From Pantoea vagans (GTDB lineage: Bacteria; Pseudomonadota; Gammaproteobacteria; Enterobacterales; Enterobacteriaceae): a DNA stretch of 64,000 bases. Positions 1 through 64,000 of this stretch are shown piece after piece. Where the stretch lies: assembly GCF_004792415.1 (NCBI RefSeq), contig NZ_CP038853.1:3286001-3350000 (forward strand), given 5' to 3'. The position numbers and the translations under genes are program-made. The first letter of the stretch is position 1. Each line of letters begins with the position of its first letter. Below the pieces are notes generated by a model that made no database searches, had not been told where the DNA came from, and saw only the letters and a list, made by a program, of their open reading frames with translations.

Positions 1-16
1 GTTTCTGCTTCTGCAA

Positions 17-1030
17 TTAAACCGCTTTGGTTGTCATCGGCTTCGATGACTTTTTCATCGTAAAGAGGAAATTAAACCAGCCGCGTTTTCTCATCAGACA
101 TATTGTCAATGGCAGCGCCAGCGCCACCAGAAACGCCGAAATGAATTTCAGGTCATTCACCCAGGCTGACGGACTTTCAAACTTCACAATCTTACTGAAG
201 AACTGAATCGCCAGATAATGCGACAGGTAGAAGACGATAGAATTGACGCCAATGTAGTAGACCAGCTCAGATTTCAGCTTCAGCGCAATCCAGACAAAGA
301 ATGGCACCGATAAAAGTGCAAGCGGTGATAATAACGCCTGGGAATGACGCTCCAGAATAAAGATATTCAGGCAGGAGAGCAGCACAAAACTGATCGCTGA
401 GATTAACAGCGTCGGGCCATGCTGTACTTTCTCTGCGATATCCACCTGCTTACGTACCACGTAATCGCCCAGGTAGAAAAAGACAAACAGATAAAGCGAT
501 TTGTTGATGTGCGTATTGTCGAAGCTGGCAAATACGCCATCCGGATCGATGGCCGGCAGCGCCCAGCTCAGCGCCATACAGATAGCAAACACCAGCAGGA
601 ATGGCAGGTGGCGGGCAAAGATAATCACTATAAAGAAGATAAATAGCGAGTGCAGGAACCAGGTCATATCCCCGCCGCCGGTCAGGTGCGAAAGAATAAT
701 ATTCATCGGTGACTGCGGCGTATTTGCCATCGAGCTGAACAGGATCTTTAACCCGCCATAGACCGCCACCCAGACCACAAACGGATAGAGAATACTGCGT
801 ACTTTGTTATTAAAAAAAGGACCCAGGCCTTTTCTTAATCCGGCATCGACAAACAGACCCGAAACAAAGAACATCAGCCCCAGTCTTACCGGTGCCAGCA
901 TCTCATTTAACAGGCTGCTGAAGGCGGTAAAATGTCCGGCATTATTATGTACGGCAATAGTGCTATGCAAAAAAATAATTGCGAGAATACTCAATCCCCG
1001 CAGATTATCGATCCACGTTATACGATTCAT
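17..1030 (-). CDS. Membrane acyltransferase, acyltransferase-3 family
   Basis: This 337-residue integral membrane protein has about ten hydrophobic segments. The N-terminus WIDNLRGLSILAIIFLHS carries the family's Asp-Asn-Leu-Arg motif near residues 8-11 and a membrane His near 22. Members of this family O-acylate sugars of exopolysaccharide, lipopolysaccharide or osmoregulated glucans at the inner membrane. The actual substrate cannot be read from the sequence. The ATG at 1028-1030 follows an AGGAAAAG ribosome site. The gene stands alone beyond yadH, where E. coli has yadI/yadE/panD, and the DNA upstream is strikingly AT-rich, which suggests an accessory gene. The family call is firm; the role is unknown. 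Confidence 0.8.
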   Translation of the reverse strand: MNRITWIDNLRGLSILAIIFLHSTIAVHNNAGHFTAFSSLLNEMLAPVRLGLMFFVSGLFVDAGLRKGLGPFFNNKVRSILYPFVVWVAVYGGLKILFSSMANTPQSPMNIILSHLTGGGDMTWFLHSLFIFFIVIIFARHLPFLLVFAICMALSWALPAIDPDGVFASFDNTHINKSLYLFVFFYLGDYVVRKQVDIAEKVQHGPTLLISAISFVLLSCLNIFILERHSQALLSPLALLSVPFFVWIALKLKSELVYYIGVNSIVFYLSHYLAIQFFSKIVKFESPSAWVNDLKFISAFLVALALPLTICLMRKRGWFNFLFTMKKSSKPMTTKAV

Positions 1031-1192
1031 CTTTTCCTGCCTTTGATTAAAAACTGGCCCTGTTTAAGATGCCATTTTGCTTATTAAGAAGACTCTTAAC
1101 CCACTCGTTCATCCCTGAGCAGAGGAATAACTTTATTCCGGCGGTATTTTGATAATTCATAATCAAATAAACAACAGCCAGCCTTTAAGCCT

Positions 1193-1222
1193 ATTCTTAA
1201 AAAATATTTAACAGTTAAGAAT
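1193..1222. repeat. AT-rich inverted repeat upstream of acyltransferase
   Basis: ATTCTTAA (1193-1200) and TTAAGAAT (1215-1222) form a perfect 8-base inverted repeat with a 14-base spacer. It lies about 165 bases upstream of the acyltransferase start in very AT-rich DNA. It may be a regulator site or a chance feature of the base composition. Confidence 0.35.
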
Positions 1223-1401
1223 CATTAAGATAGCGAAAGATGACTGATTATTATCAGATAATACTTAGGGTTACTTTTTGTGAAAAAGGATGAAAGCGAG
1301 GCCGTGAGCGGCTTCAGAGTCAGAAAAGAAATCACCAAGCAGGTTTTAACGTCGTTTTTAAGGCCAGGGAGAACCGTAGTTCGGGTTGTTTTTCACTCAC
1401 C

Positions 1402-1434
1402 AAAAAAAAAGCCACGCCCTTATTGCAGCGTGGC
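1402..1434 (-). terminator. Rho-independent terminator of yadGH
   Basis: Read on the minus strand, a GCCACGC/GCGTGGC stem (1411-1417 with 1428-1434) with a 10-base loop is followed by nine T residues (1402-1410). It lies about 20 bases past the yadH stop codon. Confidence 0.9.
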
Positions 1435-1454
1435 CCTTACCATTCAACGTATTG

Positions 1455-2225
1455 TCAGGTGCGCAGTCCGCGTCCGCGCTGAATCAGCGCATAGACCAGC
1501 CAGTAGAACACCAGAATAAAGGCCACCAGTACCGAGAGCGTAAAGACCAGCGGCACATCATTAATACCCAGGAAGCCATAACGGAATCCGCTAATCATAT
1601 AAACGATTGGATTCAGTTTAGAGACAGCCTGCCAGATCGGCGGCAGCAGACTCAGCGAATAGAATACGCCGCCCAGATAGGTCAGTGGCGTCAGCACAAA
1701 GGTCGGGATCAGGCTGATATCGTCAAAGGTGCGCGCAAAGACGGCGTTGAGCAGACCGGCCAGTGAAAACAGAATCGCGGTCAGCAGCAGCGTAATTGCC
1801 ACCATCGACCAGGAGTGCACGTGGAACGGCACAAAGAACAGCGAGATGGCCGTCACCAGAATGCCGACGCAGACGCCACGCGCCACACCGCCGCCTACAT
1901 AACCGGCAATGATAATGTGGGTCGGCACAGGTGCAACGAGCAGCTCTTCAATGTTGCGCTGGAACTTGGCACTGAAGAACGATGATGCCACGTTGGCATA
2001 GGCGTTGGTGATCACCGCCATCATGATCAATCCCGGCACAATAAACTGCATATAGCTGAAGCCGTGCATCTCACCAATGCGCGACCCGATCAGGTTACCA
2101 AAGATGATGAAATAGAGCGTCATGGTGATGACCGGCGGCACCAGCGTCTGGATCCAGATACGGGCGAAACGGTTAACCTCTTTGGCCCAGATGCTTTTCA
2201 GCGCCACCCAGTACAAATGTGTCAT
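1455..2225 (-). CDS. yadH: ABC-2 type transporter permease YadH
   Basis: This 256-residue inner-membrane protein has six hydrophobic segments and matches the E. coli YadH pattern, starting [20 protein letters not shown]. It is the membrane half of an ABC-2 type exporter; YadG supplies the ATPase. The substrate is not established. The start overlaps the last four bases of yadG, so the two are translationally coupled, and a strong terminator follows. Length and position agree with the family. Confidence 0.93.
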   Translation of the reverse strand: MTHLYWVALKSIWAKEVNRFARIWIQTLVPPVITMTLYFIIFGNLIGSRIGEMHGFSYMQFIVPGLIMMAVITNAYANVASSFFSAKFQRNIEELLVAPVPTHIIIAGYVGGGVARGVCVGILVTAISLFFVPFHVHSWSMVAITLLLTAILFSLAGLLNAVFARTFDDISLIPTFVLTPLTYLGGVFYSLSLLPPIWQAVSKLNPIVYMISGFRYGFLGINDVPLVFTLSVLVAFILVFYWLVYALIQRGRGLRT

Positions 2226-3151
2226 GCTTTTGCTCCTGTTTTTCCCTGCGTCGTCAGGCCAACGAACAGCTCTTCCAGACGGTTGGCTTTATTGCGCATA
2301 CTCAGCACCTGCACACCCTGCGCACTCAGCTGGCTGAAGACGCTGTTGAGGCCCTGCTCACGCAGCACTTCCACTTCCAGCGTTGAGGTATCGGTCAGCC
2401 GGTACTGGAAGCCCTCCAGTTTCGGCAGCGGACTGCGCGGTGCCAGATCCAGGATAAAGGTTTCTGATTTGAGCTTGGACAGCAGTTCTTTCATAGAGGT
2501 GTTTTCCACCAGCTCACCGCTCTGGATGATGCCGATGTTACGGCACAGCATCTCGGCTTCTTCCAGATAGTGGGTGGTGAGAATGATGGTAGTGCCTTTA
2601 GCATTGAGATCTTTCAGGAACACCCACATTGAGCGACGCAGTTCGATATCCACGCCAGCCGTCGGCTCATCCAGAATCAGCAGTTTTGGTTCGTGCATCA
2701 GTGCTCGGGCGATCATCAGGCGGCGCTTCATCCCGCCGGAGAGCATGCGCGCACGTTCGCTGCGTTTGCCCCACAGGTCGAGCTGCTTCAGATATTTTTC
2801 TGCCCGCTCATTCGCTTCACGACGCTCAACGCCGTAGTAACCCGCCTGATTCACGACGATCTGCATCACCGTCTCAAACGGGTTGAAGTTAAACTCCTGC
2901 GGCACCAGGCCGAGCTGGCGCTTGGCATTCACCACATCTTTTTCTAAATCGTAGCCAAACACCCGCACGCTACCTTCGGATTTATTGACCAGCGAACTGA
3001 TAATCCCGATGGTGGTCGATTTACCGGCACCGTTTGGCCCCAGCAGTGCATAAAAGTCACCCGCTTCAACGTTAAGATCGATGCCCTTCAGCGCCTGCAC
3101 GCCGCCGGGATAGGTCTTGGTCAGCCGGGAAAGTTCCAGTGCATAAGTCAT
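2222..3151 (-). CDS. yadG: ABC transporter ATP-binding protein YadG
   Basis: This 309-residue ATPase is the partner of YadH. Visible motifs are the Walker [10 protein letters not shown] near residue 40, the ABC signature LSGGMKRR near 137, and the Walker B stretch LLILDEP followed by the H-loop [10 protein letters not shown] place the start at the ATG complementary to 3149-3151 ([17 protein letters not shown]). A longer frame reaching 3214 would add 21 residues unlike the family and run further into the region shared with the divergent can gene. Both genes lie in the order seen in E. coli. Confidence 0.93.
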
Positions 3152-3259
3152 TCTGCATCCATACCCTGTTTTGATGGCATTGCAATGCCGTTTAAATTTA
3201 TCAGGCCCTGGCATATAGTACGCGCGCGCACTTTGCGCAGTAACCGGTCGCTCAACGCC

Positions 3260-3916
3260 ATGACAGACATCAATACCCTGATCAGAAACAACCGCGAATG
3301 GTCAAAACTGCTGGTTGAAGAAGATCCCAGCTTTTTTGAGCGGCTCGCCCAGGCACAAAAACCGCGCTTCCTGTGGATTGGCTGTTCTGACAGCCGTGTC
3401 CCTGCCGAGCGCCTGACCGGACTGGAACCGGGCGAGCTCTTCGTTCACCGCAACGTTGCCAATCTGGTGATCCACACCGATCTGAACTGTCTGTCCGTGG
3501 TGCAGTACGCTATCGAAGTGCTGGAAGTGGAACACGTTATCGTATGCGGCCACTACGGCTGCGGCGGCGTGCAGGCGGCGATGGATAACCCGGAGCTGGG
3601 GTTAATCGACAACTGGCTGCTGCACATCCGCGACCTCTGGTACAAGCATAGCGTGTTGCTGGGGGAACTCCCGCCGGATAAGCGTCTGGACAAACTGTGC
3701 GAAATCAACGTTATTGAACAGGTCTATAACCTGGGGCACTCGACCGTTCTGCAATCTGCCTGGAAACGTGGCAAGGATGTCTCCCTGCACGGCTGGGTTT
3801 ACGGCATTCAGGATGGCTGCCTGCGTAACCTGGATGTCACGGCAAACAGCCGGGAGATCCTTGAACAGCGCTATCGTCACGGCATTGCTAATCTGCAGAT
3901 GAACGGCGAGGCCTGA
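3260..3916 (+). CDS. can: Beta-class carbonic anhydrase
   Basis: Can interconverts CO2 and bicarbonate in the cytoplasm, supplying bicarbonate for carboxylations. From the ATG at 3260 the protein is 218 residues and shows the beta-class zinc ligands Cys42, His98 and Cys101 with the Asp44-Arg46 dyad (CSDSR and HYGCGG). The upstream in-frame ATG at 3185 would add 25 unrelated residues inside the intergenic region, so I reject it. The gene is divergent from yadG and convergent with hpt, as in E. coli. Confidence 0.95.
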
Positions 3917-3943
3917 GCCGATCGCGGCGTAAAGCGCGACATA

Positions 3944-3969
3944 GCCTACACCAGGCATCGGGTGCAGGC
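3944..3969. terminator. Possible hairpin between can and hpt
   Basis: GCCTACACC (3944-3952) can pair with GGTGCAGGC (3961-3969) with one mismatch and an 8-base loop. It lies between two convergent genes, but no T-run follows on either strand. A weak or Rho-assisted terminator is possible. Confidence 0.3.
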
Positions 3970-3997
3970 CTTGGAAGAATGTGCGGTCAGAGCAGTA

Positions 3998-4534
3998 TCA
4001 GGATTCCAGCGGCACCACTTTGCCGATGTAAGGCAGATGGCGATAGTGCTGAGCGTAGTCGATACCAAAGCCCACCACGAACTCATCCGGAATGGCAAAG
4101 CCGACATACTCGACATTGACTTCAACTTCACGGCGCTCTGGCTTATCCAGCAGGGTACAGATCGCCAGTGATTTTGGCTGACGCAGCTGCAGAATCTCAC
4201 GCACTTTGCTCAGGGTGTTGCCGGAGTCGATGATATCTTCAACGATCAGCACATCCTTGCCACGAATGTCTTCATCCAGATCTTTCAGGATTTTCACATC
4301 ACGCGTGCTGGACATGCCGCTGCCGTAACTGGATGCCGTCATAAAGTCGACTTCATGCGGCACATCAATGGCGCGACAGAGATCAGCCATGAACATGAAT
4401 GAGCCGCGCAGCAGCCCCACCAGCACCATATCGCTGCCGCTGTCGCGGTAGTGCTCGTTAATCTCTTTGCCCAGTTCAGCGATGCGCGTGGCGATTGCCT
4501 CTTCAGGGATCATCACTTCAACAGTGTGTTTCAT
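3998..4534 (-). CDS. hpt: Hypoxanthine phosphoribosyltransferase
   Basis: Hpt converts hypoxanthine and PRPP to IMP in purine salvage. With the start at [20 protein letters not shown] (ATG complementary to 4532-4534) it has 178 residues, the same as the E. coli enzyme. The PRPP-binding loop [14 protein letters not shown] is intact near residues 95-110. A longer reading to 4615 has no family similarity. In E. coli hpt is followed upstream by divergent gcd; here a PLP enzyme takes that place. Confidence 0.95.
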
Positions 4535-4769
4535 TGCGTTCAGCCCGGTTACGTCAGAAAAGCCCCGAAGTCTATCACAGACGCAGCAGTGACGGCTGTG
4601 CGACCCTGTATGCAAACGATTACGTCGCGAAAATTATTCCCTGCTGCCGGCGGCTGACTGAAATGCGCATTACCTTAGAACATTCTGGCATTTACCAGCA
4701 TGATTCGCTGCGTGGTAGCCTTTATCCAACATATCGTTACCCTACTCGCGCCGCTGGCCGGAGATCACA

Positions 4770-6053
4770 ATGACTTCATCATCAAGTAAAAAGACGCATA
4801 TCGGCGACAGGCCGCTGCACCCCGAAACCCAGATGCTGAACTATGGCTATGATCCCCGCCTTTCTGAAGGTGCGGTGAAGCCGCCGGTGTTTCTGACTTC
4901 AACCTTTGTTTTTAACAGCGCCGAAGAGGGACGGGACTTCTTTGATTATGTCTCAGGTCGTCGTGAGCCGCCGGAAGGTAAATCGGGTGGGCTGGTCTAC
5001 TCCCGCTTTAACCATCCTAACAGCGAAATTGTTGAAGACCGGCTGGCGGTTTATGAGCAGGCGGAGAGCTGTTCGCTCTTCTCTTCCGGCATGGCCGCCA
5101 TCTCTACGGCCCTGCTGACGTTTGCCCGCCCGGGCGAGGTGATCCTGCACTCCCAGCCGCTGTATGGCGGCACTGAAACGCTGCTCAGCAAAACGCTGCA
5201 CAATCTGGATATTAAAGCGGTTGGTTTCAGCGACGGGAATGATGAAGTCAAAGTGCGTGAAGCCGCACAGCAGGCGATGGCTCAGGGCCGGGTGGCGGTG
5301 ATCCTGATTGAAACACCCGCAAATCCCACCAACAGCCTTGTCAATATCCGCCTGATGGCGCGCATCGCCGATGAGATTGACCAGCAGCAGGGTTCACGAC
5401 CGATTATCGCCTGTGATAACACCCTGCTCGGCCCGCTGTTCCAGCAGCCACTGACGCTGGGCGCGGATCTGTCGCTCTACTCGCTGACCAAATATGTGGG
5501 CGGTCACTCTGACCTGATTGCGGGCGCGGCGATGGGCAGTAAGGCGCTGATGGCGAAAGTCCGCGCCCTGCGCAGCGCCATTGGCACGCAGCTGGACCCG
5601 CACTCAAGCTGGATGCTCAGCCGCTCGCTGGAAACATTATCGTTGCGGATGGAGAAAGCCTTTCACAATGCCGAAGCGGTCGCGGCGTTTCTGCGCGATC
5701 ACCCGAAAGTGGCGAAGCTGCACTGGCTGCCCTATCTGGATGCGGAGAGCGCCGAAGGGAAAACGTATCGCGAACAGTGCAGCGGCGCAGGTTCGACCTT
5801 CTCGTTTGATATCGTCGGCGATCAGCCCGCTGCGTTCCGTTTTCTCAATGCGCTGTCGCTGTTTAAACAGGCGGTGAGCCTGGGTGGCACCGAGTCGCTG
5901 GCCAGCCATCCTGGCAGCACCACCCACTCCGGCGTGCCGCAGGCGGTGCGTCAGCGTATAGGTATCACTGACGCCACGGTGCGGCTGTCGATTGGCATCG
6001 AGAGCGCCGGTGACCTGATTGAAGACATCAGGCTGGCGCTCGATCAGGCGTAA
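4770..6053 (+). CDS. Cys/Met metabolism PLP-dependent enzyme, cystathionine gamma-synthase-like
   Basis: This 427-residue fold-type I PLP enzyme belongs to the cystathionine gamma-synthase / methionine gamma-lyase family. Visible motifs are SSGMAA (105-110), YGGT (132-135), the cofactor Asp216 in ACDNT, and the Schiff-base Lys241 in [11 protein letters not shown]. It has a longer N-terminus and a Gly/Lys-rich insert near residues 64-73, unlike MetB proper. An atypical lyase is therefore as likely as a synthase. A GGAG ribosome site precedes the ATG. It stands alone between hpt and cueO, where E. coli K-12 carries gcd. The family is certain; the substrate is not. Confidence 0.85.
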
Positions 6054-7649
6054 TCAGCTCACAGTAAAGCCCAGCATCATGCCGGTGTCTTCATGCTCCA
6101 GCAGATGACAGTGGGCCATGTAAGCGTGTTCGGCGGCGGCGACATAGTTGAAGCGCACCAGCACTTCACTGCGCCAGCCGTCGACATTCACCATATCTTT
6201 CCAGCCCTGCCGATGCGGGGCGGGCGGTTTGCCGTTCTCGGAGAGAATACGGAACTGGGTGCCGTGAATGTGGAACGGATGCAGCATGGCGTCACCTTCC
6301 CCTGAAATCGTCCACTTCTCATAATCACCCAGCTTCACCGCAAATGACGGCTTCGTCATATCAAAGGCCTGGCCGTTAATCTTATTGCCGTTACGGAAAT
6401 CGTAACCTGCGGGCTGCGCCATGCCGTGCATGCTGTGATCCATCCCTTCCATGTTTTCCATTGGCGGCATCGGCTCGTCAGCCGTTTTCTCCGGCATCGA
6501 ATGATGACCGCCCTTGCCCATCGCTTTCTCGCCGTAGCGCTGCATCAATGCCTGCATTCCCTGCTGGTCCAGCTGCGGGTCCATCATCAGCTGCAGCCAG
6601 CGAGTCGTCAGCCCGTCGGTGGCGGGTAGCGCAGGCAGCGTTGCCAGCTTATCCGGCAGTGTGGCGCTGGCCATCACTCGCAGCGGCAGGATCTGTACCA
6701 GCGGCAGCGGCTGATCAAACGGCGGCAGCGTCATGCCCATCTGATCCGTCGGCAGAGTCACCAGATCAAACGCTTTACCGTCAGAAGTATCGATCATCAC
6801 CTCAAAACGCTCGCCCGGCAGGATCGGCAGTGCGTCGAGCTTCACCGGCTCAGCCAGCAGGCCACCATCGCTGGCGATCACATAAAGAGGACGTTTATCA
6901 CTGGCGGCAACGTGCAGCGAACGGGCATTACAGCCGTTCAGCATACGCAGACGCAGCCAGCCACGCGGCACCGCATGCTGCGGATACTGCACGCCGTTGG
7001 TCAGCATCATGTCGCCAAACCAGCCCACGGCCGCACGCATCACGTCGAGCTGATAATCGATAAGGCGCCCATCTTTGGTCAGCTGCTTATCCTGGAAAAT
7101 CAGTGGCACATCATCCACGCCCCACTGCGTGGGCAGGCGCAGCGTGCCGCTCTCCTTGTCTTCCAGCAGAATCAGTCCCGCGAGTCCCTGTGCGACCTGA
7201 TGCCCGGTTTTGCCATGCAAATGCGGATGATACCAGCAGGTTGCAGCGGGCTGGTCAGGGGTAAAAGAGACCTGACGCGAAGCGCCAGGCGCAATCACGG
7301 CCTGCGGACCGCCATCTACCGCGCCGGGGATTTCCAGCCCGTGCCAGTGCAGGGTAGTCGCTTCGCTGAGCCGGTTATGGATATTCACCGTCACCGGTTT
7401 GCCACTCTGCAACTTCAGCACCGGTCCCAGCAGGCTGCCGTTATAGCCCCAGGTCGGCACCGCTTTGCCGTTCCACTGCGTAGTGCCCTGCATCGCGGTA
7501 AGGCTGTAGCTGCCCCTGGCATCCGCTTCCAGCAGTGACGGAATCGGCAGCAGCGGACGGGTGGCTGCCATCAGCGAACGGCTCCAGAGCGGCAGGGCTC
7601 CGGCTGCACTTAGTGCGGCGGTGAGTTTCAGGAAGTGGCGACGTTGCAT
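6054..7649 (-). CDS. cueO: Multicopper oxidase CueO
   Basis: CueO oxidises Cu(I) in the periplasm and protects against copper. The 531-residue protein starts at [20 protein letters not shown], a twin-arginine export signal. The copper ligands are all present: [22 protein letters not shown] and [15 protein letters not shown] methionine- and histidine-rich segment (roughly residues 385-425, with HHSMPEK and [11 protein letters not shown]) matches the regulatory copper-binding insert. The start ten codons further upstream lacks family support. A MerR-type CueR promoter lies directly upstream. Confidence 0.96.
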
Positions 7650-7679
7650 GGTGATCATCCTTGTGGCATCAGAGCGCAC

Positions 7680-7710
7680 AGCCTAAACCCTGACCTTATG
7701 GGAAGGTCAA
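7680..7710 (-). promoter_or_regulatory. CueR-type copper-responsive promoter of cueO
   Basis: Reading leftward, TTGACC (7705-7710) is separated by exactly 19 bases from TAGGCT (7680-7685). The long spacer is the hallmark of promoters activated by MerR-family regulators. It contains the dyad TGACCTT-N5-AAGGTCA (7691-7709), which resembles known CueR operators. Transcription would start about 20 bases before the cueO ATG. Confidence 0.85.
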
Positions 7711-7830
7711 GTGTTAGCCGTGAGAATCTGATGAAAAAAGGCGGTACAGCGGCTCACAGCGCCAAATTAATCGAAAACCTGAGAATAACTGTGCTAACGT
7801 CATTAGCAATATCCATTGAAGAGAACGACT

Positions 7831-8178
7831 ATGAAGCAAAGTATCAGGATCCTGCTGCTGACGGGACTCCTTGGCTTCTCCTCCACCAGTTTTGCCCTGA
7901 GCGAATCCGAAGCGGAAGATCTGGCCGATCTTACGGCGGTTTTTGTCTATCTGAAAAATGATTGTGGCTATCAGGATTTACCGGACGCACAGATTCGCAA
8001 AGCGCTGGTCTTTTTTGCTCAGCAGAACCGCTGGGATTTAAGCAACTACAGCAACTACAACATGAAAGCGCTGGGTGAAGACAGCTATCGCGATCTCAGC
8101 GGCATCGCCATCACCAACGACAAAAAGTGCAAGTCACTGGCCCGCGATTCACTGAGCCTGCTGGCCTACGTCAGGTAA
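7831..8178 (+). CDS. yacC: YacC family secreted protein (pilotin-like)
   Basis: This 115-residue protein has the same length as E. coli YacC and nearly the same C-terminal half (MKALGEDSYRDLSGI, ARDSLSLLAYV). An N-terminal signal sequence (MKQSIRILLLTGLLGFSSTSFA) predicts export, and two cysteines in the mature part could form a disulfide. YacC resembles the pilotins that guide secretins, but its function in this context is not established. I chose the ATG at 7831 because GAAGAG sits at the right distance. The order cueO, yacC, speE, speD is as in E. coli. Confidence 0.9.
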   Translation: MKQSIRILLLTGLLGFSSTSFALSESEAEDLADLTAVFVYLKNDCGYQDLPDAQIRKALVFFAQQNRWDLSNYSNYNMKALGEDSYRDLSGIAITNDKKCKSLARDSLSLLAYVR

Positions 8179-8204
8179 TTACCCTGCCCTCTGCTGCCGG
8201 ACAT

Positions 8205-8224
8205 TGACCGTGCAACCACGGTCA
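8205..8224. terminator. Hairpin between yacC and speE
   Basis: TGACCGTG (8205-8212), loop CAAC, and CACGGTCA (8217-8224) form a perfect 8-base stem just after yacC and 56 bases before speE. No T-run follows. It could partly end yacC transcription or shape the speE leader. Confidence 0.4.
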
Positions 8225-8280
8225 GTGTTAGCTATCATGTGCCGCCCATCTTCATGGCGATGTCATCAGAGGAGAGCACC

Positions 8281-9144
8281 ATGGCCCACAATGAAACGTG
8301 GTATGAAACCCTTCATGCCGGTTTTGGCCAGTATTTCACGGTAGATAAAGAGCTGTACCGTGAAAAGACTGCGCATCAGGATTTAATCATTTTCGAAAAT
8401 GCCGCGATGGGCCGCGTAATGGCGCTGGACGGCGTGGTGCAGACCACCGAACGCGACGAATTTATCTATCATGAAATGATGACCCACGTTCCGCTGCTGG
8501 CGCACGGCGCGGCGAAGAGCGTCCTGATCATCGGCGGTGGCGACGGCGCCATGCTGCGTGAAGTGTCACGTCATCCGGAAATCGAAAAGATTACCATGGT
8601 GGAAATTGATGCAGGCGTGGTGACCTTTTGTCGCCAGTATCTGCCGAACCACAGCGCAGGCGCCTATGACGATCCGCGCTTTACGCTGGTGATCGATGAC
8701 GGGGTTAACTTCGTTAATCAGACGCAGGAAAGATTCGATGTCATCATCTCCGACTGCACCGATCCGATTGGTCCGGGCGAGAGTCTGTTTACCTCCGAAT
8801 TTTATGCCGGCTGCAAAGCGGCCCTTAATGAAAATGGCATCTTCGTGGCGCAGAATGGCGTCTGCTTCCTGCAGCAGGATGAGGCCGTAAACAGCCATCG
8901 CAAGCTGGGCCATTACTTTGCGGATGTCAGTTTCTATCAGGCAGCGATTCCGACCTATTACGGCGGCATCATGACCTTTGCCTGGGCGAGCGATAATCCG
9001 GCGCTGCGCCAGCTCGATACCGCCACCCTGCAGGCGCGTTTCGGGGCTGCTGGCCTGACCTGCCGTTACTACACACCAGCGATCCATACCGGCAGCTTTG
9101 CCCTGCCACAATATCTGTTAAATGCGCTATCAGCCGCGTGCTGA
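8281..9144 (+). CDS. speE: Spermidine synthase
   Basis: SpeE transfers an aminopropyl group from decarboxylated S-adenosylmethionine to putrescine. The protein is 287 residues from [19 protein letters not shown], and GAGGAG precedes the ATG at 8281. Characteristic motifs are the nucleotide-binding [18 protein letters not shown] near residues 80-97 and the catalytic Asp in [15 protein letters not shown] near 155-170. The next gene, speD, makes the aminopropyl donor and begins 28 bases downstream, so the two form an operon. Confidence 0.97.
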
Positions 9145-9172
9145 CAGGGCATTTTTGAGGGGGTGAACAAAA

Positions 9173-9982
9173 TTGCAAAAGCTAAAACTACATGGCTTCA
9201 ACAACCTGACGAAAAGCCTGAGTTTTTGTATTTACGATATCTGCTATGCGAATACTGAAGCTGAACGCGATGGTTATATCGCCTACATTGATGAACAATA
9301 TAACGCCAACCGTCTGACGGAAATCCTGACCGAAACCTGCTCCATTATTGGGGCTAACGTGCTTAATATTGCGCGCCAGGATTATGAACCGCAGGGGGCC
9401 AGCGTCACGATTCTGGTCAGCGAAGAGCCGATCGATCCCAAAGATATCGATAACTCCGAGCATCCTGGCCCGCTGCCCAATTCGGTGGTGGCGCATCTGG
9501 ATAAAAGCCATATCTGCGTGCATACCTATCCGGAAAGCCATCCTGAAGGCGGGCTCTGCACCTTCCGCGCGGACATTGAAGTCTCAACCTGCGGCGTGAT
9601 CTCACCGCTCAAGGCGCTGAACTACCTGATCCACCAGCTGGAGTCAGACATCGTTACCGTCGATTACCGGGTGCGCGGTTTTACCCGTGACGTGAAAGGG
9701 ATGAAGCACTTTATCGATCACGAGATCAATTCGATTCAGAACTTCATGTCTGACGATATGAAAGCGATGTATGACATGGTGGATGTGAATGTCTATCAGG
9801 AGAACATCTTCCATACCAAGATGTTGCTGAAAGAGTTCGACCTGAAACACTACCTGTTTAACACCCGCCCGGAAGATCTCAGCCCGCAGGAGCACAAGCG
9901 TATTACTGACCTGCTGTGGAAAGAGATGCGTGAAATCTACTACGGCAGAAATATCCCCTCAGTGGGCCTGAAGACCCTCTGA
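9173..9982 (+). CDS. speD: S-adenosylmethionine decarboxylase proenzyme
   Basis: SpeD decarboxylates S-adenosylmethionine using a pyruvoyl cofactor made by self-cleavage. The protein has 269 residues and is nearly identical to the E. coli form over most of its length. The cleavage site is Lys111-Ser112 in [15 protein letters not shown]. The start is a TTG (9173-9175), preceded by GAGGGGGTG, giving [19 protein letters not shown]. coli speD is also annotated with TTG. The C-terminus is a few residues longer than in E. coli. In E. coli yacL follows; here a large insert begins. Confidence 0.96.
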
Positions 9983-10156
9983 TGATCCGGCGCGCAGCGT
10001 GACACCCCATAACCTGCGCGTCTCTTCCCGCTTATCCCTCCGACCTTTCATCACGGCAACCGCCGTAATTCCCTGATCGCCAGCAATAATTTGCCTGTCA
10101 GAGCGTGCTACTTTCAGCGCTGAACGCTTATTTCTCAACCACTACAGGCAAAAAAA

Positions 10157-11449
10157 ATGGCAAGAATTAACATTATTGATTTCGCTGCCGTCCCGGACGC
10201 CACCTCACTTTCCACTCAGGCGATACAGCGCGCGATTGATAGCGCATCAGCAGGCGACACGGTGCTGATCCCGGCGGGCCGCTTTCTGACCGGTGCGCTG
10301 TTTCTGAAAAGTGAGATGACGCTGGAGCTGGCGAAAGATGCCGTGCTGCTCGGCAGCCAGCGGCTGGAGGACTACCCGGACATCGCTACGCGGGTGGCAG
10401 GGATTGATATGGTCTGGCCCGCGGCAATGCTTAACATCAATCACTGCCGCAACGTCACCGTCTGCGGCAGCGGCACGCTCGACGGACAGGGTGCCGTCTG
10501 GTGGAATAAATTCTGGGGCGACGACGAGAACAGCGGGATGCTGGCGGACTATACCCGTCGCGGCCTGCGCTGGGTGGTGGATTACGACTGCAAACGTCCA
10601 CGTAACGTGGTGGTTTACGAGAGCGAATGCGTGACGCTGGAGGACTTTACTTCACAGGATTCCGGCTTCTGGAACCTGCACGTCTGCTATTCGAAACAGG
10701 TGAATCTGCAGAGGCTACGTGTCATGAACGACACCGGCCCCAGCACCGACGGCATTGATATTGATTCCAGCCAGTTAGTGCGTGTGGAGGGCTGTACGGT
10801 CTCCTGCAATGACGACAATATCTGCGTGAAATCGGGTCGCGGCGCGGAAGCACAGCAGCTCGGCAGAACCGCACGCGATATCATTATTCGCGACTGCACC
10901 CTGCTGAAAGGTTCGGGCATTACCCTTGGCAGCGAAACCTCTGGCGGTATCGAAAATGTCATCATCGAACATAACCGCTTCTCTGGAACCGGCGTCGGCT
11001 TTCGCATCAAGTCAGCCCGGAATCGCGGCGGCTGGATCAAAAACATCGTGGTTCGCCATCTGAAGATGGAGGATGTCTGTTATCCGTTTATGCTGCAGCT
11101 GAACTGGTTCCCGCAGTACAGCTACAGCGAGCAGCCCGCCGACACCGAACAGCCTTCGCACTGGCGTAAGCTGGCGTCAGGCGTCACAGGTGATGCTGGC
11201 CTGACGCGGGTTGAGAATATCAGTATCAGTCATATCAGCAGCAGCCTGACTGAGCCTGCGGTGTTTTCCCGCGCCTTTTTTATTGAAGGCACGCCGGAAA
11301 ATCCGATTGAACGGCTGAGTTTCAGCGACATCACGCTGCAGGCGCAGGAGTTTGGCAAAATAGCGGGCGTAACGAATCTGAGGTTTGAGCGGATTACGGT
11401 AGACGCGCCGGCAATGACGCGCGAAGAGCATGACGCCTACGCGCGTTAA
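10157..11449 (+). CDS. Glycoside hydrolase family 28 (polygalacturonase-like), cytoplasmic
   Basis: This 430-residue protein has the right-handed beta-helix pattern of GH28. The catalytic Asp motifs are present: STDGIDIDSS for the usual NTD, then CNDDNICVKSG, and the substrate-binding FRIKSARNRGG. The usual GHG histidine is not seen; the aligned stretch reads KGSGITLGSE. There is no signal peptide, so it probably acts on imported oligosaccharides. Possible activities include exo-polygalacturonase, rhamnogalacturonan hydrolase or another GH28 specificity. It opens the accessory island after speD and is convergent with the DeoR regulator. Confidence 0.82.
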   Translation: MARINIIDFAAVPDATSLSTQAIQRAIDSASAGDTVLIPAGRFLTGALFLKSEMTLELAKDAVLLGSQRLEDYPDIATRVAGIDMVWPAAMLNINHCRNVTVCGSGTLDGQGAVWWNKFWGDDENSGMLADYTRRGLRWVVDYDCKRPRNVVVYESECVTLEDFTSQDSGFWNLHVCYSKQVNLQRLRVMNDTGPSTDGIDIDSSQLVRVEGCTVSCNDDNICVKSGRGAEAQQLGRTARDIIIRDCTLLKGSGITLGSETSGGIENVIIEHNRFSGTGVGFRIKSARNRGGWIKNIVVRHLKMEDVCYPFMLQLNWFPQYSYSEQPADTEQPSHWRKLASGVTGDAGLTRVENISISHISSSLTEPAVFSRAFFIEGTPENPIERLSFSDITLQAQEFGKIAGVTNLRFERITVDAPAMTREEHDAYAR

Positions 11450-11467
11450 CGGCGACTGCAGAAGATA

Positions 11468-11525
11468 AACGCGCGGTGCTGCTCTCACCCTGCTTTACGA
11501 TAAGGTCAGAGAAGCACGGCGCGTT
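11468..11525. repeat. Long inverted repeat between convergent GH28 and DeoR genes
   Basis: A 13-base arm beginning AACGCGC (11468-11480) pairs with the arm ending GGCGCGTT (11513-11525) with one mismatch, around a 32-base loop. It fills the short gap between two convergent stop codons. It probably acts as a two-way transcription end signal, though no T-run is present. Confidence 0.45.
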
Positions 11526-11529
11526 CAGT

Positions 11530-12294
11530 TCAGGCAGAGGTCAGCGCCAGCGTAATACCGCGCTCGCGCAGCGTGCGGCAGACATCCTCGTCTAACCGGC
11601 TGTCGGTCACTACATCGGTCAGATCATCCACCGGTGACGCGCAGAACAGCGACCAGGAGCCATATTTACTGCTGTCCGCCAGCAGAACCCGGCGCGCCGC
11701 ATTAGCCAGCAGGTCATGTTTCAGCCCCGCTTTCTCTTCAGTCGGCGTGGTAATGCCGCGCTCAAGGCTCCAGGAGTTACAGCTGACAAACGCGATATCG
11801 GGATTGATGCTGCGCAGCAACCGCCGTCCATGTTCACCCACACAGGACTGACTGGAGTCGTCGATCCGGCCGCCAATTATCGTCACTTCGATCTGCTTGA
11901 ACTCAGACAGAAACAGCGCAATGTGCAGGTCGGCAGTAATGACACGCAGCGGCAGATGCGTGAGCTGTCGCGCCAGCTCCAGCATGGTGGTTCCTGCATC
12001 CAGCACCACCGCATCGCCCGCCCGGACAAAGCTGGCGGCGCACTCGGCGATCGCCTGCTTCTCGGCCAGGTTCCGCTGCATTTTCTCCAGCGTGGTCGGC
12101 TGCGCAGGAATAAAACGATTCAGGGTAACGCCGCCATGACTGCGGCTGATCACGCCCTCTTTATCCAGCTTAATTAAATCACGTCGAATCGTGGCGGGTG
12201 AGGCGGAAATCGCACTGACCAGTTGCTCAACAGTCACCAGATTATGGCTTTTCAGGTAATCCATAATCTGGTCAAGACGGCTCTGTCCCTTCAT
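11530..12294 (-). CDS. DeoR-family transcriptional regulator
   Basis: This 254-residue regulator has an N-terminal winged helix-turn-helix (about residues 5-57: [21 protein letters not shown] and [20 protein letters not shown]). The C-terminal DeoR sugar-phosphate sensing domain has the typical [16 protein letters not shown] and [11 protein letters not shown] segments. Such proteins usually repress sugar or sugar-acid genes until a phosphorylated intermediate binds. It is the last gene of the kinase-PdxA2-regulator set (six bases after pdxA2), so it is likely autoregulated. It probably controls the divergent promoters near 14.6 kb. Confidence 0.9.
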
Positions 12295-12300
12295 ATTTCC

Positions 12301-13281
12301 CTATGCGAGCTGCATCGCGAGTTTAATCGAGATCGCCATGCTGTCAGACTTCGCTTTACCTGTCCAGGCGATATCAAATGCCGTGCCGTGGTCAGCAGAG
12401 GTGCGGATAAACGGCAGACCTGCGGTAATGTTCACGCCATCATAGAAGCCCAGCAGTTTAAGCGGGATGTGCCCCTGATCGTGGTACATCGCCACCACCA
12501 TGTCATAGCGTCCATCCTGGCACTGCAGGAACACCGTGTCCGGCGGGCAAGGCCCGGAGACATCAATCCCCTGCGCTTTCATCGCCTCAATCGCCGGGGC
12601 AACGGTGGTGATCTCCTCATCGCCAAACAGCCCGTTTTCACCGGCATGCGGATTGACGCCCGCCACGGCGATACGCGGGGCGCTGTAACCCACACGACGC
12701 AGGAAGGTGTCCGCCATACCAATCACGGTTTTGATGCGTGTCTGATTGAGCGTGTCGAGGAACTTACGCAGTGCAATGTGCGTCGTGACATGAATCACTT
12801 TCAGCTTATCGGTGTAGAGCACCATGGCGTAATCTTTGGTGTCAGTCAGGTGCGCCAGCAGTTCGGTATGACCCGGATAGAGATGGCCCGCCGCATGCAT
12901 CGCCTCTTTATTCAGCGGCGCGGTGGCTATGGCATGCACCTCACCGGCCAGTGCCAGCTCAGTGGCACGCTTCACGCAGCGCCACGCCAGATCCCCGGCC
13001 TCTTTCTGTACCACGCCAGGTTTCAGCGCGTCGGGATCGGCCAGCGGCTCATCGATCACATTGATAATGCCGGGCGCAAACCGTGCATCCTGTACCCGAT
13101 CCAGCACCCGCAGCTCGGCCTGGGGTGTGATGTTCATCGCCATAATGCGGCGCAGCGTACTGGCACAGCCAATCACCACGGCAGGGATGCCGTTCAGCTC
13201 ACCTTCAGAGAGCGCTTTGATGATGATTTCCGGGCTGATGCCCGCCGGATCGCCCATGGTGATCGCAATAATTTTACTCAC
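12301..13281 (-). CDS. PdxA2-like 4-phospho acid-sugar dehydrogenase (decarboxylating)
   Basis: This 326-residue protein resembles PdxA, with TMGDPAGISPE at the start, metal-ligand histidines in VIHVTTHIAL, NPHAGENG, and MYHDQGHIPLK. Beside a four-carbon acid-sugar kinase, such paralogues oxidise and decarboxylate D-threonate or D-erythronate 4-phosphate to dihydroxyacetone phosphate rather than making pyridoxine. I prefer the GTG at 13279-13281, because GAGGAGA stands six bases upstream of it. It overlaps the kinase end by eight bases, so translation is coupled. An ATG at 13305 would add eight atypical residues. Confidence 0.88.
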   Translation of the reverse strand: MSKIIAITMGDPAGISPEIIIKALSEGELNGIPAVVIGCASTLRRIMAMNITPQAELRVLDRVQDARFAPGIINVIDEPLADPDALKPGVVQKEAGDLAWRCVKRATELALAGEVHAIATAPLNKEAMHAAGHLYPGHTELLAHLTDTKDYAMVLYTDKLKVIHVTTHIALRKFLDTLNQTRIKTVIGMADTFLRRVGYSAPRIAVAGVNPHAGENGLFGDEEITTVAPAIEAMKAQGIDVSGPCPPDTVFLQCQDGRYDMVVAMYHDQGHIPLKLLGFYDGVNITAGLPFIRTSADHGTAFDIAWTGKAKSDSMAISIKLAMQLA

Positions 13282-14533
13282 TCGACTTCTCCTCAATAAA
13301 ACCAATGGCTGCTACCAGGGTATTTTCATCACCAAAGCCACCCGCTTTGGTCATCACCGGCAGAGTAAATTCACTGTTAAGCAGAACCCCGTGCGGCACA
13401 CAGCCCGCCACCAGACCCTGAATTTTAAAGCCGCTGGCCCCCAGCGCCTGAGCAACGGCTATCGCCACGTCGCCGCCCGACAGATAGAGCGCATGCGGCA
13501 GCTGTGCCTGGCACAGACTCAGCGTCATTTCGCCCAGCAGCTGACAGATCGCCTCGCCCAGCTGCTGGCGCGTCACGCGGTGCTGCTGGCAGAGATCCTC
13601 GATCGCGTGTCGCTGCGATGCATGCTGGCAGGTGCGGATCACCGTATGGCGACCGGCGCGCAGTGCGGCAGCTGCCTGTTCAATCCAGCGCTCCCGGCCA
13701 CGCCAGGCGGGCTGCTGAAACAGCTGACGAATATCAACATCCACGATCTCAACCGCGTGCTGGTTAAGCAGCGTGGCGATCTGCTGCTCTGCCTGACGAC
13801 TCATCGATCCCACCACCGCCAGCACGGGCCGCGACGGGCGAACAGAGAGCGCAGCGCCCAGCGCATCGCTTAATCCGGCGGCCCCGACCAGCAGAGGCTT
13901 CTCTGCCAGCCGCGCCGCAGCGGTAATGAGTCGCGCCAGGTCGGCCTCCGTTTCGGCATCTACCACCACCACGCCCTGCGCAGCCGCCAGCACGGCATCC
14001 AGCCGATCGCTGCGCAGCGTGGCGAGATCGATCTCTGAGCCCTCGATCTGCATCTGATCGAGAATGCAGGCGCTGAGGATCGGGGTTTTGGGATCGCTGG
14101 CAAATTCGGTGTCGTTCAGTAAACGCTGATTAACCCACACGTTACCGTCACGTGTGGTGCGGCCCAGTCGCGGTACGGCTGGTGCCACCAGCGCCATTTT
14201 TTTGCTGCTGGCGCGCAGTGCCGCCACCGTTTCAGCACCGACGTTGCCGCGCAGCGTGGAGTCGATCTTTTTAAACAGCCAGCCCTGCTGAAGCTGTGCC
14301 GCGTAATGCTGTACCACCTGCGTGACGCGCTCTGCAGCCTGAGTAGCACTGACAGCACGGCTGTCGGTGCTGATTACCAGCACATCCGCCGCCTCGTCGG
14401 GCTGCGGCGCGGTGGTGCCGAACAGCACATGTACACGGGCACCGGCCTGTGCCAGTCCGCTACCGGCATCGTTGGCACCGGTAAAGTCATCGGCGATGAC
14501 CAGCACCGGGGTTTTCCATACTGATGAGCCCAT
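13274..14533 (-). CDS. Four-carbon acid sugar kinase (DUF1537, OtnK/DtnK-like)
   Basis: This 419-residue kinase has the N-terminal DUF1537 signature VLVIADDFTGANDAGSGLAQ and the C-terminal nucleotide-binding LYLSGGDVAIAVAQALGA. Family members phosphorylate D-threonate, L-threonate or D-erythronate at C4. The neighbouring pdxA2-like gene points to D-threonate or D-erythronate, because the L-threonate route usually uses OtnC/OtnI, absent here. The start at 14533 (MGSSVWKTPVLVIADDFTG) has an AGGAGTGAGG ribosome site; the in-frame ATG 15 codons upstream does not. The promoter lies in the shared divergent region. Confidence 0.9.
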   Translation of the reverse strand: MGSSVWKTPVLVIADDFTGANDAGSGLAQAGARVHVLFGTTAPQPDEAADVLVISTDSRAVSATQAAERVTQVVQHYAAQLQQGWLFKKIDSTLRGNVGAETVAALRASSKKMALVAPAVPRLGRTTRDGNVWVNQRLLNDTEFASDPKTPILSACILDQMQIEGSEIDLATLRSDRLDAVLAAAQGVVVVDAETEADLARLITAAARLAEKPLLVGAAGLSDALGAALSVRPSRPVLAVVGSMSRQAEQQIATLLNQHAVEIVDVDIRQLFQQPAWRGRERWIEQAAAALRAGRHTVIRTCQHASQRHAIEDLCQQHRVTRQQLGEAICQLLGEMTLSLCQAQLPHALYLSGGDVAIAVAQALGASGFKIQGLVAGCVPHGVLLNSEFTLPVMTKAGGFGDENTLVAAIGFIEEKSSE

Positions 14534-14564
14534 CCTCACTCCTGTCAGGCTATTGCCGCTGCAT

Positions 14565-14594
14565 TTGATTATATTCAATCATGATTGATTATAT
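14565..14594. promoter_or_regulatory. Candidate operator: palindrome flanked by direct repeats
   Basis: The 14-base perfect palindrome TCAATCATGATTGA (14575-14588) is flanked and overlapped by two exact copies of TTGATTATAT (14565-14574 and 14585-14594), offset by 20 bases, about two helical turns. It lies between the divergent kinase and alcohol dehydrogenase genes. It is the obvious candidate site for the island's DeoR-family regulator. Confidence 0.55.
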
Positions 14595-14670
14595 GTGAGC
14601 AAGTTCAAATTAATCGAAATCGATATGCCTTATAAAATTAGCCACAGAGAGTGACTGACATCGCATTGCG

Positions 14671-14696
14671 CTGAGCAAAATTAATCATCTGCTCAG
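14671..14696. promoter_or_regulatory. Inverted repeat upstream of iron alcohol dehydrogenase operon
   Basis: CTGAGCA (14671-14677) and TGCTCAG (14690-14696) form a perfect inverted repeat with a 12-base AT-rich spacer, ending 24 bases before the first gene of the rightward operon. It could be an operator or a leader hairpin. Confidence 0.45.
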
Positions 14697-14720
14697 TCAT
14701 GACAGAAAAAAGGGTATGAA

Positions 14721-15869
14721 ATGAACATTAACAGCACGGTGATTAGCGGTTATCAGGCGTTAAACGACATGCGCTATCTGCTGAGTGGCGTAACGACAGC
14801 GATAGTGGTGACTGACCGGAACATTGAAGCGATTCCGGCGGTTCAGGCGCTGATGGGGCAACTCCGGGATCAGATTCCGCGTATCAGTGTGGTCAACAGC
14901 GTGCCGCCCGAGCCGAGCCAGCATGATGTGGCCGCGATTACAGAAACGCTCTCACAGCGCCAGGCCGACATGGTGATTGGCATCGGCGGTGGCAGCGTGC
15001 TGGATGTGGCGAAGCTGCTCTCGGTGCTGTGCATCGACGGAGCACCGTCGCTGGACGCCCTGCTGGCAGGCGAGAAACCGCAGCGCCGCACCCGTTCAAT
15101 GCTCATCCCGACCACTGCCGGCACCGGTTCAGAAGCGACCCCGAATGCGATTCTGGCGATCCCGGAGAAAGAGACCAAAGTCGGCATTATTTCACCGGTG
15201 ATGCTGCCCGATGTGGTGGCGCTGGTGCCGGAACTCACCACCAGCATGCCGCCGCACATCGCCTCGTCTACCGGCATTGATGCCCTGTGTCACCTGATTG
15301 AGTGCTTCACCGCCAACGTGGCTAACCCGGTCAGCGACAACTATGCGCTGATTGGGATGAAGAAGCTGTTCGCGAATCTCGAAACCACGCTGCGCGAGCC
15401 GGAGAATCTGCAGGCACGGCTGAAGATGCTCTGGGCCTCTTATTATGGCGGCGCATCGATTGCCCATGCCGGGACGCATCTGGTGCATGCGATGTCCTAT
15501 CCGCTTGGCGGCAAATATCACCTGCCACACGGCGTTGCCAACGCCATTCTGCTGGCCCCCTGCATGCGCTTTGTCCGTCCGGCCGCGGTGAGCAAATTCG
15601 CTCAGGCCTATGACCTGCTGCCCGACGCCGACGTCCGTTTAAGCGATGAAGAGAAATCACACGCGCTGGTCGACTACTTCACCGCGCTGGTTGCGCGGCT
15701 GCAGTTGCCTGCCAGCCTGGAAGCACTGGGCATCGGCCCGGATCACCTGCCTTATTTAGTGGAAGCGGCACTCGACGTGCAGCGCCTGATGAAAAACGTG
15801 CCGATGGCGGTCACCGCCGACGATGTGCGCGCCGTCTATCTGACGCTGTTCCCTTCCTGCCAGGCGTAA
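14721..15869 (+). CDS. Iron-containing alcohol dehydrogenase
   Basis: This 382-residue group III dehydrogenase has the NAD-binding GIGGGSVLDVAKLL near residue 90 and PTTAGTGSEATPNAIL near 130-145. The metal ligands lie in STGIDALCHLIECF and in HAGTHLVHAMSYPLGGKYHLPHG. These enzymes interconvert alcohols and aldehydes or oxidise sugar-acid hydroxyls. It is first in a rightward operon and its TAA overlaps the first in-frame ATG of the next gene (TAATG). Being beside an aldolase, it may handle the aldehyde product or make the keto substrate. The family is certain; the substrate is unknown. Confidence 0.9.
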   Translation: MNINSTVISGYQALNDMRYLLSGVTTAIVVTDRNIEAIPAVQALMGQLRDQIPRISVVNSVPPEPSQHDVAAITETLSQRQADMVIGIGGGSVLDVAKLLSVLCIDGAPSLDALLAGEKPQRRTRSMLIPTTAGTGSEATPNAILAIPEKETKVGIISPVMLPDVVALVPELTTSMPPHIASSTGIDALCHLIECFTANVANPVSDNYALIGMKKLFANLETTLREPENLQARLKMLWASYYGGASIAHAGTHLVHAMSYPLGGKYHLPHGVANAILLAPCMRFVRPAAVSKFAQAYDLLPDADVRLSDEEKSHALVDYFTALVARLQLPASLEALGIGPDHLPYLVEAALDVQRLMKNVPMAVTADDVRAVYLTLFPSCQA

Positions 15870-15880
15870 TGAGGATTGTC

Positions 15881-16765
15881 ATGAACAAGAAAATCAACGG
15901 CGTACTGACCGCCATCGTCACCACCTTCGATCGTGAAGGTGCCTTTGATCCGGTGAGACAGCGTGAGCAGGTCAGACGCCAGATCAACGCCGGAAACGGC
16001 ATCTTCTGTGGCGGCACCAACGGTGAATTCTTTGTGCTGAATGAGCAGGAGAAGATTGCCGTCACCACCACCTGCGTCGATGAAGTCAACGGTCGGGCAC
16101 CTGTTGTGGCACACATCGGCGAGATTTCGACCCGTGAAACGATCCGGCTCGGCAAACAGATTGCCCGCCTGGGTGTGGATGCCGTCTCGGCGATCACCCC
16201 ATGGTTTGTGCCGCTGAAACAGCAGGAGCTGATCGACCACTATCAGCACGTAGCGGACGCGCTGACGGTGCCGCTGTTCCTCTACAACATTCCGGCGCGT
16301 ACCGGCAATACCCTGCAGCCAGAGACCGTTCGTACGCTGGCCGCGCACCCGAACATCATCGGCATTAAAGACTCCGCAGGCAGCTATGAAAGTCTGAGCG
16401 GATTTCTGCAGGCCACCGCCGACTGTGAGGGCTTTGATGTGCTGAACGGCCCTGACTCGCTGATTCATCAGGGATTCGTTGATGGCTGCTCCGCTTCTAT
16501 TTCCGGGCTGGCAAACGTGGCACCGGAGGCGATTAACGCCATCTGGGCGCGCTTCAGTGCCGGTGACATTGCCGGTTCGCATCAGGCACAGGAGAACGTC
16601 ACCGGCCTGCGCACCGCGCTGTACAGCATCGGTTTCTCACCGGCCGCCGTGAAAAAAGCGGTCAGCCTGCAGGGCTTTGAGGTGGGTGAAAGCCGCTATG
16701 CGGTGCAGTTCAGCGCCGACGAACAGCAGCAGATCCGTCAAATCGTGAACCACTACCTGCAATAA
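15881..16765 (+). CDS. DapA-like aldolase (dihydrodipicolinate synthase family)
   Basis: This 294-residue class I aldolase has GGTNGE (44-49), Tyr135 in YNIPARTG and the Schiff-base Lys163 in GIKDSAG. It is not the housekeeping DapA: in sugar-acid operons, homologues cleave 2-keto-3-deoxy acids to pyruvate plus an aldehyde, or dehydrate and decarboxylate keto-deoxy acids. The ATG at 15881 has GAGG eight to ten bases before it. The earlier ATG at 15869 overlaps the previous stop and lacks spacing. The neighbours (dehydrogenases, symporter) fit sugar-acid breakdown. The exact reaction is inferred. Confidence 0.87.
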   Translation: MNKKINGVLTAIVTTFDREGAFDPVRQREQVRRQINAGNGIFCGGTNGEFFVLNEQEKIAVTTTCVDEVNGRAPVVAHIGEISTRETIRLGKQIARLGVDAVSAITPWFVPLKQQELIDHYQHVADALTVPLFLYNIPARTGNTLQPETVRTLAAHPNIIGIKDSAGSYESLSGFLQATADCEGFDVLNGPDSLIHQGFVDGCSASISGLANVAPEAINAIWARFSAGDIAGSHQAQENVTGLRTALYSIGFSPAAVKKAVSLQGFEVGESRYAVQFSADEQQQIRQIVNHYLQ

Positions 16766-16841
16766 CGTCCATCGCCTTTGTACCCTATCGGTCAGATGAG
16801 AACGAACCTGATGGTCGCCATCTGCCAGAACAATCGAGGTC

Positions 16842-18260
16842 ATGATGAAAGCATTTTCAACTGAGAGCACCTTACTGATCGTCGGCATGGTGGTCGCCTA
16901 TATCCTGTTCACCACCTGGCTGACCTGGCGGCTGCGCAGTAAAACCAGCGGCGACTTCATGGAAGGCTCGCGCGCCATGCCCGCCTTTATCGTCGGCATT
17001 ATGCTGATGTCGGAATATATCGGGGCAAAATCGACCATCGGTACCGCGCAGGCAGCCTTTGAGGATGGCTTCGCCGCCTCCTGGTCGGTGATTGGCGCGG
17101 CGATTGGGTTCCCGCTGTTTGGTCTGATTCTGGTCAAACGCATCTACAACACCGGAAAAATCACGATCTCCGGTGCCATCGCCGAGAAATATGGCAGCTC
17201 GACCAAGAACATTATCTCGCTGATTATGATCTATGCGCTGCTGCTGGTGAACGTCGGGAACTACATCAGCGGTGCGGCGGCGATCTCCACCGTGCTGAAG
17301 ATCGACCTGACGCAGGCGGCCTTTATCACCGCGGTGGTCAGTACCTTCTACTTTGCGTTTGGCGGCATGAAAGGCGTCGCCTGGGTTACGCTGCTGCACA
17401 GCGCCATCAAGTACATCGGGATTCTGATTATTCTCTATGTGGCGCTGAAAATGACCGGCGGCGTGGCCCCGATGATCGAGAAAATGCCGGCGTTCTATTG
17501 GACGTGGGATGGTCACGTCGGTGCCAGTACCATTGTCGCCTGGCTGATCGGGACTGTGGGATCGATCTTCTGTACGCAGTTTGTGATCCAGGCGATCTCC
17601 TCCACCAAAGATGTGAAGTCAGCGAAGCGTGCCACCTGGGTCGCCTTCATCTTCTGCCTGCCGATCGGTCTGGCAATGGCGCTGATTGGCGTGGCGGCGA
17701 AGTTTGCGCATCCCGATATCAAGAGCCTCTATGCGCTGCCAGTGTTTCTGCAGGATATGTCACCGTGGCTGGCAGGCATTGTCACCACCTCGCTGGTGGC
17801 CTCGATTTTCGTCAGCGTCGGCACCGTTGCGCTGGCCATCGCCTCGCTGGTCGTCAAAGATTTTTACGTGCCCTATCGTAACCCGACGCCGGAGCGCGAA
17901 TTTAAAGTGACGCGCTGGATCTCGATTGGCATCGGCTTCTTCCCGCTGCTGTTTGTCCTGTTCTTCCCGGAAGTGCTGAAGCTCTCGTTCTTTACCCGCG
18001 CGATTCGCCTGTCGATCACCGTGGTGGCGATCATGGCATTCTATCTGCCATGGTTTAAGAGCACGCGCGGTGCCAACGCCGGTCTGATTGGTGCCTGCGT
18101 GGTGACGTCCGTCTGGTTCCTGATGGGTAACCCGTTCGGTATCGACAATATGTATGTGGCGCTGATTACGCCGGCCATCATTATGGTGATTGACCGCTGT
18201 ATCCCGTCACGCCAGTCTCAGCCTCAACCGCAACACAATGCACAAAATAGTGGAGCCTAA
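16842..18260 (+). CDS. Sodium:solute symporter family transporter
   Basis: This 472-residue membrane protein has about 13 transmembrane segments. It opens with MKAFSTESTLLIVGMVVAYILF and shows the SSS pattern (SGDFMEGSRAMP, GAKSTIGTAQAAFEDG, GGMKGVAWV). Such carriers import sugar acids, sialic acid, glucose or carboxylates with sodium. Start at 16842 or 16845 (Met-Met), with GAGGT upstream. It is the only transporter of the island and is followed without a gap by the sialidase-like gene. The ligand is probably the island's substrate, but cannot be named. Confidence 0.9.
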   Translation: MMKAFSTESTLLIVGMVVAYILFTTWLTWRLRSKTSGDFMEGSRAMPAFIVGIMLMSEYIGAKSTIGTAQAAFEDGFAASWSVIGAAIGFPLFGLILVKRIYNTGKITISGAIAEKYGSSTKNIISLIMIYALLLVNVGNYISGAAAISTVLKIDLTQAAFITAVVSTFYFAFGGMKGVAWVTLLHSAIKYIGILIILYVALKMTGGVAPMIEKMPAFYWTWDGHVGASTIVAWLIGTVGSIFCTQFVIQAISSTKDVKSAKRATWVAFIFCLPIGLAMALIGVAAKFAHPDIKSLYALPVFLQDMSPWLAGIVTTSLVASIFVSVGTVALAIASLVVKDFYVPYRNPTPEREFKVTRWISIGIGFFPLLFVLFFPEVLKLSFFTRAIRLSITVVAIMAFYLPWFKSTRGANAGLIGACVVTSVWFLMGNPFGIDNMYVALITPAIIMVIDRCIPSRQSQPQPQHNAQNSGA

Positions 18261-18261
18261 T

Positions 18262-19458
18262 ATGACTCAGGAAACCGTCACCGCAGAACGCACCGGCCTG
18301 GTTGCGCCGCACCCGCAGGATAGCGCCCAGCAGATTGCGATGCTGCCCTCCTCCTGCCCGCAAAACCATGCGGCTAACCTGCTGCCGCTGCCCGATGGCG
18401 ATCTGCTTTGCGTCTGGTTTGGTGGCACGCAGGAAGGGATTGCCGATATCTCAGTCTGGTGTTCCCGGCTGACAAAAGGCAGCGATCGCTGGAGTGACGC
18501 GCAGAAGCTTTCTGACGATCCGGGTCGCTCAGAACAGAATCCGGTGCTGTTTCTCGATCCCGATCAGATACTGTGGCTGCTGTGGACGGCGCAGAAATCG
18601 GGCAATCAGGACACCGCGATTGTGCGCTATCGTCAGTCTCACGATTTCGGCAAGAGCTGGGGCGAGATCAAAACCCTGCTGGATAAGCCCGGCACCTTTA
18701 TTCGTCAGCCGATTGTCGTGCTGCCTAACGGCAACTGGTTACTGCCGGTGTTTTACTGCCTGACGCAGCCCGGCGAAAAGTGGGTCGGCAGCTATGACGT
18801 CAGCGCGGTAAAAATCTCAGAAGATAAAGGCCAGAGCTGGCGCGACGTCAGCGTGCCTGACAGCACCGGCTGCGTTCACATGAACGTCACCCTGCTGGAT
18901 GATGGCTCGCTGCTGGCGCTTTACCGCAGTCGCTGGGCCGACCACATTTACCAGAGTCGCTCGTTTGATCAGGGCGAAAGCTGGAGCGCGCCCGAACCGC
19001 TGTCGCTGCCCAACAATAACTCCTCCATTCAGGTCACGACGCTGCGCAACGGTCATCTGGCGCTGGTGTTCAATGCGATGAGCGCCGAAGGGGCCAGCGA
19101 GCGCCGGTTGTCGCTGTATGACGAAATTGAAGATGATGAAGAGGACAGTGACGTTGCGGTTGCCGCCGAACCGGTGGTGCACAGCGGGCGCACCGCCTTC
19201 TGGGGCGCGCCACGAGCGCCAATGACGCTGGCGATCTCAACGGATGGCGGCAAAAGCTGGCCGCTGCAGCGCAATCTGGACGAAGGCGACGGCTACTGCA
19301 TGACCAATAACTCTCAGCAGAAGTTAAACCGGGAGTTCTCTTATCCCAGCATCAAGCAGGGTGTGAACGGCGAACTGCATATCGCCTACACCTGGTATCG
19401 CCAGGCGATCAAGTATGTGCGGGTCGGGGAGTCCTGGGTGCAGGGAGGTGACGCGTGA
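18262..19458 (+). CDS. Sialidase-like Asp-box (BNR) protein
   Basis: This 398-residue protein has a predicted six-bladed beta-propeller of the sialidase superfamily. Four Asp-boxes of the form S-x-D-x-G-x-(S/T)-W are visible: SHDFGKSW, SEDKGQSW, SFDQGESW and STDGGKSW. The segments FIRQPIVVLPNG and HMNVTLLDDGSLLALYRSR fit the core. No signal peptide is seen, so it is probably cytoplasmic. An acidic low-complexity loop (DEIEDDEEDSD, about residues 287-297) interrupts the propeller. The ATG at 18262 directly follows the transporter stop and has GGAG upstream. Its true substrate need not be sialic acid; no nan genes are present. Confidence 0.83.
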   Translation: MTQETVTAERTGLVAPHPQDSAQQIAMLPSSCPQNHAANLLPLPDGDLLCVWFGGTQEGIADISVWCSRLTKGSDRWSDAQKLSDDPGRSEQNPVLFLDPDQILWLLWTAQKSGNQDTAIVRYRQSHDFGKSWGEIKTLLDKPGTFIRQPIVVLPNGNWLLPVFYCLTQPGEKWVGSYDVSAVKISEDKGQSWRDVSVPDSTGCVHMNVTLLDDGSLLALYRSRWADHIYQSRSFDQGESWSAPEPLSLPNNNSSIQVTTLRNGHLALVFNAMSAEGASERRLSLYDEIEDDEEDSDVAVAAEPVVHSGRTAFWGAPRAPMTLAISTDGGKSWPLQRNLDEGDGYCMTNNSQQKLNREFSYPSIKQGVNGELHIAYTWYRQAIKYVRVGESWVQGGDA

Positions 19459-20138
19459 TTGAAAAGATGGCGCTGGTGACCGGCGCCAGCTCCGGCATCG
19501 GCCAGGCGATTGTGGACCGCCTGCTGAATGAAGGCTGGCAGGTGACTGGCCTGAGCCGATCGGCTATAAACCGGGCAGACACGGGCTGGCAGAGCCATCA
19601 GATCGATATCAGCGACAGTGCGGCATTGCAGGCTTTACTGGACAAACTGCCGGTGCCGCAGGCGGTGATCCATGCAGCGGGAATGATGCAGGCCGCGCCG
19701 CTCGGGGAGCTGGATCTGAACGCCAGCACACGCCTGTGGCAACTGCATGTTGCCGCCGCAGAACAGCTGGCGAATCATTTTGCGCCCCGGATGAGCGCGG
19801 GCGGCAGAATCGTGCTGCTGGGTAGTCGCACGTCAGGCGGTGCGTCGGGCCGCAGTCAGTATGTGGCCACCAAATCGGCGATGATCGGCATGGTGCGCAG
19901 CTGGGCGGCAGAGCTGGCACCGCGCGGCATTACAGCCAATATCGTGGCGCCAGGTGCCACCGAAACGCCGATGCTGCAACAGCCGGGCCGGGCCAGTTCC
20001 CCGCCGCGCTTGCCACCGATAGGCCGCTATATTCAGCCGCAGGAAGTCGCCGGACTGGTCGGGTTCCTGCTTTCGCCTGCAGCCGCGGCAATCACCGGTC
20101 AGCAGCTGGTGATGTGCGGCGGTGCGTCGCTGAGTTAA
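19455..20138 (+). CDS. Short-chain dehydrogenase/reductase
   Basis: This 227-residue SDR has the nucleotide-binding TGASSGIG (9-16), HAAG (73-76) and the YxxxK pair Tyr136/Lys140 with Ser124 nearby. The serine spacing is one residue shorter than the classical 13. The start is a GTG (19455-19457) overlapping the TGA of the preceding gene and preceded by GGGAGGTG; the ATG at 19467 is a poorer choice. It closes the rightward operon and could oxidise the island's sugar or sugar acid to a keto or lactone form. Confidence 0.88.
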   Translation: MIEKMALVTGASSGIGQAIVDRLLNEGWQVTGLSRSAINRADTGWQSHQIDISDSAALQALLDKLPVPQAVIHAAGMMQAAPLGELDLNASTRLWQLHVAAAEQLANHFAPRMSAGGRIVLLGSRTSGGASGRSQYVATKSAMIGMVRSWAAELAPRGITANIVAPGATETPMLQQPGRASSPPRLPPIGRYIQPQEVAGLVGFLLSPAAAAITGQQLVMCGGASLS

Positions 20139-20141
20139 TGA

Positions 20142-20173
20142 ACAGGCCGGGCGACTCGGGTGGCCCGGCCTGT
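20142..20173. terminator. Strong GC hairpin at end of the catabolic island
   Basis: ACAGGCCGGGC (20142-20152) and GCCCGGCCTGT (20163-20173) form a perfect 11-base stem with a 10-base loop, four bases after the SDR stop codon and before the convergent yacL end. No long T-run is present, but the position and strength suggest a bidirectional end signal. Confidence 0.6.
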
Positions 20174-20186
20174 ATCAGCGTAAAAA

Positions 20187-20564
20187 TTACCGTACGGGTT
20201 TACCGTACTGGTTCACAAACTGGCGATAGGCGGCGATCACCAGCTGAAAATCTTCAATGCCGCAGAAGGAGAGGCTCTCTTCGTCGTAGTAGTTCATCCC
20301 CTCTTCCATTCCGTCATCTTCCAGTGCCAGCAGATTGGCGCGAATCATTACCTCTTCCTCATCCAGCAGGATGGTGTACTCGCTGCCGATGCGCTGCCAC
20401 TGACGCACGCTGCCTTTGACGTCTTCGATTGCGGCTTCCACTTCATCCAGCAATCCCGGATCGTTTTTCACCTCTTCGTTGAACCAGTGGCCGACCGCTT
20501 CATGATCCATCGACATACGAACCTTAATCTGTCCGGTCACATCGCGTAAAAATTCATATTCCAT
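20187..20564 (-). CDS. yacL: YacL family protein (UPF0231)
   Basis: This 125-residue acidic cytoplasmic protein matches E. coli YacL closely, beginning [19 protein letters not shown] and containing GHWFNEEVK and [20 protein letters not shown]. The role of this family is unknown. It is a few residues longer at the C-terminus than the E. coli protein. It lies between the accessory island and acnB, keeping the backbone order. Confidence 0.92.
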
Positions 20565-20704
20565 CGCCCGTTCCTCTTAACGTCATCGCGTCACTAAATG
20601 AGTGTCAGCGCTGCCTGCGCGGCATAGTGTGACACGTCGCGCATTATTACAGGCTGTCTGGCGAAATCCAGCTTTTGATCGAACCGCCCTCAATGCACAG
20701 ACGT

Positions 20705-20730
20705 AAAAAAGGGGCGAATCATCGCCCCTT
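20705..20730 (-). terminator. Rho-independent terminator of acnB
   Basis: On the minus strand AAGGGGCGA/TCGCCCCTT forms a 9-base stem (20709-20717 with 20722-20730) with a 4-base loop, followed by T residues (20705-20710). It lies about 25 bases past the acnB stop. Confidence 0.9.
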
Positions 20731-20753
20731 AGTCATGACTGGCAGGTGAAGAA

Positions 20754-23351
20754 TCAGACCGCGGTCTGGAAAATCACGCCGTCAGCTTTATCGGTGTACT
20801 GCGCCAGCTGGTCGAAGTTGAGATAGCGATAAGTGTCGCTGGCCGTTTTATCGACCTGCGCCATAAATTGCTGATACTCATCCGGCGTTGGCAGACGGCC
20901 TAACAGTGAAGCCACTGCCGCCAGCTCTGCAGATGCCAGGTAGACGTTAGCGCCGGTACCCAGACGGTTCGGGAAGTTACGGGTCGAGGTAGAAACCACC
21001 GTCGAACCATCAGCCACACGTGCCTGGTTACCCATACAGAGTGAACAGCCCGGGATCTCGATACGCGCACCGCTTTTACCGAATACGCTGTAGTAGCCCT
21101 CTTCGGTCAGCTGTGCCGCATCCATCTTGGTTGGCGGAGCCACCCACAGACGGGTTGGCAGCTGGCCTTTGTGGCTATCCAGCAGTTTACCGGCGGCACG
21201 GAAGTGACCAATGTTGGTCATGCAGGAGCCGATAAACACTTCGTCGATCTTCTCGCCCTGAACATCAGAGAGCAAACGGGCATCGTCCGGATCGTTTGGC
21301 GCACAGAGGATCGGCTCTTTAATGTCAGCCAGATCGATTTCGATCACGGCGGCATATTCAGCATCCGCATCCGGCTCAAGCAACTGAGGATCGGCCAGCC
21401 ATTTCTCCATGCTTTCAACGCGACGCTCCAGCGTACGACGATCGCCGTAGCCTTCTGCGATCATCCACTTCAGCAGCACGATGTTGGAGTTCAGGTATTC
21501 GATAATCGGCGCTTTATCCAGCTTGATGGTACAGCCCGCAGCGGAACGCTCGGCTGACGCATCGGACAGCTCAAACGCCTGCTCGACTTTCAGATCCGGC
21601 AGACCTTCAATCTCAAGGATGCGGCCAGAGAAGATGTTTTTCTTACCTTTCTTCTCAACGGTCAGCAGACCCTGTTTGATGGCATACAGCGGAATGGCGT
21701 GAACCAGATCGCGCAGGGTAATACCTGGCTCCATCTTACCTTTGAAGCGCACCAGCACTGATTCCGGCATGTCGAGCGGCATGACGCCCGTCGCCGCAGC
21801 AAATGCCACCAGGCCTGAGCCCGCCGGGAAAGAGATGCCGATAGGGAAACGGGTATGCGAGTCACCACCGGTGCCCACGGTATCCGGCAGCAGCATACGG
21901 TTCAGCCAGCTGTGGATAATGCCGTCGCCCGGACGCAGTGAGACACCGCCACGGTTCATGATGAAGTCTGGCAGCGTATGGTGCGTGTTCACATCCACCG
22001 GCTTAGGGTACGCAGCGGTGTGACAGAAGGACTGCATCACCAGATCGGTCGAGAAGCCCAGGCAAGCCAGATCTTTCAGCTCGTCACGGGTCATCGGACC
22101 GGTCGTATCCTGCGAGCCAACTGAGGTCATCTTCGGTTCGCAATAGGCACCCGGACGAATACCGGCGACGCCACAGGCACGGCCAACCATTTTCTGTGCC
22201 AGTGAGAAACCACGGGTGCTCTCCGCGACATCTTTCGCCTGACGGAACACGGTGCTGTGCGGCAGACCCAGCGATTCGCGCGCTTTAGTGGTCAGGCCGC
22301 GACCGATGATCAGCGGAATACGGCCACCGGCGCGGACTTCGTCAATCAGCACTTCGGTTTTGAGTTCGAAGCTGGCCAGAAGGTCGTTGGTTTCGTGGTT
22401 ACGGACTTCGCCTTTGAACGGATAGATGTCGATGACATCGCCCATGTTCAGGTCATTGACGTCCACTTCAATCGGCAGTGCGCCCGCATCTTCCATGGTG
22501 TTGAAGAAGATAGGTGCAATTTTGCTGCCCAGCACCACGCCGCCACCTTTTTTATTCGGCACGTTCGGGATGTCGTCGCCCATAAACCACAGCACCGAGT
22601 TGGTGGCGGATTTGCGTGACGAACCGGTTCCGACAACGTCACCGACATACGCCAGCGGGAAGCCTTTGGTCTTCAGTGCTTCAATCTGTTTGATCGGGCC
22701 GATATTGCCCGGCTCATCCGGCTCAATACCTTCACGGGCATTTTTCAGCATCGCCAGGGCGTGCAGAGGAATGTCAGGACGAGACCAGGCATCCGGGGCC
22801 GGAGAGAGGTCATCGGTGTTGGTTTCGCCAGTAACTTTGAACACCGTAACGGTGATCTTCTCAGCCAGCTCAGGTCGTGACAGATACCACTCCGCATCGG
22901 CCCAGGATTGCATCACCTGCTTCGCGTATTCATTACCCGCTTTCGCTTTTTCTTCGACATCATAGAAGTTGTCGAACATCAGCAGCGTGTGTGAAAGGGC
23001 TTTCGCCGCGATGGGTGCCAGTTTGCTATCGTCCAGCGCTTCAATCAGCGGATGAATATTGTAACCGCCCTGCATGGTGCCGAGCAGTTCAACCGCTTTT
23101 TCAGGAGATATCAGAGGAGAGGTTGCTTCGCCTTTGGCGACAGCCGCCAGGAAACCGGCTTTGACATACGCCGCTTCATCGACGCCAGGTGGGACTCGGT
23201 TGACCAATAAATCGGTCAGAAATTCTTCTTCACCCGCAGGTGGATTTTTCAGCAGTTCAACCAGCGCGGCCATCTGGGAAGCCTCTAAAGGCTTAGGTAC
23301 AATTCCCTGGGCAGCACGCTCGGCAACGTGCTTACGGTATTCTTCTAGCAC
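20754..23351 (-). CDS. acnB: Aconitate hydratase B
   Basis: AcnB is the main TCA-cycle aconitase, interconverting citrate and isocitrate with a [4Fe-4S] cluster. The protein is 865 residues, the same as E. coli, when started at the GTG complementary to 23349-23351 (reading [16 protein letters not shown]), which has GAGG upstream. An upstream in-frame ATG at 23414 would add 21 unrelated residues. Cluster cysteines are visible in SCMTN and [12 protein letters not shown] near the C-terminus. The N-terminal HEAT-like domain of AcnB is present. A terminator follows. Confidence 0.97.
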
Positions 23352-23551
23352 GACGTTATCCTCGCTCTCATTATGTAGGGCTTTCCGACCACCTTGCTCA
23401 CTTATGGAGAACACACTTCCCTTTCTCGTCCAGGTTGAGGTGCCCGGTTTCGCGGAGGGCAGAATAGCAGGATTTCGTCTGTTTGTTAATCTGTTTACAA
23501 AAATACAACATAATCCACTGCGCCCGTTCTGCCCGCTTATACTCCCACATC

Positions 23552-23568
23552 AGCCAGCTAAGCTGGCT
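23552..23568. repeat. Inverted repeat in the acnB upstream region
   Basis: AGCCAGC (23552-23558), TAA, GCTGGCT (23562-23568) is a perfect 7-base inverted repeat with a 3-base centre, about 200 bases before the acnB start. It could be a regulator site or a leader hairpin. Confidence 0.35.
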
Positions 23569-23731
23569 AATCGGGTCACTCTGCAGCGTACCGCATCTCA
23601 GAGTAAAAACGGCAGGGTTATGTCAGCGTTGGCCCAGTTTTAGTGAAGTGATTCAGGGAAATAGATAACTGGCAGGAATAGAAGTGAACGGGCCTCCGGG
23701 TTACCGCAGAGGCGAATGCAGGCGGATAGCA

Positions 23732-23758
23732 ACACCAGGCCGGAGATAAGCCTGGTGT
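23732..23758 (-). terminator. Hairpin after the metallo-hydrolase gene
   Basis: ACACCAGGC (23732-23740) and GCCTGGTGT (23750-23758) form a perfect 9-base stem with a 9-base loop, 19 bases past the stop of the leftward metallo-hydrolase gene. A T-run is lacking. Confidence 0.5.
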
Positions 23759-23776
23759 CATTGACGTCTGAGACGA

Positions 23777-24634
23777 TTACAGAGTGGTTTTCATTTCCCG
23801 CAGTGATACCGGCCAGTCACCCAGCCAGACGTAGTGATCTTTCAGAATCCGCGCACTGTAGTCGAGACAGATTTTCACCGGCAGGTTGGGATAGATTCGC
23901 TCCATCTCCTGCACCAGCTCTTCGCTGTTTTTGACCTTGTGCAGCGTCTTAATGAAATCGTTGATATAGGTGCGGGTAAAGCCTATTGCTGAGGGGCTGA
24001 GCGATGGCGTCGTTCGCGAATGGCCAGGGATCAGGATTTCCGGCGCCAGCGCTTCGAGTTTATCCAGACTTTCCATCCATTTCGCCATGCGTTCAGGCGT
24101 ACGCATATCGGCAATCCAGACATGTGCATCCGCAAAGACCACATCGGAGGCGATCAATGTTTTCGTCGAGGGGATCCAGAGCGGTGTCACCCGGATGCAA
24201 TCGCCACTGAGATCGCTCAGGATTTTAATCTCCTGCCCTTCCAGCCAGATCGTATCCTCTTCCAGTTCGGTGATCGCAAACTTAGTGCGGGCACCGTTCT
24301 CTTTTAAAACCTGCTTGCCCCAGTAATCAATTTTGAAGTCAAAGGCGTCATTAACATCTTCGGCGACCTGCTTATAAGAGAGAATTTCAGCAGCCGGAAA
24401 GACCGATTTAATCACTTCAAGTCCCAGAAAATGATCGGGATGCAGATGGGTAATAAAGATGCGTTTCAGGTCGAGACCGGTTTCGATAATCTCAGCGACT
24501 AACCGATGCGCATTCGCTAGCGTGAACTGGGCATCGACTAACATCGCCTCTTTCTCACCCATGATAATGGTGGAACTGACACCGAAGCCGTCGTGCTGGT
24601 CACTGCTGATAAAAACCTTCGTCGATAAATCCAT
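23777..24634 (-). CDS. Metallo-beta-lactamase fold hydrolase
   Basis: This 285-residue cytoplasmic protein has the metal-binding motif THLHPDHFLG (His63, His65, Asp67, His68) and later His and Asp ligands in PGHSRTTPS and SDVVFADAH. The superfamily includes hydrolases of thioesters, lactones and many other esters. It lies 85 bases downstream of the phenolic acid decarboxylase in the same direction, so a linked role in phenolic metabolism or detoxification is possible but unproven. A hairpin between the genes may lower its expression. No export signal is seen. Confidence 0.85.
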   Translation of the reverse strand: MDLSTKVFISSDQHDGFGVSSTIIMGEKEAMLVDAQFTLANAHRLVAEIIETGLDLKRIFITHLHPDHFLGLEVIKSVFPAAEILSYKQVAEDVNDAFDFKIDYWGKQVLKENGARTKFAITELEEDTIWLEGQEIKILSDLSGDCIRVTPLWIPSTKTLIASDVVFADAHVWIADMRTPERMAKWMESLDKLEALAPEILIPGHSRTTPSLSPSAIGFTRTYINDFIKTLHKVKNSEELVQEMERIYPNLPVKICLDYSARILKDHYVWLGDWPVSLREMKTTL

Positions 24635-24685
24635 TTTTCGTCCTCATACGTTACACATCAGAAGCTACACGTAGAAACAACTAAG

Positions 24686-24712
24686 CAGAAGAGGTCATGA
24701 TGACCTCTTCTG
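24686..24712 (-). terminator. Perfect hairpin after phenolic acid decarboxylase
   Basis: Arms CAGAAGAGGTCA (24686-24697) and TGACCTCTTCTG (24701-24712) form a 12-base perfect stem with a 3-base loop, eight bases after the decarboxylase stop on the minus strand. The following minus-strand sequence is only moderately T-rich (TTAGTTGTTT). It is probably a partial terminator. Confidence 0.65.
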
Positions 24713-24719
24713 TTCACTC

Positions 24720-25229
24720 TTAATTTTTCAGGTTTTCCGGAAAATTGGCGGGCAGCTGATCAGGCGGGCAGTCAATCACGCTTTCGTTGTTTTCACCCAC
24801 ATCAAGAATTACGGTCAGCGTCGCGAACTCATCAATCACTTCAGTTGGATAAGCCGGACCCGCTTCGCGGAATTTCGCCATCTCTTCCAGGTGATCATTC
24901 TGGAAGCAGACGGTTTTTTCCGGATTGTTCATGACCCAGCGTGGGAAGAAGATGGTGCCGTGGAAAATTTTATCCGCCAGATTAACGGCCAGGCTGACAT
25001 CAGTGCCGGTTGGTTCAGTCCAGGAGACTTTATAGACATCCTGCGCCAGGCGAACCACATAAACATGCTGATTTTTAACCCAGCGATTGCCGACCATGCC
25101 ACTGTGAATGCGATAGTCGATGGTGCTGGCATTTTTAATGTAGAGCTCGTAGTTCCAGCCGTTGTCATAGGTGTAAACCAGATGTTTGCCAACGATGCCA
25201 GACAGGTCATGTTTATCAAAAGTGCTCAT
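24720..25229 (-). CDS. padC: Phenolic acid decarboxylase
   Basis: This 169-residue enzyme decarboxylates ferulic, p-coumaric and caffeic acids to vinyl phenols. The sequence is very close to the recalled Bacillus PadC pattern: KHLVYTYDNGWNYE, STIDYRIHSGMV, YKVSWTEPTGTDVSL and FFPRWV. The presumed active-site residues Tyr19, Tyr21, Arg49 and Glu72 correspond to those of the Bacillus enzyme. It is divergent from a LysR regulator, the usual control arrangement in Gram-negative bacteria. It suggests exposure to plant hydroxycinnamic acids. The gene symbol follows the family name. Confidence 0.93.
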   Translation of the reverse strand: MSTFDKHDLSGIVGKHLVYTYDNGWNYELYIKNASTIDYRIHSGMVGNRWVKNQHVYVVRLAQDVYKVSWTEPTGTDVSLAVNLADKIFHGTIFFPRWVMNNPEKTVCFQNDHLEEMAKFREAGPAYPTEVIDEFATLTVILDVGENNESVIDCPPDQLPANFPENLKN

Positions 25230-25334
25230 GATTAATTCCTCATTTGTTTTCCTTGAGGTGATTATTGCGCGTTACAAAAGCGATGAATAACGCTATTTTT
25301 AGCACTTAATTATTCAATTTTTAGATGGTTTACC

Positions 25335-26234
25335 ATGTACAAAACAACGCTGGAACAGTGGTATCTGCTCGACGCCGTCGTAAAGGAAGGGAGTTTTGCG
25401 CTGGCAGCGGAGAAGAATAATCGCAGCCAGTCCTCATTGAGCTATCAGTTGAGTCTGCTTCAACAACGGCTCGACATGGAACTGCTGGAGCAGGTGGGAC
25501 GCCGTGCCGTCCTGAGTGCTGAAGGACATCAGTTACTTGCGCAGGTACGTCCACTGCTGGAAGGATTTAGCGCGCTTGAAGCTAAGGCCAGTGCCCTGCG
25601 ACGGGGTGAACGTTCGCGCATTGATTTAATGGTGGATGCTACCTTTCCAAAACCTCTGCTGTTTGATGTGCTCAATATATTTCAGCAACGCTATCCACAT
25701 GTGCGCATCTGGTTCAGCGAAATTGTCCGTAGCGAAACCCCAGACAGGCTGGCGGAACAACAGGCCGATCTCTGGCTGGTGGCGCAATATGGCGCTGAGC
25801 CATTGGCTGGCGAAAGCCTGATGAGTGTCGATTTCGTTGCCGTCGCCCATCGCGATCACCCGCTGCACAGTGAACCTGCCCCGCTTAATGCTGCCACACT
25901 GGCGCGCTGGCCCTGCATTACCATTCTGGATCGCCAGCAACAGCAGCAGTCAGAGGTGAGTGGCGATCAGGCAGAAAACTGGTCATTCACTACCCTGTCG
26001 GCAGCGATTGAAGCGGTCCAGCACCAGCTAGGCTATGGCTGGTTGCCGGAACAGAATATCGCCGGCCTCTTAAAAAGCGGTGAACTACGTCCCCTGCCGC
26101 TGCTTCAGGGCCGCCGACGCAGTAGTACGCTGGTGATGTACATCAATGAAGAGAGACTGCCCGGCAACAGCGCCATTGCTGAACTGGCGCAGATGTTTGT
26201 TGAACGGGTGGCGGCGTGGGAGGTGCGCCGCTGA
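25335..26234 (+). CDS. LysR-family transcriptional regulator
   Basis: This 299-residue regulator has the LysR winged helix-turn-helix in the first 60 residues (EQWYLLDAVVKEGSFALAAE and NRSQSSLSYQLSLLQQRL), followed by the periplasmic-binding-like effector domain. It is divergent from the phenolic acid decarboxylase with a 105-base gap, so it probably activates that gene in response to phenolic acids. The gap contains AGCG-N8-CGCT (25279-25294), a possible binding site. The effector is inferred from context. Confidence 0.9.
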   Translation: MYKTTLEQWYLLDAVVKEGSFALAAEKNNRSQSSLSYQLSLLQQRLDMELLEQVGRRAVLSAEGHQLLAQVRPLLEGFSALEAKASALRRGERSRIDLMVDATFPKPLLFDVLNIFQQRYPHVRIWFSEIVRSETPDRLAEQQADLWLVAQYGAEPLAGESLMSVDFVAVAHRDHPLHSEPAPLNAATLARWPCITILDRQQQQQSEVSGDQAENWSFTTLSAAIEAVQHQLGYGWLPEQNIAGLLKSGELRPLPLLQGRRRSSTLVMYINEERLPGNSAIAELAQMFVERVAAWEVRR

Positions 26235-26376
26235 ACGTAAATGTAAGGGCACGCACACAGCAGCTCTTTCTGGCCGCTCGCTCCTTATAACCCTGCTATT
26301 TCGCTAGCTCTCATCATTTCCTTTCGCTAAACTGCGGGGCTGGATTCCTCCCAGCATAAATTGCGCAGAGTAATCC

Positions 26377-27012
26377 ATGACCCGCAAATTCAAGCCTTTT
26401 ACCTCACTTTCCCGCCGCCACCGTCGCACGCGTGTTCAGCACATCAAAAATCTTATCCATCGCGAGCGTGAGCGCTGCGGTGGGCAACATTACGATGATT
26501 GTGATTCTGAAAACGCAGAGGCTATTGCGGCGGGCTGGGTCTGGATCTGGAGTGATGTACTTTTCCTGGATGATCAAGATCCCACCATCTATTGGAACGC
26601 TGAGATCGTTACTGCTGATGTCGCTCGCATGGATATCATCGAAAACCGGGTACTCAATGAAGCCACTGCAATGCTTGACCAGGCCCAACTGGAGGATGAA
26701 TTGCGTTTAGAGACAGTGTCCAACTATGACGCGAAAGGAAAGATTGTCAGCTATAAGCAGGTAAAGCGCACCCGCGTTGCTTATCCCCAGTTCGGCGGGA
26801 TGACATATCATAATTACATTAACAAGCGCGTGGCAGATATTCTCCGCGACACCCCACCCGTAATCACCCCTGGTTATCGCATCCAGCATGGCTATCGTAG
26901 TGGTATTGGTCTGCAAATCATCGTCGCAGAGTCAGAGCTGACGCGTGAAGTCATCGACAATGCCATCCGCACATTCCTGGTAGGTAACATGCATTCTCTT
27001 AAGTCTGCATAG
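26377..27012 (+). CDS. Hypothetical protein, no recognised family
   Basis: I do not recognise this 211-residue protein. It starts MTRKFKPFTSLSRRHRRTRV with a strongly basic N-terminus, has no signal peptide or membrane segment, and contains a Trp-rich stretch GWVWIWSDVLFLDD. A CGGQHYDDCD segment holds two cysteines and a histidine. A basic N-terminus followed by an acidic middle and mixed C-terminus could suit nucleic acid binding, but nothing more can be claimed. It is a single gene between the LysR regulator and lpd, a variable site in enterobacteria. The coding frame is uninterrupted and codon use appears normal. Confidence 0.6.
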   Translation: MTRKFKPFTSLSRRHRRTRVQHIKNLIHRERERCGGQHYDDCDSENAEAIAAGWVWIWSDVLFLDDQDPTIYWNAEIVTADVARMDIIENRVLNEATAMLDQAQLEDELRLETVSNYDAKGKIVSYKQVKRTRVAYPQFGGMTYHNYINKRVADILRDTPPVITPGYRIQHGYRSGIGLQIIVAESELTREVIDNAIRTFLVGNMHSLKSA

Positions 27013-27022
27013 CCGTTCTGAT

Positions 27023-27050
27023 GCCCCACCTTTCCCCCGCCGGGCTTTTT
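27023..27050 (+). terminator. Weak terminator after hypothetical gene
   Basis: GCCC (27023-27026) can pair with GGGC (27042-27045), followed by five T residues (27046-27050). The stem is short. It lies just past the stop codon of the hypothetical gene. Confidence 0.3.
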
Positions 27051-27230
27051 GACACACCGCCTCGCGCGTTAGGGTTAACGGCTTACTGACATTGCTAGTC
27101 CGACAGCACAAAGGCTGAATATCAGTAATATTGAAGTGCAATTCCGGGCGATTCTCCCTCGGCCTGAAGTGTCTGTCAGAGGAATGAATGGCAGAATCTA
27201 CTGACGCTTATGATCAAAATGACGGCCCAA

Positions 27231-27256
27231 AAAAAAGCCCCCATAACGGGAGCTTT
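27231..27256 (-). terminator. Rho-independent terminator of lpd
   Basis: On the minus strand AAAGCTCCC pairs with GGGGGCTTT around a short GTTAT-centred loop and is followed by a long T-run. It sits about 20 bases past the lpd stop and closes the pyruvate dehydrogenase operon. Confidence 0.85.
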
Positions 27257-27277
27257 CTCAATCACTGCGGCAGAAAC

Positions 27278-28702
27278 TTACTTCTTCTTCGCTTTCGCGT
27301 TAGGCAGATCGGTGATGCTACCTTCGAAGATTTCTGCAGCCAGACCGACTGACTCATGCAGGGTCGGGTGAGCGTGAATGGTCAGAGCGATATCTTCCGC
27401 ATCACAACCCATCTCAATGGCCAGACCGATTTCGCCTAACAGCTCGCCGCCGTTAGTACCGACAATCGCGCCACCGATAATACGGTGCGTCTCTTTGTCA
27501 AAAATCAGCTTGGTCATGCCGTCTGCACAATCAGAAGCGATAGCACGGCCAGAGGCAGCCCACGGGAAGGTGGAAGTCTCGTAGCTGATGCCCTTCTCTT
27601 TCGCTTCTTTCTCGGTCAGACCGACCCAGGCAACTTCTGGCTCAGTATAGGCAATTGAAGGGATCACTTTCGGATCGAAGTAGTGCTTCAGACCAGAGAT
27701 CACTTCAGCCGCTACGTGGCCTTCATGCACGCCTTTGTGCGCCAGCATTGGCTGACCGACGATGTCGCCGATAGCATAGATGTGTGGCACGTTGGTACGC
27801 ATCTGTTTGTCGACGCGGATGAAGCCGCGATCGTCCACTTCCACGCCCGCTTTACCGGCATCCAGACCTTTGCCGTTCGGCACACGACCGATAGCAACCA
27901 GCACCGCGTCATAACGCTGCGCTTCGCCTGGTGCTTTTTTGCCTTCCATTGAAACGTAAATGCCATCGTCTTTTGCTTCAACGGCGGTCACTTTAGTTTC
28001 CAGCATCAGGTTAAATTTCTTGCTGATTTTTTTGGTAAAGACTTTCACCACGTCTTTATCCGCAGCCGGGATAACCTGGTCGAACATCTCAACCACATCG
28101 ATCTCTGAACCCAGCGCGTGATAGACCGTCGCCATTTCCAGACCGATGATACCGCCGCCCATGACCAGCAGACGCTTCGGCACTTCTTTCAGTTCCAGCG
28201 CATCGGTAGAGTCCCAGACGCGTGGATCTTCATGTGGAATGAATGGCAGTTCGATTGGGCGTGAACCCGCAGCGATGATGGCGTTATCGAAGTTGATGGT
28301 GGTCGCGCCGCCTTCTCCTTCAACCACCAGGGTGTTAGCACCGGTGAATTTGCCCAGGCCATTCACCACGGTGACTTTACGACCTTTTGCCATACCTGAC
28401 AGGCCGCCAGTCAACTGGTTGATAACCTTCTCTTTCCAGCTGCGAATCTTGTTGATATCAGTAGATGGCTGGCCAAACACAATGCCGTGCTCTTCAAGGG
28501 CTTTCGCCTCTTCAATCACTTTAGCAACGTGCAGCAGCGCTTTAGATGGGATACAACCGACGTTCAGACAAACACCACCGAGGGTGCTGTAACGCTCTAC
28601 CAGTACGGTTTCCAGACCTAAATCCGCACAACGGAAGGCTGCAGAGTAACCTGCAGGACCTGCCCCAAGTACCACGACCTGGGTTTTAATCTCTGTACTC
28701 AT
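27278..28702 (-). CDS. lpd: Dihydrolipoamide dehydrogenase (E3)
   Basis: Lpd reoxidises dihydrolipoamide in the pyruvate and 2-oxoglutarate dehydrogenase complexes and the glycine cleavage system, passing electrons to NAD. At 474 residues it matches the E. coli length. It has the FAD motif VLGAGPAGYSAAFRCADLG, the redox disulfide Cys45/Cys50 in GGVCLNVGCIPSK, the NAD motif MGGGIIGLEM and the C-terminal HAHPTLHE. Start at the second of two adjacent ATGs, giving MSTEIKTQVVV. It follows aceF after about 160 bases, with a hairpin between, so it likely also has its own promoter. Confidence 0.97.
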   Translation of the reverse strand: MSTEIKTQVVVLGAGPAGYSAAFRCADLGLETVLVERYSTLGGVCLNVGCIPSKALLHVAKVIEEAKALEEHGIVFGQPSTDINKIRSWKEKVINQLTGGLSGMAKGRKVTVVNGLGKFTGANTLVVEGEGGATTINFDNAIIAAGSRPIELPFIPHEDPRVWDSTDALELKEVPKRLLVMGGGIIGLEMATVYHALGSEIDVVEMFDQVIPAADKDVVKVFTKKISKKFNLMLETKVTAVEAKDDGIYVSMEGKKAPGEAQRYDAVLVAIGRVPNGKGLDAGKAGVEVDDRGFIRVDKQMRTNVPHIYAIGDIVGQPMLAHKGVHEGHVAAEVISGLKHYFDPKVIPSIAYTEPEVAWVGLTEKEAKEKGISYETSTFPWAASGRAIASDCADGMTKLIFDKETHRIIGGAIVGTNGGELLGEIGLAIEMGCDAEDIALTIHAHPTLHESVGLAAEIFEGSITDLPNAKAKKK

Positions 28703-28832
28703 CATGACCTCTTAATTGATATCCGGCGGGTCAGACGTTCTTATAATGCCCTTGTTCCACCGGGACTTTCACCGCAAGAGTTTACAGAATTGTTAACAAA
28801 CTGCCAACAGCGGCGCGACGAATCGTTAAAGG

Positions 28833-28854
28833 AAGGCCGGCATCCGCCGGCCTT
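28833..28854 (-). terminator. Hairpin between aceF and lpd
   Basis: AAGGCCGGC (28833-28841), loop ATCC, and GCCGGCCTT (28846-28854) form a perfect 9-base stem eight bases past the aceF stop. The following minus-strand bases (CCTTTAAC) are only moderately T-rich. It probably gives partial termination before lpd. Confidence 0.65.
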
Positions 28855-28862
28855 CTTCACAT

Positions 28863-30761
28863 TTACATAACTAAACGACGAATGTCAGACAACATATTGC
28901 CGATAATGGTGATGAATCGCGCACCATCAGCACCGTCGATCACGCGGTGGTCGAAGGAGAGAGAAATCGGCATCATCAGACGCGGCGTAAACTCTTTACC
29001 ATTCCACACCGGCTCCATCGCCGATTTAGAGACACCCAGGATAGCCACTTCCGGCGCGTTAACGATCGGCGCGAAATGTGTGGTACCCAGGCCGCCCAGG
29101 CTGGAGATGGTGAAACATCCGCCCTGCATGTCGCCCGCTGTCAGCTTACCGTCACGCGCTTTCTTCGAAATCGCCATCAGTTCACGCGACAGCTCGGTGA
29201 TGCCCTTCTTGTTCACGTCTTTGAAGACCGGAACGACCAGGCCATTTGGCGTATCAACCGCCACACCGATGTTGATGTATTTCTTCAGCGTCAGTTTCTG
29301 CGCATCTTCAGACAGCGAGCTGTTGAAGCGTGGCATCTGCTCAAGCGCCGCAGCGACTGCTTTCATGATGAATACGACAGGCGTGTACTTCACATCCAGC
29401 TTACGCTTCTCTGCTTCAGCATTCTGCTGCTTACGGAACGCTTCCAGATCGGTGATATCGGTTTTGTCGAAATGCGTAACGTGCGGGATCATCACCCAGT
29501 TACGGCTCAGGTTCGCGCCAGAAATTTTCTGGATACGACCCAGTTCGACTTCTTCGATTTCGCCAAACTTACTGAAATCAACTTTCGGCCATGGCAGCAT
29601 GCCCGGCAGACCACCGCCGCTTGCCGCAGCAGGTGCTGCTTCAGCGCGTTTTACGGCGTCTTTCACGTAAGTCTGCACGTCTTCTTTCAGGATGCGACCT
29701 TTACGGCCGGTGCCTTTGACTTTCGCCAGGTTAACACCGAACTCACGCGCCAGGCGACGGATCACCGGAGTTGCGTGAACGTAAGCGTCGTTCTCTGCGA
29801 ACTCACCTTTGCTGTCGGCTTTGGCTGCTGGCGCCGCGGCGGCTGGCTTAGCATCAGATTTCGCAGCAGGCGCCGGAGCAGCTTCCTGTTTCGCAGCCGC
29901 AGGGGCGGCCGGAGCAGCACCTTCGACTTCGAACACCATGATCAGTGAGCCGGTGCTGACTTTATCGCCGGTTGCGACTTTCAGCTCTTTGACCGTACCT
30001 GCAAACGGCGCAGGGACTTCCATTGAGGCTTTGTCGCCTTCAACCACGATCAGTGACTGCTCAGCGTCAACTTTGTCGCCAACTTTGACCAGGATCTCGG
30101 TGACTTCGACTTCATCACCACCGATATCCGGCACGTTGACTTCTTTTGCGCCCGCAGCAGCAGCGGGTGCCGATGCCGCTTCTTCTTTCACTTCTGGCTT
30201 CGCGTCAGAGGCCGGTGCTGCGCCTTCTGCTTCAAAGACCATGATGGCTGAACCGGTGCTGACTTTGTCGCCTGTCGCAATGGTGATCTCTTTGACCACA
30301 CCCGCGAACGGTGCCGGAACTTCCATGGAGGCTTTGTCACCTTCCACCACAATCAGTGACTGCTCGGCTTCGACTTTGTCGCCAACCTTAACCAGAATCT
30401 CAGTGACTTCGACTTCGTCACCGCCGATATCCGGAACCGCCACTTCTTTGCTGGCAGTAGCCGCAGCAGCGGCTGGCGCCGCGTCCGCTTTTTTCTCTGC
30501 GGCCGGTGCTGGTGCTGCTTCAGCAGCACCTTCAGCATCAAACACCATGATCAGTGAGCCGGTCTCAACTTTGTCACCGGTAGAGATCTTAATCTCTTTC
30601 ACTACGCCAGCCTGCGGCGACGGCACTTCCATTGAGGCTTTGTCGCCTTCCACGGTGATCAGCGACTGCTCGGCTTCCACCTTGTCGCCAACTTTCACCA
30701 GAATCTCGGTGACTTCAACTTCGTCAGACCCGATATCCGGTACCTTAATTTCGATAGCCAT
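28863..30761 (-). CDS. aceF: Pyruvate dehydrogenase E2, dihydrolipoyl acetyltransferase
   Basis: AceF forms the core of the pyruvate dehydrogenase complex and transfers acetyl groups to CoA. The 632 residues contain three lipoyl domains with GDKASMEVP motifs (lipoyl-lysines at about 41, 143 and 244), joined by Ala/Pro-rich linkers. An E1/E3-binding domain follows (about 330-370, [18 protein letters not shown]). The catalytic domain ends with [12 protein letters not shown] (His near 605). Start ATG at 30759-30761. It is 14 bases from aceE. Confidence 0.97.
29919..30761 (-). repeat. Three tandem lipoyl-domain repeats within aceF
   Basis: The 5' third of aceF encodes three copies of an approximately 76-80-residue lipoyl domain (roughly 30522-30761, 30222-30449 and 29919-30146). 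The second and third are nearly identical in protein ([20 protein letters not shown] in both). Long matching stretches are also visible in the DNA, as expected for domain copies kept alike by recombination. Confidence 0.85.
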
Positions 30762-30775
30762 TACTCTATTACCTC

Positions 30776-33442
30776 TTAAGCCAGACGCGGGTTAACTTTA
30801 TCGGCATCGATATTGAATTTGGTGATCGCATCGGCCACCACTTTCTTCTCGATCTCGCCGCGTTTAGCCAGCTCACCCAGCGCGGCAACCACCACATAAG
30901 ATGCATCAACTTCGAAGTGATGACGCAGGTTCTCACGGCTGTCAGAGCGACCAAAGCCATCGGTACCCAGTACGCGATAATCGCTGGCCGGGACATAGCT
31001 ACGAACCTGCTCAGCGAACAGTTTCATGTAGTCGGTTGAAGCAACAGCAGGTGCGTCGTTCATCACCTGAGCGATGTAAGGTACACGCGCTTCTTCAGTC
31101 GGATGCAGCATGTTCCAGCGCTCACAATCCTGGCCATCACGCGCCAGTTCGGTGAACGAGGTCACGCTGTAGACATCAGAGCCGATACCGTAATCTTTCG
31201 CCAGGATCTGCGCGGCTTCACGCACGTGACGCAGGATAGAACCTGAGCCCAGCAGCTGCACTTTACCTTTGCTGCCTTCTACCGTTTCCAGCTTGTAGAT
31301 ACCCTTACGGATACCTTCTTCCACACCCTGCGGCATGGCTGGCATATGGTAGTTTTCGTTCAGCGTGGTGATGTAGTAGTAAATGTTCTCCTGCGCTTCG
31401 CCATACATACGCACCAGACCGTCATGCATGATGACAGCCACTTCATAAGCGTATGAAGGATCGTAAGAAATACAGTTCGGGATAGTCAGCGACTGAATGT
31501 GGCTGTGACCATCTTCATGCTGCAGACCTTCGCCGTTCAGCGTCGTACGACCCGAGGTGCCGCCGACCAGGAAGCCGCGTGCCTGCTGGTCGCCCGCCAG
31601 CCACATCAGATCGCCGATACGCTGGAAGCCGAACATCGAGTAATAGATGTAGAACGGAATCATCGGCAGGTTGTTGGTGCTGTAAGAGGTCGCCGCAGCC
31701 AGCCAGGATGAACCTGCGCCCAGCTCGTTGATCCCTTCCTGCAGAATCTGACCTTTCTCGTCTTCTTTATAGTAAGCAACCTGCTCGCGGTCCTGCGGGG
31801 TGTACTGCTGACCGTTCGGGCTGTAGATACCAATCTGACGGAACAGACCTTCCATACCAAAGGTACGCGCTTCATCGGCGAGGATCGGAACCAGACGATC
31901 TTTGATCGACTTGTTCTTCAGCATCACGTTCAGGGCACGCACAAAGGCGATGGTGGTCGAGATCTCTTTGTTCTGCTCATCCAGCAGCGCACTGAACTCT
32001 TCGAGTGCTGGCATTTCCAGCTTTTCAGTGAACTTCGGCTGACGCGTTGGCAGGTAGCCGCCTAACTTCTCGCGCTGACCGTGCAGATAAGCATGCTCTT
32101 CTGAGCCTTTCTCGAAGGTGACGTATGGCAGTTCTTCGATTTTATCGTCAGCAACCGGCACGTTGAAGCGATCACGGATATAGCGTACGCCATCCATGTT
32201 CATCTTCTTCACCTGGTGAGCAATGTTTTTGCCTTCCGCGGTGTCGCCCATACCATAACCTTTAATGGTATGCGCCAGGATCAATACTGGCTTGCCTTTG
32301 GTATCCTGCGCTTTTTTCAGTGCCGCATAGATTTTCTTCGGATCGTGGCCGCCACGGTTCAATGCCCAGATTTCATCATCGGACATATCTTTAACCAGCG
32401 CCGCGGTTTCAGGATATTTGCCGAAGAAGTGCTCACGCACATAGGCACCATCACGGGATTTGAAGGTCTGGTAGTCACCGTCAACGGTTTCGTTCATCAG
32501 CTGAATCAGCTTGCCGCTGGTATCTTTGCGCAGCAGCTCATCCCAGCGTCCGCCCCAGATGACCTTGATCACTTCCCAGCCAGCACCGGCAAAGATGCCT
32601 TCCAGCTCGTTGATGATCTTGCCATTACCGGTTACCGGGCCATCCAGACGCTGCAGATTGCAGTTGATGATGAAGACCAGGTTATCCAGTTTTTCACGGG
32701 TGGCGATGGTAATCGCACCTTTAGATTCCGGCTCATCCATCTCGCCATCACCCAGGAAGGCGTAAACGGTCTGAGCAGAGGTGTCTTTCAGGCCACGGTG
32801 TTCCAGATACTTCAGGAACTTCGCCTGATAGATCGCTGACAATGGACCCAGACCCATTGATACGGTCGGGAACTGCCAGAATTCCGGCATTAGTTTCGGG
32901 TGCGGATAAGAAGAGAGACCTTTACCGTCAACTTCCTGACGGAAGTTGTTCATCTGATCTTCAGTCAGGCGACCTTCAAGGAACGCACGGGCATAGATGC
33001 CTGGAGAGATGTGGCCCTGGAAATAGACCAGATCGCCGCCATCCTTGTCACTGCGGGCGCGGAAGAAGTGGTTGAAGCACACTTCATAAATCGTCGCAGA
33101 AGACTGGAAGGAGGACATGTGACCACCGAGTTCCAGATCTTTCTTCGACGCGCGCAGCACCGACATGATGGCGTTCCAGCGGATTGCGGAACGGATACGA
33201 CGTTCAAGAGAGGTGTTGCCCGGATAATCGGGTTCATCTTCAACGGCAATAGAGTTGATGTAGTTGCTGATTGCAGACGAACCTGCAGCCACTTTTACGC
33301 CGCCTTTGCGGGCTGCACCCAGTACCTGATCAATCAGATACTGTGCACGTTCAACACCTTCTTCACGGATGACCGATTCGATCGCCTGTAGCCAGTCACG
33401 AGTTTCAATCGGATCCACGTCATTGTGTAAACGTTCTGACAT
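30776..33442 (-). CDS. aceE: Pyruvate dehydrogenase E1 component
   Basis: AceE decarboxylates pyruvate with thiamine diphosphate and acetylates the lipoyl groups of AceF. The protein is 888 residues, one longer than the E. coli enzyme, starting [20 protein letters not shown]. The thiamine diphosphate motif [17 protein letters not shown]...[11 protein letters not shown] lies near residues 230-265. It is a homodimeric E1 of the gamma-proteobacterial type. Operon order pdhR-aceE-aceF-lpd is conserved; 101 bases separate it from pdhR. Confidence 0.97.
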
Positions 33443-33543
33443 GGGTGTGTTCCTTATCTGTGTCTAATACGTTGAATAATCGGGAGCCTGTTAAAGCAGA
33501 TGCAGGCAGCCTCGTCTGATGTCCGTACGATCTTTGTCGCACG

Positions 33544-34308
33544 TTATTCCTTACGTTGCTGTAAACGACGCAGGGAGCGTTCTCGACGGCTCTGCTCCCG
33601 ACTTCTGTCCAGCAAGATTTCCTCTATGAACGCCAGGTGACGGTGTGAAGCCTCGCGCGCTTTTTCTGGCTCACGAGCCACAATCGCCTCAAAGATTCTG
33701 GCGCGGTGACCGCTCACTTTTGCCAGCATTTCCCGGCGCGAGTAGAGCAATTCGAAATTCTGACGAACGTTTTGTTCCAGCATAGGGCCCATTGAGCGTA
33801 GCAAATGTAAAAGCACAACATTATGGGCCGCTTCTGTGACAGCGATCTGATACTGCATCACTGCGTCCGCTTCGGCGTCTAAGTCGCCGCTGTCCTGCGC
33901 CTGCTGGATATGCACATGGCAGTCGCGAATGCGCAGCAGGTCTTCTTCCGTGCCGCGCAGAGCTGCGTAATAGGCCGCGATGCCTTCTAAGGCATGACGT
34001 GTTTCCAGCAGGTCAAACTGTGATTCCGGATGGTCGGCGAGAAGCTCAACGAGTGGATCGCTCATGCTTTGCCAGAGATGCTCCTGTACGAATGTTCCGC
34101 CACCCTGTCGGCGCAGCAATAATCCTTTGGCTTCTAAGCGCTGGATCGCTTCGCGGAGAGATGGACGTGAGACATCGAATTGTTTAGCGAGTTCGCGCTC
34201 AGGGAGCAGCTTCTCTCCCGGACGCAGTGTCCCTTCCATAATCAGGGATTCGAGCTGTTGCTCGATAGCGTCGGAGAGCTTGGGTTGGCGAATCTTACTG
34301 TAAGCCAT
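33544..34308 (-). CDS. pdhR: Pyruvate-responsive repressor PdhR
   Basis: PdhR is a GntR/FadR-type regulator that represses the pyruvate dehydrogenase operon until pyruvate binds. It has 254 residues with the winged helix-turn-helix near residues 30-75 ([20 protein letters not shown]) and a C-terminal FCD effector domain. Two ATGs stand side by side; the inner one at 34306-34308 ([18 protein letters not shown]) fits the AAGGG spacing and the E. coli protein. A perfect PdhR operator sits 34 bases upstream. Confidence 0.96.
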
Positions 34309-34341
34309 CATCCCTTCTTATTAAGCCAATCGTCCGGAGTA

Positions 34342-34358
34342 AATTGGTAATACCAATT
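34342..34358. promoter_or_regulatory. PdhR operator
   Basis: AATTGGTAATACCAATT is a perfect palindrome around three central bases and equals the PdhR consensus ATTGGTnnnACCAAT. It is placed to block the leftward pdhR-aceEF-lpd promoter, giving autorepression. Confidence 0.92.
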
Positions 34359-34761
34359 GCAAAGAGGTGCCGGTAAAGTAACAAAGTATTCACCTTGTGT
34401 CTATATGGTGTCTGCGACATTCACATCCCCCGCAAGCCTGTGCTGACGCTAACTCGCGGTTAAAAAAATGAAAAATCCTCGTTCCTGTAAATGTTAAATA
34501 AATGCACTTTTACCAAACCTTACACCCGCTCAGGGCCTGAGCGCAGCGGTAACCATAAGTGAAAGCTATTCGTCATTAACGGCATTTCATGGCAGAAGTT
34601 TGCGGGGGACAGACGTGACCGGGACGGCGTTTTTTCAGTCAACTCTCAGCACGAAAGGCGAAAGCAGGTGCAAAGAGATTCGCTTATCACTATTCTTGTC
34701 GCCAGGGTAGCAGATGGCAGCATTCAGCAGGCCAGATACCGTAAAATAATCAATACGTTAT

Positions 34762-34779
34762 TGTAACTACTTCATTACA
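34762..34779 (+). promoter_or_regulatory. TyrR-box-like site upstream of aroP
   Basis: TGTAAC-N6-ATTACA differs from the TyrR consensus TGTAAA-N6-TTTACA by one base in each arm. It ends 45 bases before the aroP start, where TyrR represses the E. coli gene. Confidence 0.55.
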
Positions 34780-34824
34780 GCGGACTGCGCTGCGAACGAA
34801 GAATAAAAACATCACGAGGTTTGT

Positions 34825-36180
34825 ATGGAACAACAGCAAGGCGAAGCGCTGAAACGTGGTCTTAAGAACCGCCACATTCAGCTCATCGCGCTGGGTGGTG
34901 CAGTGGGAACCGGGCTGTTTCTGGGCAGCGCATCGGTCATTGAATCCGCCGGACCGGCCGTTATTCTGGGCTATGCGATTGCCGGTTTTATTGCCTTTTT
35001 AATCATGCGTCAGCTGGGTGAAATGGTGGTGGAAGAGCCGGTCGCCGGCAGCTTCAGCCACTTCGCGTATAAATACTGGGGCAACTTTGCCGGCTTCGCC
35101 TCAGGCTGGAACTATTGGGTGCTCTATGTGCTGGTTGCCATGGCAGAGCTCACCGCCGTCGGTAAATATATCCAGTTCTGGTGGCCAGACTTTCCGACCT
35201 GGGCCTCAGCCGCCATCTTCTTCGTGATGATCAACGCCATCAACCTGACCAATGTGAAAGTGTTCGGTGAGATGGAGTTCTGGTTCGCCATTATTAAAGT
35301 GGTTGCGGTCATCGGCATGATCCTGTTTGGTGGCTGGCTGCTGTTCAGTGGTCACGCGGGTCCGCAGGCAACCGTGCGCAACCTGTGGGAACAGGGCGGC
35401 TTTTTCCCGCACGGCATCGGCGGTCTGGTCGCGGTCATGGCAATTATCATGTTCTCGTTTGGCGGACTGGAGCTGGTGGGTATCACCGCTGCAGAGGCTG
35501 ACAACCCGGAAGTAAGCATTCCAAAAGCCACTAACCAGGTGCTGTGGCGTATTCTGATTTTCTACATTGGTTCACTGGCGGTGCTGCTGTCTCTGATGCC
35601 GTGGAGCCGTGTCACGTCAGAAGTCAGTCCGTTCGTCTTTATTTTCCACGAGCTGGGCGATGCCATGGTAGCGAATGCGCTGAACGTGGTGATCCTGACG
35701 GCGGCCCTGTCGGTCTATAACAGCTGCGTTTATTGCAACAGCCGCATGCTGTTTGGTCTGGCACAGCAGGGCAATGCGCCGAAAGCGCTGCTGAAAGTCG
35801 ATCGTCGCGGTGTGCCGGTCTTAACCATTCTGGTCTCGGCTGTTGCCACTGCGCTGTGCGTGCTGATCAACTACCTGATGCCGGGCGAAGCGTTTGGCCT
35901 GCTGATGTCGCTGGTCGTCTCCGCGCTGGTGATCAACTGGGCGATGATCAGCCTGGCGCACCTCAAGTTCCGTCGTAAGAAAGATCAGCAGGGCGTCACC
36001 ACCCGCTTCAAAGCGCTGCTCTATCCGGCGGGTAACGGGATTTGCCTGGTCTTCCTGGCGGCGATTCTGGTGCTGATGGCGACCACGCCGGGCATGGCGA
36101 TCTCTGTCTGGCTGATCCCGGTCTGGCTGGTCATTCTGGGTATTGGTTACTTTATCAAGAACCAGACGCAAAAGGCCTGA
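34825..36180 (+). CDS. aroP: Aromatic amino acid permease
   Basis: AroP imports phenylalanine, tyrosine and tryptophan with protons across the inner membrane. The 451-residue protein has twelve predicted membrane segments and the amino acid/polyamine permease signature near the N-terminus (LIALGGAVGTGLFLGSASVI). It is very similar to E. coli AroP, with a shorter C-terminal tail. The ATG at 34825 follows CACGAGG. It is divergent from pdhR, as in E. coli, and probably repressed by TyrR. Confidence 0.95.
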   Translation: MEQQQGEALKRGLKNRHIQLIALGGAVGTGLFLGSASVIESAGPAVILGYAIAGFIAFLIMRQLGEMVVEEPVAGSFSHFAYKYWGNFAGFASGWNYWVLYVLVAMAELTAVGKYIQFWWPDFPTWASAAIFFVMINAINLTNVKVFGEMEFWFAIIKVVAVIGMILFGGWLLFSGHAGPQATVRNLWEQGGFFPHGIGGLVAVMAIIMFSFGGLELVGITAAEADNPEVSIPKATNQVLWRILIFYIGSLAVLLSLMPWSRVTSEVSPFVFIFHELGDAMVANALNVVILTAALSVYNSCVYCNSRMLFGLAQQGNAPKALLKVDRRGVPVLTILVSAVATALCVLINYLMPGEAFGLLMSLVVSALVINWAMISLAHLKFRRKKDQQGVTTRFKALLYPAGNGICLVFLAAILVLMATTPGMAISVWLIPVWLVILGIGYFIKNQTQKA

Positions 36181-36190
36181 TGCCTTACCG

Positions 36191-36224
36191 CGTACTGTGA
36201 CCTCCTGTGGGAGGTTGCAGTACG
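36191..36224. terminator. Hairpin after aroP
   Basis: An outer CGTACTG/CAGTACG stem (36191-36197 with 36218-36224) encloses an inner ACCTCC/GGAGGT stem (36200-36205 with 36210-36215) and a 4-base loop. It starts ten bases after the aroP stop. There is no T-run. Confidence 0.55.
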
Positions 36225-36378
36225 TCACCCGCGTTCCCCTGCCCCTCTTCAGCCCCGATCCAGTTCACACTTCTCTTCCCGCACCTGTTTTGTCCATCTT
36301 CATGACGAATTACTCCCATTCATCTCGCTGATTTGATGACAATAATTCCTGTTCACACTGGATGCGCAGGAGAAAACC

Positions 36379-37791
36379 ATGAAAGGTGCAGCCCTCTCGT
36401 TTCGGGAAAAACTGGGTTATGGCATGGGCGATGCCGGATGCAACATGATTGGCGGTGCCATCATGCTGTTCCTGAACTACTTCTATACCGATGTTTTCGG
36501 GCTGGCTCCGGCGCTGGTCGGAACCCTGCTGCTTTCGGTCCGGGTGCTGGATGCAGTCACCGACCCGATTATGGGTGCCATCGCCGATCGCACCCAGAGT
36601 CGCTGGGGCCGTTTTCGTCCCTGGCTGCTGTGGGTTTCCGTGCCCTATGTGGTCTTCAGCGTTCTGATGTTCACCACGCCAGACTGGACTTACCACAACA
36701 AGGTGATCTGGGCCTTCGTCACCTACTTCCTGATGTCGCTGACCTATACCGCGATTAACATTCCTTACTGTTCGCTGGGCGGCGTGATTACCAACGATCC
36801 CGGTGAGCGTGTCTCCTGCCAGTCTTACCGCTTTGTCATGGTCGGCATCGCCACGCTGATACTGTCGCTGTCGCTGCTGCCGATGGCGGAGTGGTTTGGC
36901 GGTGAAGACAAAGCACGTGGCTATCAGATGGCGATGGCGGTACTGGCCACCATTGGTCTGGCGATGTTTCTGTTCTGCTTTGCCACGGTACGGGAACGTA
37001 TTCGCCCGGCCGTGCCGAGCAATGATGATCTGAAGAAAGATCTGCGTGACGTCTGGAAGAATGACCAGTGGGTGCGCATTCTGCTGCTGACCTTCTGTAA
37101 TGTCTGTCCTGGCTTTATCCGCATGGCGGCCACCATGTATTACGTGACCTGGGTCATGGGCCAGTCAACGCACTTCGCCACGCTGTTTATCAGTCTGGGA
37201 GTCATTGGCATGATGTTCGGCAGCACGCTGGCAAAACTGCTCACCGATCGCTGGTGCAAACTCAAAGTCTTCTTCTGGACCAATATCGCACTGGCCCTCT
37301 TCTCCAGCGCCTTCTACTGGATCGATCCCCATGCTACCGTGATGGTTGTGGTCGCCTATTTTGTGCTGAATATTCTGCATCAGATCCCCTCTCCGCTGCA
37401 CTGGTCGCTGATGGCCGATGTGGATGACTACGGCGAATGGAAAACCGGCAAACGCATTACCGGTATCAGCTTTTCCGGCAACCTGTTCTTCCTTAAGGTG
37501 GGACTGGCGGTGGCTGGTGCGATGGTCGGCTTTCTGCTGTCGATCTACGGCTACAATGCAGGCGCTAAACAGCAGTCACCCGAGGCGATTAACGGCATCA
37601 TGCTGCTGTTCACCGTTATTCCGGGCGTCGGCTATCTGATTACTGCAGGTGTGGTGCGGCTGATGAAGGTTGACCGCAAAATGATGATTACCATCCAGCA
37701 GGATCTTGCGCTGCGCCGCGAAAACTTCCATGAGTTACACACTGTTCGCCTGCGTAACGGTGTTGTCACGCCAACCGGAGATGTTAAATGA
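36379..37791 (+). CDS. GPH-family glycoside:cation symporter
   Basis: This 470-residue, twelve-segment transporter is of the glycoside-pentoside-hexuronide family. It shows the family motifs GYGMGDAGCNMIG, DAVTDPIMGAIADRTQSRWGRFRPW and NIPYCSLGGVITNDPGER. Its stop overlaps the start of a GH43 gene by four bases (ATGA). The pair therefore likely imports and cleaves a plant-derived xyloside or arabinoside, like the xynT/xynB-type pairs. It lies between aroP and ampE, which are adjacent in E. coli. Confidence 0.92.
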   Translation: MKGAALSFREKLGYGMGDAGCNMIGGAIMLFLNYFYTDVFGLAPALVGTLLLSVRVLDAVTDPIMGAIADRTQSRWGRFRPWLLWVSVPYVVFSVLMFTTPDWTYHNKVIWAFVTYFLMSLTYTAINIPYCSLGGVITNDPGERVSCQSYRFVMVGIATLILSLSLLPMAEWFGGEDKARGYQMAMAVLATIGLAMFLFCFATVRERIRPAVPSNDDLKKDLRDVWKNDQWVRILLLTFCNVCPGFIRMAATMYYVTWVMGQSTHFATLFISLGVIGMMFGSTLAKLLTDRWCKLKVFFWTNIALALFSSAFYWIDPHATVMVVVAYFVLNILHQIPSPLHWSLMADVDDYGEWKTGKRITGISFSGNLFFLKVGLAVAGAMVGFLLSIYGYNAGAKQQSPEAINGIMLLFTVIPGVGYLITAGVVRLMKVDRKMMITIQQDLALRRENFHELHTVRLRNGVVTPTGDVK

Positions 37792-38747
37792 CTGCAATCC
37801 TGCCGAATCCTTTTATTGAGCAGCGCGCCGATCCCTTTATCCTGCGCCATGAACAGCACTACTATTTTGTGGCCTCGGTGCCGGAATATGACCGGCTGGA
37901 GATCCGGCGCGCTACCACGCTGGCTGGCCTGCGCAGCGCCGAACCAGTTGTGGTCTGGCGCAAGCCCGCGAGTGGTTCCTGCAGCGAATTAATCTGGGCA
38001 CCTGAGCTGCACTACATTGACGGTCAATGGGTCATCTATTTCGCGGCAGCCCCGACGCGGGAGATCAAAGAAGGACTGTTTCAGCACCGGATGTATGCGC
38101 TGGTATGCGAAGCCGCAGATCCGTTGCAGGGCGAATGGCAGCCCTGCCGCCGCGTCTTCAGTCAGTTCGACAGCTTCTCACTGGATGCTACCCACTTCGT
38201 GCATCAGGGCAAAAACTGGTATCTCTGGGCGCAGAAAGATCCCCTGATTCCCGGCAACTCTAACCTCTACCTGGCTGAGCTGCTGAATCCCTGGACGCTG
38301 AAAGGCACGCCGGTGATGCTAAGCCGGCCGGAATATGAGTGGGAATGTGCAGGGTTCAGTGTTAATGAAGGTCCGGCGGTCATCCGTCACGGCGATCGGC
38401 TGTTTGTGACCTACTCCGCCAGCGCCACCGATGAGAATTACTGTCTGGGGCTCCTGTCGATTGCCGCAGATGCCAACCCGCTTGATGTCGCGGCCTGGCA
38501 GAAATCAGCGCGACCAGTTTTTGTGTCCAGCTGGGACAACCACCAGTACGGGCCGGGTCACAATAGCTTTACTCAGGATGAGGCAGGACGCGACGTGCTG
38601 GTTTACCATGCGCGTAATTACACTGAAATTGAGGGCGATCCACTCTGGGATCCGAACCGCCATACCCGACTGAAATATTTCAGCTGGCGGGAAGATGGCA
38701 CGCCCGATTTCGGCGTGCCACCTGCTGATTACACCAGCGTGCCGTAA
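37788..38747 (+). CDS. Glycoside hydrolase family 43
   Basis: This 319-residue enzyme has a five-bladed propeller of GH43 type, with activities such as beta-xylosidase or alpha-L-arabinofuranosidase. The candidate catalytic base is the Asp of RADPFIL near residue 15, the pKa-modulating Asp is in SLDATHF, and the general acid Glu is in NEGPAVI. No signal peptide, so it is cytoplasmic, fitting the coupled transporter. Its last 19 bases overlap the end of the convergent ampE gene. The exact substrate cannot be stated. Confidence 0.88.
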
Positions 38748-39583
38748 ATCGTCAGCAACGCGACGGCAACAACCAGCACCAGCGAAGTCCGTTTCGCTAA
38801 CGCCACGGCCACCCGTGGCGTTTCAACTTTATCGGTGTGCGGATCGCGCGACAGTGAGAACTGCGCCAGCATCGTCAGCACGTGATACTGAGAACGGTGA
38901 CGATCGGTCAGCGAGGCAAACCAGGCGGGCAGCGCTTTTTCGCCGTGGCCCAGCAGCGCGTAAGCGACACCCGCCAGCCGCACCGGGATCCAGTCGAGCA
39001 GATGCAAAATCGCATCCACGCCTGATTGCGCTCGCGCCATCGGTGTACCGTGCTTTGCCAGCCAGCCCTGCCAGGCGCGCAGAAACGCGTAACCCACCAG
39101 CAGCGCCGGTCCCCACGGGCCACCCACCACCAGCCAGAACATCGGGGCGAGATAAAAACGGAAGTTTATCCAGATCAGCGCATTCTGCAGCTCGCGCAGG
39201 AACTCACGTTCGCTGCACTCCACCGGCACACCATGGATTAGCGTCAGCTCAGCCGCCATCGCCTGATGTGCCGCGTCGTCGTCATGGCTGGCCGCTTTCA
39301 GGTAGCGATGGTAGTGCTGACGTACTGAGCCGGCACCGATGCAGAGCAGTCCGGCAACGATCCAGAACAGCAACTGCAGCACGCCAAACAGCAATCCTTT
39401 CAGACTCCAGACCACCAGCGCGGTCAGCGCCATCGCCAGTAAGGTCATCAGCAGGGTTCGCATCATGGAGTAATGGCGGCGATGGCGAAAAATTGGCTCC
39501 AGCCGGTGTTCGAGCTGCCAGTGCTCGCCCAGTTTGAACAGGCGCTCCCAGCCTAAAACCAACAACAAGGTAAACAACGTCAT
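38729..39583 (-). CDS. ampE: Regulatory signalling membrane protein AmpE
   Basis: AmpE is an inner-membrane protein linked with ampD in beta-lactamase regulation, though its role is poorly defined. The 284 residues match the E. coli length, starting [22 protein letters not shown], with several membrane segments. It follows ampD after 16 bases in one operon. Its 3' end overlaps the convergent GH43 gene by 19 bases. Confidence 0.94.
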
Positions 39584-39599
39584 ACTGACCCCGCAAAAA

Positions 39600-40151
39600 T
39601 CACGATTTTTGCTGCGTTAACAGCTGTTTGTAGTAGTCCCAGTCAAAAGCAGGTCCGGGATCGGTTTTGCGTACCGGCGCGATGTCGCTGTGCCCCGTGA
39701 TACGCGAAGGCGTTACCGGATAGTGTTGCAGCAGTAACTGCGTGACCTGCTGCAAGGCCCGATATTGCGCCTCGCTATACGGCTCGCTGTCAGTTCCTTC
39801 CAGCTCAATACCGATGGAGAAGTCGTTGCAGTTTTCACGTCCTTCAAACTGCGAAATGCCTGCATGCCAGGCGCGTTTGTCAAAGGAGACATATTGCACA
39901 ATCTCCCCGTCACGACGAATCAGGCAGTGTGCTGCCACTTTCAGCGCGGCGATATCCGCAAAATAGGGATGGGCATCCGGCGGTAATGTGCCGGTAAACA
40001 GTCTGTCAATCCAGGGGCCGCCAAATTCACCGGGTGGCAGGCTGATATTGTGGATCACCAGCAGTGAAGGCGCCTCATCGTCAGGGCGTTCATTACAATG
40101 CGTTGACGGCACGTGACGCACACCGGTCAGCCAGCCCTGTTTGATTTTCAT
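39600..40151 (-). CDS. ampD: 1,6-anhydro-N-acetylmuramyl-L-alanine amidase AmpD
   Basis: AmpD is a cytoplasmic zinc amidase that recycles muropeptides and thereby keeps AmpC beta-lactamase expression low. It has 183 residues, as in E. coli. The amidase-2 domain shows the ligand His in [14 protein letters not shown] and the others in [21 protein letters not shown] near the C-terminus. The start is the ATG at 40149-40151. No ampC or ampR lies in this window. Confidence 0.95.
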
Positions 40152-40261
40152 ACCGTTTTTCCTTATATCGCCAGGCTGAGAATAGCATGAATAATAAAGG
40201 ATTCTTGCCTCTTAGTGTGTCGGTCCGGTGACATTAAATTGCCCTTTGTTAAGGATACTAA

Positions 40262-41245
<984 letters not shown>

Positions 41246-41420
41246 CCTGTCCCGCCGTAACCTGACACGGCGATTTTGCGACCCCGCTTCCGGCGCAGTT
41301 TCGACTGCGCTGCAATTCTGAAATCTCTTCACATCACGCTTTCCAGTTCGCCGATCTCTGACTGTCTTTCACCGCCCCCGATTTTTACCCTGTCGCCTTC
41401 TTAACTCAGGAGACGATGTG

Positions 41421-41876
41421 ATGAATTATCAACGTGGATTTACGCTGGTTGAACTGATGATTGTGGTAGGTATTGTGGCCATCTTAAGTGCCATTGGCCT
41501 GCCCGCTTATCAAAACTATCTGCAGCGTGCGGCCCTCACCGACATGCTGCAAACGATGGTGCCCTATAAAACCGCGGTAGAGCTTTGCGCCATGGAGCGC
41601 GGTGGTCCCACACAATGTCAGGCCGGAGAAGCAGGCATTCCGGCAGCCAGAGGATCGCGCTATGTCTCAACACTGAGCGTGACCAACGGGGTAATTACGC
41701 TGACTGGCCAGGAGAGCCTGAATGGTCTGAGCGTTGAAATGCTGCCGATCTGGGACAGCACAGAGGGCGGCATCAGCTGGCAACGCAGCTGCACCAGCAG
41801 TAATACCAGCCTGCAGGACAACTGCCGGGAACAATTCCGCTTTGCGGATAAAGGAGCCAGCGATGAGCAAGCCTGA
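41421..41876 (+). CDS. ppdD: Type IV major pilin-like protein PpdD
   Basis: PpdD is a type IVa prepilin. Six residues before the cut give MNYQRG, and the mature protein begins FTLVELMIVVGIVAILSAIG with the invariant Glu at mature position 5. The protein is 151 residues. AGGAGA fits the ATG at 41421. The TGA overlaps the hofB start by 14 bases, so the two are translationally coupled. A type IV pilus or DNA uptake role depends on assembly genes outside this window. Confidence 0.92.
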   Translation: MNYQRGFTLVELMIVVGIVAILSAIGLPAYQNYLQRAALTDMLQTMVPYKTAVELCAMERGGPTQCQAGEAGIPAARGSRYVSTLSVTNGVITLTGQESLNGLSVEMLPIWDSTEGGISWQRSCTSSNTSLQDNCREQFRFADKGASDEQA

Positions 41877-43248
41877 TGAGACGATTGCGGCATTATGCCA
41901 GCGCTATCGCGCTCTGGTTCTGCACCATGATGCCAGTCTACTGCGCGTCGCCGTCGCGGAGAGCGTGCCGCCCGGACTGGCTGAAGCGCTCAACTTTGCC
42001 AGCCAGTGTCAGATTGAGATCGAATGCTGGCCGCAGGCCCGGCTTGATCAGCTCCAGCACGCTGATAAACCGCTGGTTGCGCGCGAAGAGACACCTGCCG
42101 AGTCAGCAATTGAAGCGACACAGCTTATCCTGCGTCAGGCACTGGAGCGACGAGCCTCCGATGTGCATATCGAACCCTGCCGCGAGGGTCTGCGTGTGCG
42201 ACTGCGCATTGATGGCGTACTGCATCCGCTCTCTTCACTGCCTTCCACTCAGCCTGCGGCGTTGCTGGCACGACTGAAGATCCTTGGTGGGCTGGATATC
42301 GCCGAACGCCGCTTACCGCAGGATGGTCAGTTCAGCATGGAGATTGCCGGTAAACCCGCCTCTTTCCGCCTGGCGACCTTACCCATCTATGGCGGCGAGA
42401 AAGCAGTGGTCCGGCTGTTGCAGAGTGAAAGCGCGGCGCTGTCTCTGGATAAGCTCGGCTTACCCGCTGCCCAGTTGCGTCTGTTCTGTGCCGCACTGGC
42501 CCAGCCACAGGGACTGATCCTGGTCACCGGCCCCACCGGCAGCGGCAAGACGTTTACGCTTTATAGCGGACTCAGTGCCCTGAATAAACCGGAAAAAAAT
42601 CTGTGCAGCGTTGAAGATCCTATTGAGATCCCACTGCCCGGCACTAACCAGACGCAGATTCACACCAAAAACGGTCTCGATTTTAACCGCGTCCTGCGGG
42701 CGCTGCTGAGGCAGGATCCGGATGTGATCATGGTGGGCGAGATCCGCGATGCCGAAACAGCGGAGATTGCGGTGAAAGCGGCGCAGACCGGGCATCTGGT
42801 GCTGTCGACGCTGCACACCAACTCCACCGCCGAAACGCTAACCCGGCTGCGGCAGATGGGGATTCCCGGTTATCTGCTGGGGTCAGCGCTGAAACTGATC
42901 GTTGCACAGCGTCTGGTCCGACGCCTCTGCCCCCATTGCCGTCAGCCCGCTGAGGCGGTGGCGCACTATCCTGCGGAACTCTGGCCCGGCACCCTGCAGA
43001 CCTGGCGGGCCCCCGGCTGTGACCACTGCTTCTCCGGCTATTTTGGCCGGCTGGCGCTGTTTGAGCTGCTGCCGATCAATGCCAGGCTGCAGAATGCGAT
43101 TGCAGCCGAGATGCCGCTGGAGAATCTGCTCAGTCTGGCGAAACAGCAGGGATTGCGCACTTTACTGGTTTCCGGCCTGGAAGCGGTAAGCCGCGGCGAT
43201 ACCTCGCTGGAAGAGATGCAACGGGTGATTGGGCTGGACGATGGCTAA
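41863..43248 (+). CDS. hofB: Type IV pilus assembly ATPase HofB (PilB-like)
   Basis: HofB is the 461-residue ATPase that would drive pilus assembly at the inner membrane. It has Walker A GPTGSGKT around residues 222-230, an Asp box and Walker B region with LLRQDPDVIMVGEIRD, and the His box TLHTNSTAETLTRLRQMGI. A four-cysteine zinc site is seen in LCPHCRQ and PGCDHCFSGYFGR. The ATG at 41863 has AAGGAG upstream and lies inside the ppdD end; a longer frame to 41734 is only the antisense of that overlap. It overlaps hofC by eight bases. Confidence 0.94.
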   Translation: MSKPDETIAALCQRYRALVLHHDASLLRVAVAESVPPGLAEALNFASQCQIEIECWPQARLDQLQHADKPLVAREETPAESAIEATQLILRQALERRASDVHIEPCREGLRVRLRIDGVLHPLSSLPSTQPAALLARLKILGGLDIAERRLPQDGQFSMEIAGKPASFRLATLPIYGGEKAVVRLLQSESAALSLDKLGLPAAQLRLFCAALAQPQGLILVTGPTGSGKTFTLYSGLSALNKPEKNLCSVEDPIEIPLPGTNQTQIHTKNGLDFNRVLRALLRQDPDVIMVGEIRDAETAEIAVKAAQTGHLVLSTLHTNSTAETLTRLRQMGIPGYLLGSALKLIVAQRLVRRLCPHCRQPAEAVAHYPAELWPGTLQTWRAPGCDHCFSGYFGRLALFELLPINARLQNAIAAEMPLENLLSLAKQQGLRTLLVSGLEAVSRGDTSLEEMQRVIGLDDG

Positions 43249-44440
43249 CACAGCTTTATTCAGCTGGCAGGCGGTCGATAGCCAGGGCCAGTTACTCAGT
43301 GGTCAGCTACTGGCTGTCGACACTGACAACCTGCTACAGATGCTGTCGCAGCGCGATCTTCTGCCGGTGAGCTGGAAGCGGGAAAAAATCTGGCGTCAGA
43401 GGGAGTGGACGTGGCAGCACAAAACCGATCTGATTCGTCAGCTGGCTACCCTGCTCAAAGCGGGCCTGCCGCTGGCTGAGAGTCTGGCTTTACTGGCTGA
43501 GGGGCATCCTCATGCAGGCTGGCGGGCTCTGATGCTCGCCCTGCATCATCGGGTACTCAGCGGTGCCCCTTTTTCACAAGCTTTGCGTGAATGGCCGCAG
43601 ATTTTTCCGCCGCTCTACCCGGCTCTGATGGAAGTGGGCGAACTGACGGGGCAGCTGGATGTCTGCTGCAGTGAGCTGGCTCAGCAGCAGATCCGCCAGC
43701 AGCAATTATGGCATCAGGTGGCAAAGGCGTTACGCTATCCGCTGTTCATTCTGCTGGTGGCGATAGCGGTCACCTGCGGCATGCTGCTGTTCGTGCTGCC
43801 AGAGTTCGTTGCGGTGTATGACTCCTTTGACGCGCCCCTGCCCGCTTTTACAGCCGCGGTCATGCAGTTATCTGCCGCGCTTCAGGAATGGGGCGGTGTG
43901 CTGGCCTTTAGTATTTCGCTGATGCTGGCTGGATGGCATCAGCTGCGACGACGCTCTCCAGGCTGGCAACGCCGTGAACAGATGCTTTTCCTGCGCATCC
44001 CGCTGCTTTCCGGGTTGTGGCGAGGCACGCAGCTGACGCAGATCTATACCATCCTGAATCTCACGCAGCGCGCCGGGTTAACCCTGTTACAGGGGCTGGC
44101 CGCCGTGGAAGTCACGCTCTCTTCATTACTCTGGCGGGAAGCAATGGCCGGACTGCAGCAGCATATTGCGCAGGGGAGTCCTCTGCATCAGGCGCTGATG
44201 CAGCATCCGCTGTTCACGCCCTTATGTGGTCAGTTGATTCGGGTTGGTGAAGAGGCGGGCGCACTGGATTTGATGCTGGCTCGCCTGGCGGAATGGCACG
44301 AGGCAGAAACGCGAGAGCGCGCTGACACACTGGCGGCGTCACTGGAACCGATGATGATGGTGGTGATTGGCGGCATTGTCGGCACGCTGGTGATTGCGAT
44401 GTATCTGCCGGTGTTCGGGCTGGGTGATGCGATGCATTAA
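43241..44440 (+). CDS. hofC: Type IV pilus inner-membrane platform protein HofC (PilC-like)
   Basis: HofC is the 399-residue polytopic platform protein of the pilus machine. It has two type II secretion F domains (about residues 60-180 and 265-390), each preceding membrane segments, with motifs GLPLAESLALLAEGH and AGLTLLQGLAAVEVTL. The ATG at 43241 lies within the last codons of hofB. Together with ppdD and hofB this is a three-gene operon identical in order to E. coli. Confidence 0.93.
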   Translation: MANTALFSWQAVDSQGQLLSGQLLAVDTDNLLQMLSQRDLLPVSWKREKIWRQREWTWQHKTDLIRQLATLLKAGLPLAESLALLAEGHPHAGWRALMLALHHRVLSGAPFSQALREWPQIFPPLYPALMEVGELTGQLDVCCSELAQQQIRQQQLWHQVAKALRYPLFILLVAIAVTCGMLLFVLPEFVAVYDSFDAPLPAFTAAVMQLSAALQEWGGVLAFSISLMLAGWHQLRRRSPGWQRREQMLFLRIPLLSGLWRGTQLTQIYTILNLTQRAGLTLLQGLAAVEVTLSSLLWREAMAGLQQHIAQGSPLHQALMQHPLFTPLCGQLIRVGEEAGALDLMLARLAEWHEAETRERADTLAASLEPMMMVVIGGIVGTLVIAMYLPVFGLGDAMH

Positions 44441-44441
44441 G

Positions 44442-44460
44442 GGGGCGCAGAGTGCGCCCC
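44442..44460. terminator. Hairpin between hofC and guaC
   Basis: GGGGCGCA (44442-44449), loop GAG, and TGCGCCCC (44453-44460) form a perfect stem in the short gap between two convergent genes. It lacks T-runs but could stop transcription from both sides. Confidence 0.6.
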
Positions 44461-44466
44461 GAAAGA

Positions 44467-45507
44467 CTATCGATTGAAAACGCGGTTTTCCTGCTCGTTA
44501 ACCCGGATAAAGGTCGTGCGCTTGGTCAGCTCTTTGAGGCGCTCAGCCCCGACGTACGTACAGGCGGAACGCAGTCCACCCAGAATATCACGCGCGGTAT
44601 CAGCCACCGGACCACGTAATGGCAGCTTCACGGTTTTACCTTCTGCGGCACGGTATTGCGCGACCCCGCCGACATGACGCTTCATTGCCGATTCGGAACT
44701 CATGCCGTAAAAGAGCATGAAGCTTTCGCCATTCTCTTCGACGACCTGCCCTTCACACTCATCATGTGCCGCCAGCATGCCACCCAGCATCACAAAGTCA
44801 GCGCCGCCGCCAAAGGCTTTTGCAATATCGCCCGGCACGGAACAGCCGCCATCACTGACAATCTGTCCACTTAAACCATGCGCCGCATCGGCACACTCAA
44901 TGACAGCAGAAAGCTGCGGATAGCCTACACCGGTTTTCACTCGTGTAGTGCAGACCGAACCCGGGCCAATACCGACTTTGACGATATCCGCGCCGGAGAG
45001 GATGAGCTCCTCCACCATTTCGCCCGTGACCACGTTACCGGCACAGATGGTTTTAGCCGGGAACATTTCACGCGCGCGCTGCAGGAAATCGACAAAATGC
45101 TGTGAGTAGCCGTTAGCCACGTCAATGCAGATAAACTGCAGATCGTCAGACAGCGCCATAATCGCGACCAGTTTAGTCAGGTCGGCTTCTGAGGTGCCGG
45201 TTGAAACCATCACATGGTTCAGGACTGTCGCAGGCACGCGCTGAATAAACGCCCGCCAGTCGTCTGCGCTGTAATGCTTGTGGACGGCAGTGAGGATATT
45301 GAAGCTGGCCAGCGCCTCGGCCATCGAAAATGTGCCGACGGTATCCATGTTGGCGGCGATGATCGGTACGCCGCTCCAGCTCAGGCCTGAATGTCTGAAG
45401 GTAAAGCTGCGCTCAAGCTCAACCTGTGAGCGACTTTGCAGGGTTGAACGTTTGGGGCGGATCAAGACATCTTTAAAGCCCAGTTTCAAATCTTCTTCAA
45501 TACGCAT
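44467..45507 (-). CDS. guaC: GMP reductase
   Basis: GuaC reductively deaminates GMP to IMP with NADPH. The 346-residue protein starts [20 protein letters not shown], one residue shorter than E. coli GuaC. The catalytic cysteine lies in [13 protein letters not shown] near residue 186, with the phosphate-binding SDGGC downstream. An in-frame ATG 13 codons upstream is unlikely because it breaks family alignment. It is divergent from coaE. Confidence 0.96.
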
Positions 45508-45741
45508 AAACAGTGTCCTGGTAAGTGGCAATGAATCGTCGTTCACGAAGTAAGCACAGCTCCAGTGACGTTATGATACGCGCCTCTCGCTGCGCGACAA
45601 GACTGCGAATTTCACTTTATTTACGCTACAATCCGTTAAATTTAGTTGTGCTTTATCGGTGTGATCTGCCGCGCATTTTTGCCTTTTTTAGCCAGATCAT
45701 TACCCTGTACCTATGTCGGATTATGAAGTCAGGTGAGAAAC

Positions 45742-46350
45742 ATGCCCTATATCGTCGCGCTTACAGGGGGAATCGGCAGTGGAAAGAGTACGATTGCCCA
45801 GGCATTCGCCGCGTCTGGCGTGGACATTATTGATGCTGACCTGATCGCCCGCGAAGTTGTTGAACCTGGCACGCCCGCTTTGCAGGCCATTCAGGCACGC
45901 TATGGCGCGTCAATCGTGACGGATCAGGGAACGCTTGATCGTAAACAGCTTCGCGACATTATTTTTCAGCAGCCTGAAGAGAAAAGCTGGTTAAACGCCC
46001 TGCTGCATCCGCAGATTAACGCCCGGACACGAGAACTGATCGCCCAGGCCACCTCACCTTATGTGCTCTGGGTGGTGCCATTACTGGTGGAAAACCAGTT
46101 ACAGCACCAGGCTGATCGGGTACTGGTGGTGGATGTCGATGAGGCAACGCAGTTAGCGCGCACCCAGCAGCGTGACCACCTTTCCGTCGAACAGGCGAAA
46201 CGTATTATTGCCGCACAGGCCACGCGCCAGCAGCGCCTCGCCTGTGCCGATGACATTATTGATAACAGTGGTGAGCCCGACGACGCCTTGCCACAGGTTG
46301 CCGAACTCCATCAGCGCTATCTCAGGCTGGCGGCAACGAAACAGGATTAA
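45742..46350 (+). CDS. coaE: Dephospho-CoA kinase
   Basis: CoaE phosphorylates dephospho-CoA, the last step in coenzyme A synthesis. The protein has 202 residues with a Walker A near the start ([10 protein letters not shown]), then [10 protein letters not shown] and the lid region [10 protein letters not shown]. The ATG at 45742 follows AGGTGAG at normal spacing; a GTG three codons earlier is less likely. zapD begins four bases after the stop, so the genes are co-transcribed. Confidence 0.96.
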
Positions 46351-46354
46351 TACC

Positions 46355-47098
46355 ATGAGCACACCCGTTCTGTTTGAACACCCACTGAATGAAAAAATGC
46401 GAACCTGGTTACGGGTTGAGTTTTTGATTAATCAGTTAGATGAAACGACACCACTGGATAAAACCGTTAATGCGCTGACCTTTTTTCGCCTGACTGGCGA
46501 GTTGCTCGATATTTTTGAGCGCGGCGACATGCGGACAGAACTGTTGAAAGAACTTGAGCGTCAGCAGCAAAAATTACGGGCGTGGGCTGACGTGCCTGGC
46601 GTCGATATGACGCTGGTGGATGCTCTGCGCGATAAACTCAAAATTCAGTCAACGCAGTTGATGAATGCACCGCGTATGGGCCAGCAACTGCGCGAGGATC
46701 GTCTGATTGCCCTGGTGCGTCAGCGACTGAGCATTCCTGGCGGATGCTGCAGCTTTGATTTGCCGGGCCTGCACATCTGGCTCCATCTGCCGCAGGAAAC
46801 GCGCGATGCGCAGGTCGAGGCCTGGATGCAGACGCTGGAGCCACTGCATCATGCGCTGGCAATGGTACTGGATCTGATCCGCCAGTCCGGCGCGTTCCAT
46901 ATGCAGACCAGTCTTAATGGTTTTTATCAGGATAATGCCGAGGGTGCCGATCTGCTGCGACTGCAATTGTCGCTGGACGATGCGCTCTATCCCCAGGTGT
47001 CCGGACATAAAAGCCGCTACGCCATTCGTTTTATGCCACTTGATAGTGAGCGCGGTGAAGTTCCGGCCCGCCTTAACTTCCAGCTGGCCTGTTGTTAG
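46355..47098 (+). CDS. zapD: Cell division protein ZapD
   Basis: ZapD binds the FtsZ C-terminus and bundles filaments at the division ring. The 247-residue protein matches E. coli length, starting [21 protein letters not shown] longer frame back to 46172 overlaps coaE and is rejected. The stop and the next gene yacG are separated by eight bases. Conserved core residues include [27 protein letters not shown]. Confidence 0.95.
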
Positions 47099-47106
47099 AG
47101 GTAAAT

Positions 47107-47307
47107 ATGCAGCAAGAAGTAATGACTGTTTCCTGTCCGCAGTGCGGCAAAGATGTGATCTGGGATGAGCTCAGCCCGTGGCGCCCTTTTTGCAGTAAGC
47201 GCTGCCAGCTCATCGATTTAGGAGAATGGGCCGCAGAAGAAAAACGCATTCCCAGCAGCAACGACATGAACGACAGTGATAACTGGAGCGAAGAAGAAGA
47301 TCGCTGA
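47107..47307 (+). CDS. yacG: DNA gyrase inhibitor YacG
   Basis: YacG is a 66-residue zinc protein that binds the GyrB C-terminal domain and inhibits gyrase. The four zinc ligands are in VSCPQCGKD and RPFCSKRCQ, followed by the conserved [14 protein letters not shown]. The ATG at 47107 has GAGG upstream. A TTG five codons earlier would run into zapD. It ends the coaE-zapD-yacG operon. Confidence 0.95.
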
Positions 47308-47310
47308 TGA

Positions 47311-47331
47311 GATGGGGCGCACTGCCCCATC
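47311..47331. terminator. Hairpin between convergent yacG and mutT
   Basis: GATGGGGC (47311-47318), loop GCACT, and GCCCCATC (47324-47331) form a perfect 8-base stem in the 27-base gap between the two stops. There is no T-run on either side. Confidence 0.5.
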
Positions 47332-47334
47332 CAG

Positions 47335-47730
47335 TCAGAGTTCGCCCGCGACCAGACGCGCAATCAGCTGGTGATTCGCGGGTGGAAACTCCTCCGCCAC
47401 CAGCGCATGCTGATCAACCCAGCGCTGTGGCTGACCCTCTTTGCCCCACGGCTCGCCTTTCCACCCTTCAACCAGAAAGAAATGCAGCGTTACGCGCAAA
47501 TCGTCATAGCTGTGGTCTGCATGACCAATCGGGCGTGCCTCAGTGACGTCAATCCCGGTCTCTTCGTGTAGCTCCCTGATCAGCCCCTGTTCGGCGCTTT
47601 CGCCCGCTTCAATCTTACCGCCAGGAAACTCCCACTTGTTCGCCATGTAAGAGCTTGCCGCGCGCTGGGCAAGGAAAATCTGTTTATTGGCATTGCGAAT
47701 GATGCCAACTGCAACCTGCAGGTGCTTCAT
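47335..47730 (-). CDS. mutT: 8-oxo-dGTP diphosphatase MutT
   Basis: MutT removes oxidised dGTP from the nucleotide pool and prevents A:T to C:G changes. The 131-residue protein has the Nudix box beginning at Gly38: GGKIEAGESAEQGLIRELHE followed by ETGIDV. The start is MKHLQVAVGIIRNANKQIFL. It lies downstream of secA with about 150 bases and a strong terminator between. Confidence 0.95.
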   Translation of the reverse strand: MKHLQVAVGIIRNANKQIFLAQRAASSYMANKWEFPGGKIEAGESAEQGLIRELHEETGIDVTEARPIGHADHSYDDLRVTLHFFLVEGWKGEPWGKEGQPQRWVDQHALVAEEFPPANHQLIARLVAGEL

Positions 47731-47841
47731 GGAAACTATCCGGTCGTCATTAGTGAATGAAGGCTGATTCTAGAGCATGCCGGAGCGGAAGTTAACCGCT
47801 TTAGCTCAGCGCTGGCGCAGAGATTACGTTAGCAGAGTGCA

Positions 47842-47870
47842 TAAAAAAAGGAGCCAGCGGCTCCTTTTTT
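47842..47870. terminator. Bidirectional terminator after secA
   Basis: AGGAGCC (47849-47855), loop AGC, and GGCTCCT (47859-47865) are flanked by seven A residues on the left and six T residues on the right. That gives a U-tract for either strand. It sits 15-20 bases past the secA stop. Confidence 0.9.
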
Positions 47871-47884
47871 ATCAGCATTCAGTC

Positions 47885-50590
47885 TCAGGCAATACGGCCA
47901 TGACACTGCTTGTACTTTTTACCGGAACCGCATGGGCAGGGATCGTTGCGGCCGACTTTACGTTCGCCACTTTGCTCCGCCACAGGCTCGGCTGCCAGCA
48001 GATCTTCTTCTACATGGCTTAGCTGCTGTTGCTGCGCCAGACGTTCAGCTTCTTCACGACGCTGTTGCTCCATCGCTTCAACTTCTTCTGGCATGCGCAC
48101 CTGCACTTTGCTCAGCGTACTGATCACTTCATACTTCAGTGATTCAAGCATTGCGGCAAACATAGCGAAGGACTCACGCTTGTACTCCTGCTTCGGATCT
48201 TTCTGCGCATAGCCGCGCAGATGGATACCCTGACGCAGATAGTCCATCGCAGCCAGATGCTCTTTCCACAATGAATCCAGCGTCTGCAGCATCACGCCTT
48301 TTTCGAAGTTGCGCATCATCTCTGCGCCAACGATCTGCTCTTTCTCTGCGTAGCTTTCCGTGGCGTGGGTCATGATGCGCTCACGCAGCACTTCTTCGTG
48401 CAGGTCAGGCTCTTTATCCAGCCACTCTGCAATCGGCAGGTTCAGATCGAAGTCAGCCCGCAGACGCTCTTCCAGACCCGGCACGTCCCACATCTCTTCC
48501 AGCGACTGCGGCGGAATATAGGTGTAGATGGTGGCTTTATAGACATCGTGGCGAATGCTATTGATGGTTTCGCTAACGTCAGAGACATCCAGCAGCTCAT
48601 TACGCTGACTGTAAATCGCGCGACGCTGGTCATTTGCCACATCATCATATTCCAGCAGCTGCTTACGAATATCGAAGTTGCGGCTTTCAACTTTACGCTG
48701 TGCGTTGGCAATCGCTTTGGTGACCCATGGATGCTCAATCGCTTCGCCTGGCTTCATGCCCAGTTTACGCATCATGTTGGAGACGCGGTCTGAGGCGAAA
48801 ATACGCATCAGCGCATCTTCCATCGACAGGTAGAAGCGCGAAGAACCAGCGTCACCCTGACGGCCGGCACGACCACGCAGCTGGTTATCGATACGACGCG
48901 ATTCGTGACGTTCGGTACCGACAATGTGCAGACCACCAGAAGCCAGAACCGCATCATGACGAATCTGCCATGCCGCTTTAATCTCCTGGATTTGCGCTTC
49001 AGTTGGCTCTTCCAGTTCTTCCACTTCAGCGTGCCAGCTACCGCCCAGCATAATATCCGTACCACGTCCGGCCATGTTGGTGGCGATAGTGACCGCACCC
49101 GGCTGACCGGCCTGCGCCACGATATCTGCTTCGCGGGCGTGGAATTTGGCGTTCAGGACGTTATGTTTGATACCGGCACGGGTCAGTTCGTTAGAAACCA
49201 CTTCTGATTTTTCAATCGAGATGGTCCCCACCAGCACTGGCTGACCGTTGGCTGTGCGCTCACGGATATCTTCGATAATGGCATCGATCTTCTCTTTCTC
49301 GGTCATGTAGACCAGGTCGGCCAGATCTTTACGCACCATGGGACGGTTGGTCGGCACCACAATGGTGTCGAGTTTGTAAATAGAGCTGAATTCGAACGCT
49401 TCGGTATCAGCAGTACCGGTCATACCGGCCAGCTTCTCGTAAATACGGAAGTAGTTCTGGAAGGTGATAGAGGCCAGCGTCTGGTTCTCGTTCTGAATCT
49501 CAACGCCTTCTTTTGCTTCAATCGCCTGATGCAGACCATCGGACCAGCGACGGCCCTGCATGGTACGGCCGGTGTGTTCATCAACAATCACCACTTCGCC
49601 ATCTTTCACGATGTAATCAACATCGCGGGTAAAGAGTGCGTGCGCACGCAGCGCTGCAGTGACGTGGTGCATCAGCATGATGTTGGTCGGTGAGTAGAGA
49701 GACTCACCCGCTTCCATGATGCCCTGGCTGACCAGCAGCTCTTCCACTTTCACCAGACCACGCTCAGACATGTGAGCCTGACGCGCTTTCTCATCGACCC
49801 AGAAGTCACCTTCACCCTGATGGGTTTCGGTATCTTCTTTATCCTGGCGAACCAGATGAGGGATGATCTTGTTCACTTTGGTGTAAAGCTCAGAACTGTC
49901 TTCTGCCGGACCAGAGATAATCAGCGGCGTACGCGCTTCATCGATCAGGATGGAGTCGACCTCATCCACCAGCGCATAGTGCAGTTTACGCTGTACACGC
50001 TCTTCCGGGCTGAAAGCCATGTTGTCGCGCAGATAGTCAAAGCCATATTCGTTGTTGGTGCCGTAGGTAATATCAGCAGCATAGGCTTCACGCTTCGCCA
50101 CAGCCGGCAGGCCCGACATGTTGATACCGATGCTTAAACCCAGGAACTCAAACAGTGGACGGTTATTTTCCGCATCACGCTGTGCCAGATAGTCGTTGAC
50201 GGTCACTACGTGAACGCCTTTGCCGGACAGCGCATTCAGATAGGCTGGCAGCGTTGCGGTCAGGGTTTTACCTTCACCGGTACGCATTTCAGCGATGCAG
50301 CGGTCGTTCAGCACCATGCCGCCGATCAACTGCACGTCGAAGTGACGCATGCCGAACACACGTTTACTCGCTTCACGCACGGTCGCGAACGCTTCCGGGA
50401 TCAGGTTTTCCAGCGATTCACCTTTTTTCAGGCGCTCGCGGAACTCATCGGTTTTCGCTTTCAGTTCATCGTCAGAGAGCTTCTCAAAATCGGGCTCCAT
50501 CTTATTGATGACGTCCACCACTTTGCGCATACGGCGCAGCGTACGATCGTTACTGCTACCAAAAACCTTGGTCAATATTTTGCTTAACAT
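47885..50590 (-). CDS. secA: Protein translocase ATPase SecA
   Basis: SecA is the ATPase that drives preproteins through SecYEG. The 901-residue protein has Walker [10 protein letters not shown] near residue 102, [14 protein letters not shown] of the DEAD motor, the helicase motif GRAGRQGD and the C-terminal zinc-binding [16 protein letters not shown], which contacts SecB. The start is [20 protein letters not shown]. secM lies directly upstream, giving secretion-dependent control of secA translation. Confidence 0.97.
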
Positions 50591-50664
50591 AGTAAATATA
50601 TTCTCAATTCAGCCGGCGCATTCCGGACTGCAAAATCTAAACAGCGTGAATAAAACCAAAAATA

Positions 50665-51189
50665 TTAGCAGAACAATCGGGCGGGTCCGGCGCGAATGCC
50701 ATGCACGCTGGCATGCCATTCTACCCATGAGCGGGTAGTGGCCGTGAAAAGAGGCGGTACAGATATCTGCTGCGGTGCAGTGTGCAGCGCAGAATGTGAT
50801 GTCAGTAAATTATGCAGTGAGTCGATCAGCGCCAGCTTTTGTGCCGCCAGCGGTAACTGCTGTTGCTCCGCCTGCACCTGAGGTGCCAGCGTGAAAGAGA
50901 GGTGACGAATAACGGTGCGGATGGCGTGCTGATGCCAGTAATCCACGCTGAAGCTTGGACGTCGGGATGCTTCCTGAAGCCGGATTAAATGATCGAAGCG
51001 TGTGGCATTGCCAAGAAAGAGACTACTTGCCGGCGATTCAGACGAGGCGTTGAGTTCGGAGCTTTGCGCACAGGCTGGCAGGCCAAAGCTGGCCGCTACC
51101 ATCCCTAACAGGAGATGGGGCCAGAAGTAGCGTCTACCTAATTGTCGCCAGCGCAGAAGAATCCCGATCACAACCTTTCCATCGCGCAT
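50665..51189 (-). CDS. secM: Secretion monitor SecM
   Basis: SecM is a secreted nascent chain whose ribosome arrest regulates secA. The frame is 174 residues from the ATG at 51189. A GTG at 51171 aligns better with the E. coli GTG start and would give 168 residues. The signal segment RYFWPHLLLGMVAASFGLPA and the block VDYWHQHAIRTVIRHLSFTLAPQ are well conserved. The arrest region reads SWVEWHASVHGIRAGP: GIRAGP and the Trp six residues earlier are kept, but the usual Phe and Ile are Arg and His. The C-terminal ARLFC tail is also unusual. Confidence 0.9.
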   Translation of the reverse strand: MRDGKVVIGILLRWRQLGRRYFWPHLLLGMVAASFGLPACAQSSELNASSESPASSLFLGNATRFDHLIRLQEASRRPSFSVDYWHQHAIRTVIRHLSFTLAPQVQAEQQQLPLAAQKLALIDSLHNLLTSHSALHTAPQQISVPPLFTATTRSWVEWHASVHGIRAGPARLFC

Positions 51190-51472
51190 GCTCTGTTGCG
51201 CTCTTGATTTCGTGTACCCGCCGCGAGCCGCAACGGATTTCGGCCTGTAAAAGCGCCACAGATAGTAACATTAATGTGGGGCATCCACACGTGGGATTAA
51301 AGAGGCGGCGTGAGAAAACGCGTGTAATTGTTCAGCAATTCAGCAGAACAGACAACGCTTTGCGAGCAAGGTCGCAGTCATCGAGTGTATTACGGAAGGC
51401 AATAAAAAAACGGCTGGTGCCGCTGACCGGAGAGGGTGTCAGCATAACCAGCCGTTTCACGTTCTGGGGTAG
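51190..51472. other. Intergenic region between lpxC terminator and secM
   Basis: These 283 bases hold the secM-secA promoter region and, at the right, the lpxC terminator (51402-51457). No gene longer than background is supported. Confidence 0.6.
51402..51457 (-). terminator. Branched Rho-independent terminator of lpxC
   Basis: On the minus strand AAACGGCTGGT pairs with ACCAGCCGTTT (51408-51418 with 51447-51457), and an inner GCTGAC/GTCAGC stem (51422-51427 with 51438-51443) fills the loop. A T-run follows on the minus strand. It begins 16 bases past the lpxC stop. Confidence 0.85.
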
Positions 51473-52390
51473 TTAAGCCAGAACCAGATTCGGTGCTTTG
51501 AATGCCACTGGCAGTTCAGCTTCGTCTTCGAAGGTTGCCCATTCCCAGGCTTCCTGCTTAGCCAGAACCGCCTGCAACAGCTTGTTGTTCAGCGCGTGGC
51601 CCGATTTGAACGCAGTGAATGCGCCAATGATGTTGTGACCACACATAAACAAGTCGCCAATCGCGTCCAGCATTTTGTGACGGACAAACTCGTCTTCAAA
51701 ACGCAGACCTTCTTCATTCAGTACGCGGAAATCATCCAGACCTATCGCACAATCTAAGCTACCGCCCAGGCACAGGCCTTTAGACTGCAGATATTCGATT
51801 TCACGCATAAAGCCAAATGTACGCGCCCGGCTGATTTGACGAACAAAGGCGTCAGCAGAGAAGTTCATCGCATAGCGCTGTGAGCTGGAATCGATAGCCG
51901 GGTGTTTAAAGTCGATGGTGAAATCGAGCGAGAAACCGTTATACGGTTTGATCTCTGCCCATTTGTCACCCTCTTCCACACGCACGGTCTGCTTAACACG
52001 CACAAATTTCTTCGCGCTGTTGAGCTGCTCGATGCCCGCATCCATCAGCAGATAGATAAACGGTGCTGCGCTGCCATCCATGATTGGGATTTCTGGCGCA
52101 TCGACTTCAACAATAATGTTGTCGATACCCAGACCCGCCAGGGCGGCATTAAGGTGTTCAACCGTTGAAATACGCACGCCTTCATCATTCACCAGGCAGG
52201 TACTCAGCATGGTGTCGCGCACGTATTTTGCATCAGCCGGAAAATCTACCGGTGGATTCAAGTCGGTGCGACGATAGATGACCCCGGTGTTAGCCGACGC
52301 AGGGCGTAATGTCAGTGTGACTTTTTTGCCGGTATGTAAACCGACGCCAGTCGCCTGAACAATACGTTTTAATGTCCTTTGTTTGATCAT
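51473..52390 (-). CDS. lpxC: UDP-3-O-acyl-N-acetylglucosamine deacetylase
   Basis: LpxC catalyses the committed step of lipid A synthesis. With the start [20 protein letters not shown] it is 305 residues, the same as E. coli. Zinc ligands are His79 in [13 protein letters not shown] and His238/Asp242 of DAIGDLFM. The [18 protein letters not shown] region is conserved. A reading seven codons longer is not supported. It lies 100 bases after ftsZ, in the usual position. Confidence 0.97.
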
Positions 52391-52491
52391 CGCATTATCT
52401 CGCAGTATCACCTTTCCGACCGCCAGTATACTTTACCAGCGGACAGACACTTTAGCACAAAGAGCGGAGAATCCCAATTATAGGGTTAATC

Positions 52492-53646
52492 CTAGTCGGC
52501 CTGCTTACGTAAAAAGGCCGGAATATCAAGATAGTCTGGCTCTTTATTCGACTGCGCAGCCTGATCGTTAACGACTTTGGCAGCAGGCTTCTGCTCCTGC
52601 GGCAGCGGTGACATACCGTGCTGCTGATAGCGATGATCCATCACTGGCTGGCTGGCTGGCTTGTTGGTGACCAGCGTGATTTCCGGACGCTTGTCCATGC
52701 CAATACCGGTTGCCACGACAGTGACGCGCAGTTCGTCGTTCATTTCCGGATCCAGCGACGTACCGATTACCACGGTCGCGTTGTCAGAGGCGAAGGCGCG
52801 GATAGTGTTACCCACGGTTTCGAACTCATCCAGACGCAGGTCGAAGCCCGCAGTAATGTTGACCAGCACGCCACGGGCGCCAGACAGGTCGATATCTTCC
52901 AGCAGCGGGCTGGAGATCGCCATTTCAGCCGCTTCTTCCGCACGATCTTCACCGCACGCCACGCCTGAACCCATCATTGCATAGCCCATTTCGGACATCA
53001 CGGTACGCACGTCAGCAAAGTCGACGTTCATCAGGCCCGGACGGGTGATCAGCTCGGCGATACCCTGGACTGCCCCTTTCAGCACGTCATTGGCCGCACC
53101 AAACGCATCCAGCAGGGAAATGCCACGACCCAGCACTTTCAGCAGCTTGTCGTTTGGAATGGTGATCAGTGAATCGACATGCTTGGAGAGTTCAGCGATC
53201 CCCTGCTCGGCAAACGCCATGCGTTTTTTGCCTTCGAAGTTGAATGGCTTGGTGACAACCGCCACCGTCAGGATACCGAGATCCTTGGCCACTTCAGCGA
53301 CCACAGGTGCTGCACCGGTACCGGTACCGCCGCCCATGCCTGCTGCGATGAAGACCATGTCTGCCCCTTCCAGCGCAGCCCGCAGTGCTTCGCGATCTTC
53401 CTCTGCAGAGTTACGGCCCACTTCCGGGTTCGCACCCGCACCCAGACCTTTGGTAATGTTATTACCGATCTGGATGGTCTGGCCGACCGCTGTTTTACGC
53501 AGCGCTTGCGCGTCGGTATTCACAGCAAAGAATTCCACACCTTCGATACGTTCGCGTACCATGTGCTCTACGGCGTTACCGCCGCCGCCACCGACGCCGA
53601 TGACTTTAATCACCGCGTCGTTGGTTAATTCCATAGGTTCAAACAT
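52492..53646 (-). CDS. ftsZ: Cell division GTPase FtsZ
   Basis: FtsZ is the tubulin homologue that assembles the division ring. The protein is 384 residues, beginning [20 protein letters not shown]. The GTP-binding signature [20 protein letters not shown] lies near residues 104-123, with the T7 loop [11 protein letters not shown]. The C-terminal peptide [14 protein letters not shown] binds FtsA, ZipA and ZapD, the last also encoded in this window. ftsA is 71 bases upstream. Confidence 0.97.
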
Positions 53647-53717
53647 GATTTCTCTCCGTTATGTGCCTGTCGCCTGGAGATCACTAAAGAAAACAGCATG
53701 ATCCCCTTTCACAAAAA

Positions 53718-54974
53718 TTAAAACTCTTTTTTTAACCAACTGTTAATACGCTTGAACCAGTTACCTACTGAAACCCGTTTTTCGGTCTCTGCATCACCGT
53801 TCATGTGCGACTCTTTGCCGTAATGCAACAGTCCCACGGCGGTGGAGTAGTACGATTCCTGCGCATAGTCAGTCAGGCCGGTAATATTCAGCGGCTGTCC
53901 GATACGCACCTGCGTATGGAATACGCGTTGCGCACAGGCCGCCAGTCCTTCGATTTGCGCTGCACCACCGGTCAGGACAATGCCTGCGGCCAGATGATGC
54001 TTCACGCCCTGCTGACGCAGTTGTTCCTGTAACTGCAGAATCTCGTCATTGACCAGATTCAAAAGTTCGGTATAGCGCGGCTCAATCACTTCCGCCAGCG
54101 TCTGACGTTGCAGGCTGCGCGGTGGACGTCCGCCTACGCTCGGCACTTCAACGTTCTCATCTTTGCCGACAATCGAGCCCAGCGCACAGCCATGGCGCAC
54201 TTTAATCGCCTCAGCATCCGTTGGTGGTGTACCAAACGCATAGGCGATATCGCTGGTGACGACGTTGCCCGCATACGGAATCACCTTAGTGTGCCGTAAA
54301 GCGCCGCCGGTATATACGGCTATGTCCATTGTACCGCCACCAATATCGACAACACAGACGCCCAGCTCACGTTCGTCTTCAGTCAGAACTGCAAAACTTG
54401 AGGCGAGGCCGGCAAAAATCAGCTGATCCACTTTCAGCCCGCAACGCTCAACGGCTTTAACGATGTTCTTCGCCATATCGTTGTGGCAGGTGATCAGGTG
54501 CACTTTTGCCTGCATGCGCACGCCGGACAGTCCGACCGGATTCTTAATCCCTTCCTGATAATCGATTGCGTATTCCTGAGGAATCACGTGCAGGATGCGG
54601 TGCTCGTCACGTACTCTCACCGATTTGGCGGTATGTACAACGTTCTCTACATCATCCTGAGTCACTTCCTCTTCCGAAATCGGAACCATCCCGATTTCGT
54701 TCTGACAACTGATATGTTTGCCCGATAAAGCAAGGTAGACGGAGGAGATCTGGCAATCTGCCATCAGCTCAGCCTGATCGATGGCGCGCTGAACGCATTT
54801 CACCACCGACTCAAGGTCGTTTACGCCACCTTTATCCATACCGCGGGAAGGGCAGCTGCCCACCCCAATAATGTTGACCATACCATCGGGCAGAACTTCC
54901 CCAACCAGGGCGGCAACCTTTGCAGTGCCGATTTCGAGTCCAACTACCAGTTTTCTGTCCGTTGCCTTGATCAT
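53718..54974 (-). CDS. ftsA: Cell division protein FtsA
   Basis: FtsA is an actin-like ATPase that anchors FtsZ to the membrane. The 418-residue protein has the phosphate motifs [16 protein letters not shown] and [14 protein letters not shown]. Its C-terminal amphipathic helix [15 protein letters not shown] inserts in the membrane. The first four bases overlap the ftsQ end, the typical arrangement. It starts [16 protein letters not shown]. Confidence 0.97.
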
Positions 54975-55810
54975 TGTTGTTTAGCCTGTGCCTGGTTCTG
55001 TTGCTGATTACTGTCCTGTGGCTCCATCACGACCGGTGTCCAGCCAACAGAAGCGCCAGAGTCGTATCGCAAATCCACGTAGCTGATACGTTTGCTCTCG
55101 TTCTGACCTTGCTGTTGCAGCACCGGGTAGAGCTCAATAAAGCGATTCAGTCGTTTCATGGTGTCGCTGCGGCCCAGTTCGATACGTACATCATCGCTGG
55201 TGACCAGCTGCCATGAACGACGGGCCGTCATCGACGCCACCTTCAGGGTAAACTTCCGGGCTTTCAGCACATCATCCATGCTGTGATAGCCCGCCAGGAC
55301 CTCTTTCTCACTCCCTTCTGGCCCATACAACATCGGCATTGTTTCTTTGCCGGCATGACTGGCGGGTACGCTGAAGGAGACACCTTCAGCATCCACCATA
55401 TGCAAATCGTTCCAGCGCGCCACCGGCGTATACTCCACCAGATGGATCTTCAGTTCGTCCGGCCACTGCTTACGCACGCTGACCTGCTTTATCCACGGCA
55501 GCCGCTCAATCTGCTGCTGCAGGATATCCACATCCTGAGACATAAACGTCCCAGGCGGACCCAGCGACAGAATCGCCTGGCGGATATCGTCGTGGGTGGT
55601 GTAGTGCGTCTGTCCTGTCACCACCAGTTTTGACAGCGGCAGCCGGGACGCATCGTTCATCCACTTCAGCACTACCAGCCCGCCGGCAACCATAATCCCG
55701 ATAACCATCAGCAGAAAAACAATGCCGAACAGTCGGGCTCCGTTACTGCGCCCGGTGCGAATACGCTCCTGCGGTTCACGGTTTCGAACTCTCATCGCCG
55801 CCTGTGACAT
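54971..55810 (-). CDS. ftsQ: Cell division protein FtsQ
   Basis: FtsQ is a bitopic membrane protein linking early and late divisome proteins. With the start at [20 protein letters not shown] it has 279 residues. A short cytoplasmic tail is followed by one membrane segment (about residues 27-48). The periplasmic POTRA domain ([20 protein letters not shown]) and beta domain ([20 protein letters not shown]) follow. A start ten codons upstream lies inside ddlB. It begins just after the ddlB stop. Confidence 0.96.
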
Positions 55811-55811
55811 A

Positions 55812-56732
55812 TCAGTCGGCCAGCTCCAGAATATGGGCAACCAGTTGCGGGAAACTCATGCCCGCCTGTTTCGCTGCCATAGGAACCAGACTGTGGCTGG
55901 TCATGCCCGGAGAGGTATTGGCTTCCAGCAACTGAAAGCGCCCTTCCCCATCCGTCATCACATCAACCCGTCCCCAGCCACGACAGCCCAGTGCACGCCA
56001 GGCCGCCAGCACCAGCTGTTGTAATTCAGCTTCACGTTCAGCGCTTAAATCGGCCGGACAGACGTACTGAGTATCGTCAGAAATGTATTTAGCTTCATAG
56101 TCATAGAACTCACTGGCGCTCTTTATTTCAATTGAGGGCAGAATACGATCGCCCACAATCGCGACGGTATACTCCGCGCCGCTGAGAAACGCTTCGACCA
56201 GTACGTCATTGTCGTGCTTAAACGCCATGTCCAGTGCGGCAGGCAGCGCGCTCAGATCGTTAACCCGGCTGATACCCACGCTCGAGCCTTCACAGGCTGG
56301 CTTAACAAACAGTGGCAGACCCAGCGCCGCAATTGCTGCGTTGCTCTCTGCATCCAGCCCGGCATCAAACTGCTGACGCGTCAGCCAGACAAATTTTCCT
56401 GACGGTAAACCGCGCCCCTGCCACAGCAGTTTGGTGCGCAGCTTATCCATGGTCACAGCCGATGCCATTACGCCGCTGCCGGTGTAAGGCAGTTGCAGGA
56501 ACTCCAGCACCGCCTGCATCGTGCCATCTTCCCCGCCCCGGCCATGCAGCGCGATAAAGGCTTTGGTAAAGCCCTGCTCTTTCAGCGTCAGCACCGACAC
56601 ATCACGGGTGTCGACGCCATGCGCATCGATGCCCATTTCCCGCAGTCCGGCGACGACGGCCTGACCCGAGTTCAGCGAAACCTCACGCTCTGCTGAGGTG
56701 CCGCCCATTAATACGGCAACTTTATCCGCCAT
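55812..56732 (-). CDS. ddlB: D-alanine-D-alanine ligase B
   Basis: DdlB makes the D-Ala-D-Ala dipeptide for peptidoglycan. The protein is 306 residues from [20 protein letters not shown], the same length as E. coli DdlB. ATP-grasp features include [18 protein letters not shown] and the C-terminal [18 protein letters not shown]. An ATG 26 codons upstream lies within murC and is rejected. The start overlaps the murC end by 11 bases. Confidence 0.96.
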
Positions 56733-58200
56733 GACGATCCTCCGCTTTGCGTTCCGGCTGGAGCTTAGTCTCCGCCAGCTTGCGGGCAACCTTACCGACG
56801 TTACCGGCACCCTGCACCAGGATCAGGTCATTGCCTGACAGCAGTGGTGCCAGCATTTCCGGCAGCGCGTCATGTTCCGGCACCAGAATCGGATCAACCT
56901 TGCCCCGGTTACGAATGGCACGGCACAGCGAACGGCTGTCAGCACCCGGAATCGCGGTTTCACCAGCGGAGTACACATCCAGCATCAGTAACACATCGAC
57001 ATGCGACAGCACGTTGGCGAAATCATCAAACAGATCGCGGGTACGGCTGTAACGGTGCGGCTGAAACACCATCACCAGTTTTTTATCCGGCCAGCCTGCG
57101 CGCGCAGCTTTAATCGTCGCGTCCACTTCGGTTGGGTGATGACCGTAATCATCCACCAGCATGGCGGTGCCCGGCTGACCGTTCACCGGCTCTGTCGGGA
57201 ATTCACCCAGCAGATCAAAGCGACGGCCCGTGCCCTGGAAACTCTCCAGCGCAGCCAGGATGGCATTGTCTTCAATGCCCTCTTCACTGGCGACGGCAAC
57301 CGCGGCTGCCGCGTTCAGGGCGTTATGGCGACCCGGCGCATTCAGCGTAATCTGCAGCGGCGCTTTGTCCTGACGAATCAGGGTAAAATGCCCTTGCGCG
57401 CCACTCTGCTCATAGTTTTCAATGCGCAGATCCGCATCGTCACTGAAACCATACGTGGTGATATGACGGCCCACGCGCGGGATCAGGTCACGGATAACCA
57501 CATCGTCCACACACATCACCGCACGACCGTAAAACGGCAGGTTGTGCAGGAAGTTAATAAACGTCTGCTTCAGGTTCTCAAAATCGCCCTGATAGGTGTC
57601 CATATGGTCAGCTTCGATGTTGGTCACAATCGCCACCATCGGCTGCAGATGCAGGAACGACGCATCGCTCTCATCGGCTTCGGCAATCAGATAGCGGCTG
57701 TGACCCAGACGCGCATGGGTACCTGCTGCTTTAACCAGGCCGCCGTTAACGAAAGTCGGATCAAGACCGGCTTCCGCATAAATACTCGACACCATCGCCG
57801 TGGTGGTCGTTTTGCCATGCGTACCCGCAACGGCGATGCCGTGACGGAAACGCATCAGTTCAGCCAGCATCTCCGCGCGACGGATCACCGGGATACGCTG
57901 TTCACGAGCCGCTACCAGTTCCGGGTTATCCTGCGATACGGCGCTGGAGACCACAACGACGCTGGCATCGGTCACGTTTTCGGGGCGATGGTTAAAATAA
58001 ATGGTGGCGCCCAGGGCGATCAGGTTCTGCGTCACCGGGTTAGGGGCCAAATCTGAACCGCTGATATGGTAGCCTTCATTTGCTAACACTTCGGCAATAC
58101 CGCCCATGCCAGCACCACCGATGCCGACAAAGTGGATGTGCCGGACGCGACGCATCTCGGGCACGATAGAACGCAGTTTTGCCAATTGTTGTGTATTCAT
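56722..58200 (-). CDS. murC: UDP-N-acetylmuramate-L-alanine ligase
   Basis: MurC adds L-alanine to UDP-MurNAc. The 492-residue Mur ligase has a Rossmann N-domain ([20 protein letters not shown]), the ATP loop [20 protein letters not shown] near residue 125, and the central catalytic histidine/asparagine region [14 protein letters not shown]. It starts [20 protein letters not shown]. It is 70 bases from murG. Confidence 0.97.
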
Positions 58201-58270
58201 CGCTCTCAGTTACCTGCTATTTCAGTTTGTACCCACTTCGGGTACAGGTCAGACACGCTGACCGGAATGA

Positions 58271-59329
58271 TTACTTTGCGGCGCGAGCCACTTCCTGAGC
58301 GACCCGTTCAGTCGCATCGGGGATCGCCACCTGACGGGCCTGCTCAGCCATCGTCAGCAGTGTTGCGCGGTCCCAGTGGCGTAGCAAATCCGCTACAGCC
58401 TCCGCAGTAAATTGCGGCTGCTCAAAAATTCTGGCGGCGCCCGCTTTCTCCAGCGGCAGCGCGTTCCAGTACTGCTGGCGATCTTTGTGCTGAAACGGCA
58501 CGAAAATCGCCGGTAAACCAGCGGCAGCAACTTCACTCACGGTTAACGCGCCGGAGCGACATACCACCACATCAGCCCAGGCGTAGGCGGCAGCCATGTC
58601 ATCAATAAACTCAGTGACCTTATGCTGCGTCTGTCCCACCTGCTGATACGCTTTCTCTGCTTCGGGCTGTGCCCCTTTACCGGTCTGATGCCACAGGGTG
58701 ATCTCATCACCCACCAGCGCCGCAACCTGCGGCAGCGTCTGGTTCAGAATCCGCGCACCCTGACTGCCGCCAATCACCAGCACCCGAATCGGGCCACGAC
58801 GATCCGCCAGACGTTGCGCGGGTAAAGGCAGAGCCAGAACATCGGTACGAACCGGATTCCCCACCACATCGGCGGCGGGAAACGCGCCCGGAAACGCCTG
58901 CAAAACTTTGGTAGCGATTTTCGCCAGCCATTTGTTAGTCAGCCCGGCGATCCCGTTCTGCTCATGCAGCACCACCGGAATTCCGCAGCTCCACGCCGCT
59001 AAGCCGCCTGGTCCTGAAACGTAGCCGCCCATGCCCAGCACAACATCCGGCTGCCAGTCTTTCATAATGCGACGCGCCTGGCGCCAGGCATTGAAGATAC
59101 GCAGCGGTGCCAGCAGCAGTGCTTTCATGCCTTTTCCGCGTAATCCGCTGATACGGATGAAGTCGATGTCGATGCCGTGTTTTGGCACCAGATCGGCTTC
59201 CATACGGTCGGCGGTGCCTAACCAGCGAACCTGCCAGCCCTGTTCCATCAGATGATGGGCGACAGCCAGACCGGGAAAGACATGTCCGCCGGTTCCGCCT
59301 GCCATCACCATCAATCGCTTACCGCTCAT
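58271..59329 (-). CDS. murG: Lipid II synthase glycosyltransferase MurG
   Basis: MurG adds GlcNAc to lipid I to give lipid II at the inner face of the membrane. The 352-residue GT-B enzyme has the glycine loop [20 protein letters not shown], the second loop [16 protein letters not shown] and the donor-binding stretch [20 protein letters not shown]. It overlaps ftsW by four bases. Confidence 0.97.
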
Positions 59330-60540
59330 CGACCACCTCGGGTAAACGCCTGCGCTTTCGCCAGGCGCGTTTCATAATCTATGCGTAATAAAAAGACGAT
59401 GGCGGTCGACATAATGATCAGACTCGACCCACCGTAACTGATCAGCGGTAAGGTCAGGCCTTTGGTCGGTAACATACCGGCGGCAGCCCCGACGTTAACC
59501 AGCGCCTGGAAGCTGAACCAGACACCGATTGAACAGGCTAAAAAGCCGGAAAAACGCTGATCCAGTTCCAGAGCACGACGGCCAATCGACATCGCACGAA
59601 AAGCGACGAAGAATACCATTAAAAGTGCCAGTACCACACCGACATAGCCGAGTTCTTCCCCGATGATGGCGAAAATAAAGTCGGTATGCGCTTCCGGCAG
59701 ATATTCCAGCTTTTGCACCGAGTTACCGAGTCCCTGCCCCCAGAATTCTCCGCGACCAAATGCCATCAGAGACTGCGTCAGCTGGTAGCCACTACCAAAC
59801 GGATCTTCCCATGGATTCCAGAACGAGGTCACACGACGCATACGATAAGGTTCAGCAATGATCAGCAGGATCACCGCAAAAATACCGGAGCCGATGATGG
59901 CCATGAACTGCCACAGTTTGGCACCGGCCAGGAACAGCATCGCCAGCGTGGTGACAAACAGCACCACCACCGTACCCAGGTCAGGCTGCGCCAGCAGTAA
60001 CACCGCCAGCACGACCATCACGCCCATCGGCTTACAGAAGCCCCAGAAGTTGTTACGCACCTCTTCCACTTTGCGCACCAGGTAGCTGGCGAGATAGCAA
60101 AACAGGGAGAGCTTCGACAACTCCGCAGGCTGGATACGCAGTGGACCCAGCGCGATCCAGCGCGAGGCACCGTTGACCGAGCTGCCGACGACCAGAACAA
60201 TCAGCAGCATCGCCACCGTGACCATCAGCATCACGTTGCTGTAGCGCTGCCAGAAATCCATCGGCACCCGCAGCGTGACCAGTGCCATACCCAAAGCCAG
60301 CACAATGTAGAACGCATCACGTTTGGCGAAGTAAAAGAGGTCGTCATTCAGACGCTGACCTACCGGCATAGACGCCGACGTCACCATCACAAAACCAATT
60401 ACCGCCAGGCCCAGCGTCAGCCATAACAGTGTGCGGTCATAAAGCACCAGCGAGGAATCATCACTTTCGCGTGCGCCCATCACCCAATCTTTCAGGCGTC
60501 CTGAGAAGTAACCCGCCAGTCCGGCGCCAGGAATACGCAT
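59326..60540 (-). CDS. ftsW: Septal peptidoglycan polymerase FtsW
   Basis: FtsW is the SEDS-family glycosyltransferase of the divisome, with ten membrane segments and the partner FtsI outside the window. The protein is 404 residues, slightly shorter than E. coli FtsW because of a shorter N-terminus. Characteristic motifs are [19 protein letters not shown] and [19 protein letters not shown]. It overlaps murD by one base (TGATG junction) and murG by four. Confidence 0.96.
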
Positions 60541-61856
60541 CAGCTCAGCTCCTTCGCCAGTTGCGCGAACTGCTCACCGCGCTGCTCAAAGTTACGGAAC
60601 TGGTCGAGGCTGGCGCAGGCTGGTGACAGTAGAACCATATCGCCTGCTTTAACCTGTGGCGCGATCTGCTCCATTGCCTGTCGCATCGTTTCCGTGCGCA
60701 CAGCGATGTCAGGACGCAGCGCGGCCAGCGCATCGCCGTCACGGCCAAAGCAGTAAAGGCGCACGTTGTCGCCCTGCAGCCACGGGATCAGCGGTGTAAA
60801 ATCGGCTGACTTACCATCACCGCCCATCAGCAGCCACAGCGTTCCCTGAACCTGCAGGCCATTCAGCGCCGCTTCGGTGCTGCCGACGTTGGTCGCTTTG
60901 GAGTCATTAATCCAGCGCACGCCCTGATGTTCATGGACCATCTGGAAGCGATGTGCCAGACCGTTAAATTGCGTTAAGGCTGCCAGGCTGGAGGCGCGTG
61001 GCAGACCGACCGCATCAGCCAGCGCCAGCGCAGCCAGCGCGTTGGTGTAGTTATGCTGTCCCACCATCTTCATTTCAGCGGTGTTCAGGACTTTCTCGCC
61101 TTTCACCCGCAGCCAGATACTGCCCTGCTGCTTGTTAAGGTGGTAGTCACCGAAATCGACACCAAAGCTGACACAGCGCTTATCCGCACCACGTACCGGC
61201 ATCGTCAGCGCATCATCGGCGTTAACGATGCAGATCTGCGCATTCTCATAGACCCGCAGCTTGGCAGCACGATACTGCTGCATACCCAGCGGATAGCGGT
61301 CCATATGATCTTCGGTGACGTTAAGCACGGTTGCCGCAGCCGCTTTCAGACTGTGGGTGGTCTCAAGCTGGAAGCTGGAGAGTTCCAGTACATAAAGCTG
61401 GGCCGGTGATTGCAGCAGACTCAGCGCGGGCAGACCGATATTGCCACCGACGCCCACCTGCCAGCCTGCGGCTTTCGCCATCTCACCTACCAGCGTGGTC
61501 ACGGTGCTTTTGCCGTTGGAACCGGTAATTGCCACGATGGGAGCCTGCGCCTCGCGGCAGAACAGCTCAATGTCACCGACGATTTCAATTCCGGCTTCTA
61601 CCGCTTCGCTGAGAATCGGATGCGCCAGCGCGACGCCAGGGCTGGCAACAATCAGATCGGCCGCCAGTAACCAGTCACCGTTAATGCCGCCCAGATGGCG
61701 TTCAACCTGCCCGGGCAATTTATCCAGCCCCGGCGGCGAGACACGGGTGTCCATCACGCGAGGCGTGACGCCCTGCGCTAAAAAGAAATCAACACAGGAG
61801 AGCCCGGTAAGACCCAGTCCGATGATGACGACTTTTCTACCCCGATAGTCAGCCAT
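60540..61856 (-). CDS. murD: UDP-N-acetylmuramoylalanine-D-glutamate ligase
   Basis: MurD adds D-glutamate to the growing peptide stem. The 438-residue protein starts [20 protein letters not shown] and has the ATP loop [20 protein letters not shown] near residue 110. It also shows [11 protein letters not shown] and the Mur-ligase substrate region [17 protein letters not shown]. Two bases separate it from mraY. Confidence 0.97.
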
Positions 61857-61858
61857 GA

Positions 61859-62941
61859 TTAACGCACCTTCAGCGTGGCCAGGCCAATCAGCACCAGCAT
61901 TAGCGAAATAATCCAGAAGCGCACGATGACGCGCGGTTCCGGCCAGCCCTTAAGTTCATAGTGGTGATGGATCGGCGCCATGCGGAAAATACGCTGGCCG
62001 CGCAACTTGAACGATCCCACCTGCAGGATTACCGACAGCGTTTCAACCACAAATACGCCGCCCATGATCACCAGTAAAAATTCCTGACGCAGTAACACCG
62101 CGATGGTGCCCAGCGCGCCGCCTAAAGCCAGCGAGCCGACGTCACCCATAAAGACCTGAGCCGGATAGGTGTTGAACCACAGGAAGCCCAGCCCTGCCCC
62201 GACGATGGCGGTACAGACAATCACCAGCTCACCGGCGTGACGCAGATAGGGAATATGAAGGTATTCAGCAAACTTTACGTTACCGGTTGCCCAGGCAACC
62301 AGCGCGAAGCCCGCAGCGACAAAGACGGTTGGCATAATCGCCAGGCCATCCAGGCCATCGGTCAGATTGACCGCGTTACCCGTTCCGACAATCACAAAGT
62401 AGGCCAGCAGCACATAAAACAGGCCAAGCTGCGGCATGATGTCTTTGAAAAACGGCACGACCAGTTGAGTCGCAGGGGTATCTTTGCCCGCCGCATAAAG
62501 TCCGAACGCCACACCCAGCGAAATCACCGACATCCAGAAATATTTCCAGCGGGCGATCAGGCCTTTGGTGTCTTTACGCACCACTTTGCGGTAGTCATCG
62601 ACAAAGCCGATGATGCCAAAGCCGACTAACACGAACAGCACGCACCAGACATAGGGGTTCGACGGATAAGCCCACATCAGCACCGAAATGGTGATGGAGG
62701 TCAGAATCATGATGCCGCCCATGGTAGGCGTCCCGCGCTTACTGAAGTGCGATTCCGGACCGTCGTTACGGACGACCTGGCCAATCTGTAATTTCTGCAG
62801 CCAGGCGATGAGGCGCGGCCCCATCCAGAGCGAGATAAATAACGCGGTCAGCAGGCTGACAATGGCGCGAAACGTCAGATAGGAAAAGACGTTGAAGCCC
62901 GAATAAAAAGCGACCAGATGCTCGGCCAGCCAAACTAACAT
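61859..62941 (-). CDS. mraY: Phospho-N-acetylmuramoyl-pentapeptide transferase
   Basis: MraY makes lipid I by joining UDP-MurNAc-pentapeptide to undecaprenyl phosphate. The 360-residue protein has ten membrane segments, the catalytic [30 protein letters not shown], and [19 protein letters not shown] near the C-terminus. It starts [20 protein letters not shown]. It overlaps the murF end by seven bases. Confidence 0.97.
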
Positions 62942-64000
62942 GTTCCTTTCTCCTTTAAGCTCTGTACTACCTGCTCCATGGCGGCACTACGTGAACCTTT
63001 TATCAGGACGGTAATTTCTGAGTGTTGGGACAACAATTCTCGCAAACGTTCAGTCAGCGCCGTCTTATCGCTGAAATGTTCACCAACTCCACTGCTTTCA
63101 CTGATGAAGTGGCTGAATTTTCCACAGGTCAGTACGCGGTCAAGGCCTGCTTCGCGTGCCGCTTCACCGATTTCGCGGTGGCATTTTTCAGTCTCTTCAC
63201 CCAGTTCCGCCATATCACCTGCGACCAGCACCTGGTAACCTGGCATCTCTGACAGGACCTGGACGGCGGCGGTCATCGAGCCCACGTTAGCGTTGTAGCT
63301 GTCATCCAGCAGCAGCTGATGCGCAGAGAGGCGCACCGGGAACAGACGACCCGGCACCGACTGCAGGTTTTTCAGTCCCTGCTGAACGGCGCTAAGCGGC
63401 GCATCCACTGACAGGGCCAGTGCCGCCGCCGCCAGGGCGTTAGCAATGTTATGACGGCCCGGCAACGGCAGTACGATCTCAGCCGTGCCACGCGGTGTGT
63501 TCATCACAAAATGGGTGCCATCCTGCGCAATGCGGATATCACGGGCGGAGAAATCACACTCGGCCGCCTGCGGTGAAAAGCGCCACACGGTTTTGTCCTT
63601 CAGCGTGCTCTGCCAGTTTGGCCAGTCGTTGCTCTCCGCATTGAGAATCGCAATGCCGTTGGCCGGTAAGCCCTGAAAGATCTCACCTTTCGCTTTAGCG
63701 ACACCCGCCAGCGAACCAAAACCTTCCAGATGGGCGGCGGCCAGATTATTCACCAGCGCGCTTTCTGGTTTAACCAGGTCGGTGGTGTAGGCGATTTCGC
63801 CCTGATGATTAGCACCTAGCTCGATGACCGCATACTGATGTTCTGCGGTCAGGCGGAGCAGGGTCATCGGTACGCCATAATCATTGTTGAGATTGCCTGC
63901 GGTGTAGAGCGTCTCGCCACACTGACGCAGAATCGCTGCGGTCATCTCTTTAACCGAGGTTTTGCCGGAGGAACCGGTCAGCGCTACTACGCGGGCGGTC
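62935..64000 (-). CDS. murF: UDP-N-acetylmuramoyl-tripeptide-D-alanyl-D-alanine ligase (5' truncated by window)
   Basis: MurF attaches D-Ala-D-Ala to the tripeptide, completing the UDP-linked precursor. About 354 codons are visible. The frame stays open to the window edge, where it begins [19 protein letters not shown], the ATP loop of MurF, so about the first hundred residues lie outside. Further motifs are [27 protein letters not shown] and [20 protein letters not shown]. The C-terminus matches the family. Confidence 0.95.

Follow-up and report, generated by a model that had tools for sequence, protein, structure and literature searches.

In the window, that is, the whole stretch of 64,000 nucleotides analysed here, the interval between speD and the UPF0231 gene holds nine genes in two divergent arms around one 187-bp gap, and we propose, at a rough probability of 0.6, that this island encodes one linear pathway by which glycosides of a 3-deoxy-heptulosaric acid are broken down. 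The most likely substrate is Dha (3-deoxy-D-lyxo-hept-2-ulosaric acid), a constituent of side chain D of rhamnogalacturonan II (RG-II) and, to our knowledge, the only natural 3-deoxy-heptulosaric acid. Within plants, Dha is described as confined to RG-II (PMC12168206). On balance, we also lean to the view that this is the first Dha catabolic pathway, a widespread 'C7 glucarate-like' route that leads through a sialidase-fold Dha glycosidase whose catalytic Glu position holds His, then an aldolase for Dha and a reductase for D-threuronate, into DtnK and PdxA2; no published use of Dha as carbon by any organism was found among the titles and abstracts matched in a search of limited coverage, outside which most subscription papers lie. 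The island and its borders are arranged as follows.

9173-9982: speD, the gene for AdoMet decarboxylase
10157..11449, + strand: GH28 family, exo-galacturonidase-like (Pfam Glyco_hydro_28, 1.5e-28); accessory gene
11530..12294, - strand: DeoR-family regulator (Pfam DeoRC, 5e-47; nearest model YgbI)
12301..~13281, - strand: PdxA2, predicted D-threonate 4-phosphate dehydrogenase (NCBIfam NF002891); putative start codon GTG
13274..14533, - strand: DtnK, predicted DUF1537 D-threonate kinase (NCBIfam NF047819)
14534..14720: divergent promoter gap of 187 bp common to both arms (from the sequence, half-sites and palindrome)
14566..14581: candidate DeoR operator TGATTATATTCAATCA (half-sites and palindrome)
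14582-14589 and 14680-14687: additional operator half-sites in the gap
14591..14612: CRP-like site ATATGTGAGCAAGTTCAAATTA (pattern TGTGA-N6-TCA[AC]A)
14721..15869, + strand: Fe-containing alcohol dehydrogenase (Pfam Fe-ADH); proposed D-threuronate reductase
15869..16765, + strand: DHDPS/NAL-family class I aldolase (Pfam DHDPS, PF00701, 2.9e-62); proposed Dha aldolase
16842..18260, + strand: sodium:solute symporter, SSS (Pfam SSF, 8e-27); proposed importer
18262..19458, + strand: BNR_2 'Asp-box' sialidase-fold protein, 398 aa; proposed Dha glycosidase, presumably cytoplasmic
19455..20138, + strand: classical short-chain dehydrogenase, SDR (Pfam adh_short_C2)
20187-20564: UPF0231 gene, right border of the island
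20754-23414: acnB, next after the UPF0231 gene

The UPF0231 gene we take to belong to the yacL family. The layout given in an earlier note on this DNA, with nine genes between speD and yacL and a leftward set and a rightward operon around one regulatory gap, is borne out by the coordinates and the profile families.

We infer the substrate and every enzymatic activity of the pathway as follows. The sodium symporter would bring in a small Dha glycoside, from which the cytoplasmic sialidase-fold protein would free Dha; in many relatives, an anomerase of the YhcH/NanQ type may then open the Dha ring. The DapA-family aldolase would split Dha into pyruvate and D-threuronate (4-oxo-D-threonate), nearly the reverse of the reaction of DapA, in which pyruvate condenses with a different C4 aldehyde-acid, and the Fe-ADH would reduce D-threuronate to D-threonate at the expense of NADH. 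DtnK would convert D-threonate to D-threonate 4-phosphate, and oxidation and decarboxylation by PdxA2 would yield DHAP and CO2 and regenerate the NADH spent by the reductase, with both arms placed under a DeoR-type repressor, probably together with CRP. For Dha, the redox balance closes, and by our own Fischer projection derivation, C5 and C6 of the D-lyxo configuration end up as C3 and C2 of D-threonate with stereochemistry that agrees exactly.

By curated models, the left arm matches a D-threonate kinase and a D-threonate-4-phosphate dehydrogenase: DtnK scores 530 bits against the equivalog cut-off of 450 (NF047819), and PdxA2 scores 665.6 bits against 583 (NF002891), whereas the two alphaproteobacterial kinases scanned, at 135 and 96 bits, stay far under the 450 of the D-threonate kinase model. 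Catabolism of D-threonate by DtnK and PdxA2 ends in DHAP and CO2. The island thus resembles this known system in having a kinase and a dehydrogenase that belong to it by curated cut-off; however, the known system takes D-threonate up, and a KdgT-family permease is indeed present in all five scanned loci with PdxA2 and DtnK only, as if for direct uptake, whereas the island would make D-threonate inside the cell from the aldol product. The D-threonate cut-offs passed, together with the aldol logic, therefore point to a C7 3-deoxy-2-ulosaric acid as the substrate.

The aldolase belongs to the DHDPS/NAL class I superfamily by both the family profile and the Schiff-base lysine (Lys167, present in 19 of 19, with Arg144 in 17 of 19); it scores below the cut-off of the dapA model (177.8 against 206.15 bits) and far below those of the N-acetylneuraminate lyase models (151.6 against 281 and 123.9 against 382 bits). 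Another PF00701 protein encoded in the window's genome is the better match to this profile (383 versus 210 bits), and two aldolases from Rhizobium-type cores, 23% identical to that of the window, lack the DapA-like Arg144. For the Fe-ADH, the second NCBIfam match is 4-hydroxybutyrate dehydrogenase, at 207 bits under a cut-off of 500; because the second aldolase product has to become D-threonate, we infer that this enzyme works in the direction of reduction, from aldehyde to alcohol, rather than oxidation. An internal stop was flagged in 9 of the 30 Fe-ADH matches and in 2 of the 29 aldolase matches.

The BNR protein models onto the propeller fold of exo-sialidases and yet lacks the Tyr-Glu nucleophile pair of the GH33 exo-sialidases: Tyr361 is conserved in all 40 relatives, whereas His206, likewise present in 40 of 40, aligns with a Glu of NanC, NanB and 9eob that is presumably the sialidase catalytic Glu. 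In a by-eye motif assignment, made without coordinates, Arg222 and Arg318 are invariant and fit the second and third carboxylate-binding Arg positions, and the first seemingly corresponds to QNH36. Since His occupies the Glu position and the first Arg is seemingly replaced, the active site does not appear to be that of a standard GH33 enzyme, which counts against the proposal. The known Dha hydrolase, GH143, is described as a sialidase-like enzyme that cuts chain-D Dha from galacturonate (PMC6811678). The Bacteroides protein BT1020 and the BNR protein would have in common the release of Dha, as proposed here, and a sialidase-like propeller. However, for GH143 PMC6811678 describes a five-fold enzyme that has a Tyr-Glu pair, in contrast to the exo-sialidase models and the His of the 398-residue BNR protein; the GH143 profile match is weak (E 0.04 over 76 positions), and BT1020 (5mqr) was not among the 50 fold matches listed for the BNR protein, an absence that excludes nothing.

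We examined 88 loci around BNR relatives, with flanks of 10-12 kb (shorter at contig ends); 80 of these loci represent the best 80 of 571 confirmed relatives, so that distant relatives are barely sampled, the window is included, and one genome is present twice (L041 and L042). In this sample, with its best 80 of 571, all four partner families (aldolase, Fe-ADH, DUF1537 kinase and PdxA) adjoin the BNR gene at 60 loci, three at 2, two at 2 (the short contigs L074 and L087) and none at 24, that is, at least three adjoin it at 62 of the 88 loci, in Proteobacteria and Firmicutes, with the gene order rearranged among the core loci. The co-occurrence is thus beyond chance. No kinase was seen at the P. 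ananatis locus. For the 24 loci that lack an adjacent core, the four genes lie together at another place in 20 of the genomes: a search with the window-type aldolase, run for 20 of the 24, found 10, and the Rhizobium-type aldolase query (23% identical) revealed the full core in 10 more. Left without a core are L073, which has a lone aldolase match (L137), and L076, which has no match; L045, cut by its contig, gave no core with the Rhizobium-type query alone, and the genome-wide core search excluded L093.

The phyletic profile, for which the same 198 genomes of the family were used in all gene counts, is nested. BNR is present in 21 genomes, 20 of which carry the aldolase as well (Fisher P 1.5e-19) and all 21 the Fe-ADH; the aldolase is present in 29, each with Fe-ADH and PdxA2 (P 5e-22 for the latter, with the overlap counted by hand); and PdxA2 is present in 49, of which 20, including the decayed G470, lack the aldolase, the reverse being the case in none of 29. 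In G553 and G578, the aldolase and PdxA2 are far apart and both are kept. Such a pattern, in which upstream steps need downstream ones and never the reverse, argues for a linear pathway. Nine of the 29 aldolase genomes lack BNR, and at all nine loci (L115-L123) the aldolase is followed by two ORFs (about 316 and 440 aa), which where scanned proved to be a D-2-hydroxyacid dehydrogenase and an MFS permease of the sugar-acid type, an entry module that is not obviously explained by Dha.

The remaining genes are more variable. Among the 88 loci, best 80 of 571 included, GH28 is found at 10, with 7 of them among the 62 core loci and 3 among the 24 without an adjacent core, and is accordingly an accessory outside the conserved set. 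Against the Dha reading, RG-II glycosidases are few in these neighbourhoods, with, besides GH28, a GH127 in A. fabrum (1 of 88). The best NCBIfam match of GH28, rhamnogalacturonidase BT4153, reaches 182 bits under a cut-off of 650, its relatives in the PDB are 5olp and 3jur, and no signal peptide was discerned by eye. The SDR, for which the proposed route has no step, is tied to the SSS importer, being present at 43 of the 47 core loci that have SSS versus 2 of 15 without it. The importers of the core loci are unrelated, comprising SSS, SLC13 with TerC, or a family-5 (peptide/oligosaccharide-type) ABC system, and the SLC13/CitMHS permease of the E. coli version is apt for a diacid. Relatives of YhcH, members of the YhcH/YjgK/YiaL family by annotation, were detected by tblastn beside the aldolase at 40 of these 62 loci, and none in the window's own island; YhcH is described as an anomerase that supplies an aldolase with cyclic ulosonic acids in their open form and makes no difference to an acid that is largely open already (PMC8141875).

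Of the route sketched in the earlier note, a single pathway, sodium-coupled import (for the species of the window) and cleavage by the aldolase into pyruvate and an aldehyde appear sound as far as genomes can tell. The note had cleavage performed by the Asp-box or the GH28 protein, of which the former is likewise supported and the latter is optional; it had a dehydrogenase oxidize, whereas the Fe-ADH must reduce the aldehyde to give D-threonate; and its four-carbon acid would indeed lead to DHAP, not through a separate branch but from the second aldolase product.

The DeoR-family protein (178 bits against YgbI, cut-off 400) is the probable regulator of both arms, and CRP probably co-controls them: the CRP-like pattern occurs in 23 of 41 orthologous gaps. 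The repressor is predicted to bind the candidate operator, which was sought in seven genomes. With at most one mismatch, the 16-bp operator TGATTRAATTYAATCA has exactly two sites per genome in three Pantoea genomes, one ahead of the core and the other ahead of an unlinked SSS-BNR-YhcH-SDR operon, and the reversed-pattern control has none there. G431 and G429 have one extra one-mismatch site each, away from both modules; G428 has the core site only, plus one match in the reversed control; and in the window's genome, a second, exact site precedes an MFS gene and none precedes GH28. Separate regulation of the arms, which would have counted against a common pathway, was not seen: the operator-bearing gap is common, and the operator links the separated parts in three split genomes. 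A TetR-type gene lies near the extra site at L139. Before the SSS gene, no half-sites were found in L026, L027 and L028 and a single one in L029; by eye, these four gaps look similar.

The same linear logic could serve another C7 3-deoxy-ulosaric acid, such as the C4 epimer of Dha or a unit of a bacterial or algal glycan. D-threonate fixes only two of the three stereocentres, with C4 left free because it is lost in the aldol cleavage; the second entry module, with its 2-hydroxyacid dehydrogenase, suggests a further acid; and cores occur also in Methylobacterium, Bacillus and Telmatospirillum, besides plant and gut bacteria. We nevertheless regard this as unlikely given that Dha is the sole such natural acid we know of and that plant-associated genera (Pantoea, Erwinia, Pectobacterium, Dickeya, Rhizobium, Bradyrhizobium) are well represented among the hosts. 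Quite improbable is a pathway for Kdo, KDN or sialic acid, with a sialidase or Kdo hydrolase, a NanA- or Kdo-aldolase-like aldolase and D-threonate genes linked by chance. As in sialic acid (nan) catabolism, there is a sialidase fold, an NAL/DHDPS-family aldolase and, in many relatives, a YhcH/NanQ-type protein; however, aldol cleavage of these acids would yield D-arabinose, mannose or ManNAc, products whose use does not require DtnK and PdxA2, and yet PdxA2 accompanies the aldolase in 29 of 29 genomes. Moreover, the aldolase is far under the N-acetylneuraminate lyase cut-offs, His replaces the sialidase Glu and probably the first Arg, and a C4 acid arm stands in place of the ManNAc steps, and we set these pathways aside for want of any need of the D-threonate arm. 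The galactarate/glucarate pathway, with GarL aldolase, GarR reductase and GarK kinase, follows a common logic, from a 2-keto-3-deoxy diacid to pyruvate and a semialdehyde acid that is then reduced and phosphorylated, but starts from C6 and employs other enzyme families, whereas the C7 route of the island needs a final decarboxylating dehydrogenase; these substrates were discarded because the semialdehyde formed from a C6 acid is a C3 compound.

That two unrelated functions merely abut, D-threonate use on the left and an independent route for an ulosonic acid on the right, would agree with the 20 of 49 PdxA2 genomes (one decayed, G470) that lack the aldolase, but we consider it very improbable in view of the absence of the reverse case, the common divergent gap and operator, which recurs before the unlinked right-arm module in three genomes, and the retention of both genes, far apart, in G553 and G578. 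Vitamin B6 salvage, in which DUF1537 and PdxA2 would make 4-phosphohydroxythreonine for PLP, is scarcely credible as the main role and was set aside: PdxA2 does exceed the general pdxA cut-off (366.5 against 290 bits), but the sialidase, aldolase, reductase and importer accompanying the pair, and the nested profile, would go unexplained. This reading is in print for the E. coli set GR 6 (nagE-glnS), presented as uncharacterized sugar metabolism, with Thiaville et al. 2016 cited for B6 (PMC12928451). Hence the same gene set is on record, but as an uncharacterized one; GR 6 has SLC13, TerC and YhcH where the island has SSS and SDR.

If the Dha pathway is real, activities could be given to genes annotated merely as sialidase family, dihydrodipicolinate synthase family and iron-containing alcohol dehydrogenase, and the assignment of the E. 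coli copy to B6 would be corrected, with genes reassigned in the 1044 of 5426 E. coli genomes, about a fifth of those searched, that match GR 6 (1043 over at least 80% of the length). It would also provide a physiological source of intracellular D-threonate and explain why many plant bacteria and E. coli carry the set.

A foreign origin of the island by composition was considered and dropped (GC 56-63% at 10-20 kb versus 47-61% in flanking kilobases). Within the window, no Rfam family at the gathering score and no tRNA was found, and a generic promoter scan gave 4 sites against 4.9 expected. The chromosomal site is recurrent: among the 88 loci (best 80 of 571 included), ORFs that cluster with the window's UPF0231, acnB and speD genes are found at 13, 11 and 10, respectively.

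Nine genes separate speD (9173-9982) from a UPF0231 gene, the yacL of the earlier note; the gene positions confirm this claim of the note, and acnB comes after the UPF0231 gene. From a gap of 187 bp, the leftward arm encodes a DUF1537 kinase (DtnK), PdxA2 and a DeoR regulator. The rightward arm encodes an iron-containing alcohol dehydrogenase (Fe-ADH), an aldolase of the DHDPS family, a symporter for Na+ and solute (SSS), a sialidase-fold BNR_2 protein (BNR; 18262-19458) and a short-chain dehydrogenase (SDR); a GH28 gene stands ahead of the set. At 11468-11525, between the convergent GH28 and DeoR genes, there is an inverted repeat of 22 nt (imperfect, 86%) that is, perhaps, their terminator. 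The host belongs to the Pantoea-like enterobacteria: the BNR protein of the closest named locus (L021) is 98% identical to that of the window. By NCBIfam, the DUF1537 protein is a D-threonate kinase (530 bits vs a cut-off of 450) and PdxA2 is a D-threonate 4-phosphate dehydrogenase (666 bits vs 583) that scores above the general pdxA cut-off as well; among the matches listed, none of the remaining island proteins exceeded an NCBIfam cut-off (for the SDR, among the best 25 of 213). Reportedly, as found by Zhang et al. in 2016, DtnK phosphorylates D-threonate and PdxA2 then yields DHAP and CO2.

We propose, with a probability of about 0.8, that the island encodes a single linear pathway that runs through D-threonate. 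The C4 of D-threonate is a primary alcohol, and the aldolase would leave an aldehyde on the same carbon that Fe-ADH would reduce, so that the aldolase substrate would be composed of pyruvate and a C4 aldehyde-acid; it is, then, quite probably, a C7 compound, a 3-deoxy-hept-2-ulosaric acid. The redox balance would be maintained, with PdxA2 returning the NADH spent by Fe-ADH. The pathway envisaged in the earlier note, with aldol cleavage to pyruvate and an aldehyde and a four-carbon acid branch to DHAP, is sharpened here to a proposed route in which a C7 ulosaric acid would be degraded via D-threonate. A Fischer derivation places the hydroxyls of the D-lyxo form at C4, C5 and C6 on the left, left and right, respectively, and after cleavage, with the carboxyl turned up, C2 is on the left and C3 on the right, which is D-threonate. 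The natural compound with the D-lyxo 3-deoxy-hept-2-ulosaric structure is Dha, a component of rhamnogalacturonan II (RG-II), as named and located in passages of PMC12168206, and the odds slightly favor Dha itself as the substrate.

Of the 19 core aldolases, 17 retain the Arg from the YN(V/I)P(S/A)RTG motif of DapA, a residue also present in another protein of the same family in the window's genome. DapA joins pyruvate to aspartate semialdehyde, a C4 aldehyde-acid, so the chemistry proposed here for the aldolase is parallel, with pyruvate and a C4 aldehyde-acid in both cases. Fe-ADH is similar to 4-hydroxybutyrate dehydrogenase (207 bits, under the cut-off of 500), the substrate pair of which is the proposed Fe-ADH pair minus two hydroxyls.

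A linear order in which BNR precedes the aldolase and Fe-ADH, and these precede DtnK and PdxA2, predicts a nested phyletic profile, and such a profile was observed. Among 198 genomes of the family, BNR (E <= 1e-60) is present in 21, the aldolase (1e-70) in 29, Fe-ADH (1e-90) in 30 and PdxA2 (1e-120) in 49; 20 of the 21 BNR genomes also have the aldolase, and all 29 aldolase genomes have both Fe-ADH and PdxA2 (the latter by a hand count from two lists). The exception, G470, is 49% complete, with Fe-ADH and PdxA2 interrupted by stops; its locus L124 (G470:C1:2740000-2758000) carries the whole island as a decayed copy, with stops in several genes. Internal stops were flagged in 9 of the 30 Fe-ADH and 2 of the 29 aldolase matches, and the aldolase match in G600 is partial. 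G553 and G578 retain both PdxA2 and the aldolase/Fe-ADH pair, at sites far from each other. The BNR-aldolase association (Fisher P 1.5e-19) and the chance of all 29 falling within 49 of 198 genomes (5e-22) are both statistics that ignore shared ancestry. In 20 genomes, PdxA2 is present without the aldolase, and the 14 such loci retrieved (L141-L154) all include DUF1537 and DeoR. The neighboring gene of 317-331 codons is a KdgT-family permease in all five that were scanned, which suggests that these genomes take up D-threonate directly; in L143, no neighboring ORF of this length is visible. A speD-like ORF, as judged by its N-terminus, is nearby in 9 of the 14, the same chromosomal site as that of the window's island.

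Aldolase, BNR, Fe-ADH, DUF1537 and PdxA occur together in annotated records from E. coli E2348/69, Rhizobium leguminosarum, Agrobacterium fabrum, Sinorhizobium meliloti and Martelella, with varying gene order and importers; the Pantoea ananatis locus has all but the kinase. We examined 88 BNR loci, namely, 80 from genome contigs (the best 80 of 571 relatives), seven annotated records and the window, spanning Gamma-, Beta- and Alphaproteobacteria and Firmicutes (the Bacillus pumilus group and Lucifera). All four core families adjoin BNR in 60 loci, three in 2, two in 2 and none in 24. In 10 of the 24, the genome has all four genes together elsewhere, as detected with the window-type aldolase, and in 10 more (nine of them Bradyrhizobium) the core elsewhere includes a Rhizobium-type aldolase; L073, L076, L045 and L093 are the other four. 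BNR has a patchy distribution: it is present in 15 of 40 near relatives and, at E <= 1e-30, in 12 of the 398 genomes from the phylum.

Control is probably shared between the two arms. The half-site TGATTRAW/WTYAATCA occurs, on average, 2.27 times per gap in 41 orthologous divergent gaps vs 0.08 in composition-preserving shuffles, with at least one copy in 34 gaps and at least two in 28; a CRP-like TGTGA-N6-TCA[AC]A site is found in 23 of the 41. The palindrome TGATTRAATTYAATCA, a candidate operator for the DeoR protein, has, with at most one mismatch, exactly two sites in each of the three genomes behind L037, L040 and L044, where the SSS-BNR-YhcH-SDR operon is unlinked from the core: one in the core divergent gap (L105-L107) and one upstream of that operon; the reversed-pattern control gave 0 sites in these genomes. 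This two-site pattern is not repeated in the other split Pantoea (L026, L027, L028 and L029, with 0, 0, 0 and 1 half-sites before SSS, respectively), where a related arrangement was seen by eye. G429 and G431 each carry an additional site, with one mismatch, at another position. Two sites are present in the genome of the window (G000): one is in the island gap, within 14566-14589, and the other, a perfect palindrome (C1:979067-979082; about 8068-8083 of L138), precedes by some 160 bp the MFS permease gene at 6636-7910 of L138 (- strand), a possible further regulon member.

The gene set, for which the earlier note knew no named pathway, is in print for E. coli: in the portion of PMC12928451 that covers it, this copy (GR 6, nagE-glnS) stands under 'Uncharacterized features', a S. 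meliloti cluster is mentioned and the kinase pair is linked to B6. The E. coli cluster was matched in 1044 of 5426 genomes, one of the matching records being named EcN, the short name of the probiotic E. coli Nissle 1917. A literature search that reached few subscription papers yielded, among the matches listed, none on Dha or threuronate catabolism.

Several features do not yet fit the proposed pathway. A pair of ORFs of ~316 and ~440 codons adjoins the core in 18 of the 19 retrieved core loci without adjacent BNR (L101-L107, L109, L110 and L115-L123, the exception being L108); in the five of each that were scanned, the pair proved to encode a D-2-hydroxyacid dehydrogenase plus an MFS permease, the latter, where scored, closest to the D-galactonate transporter model TIGR00893. 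The same pair is found in four BNR loci. Perhaps, and this is a guess, a reduced C7 acid enters through this module. The SDR and the SSS go together: 43 of the 47 core loci that have the importer also have the SDR, vs 2 of the 15 that lack it. TerC accompanies the E. coli-type cluster, and an enolase-superfamily (MR_MLE) ORF is near the BNR module in L076, L083, L089, L090, L091 and L095. An IclR gene is also near this module in L076, and M20-family genes are close by in several Bradyrhizobium loci. Apart from these misfits, a gene of the isocitrate/isopropylmalate dehydrogenase family, which includes tartrate or malate dehydrogenases, and a divergent LysR gene lie just upstream of SSS-BNR-SDR in the split Pantoea locus L026 (6266-8320); ORFs of the same dehydrogenase cluster are found in L027 and L029. 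In addition, the Agrobacterium fabrum plasmid locus L016 (22869-24821) contains, ~6 kb from the core, a sugar ABC importer and a gene of GH127, a family that includes beta-L-arabinofuranosidases; in RG-II, beta-L-arabinofuranosyl-Dha forms the end of chain D.
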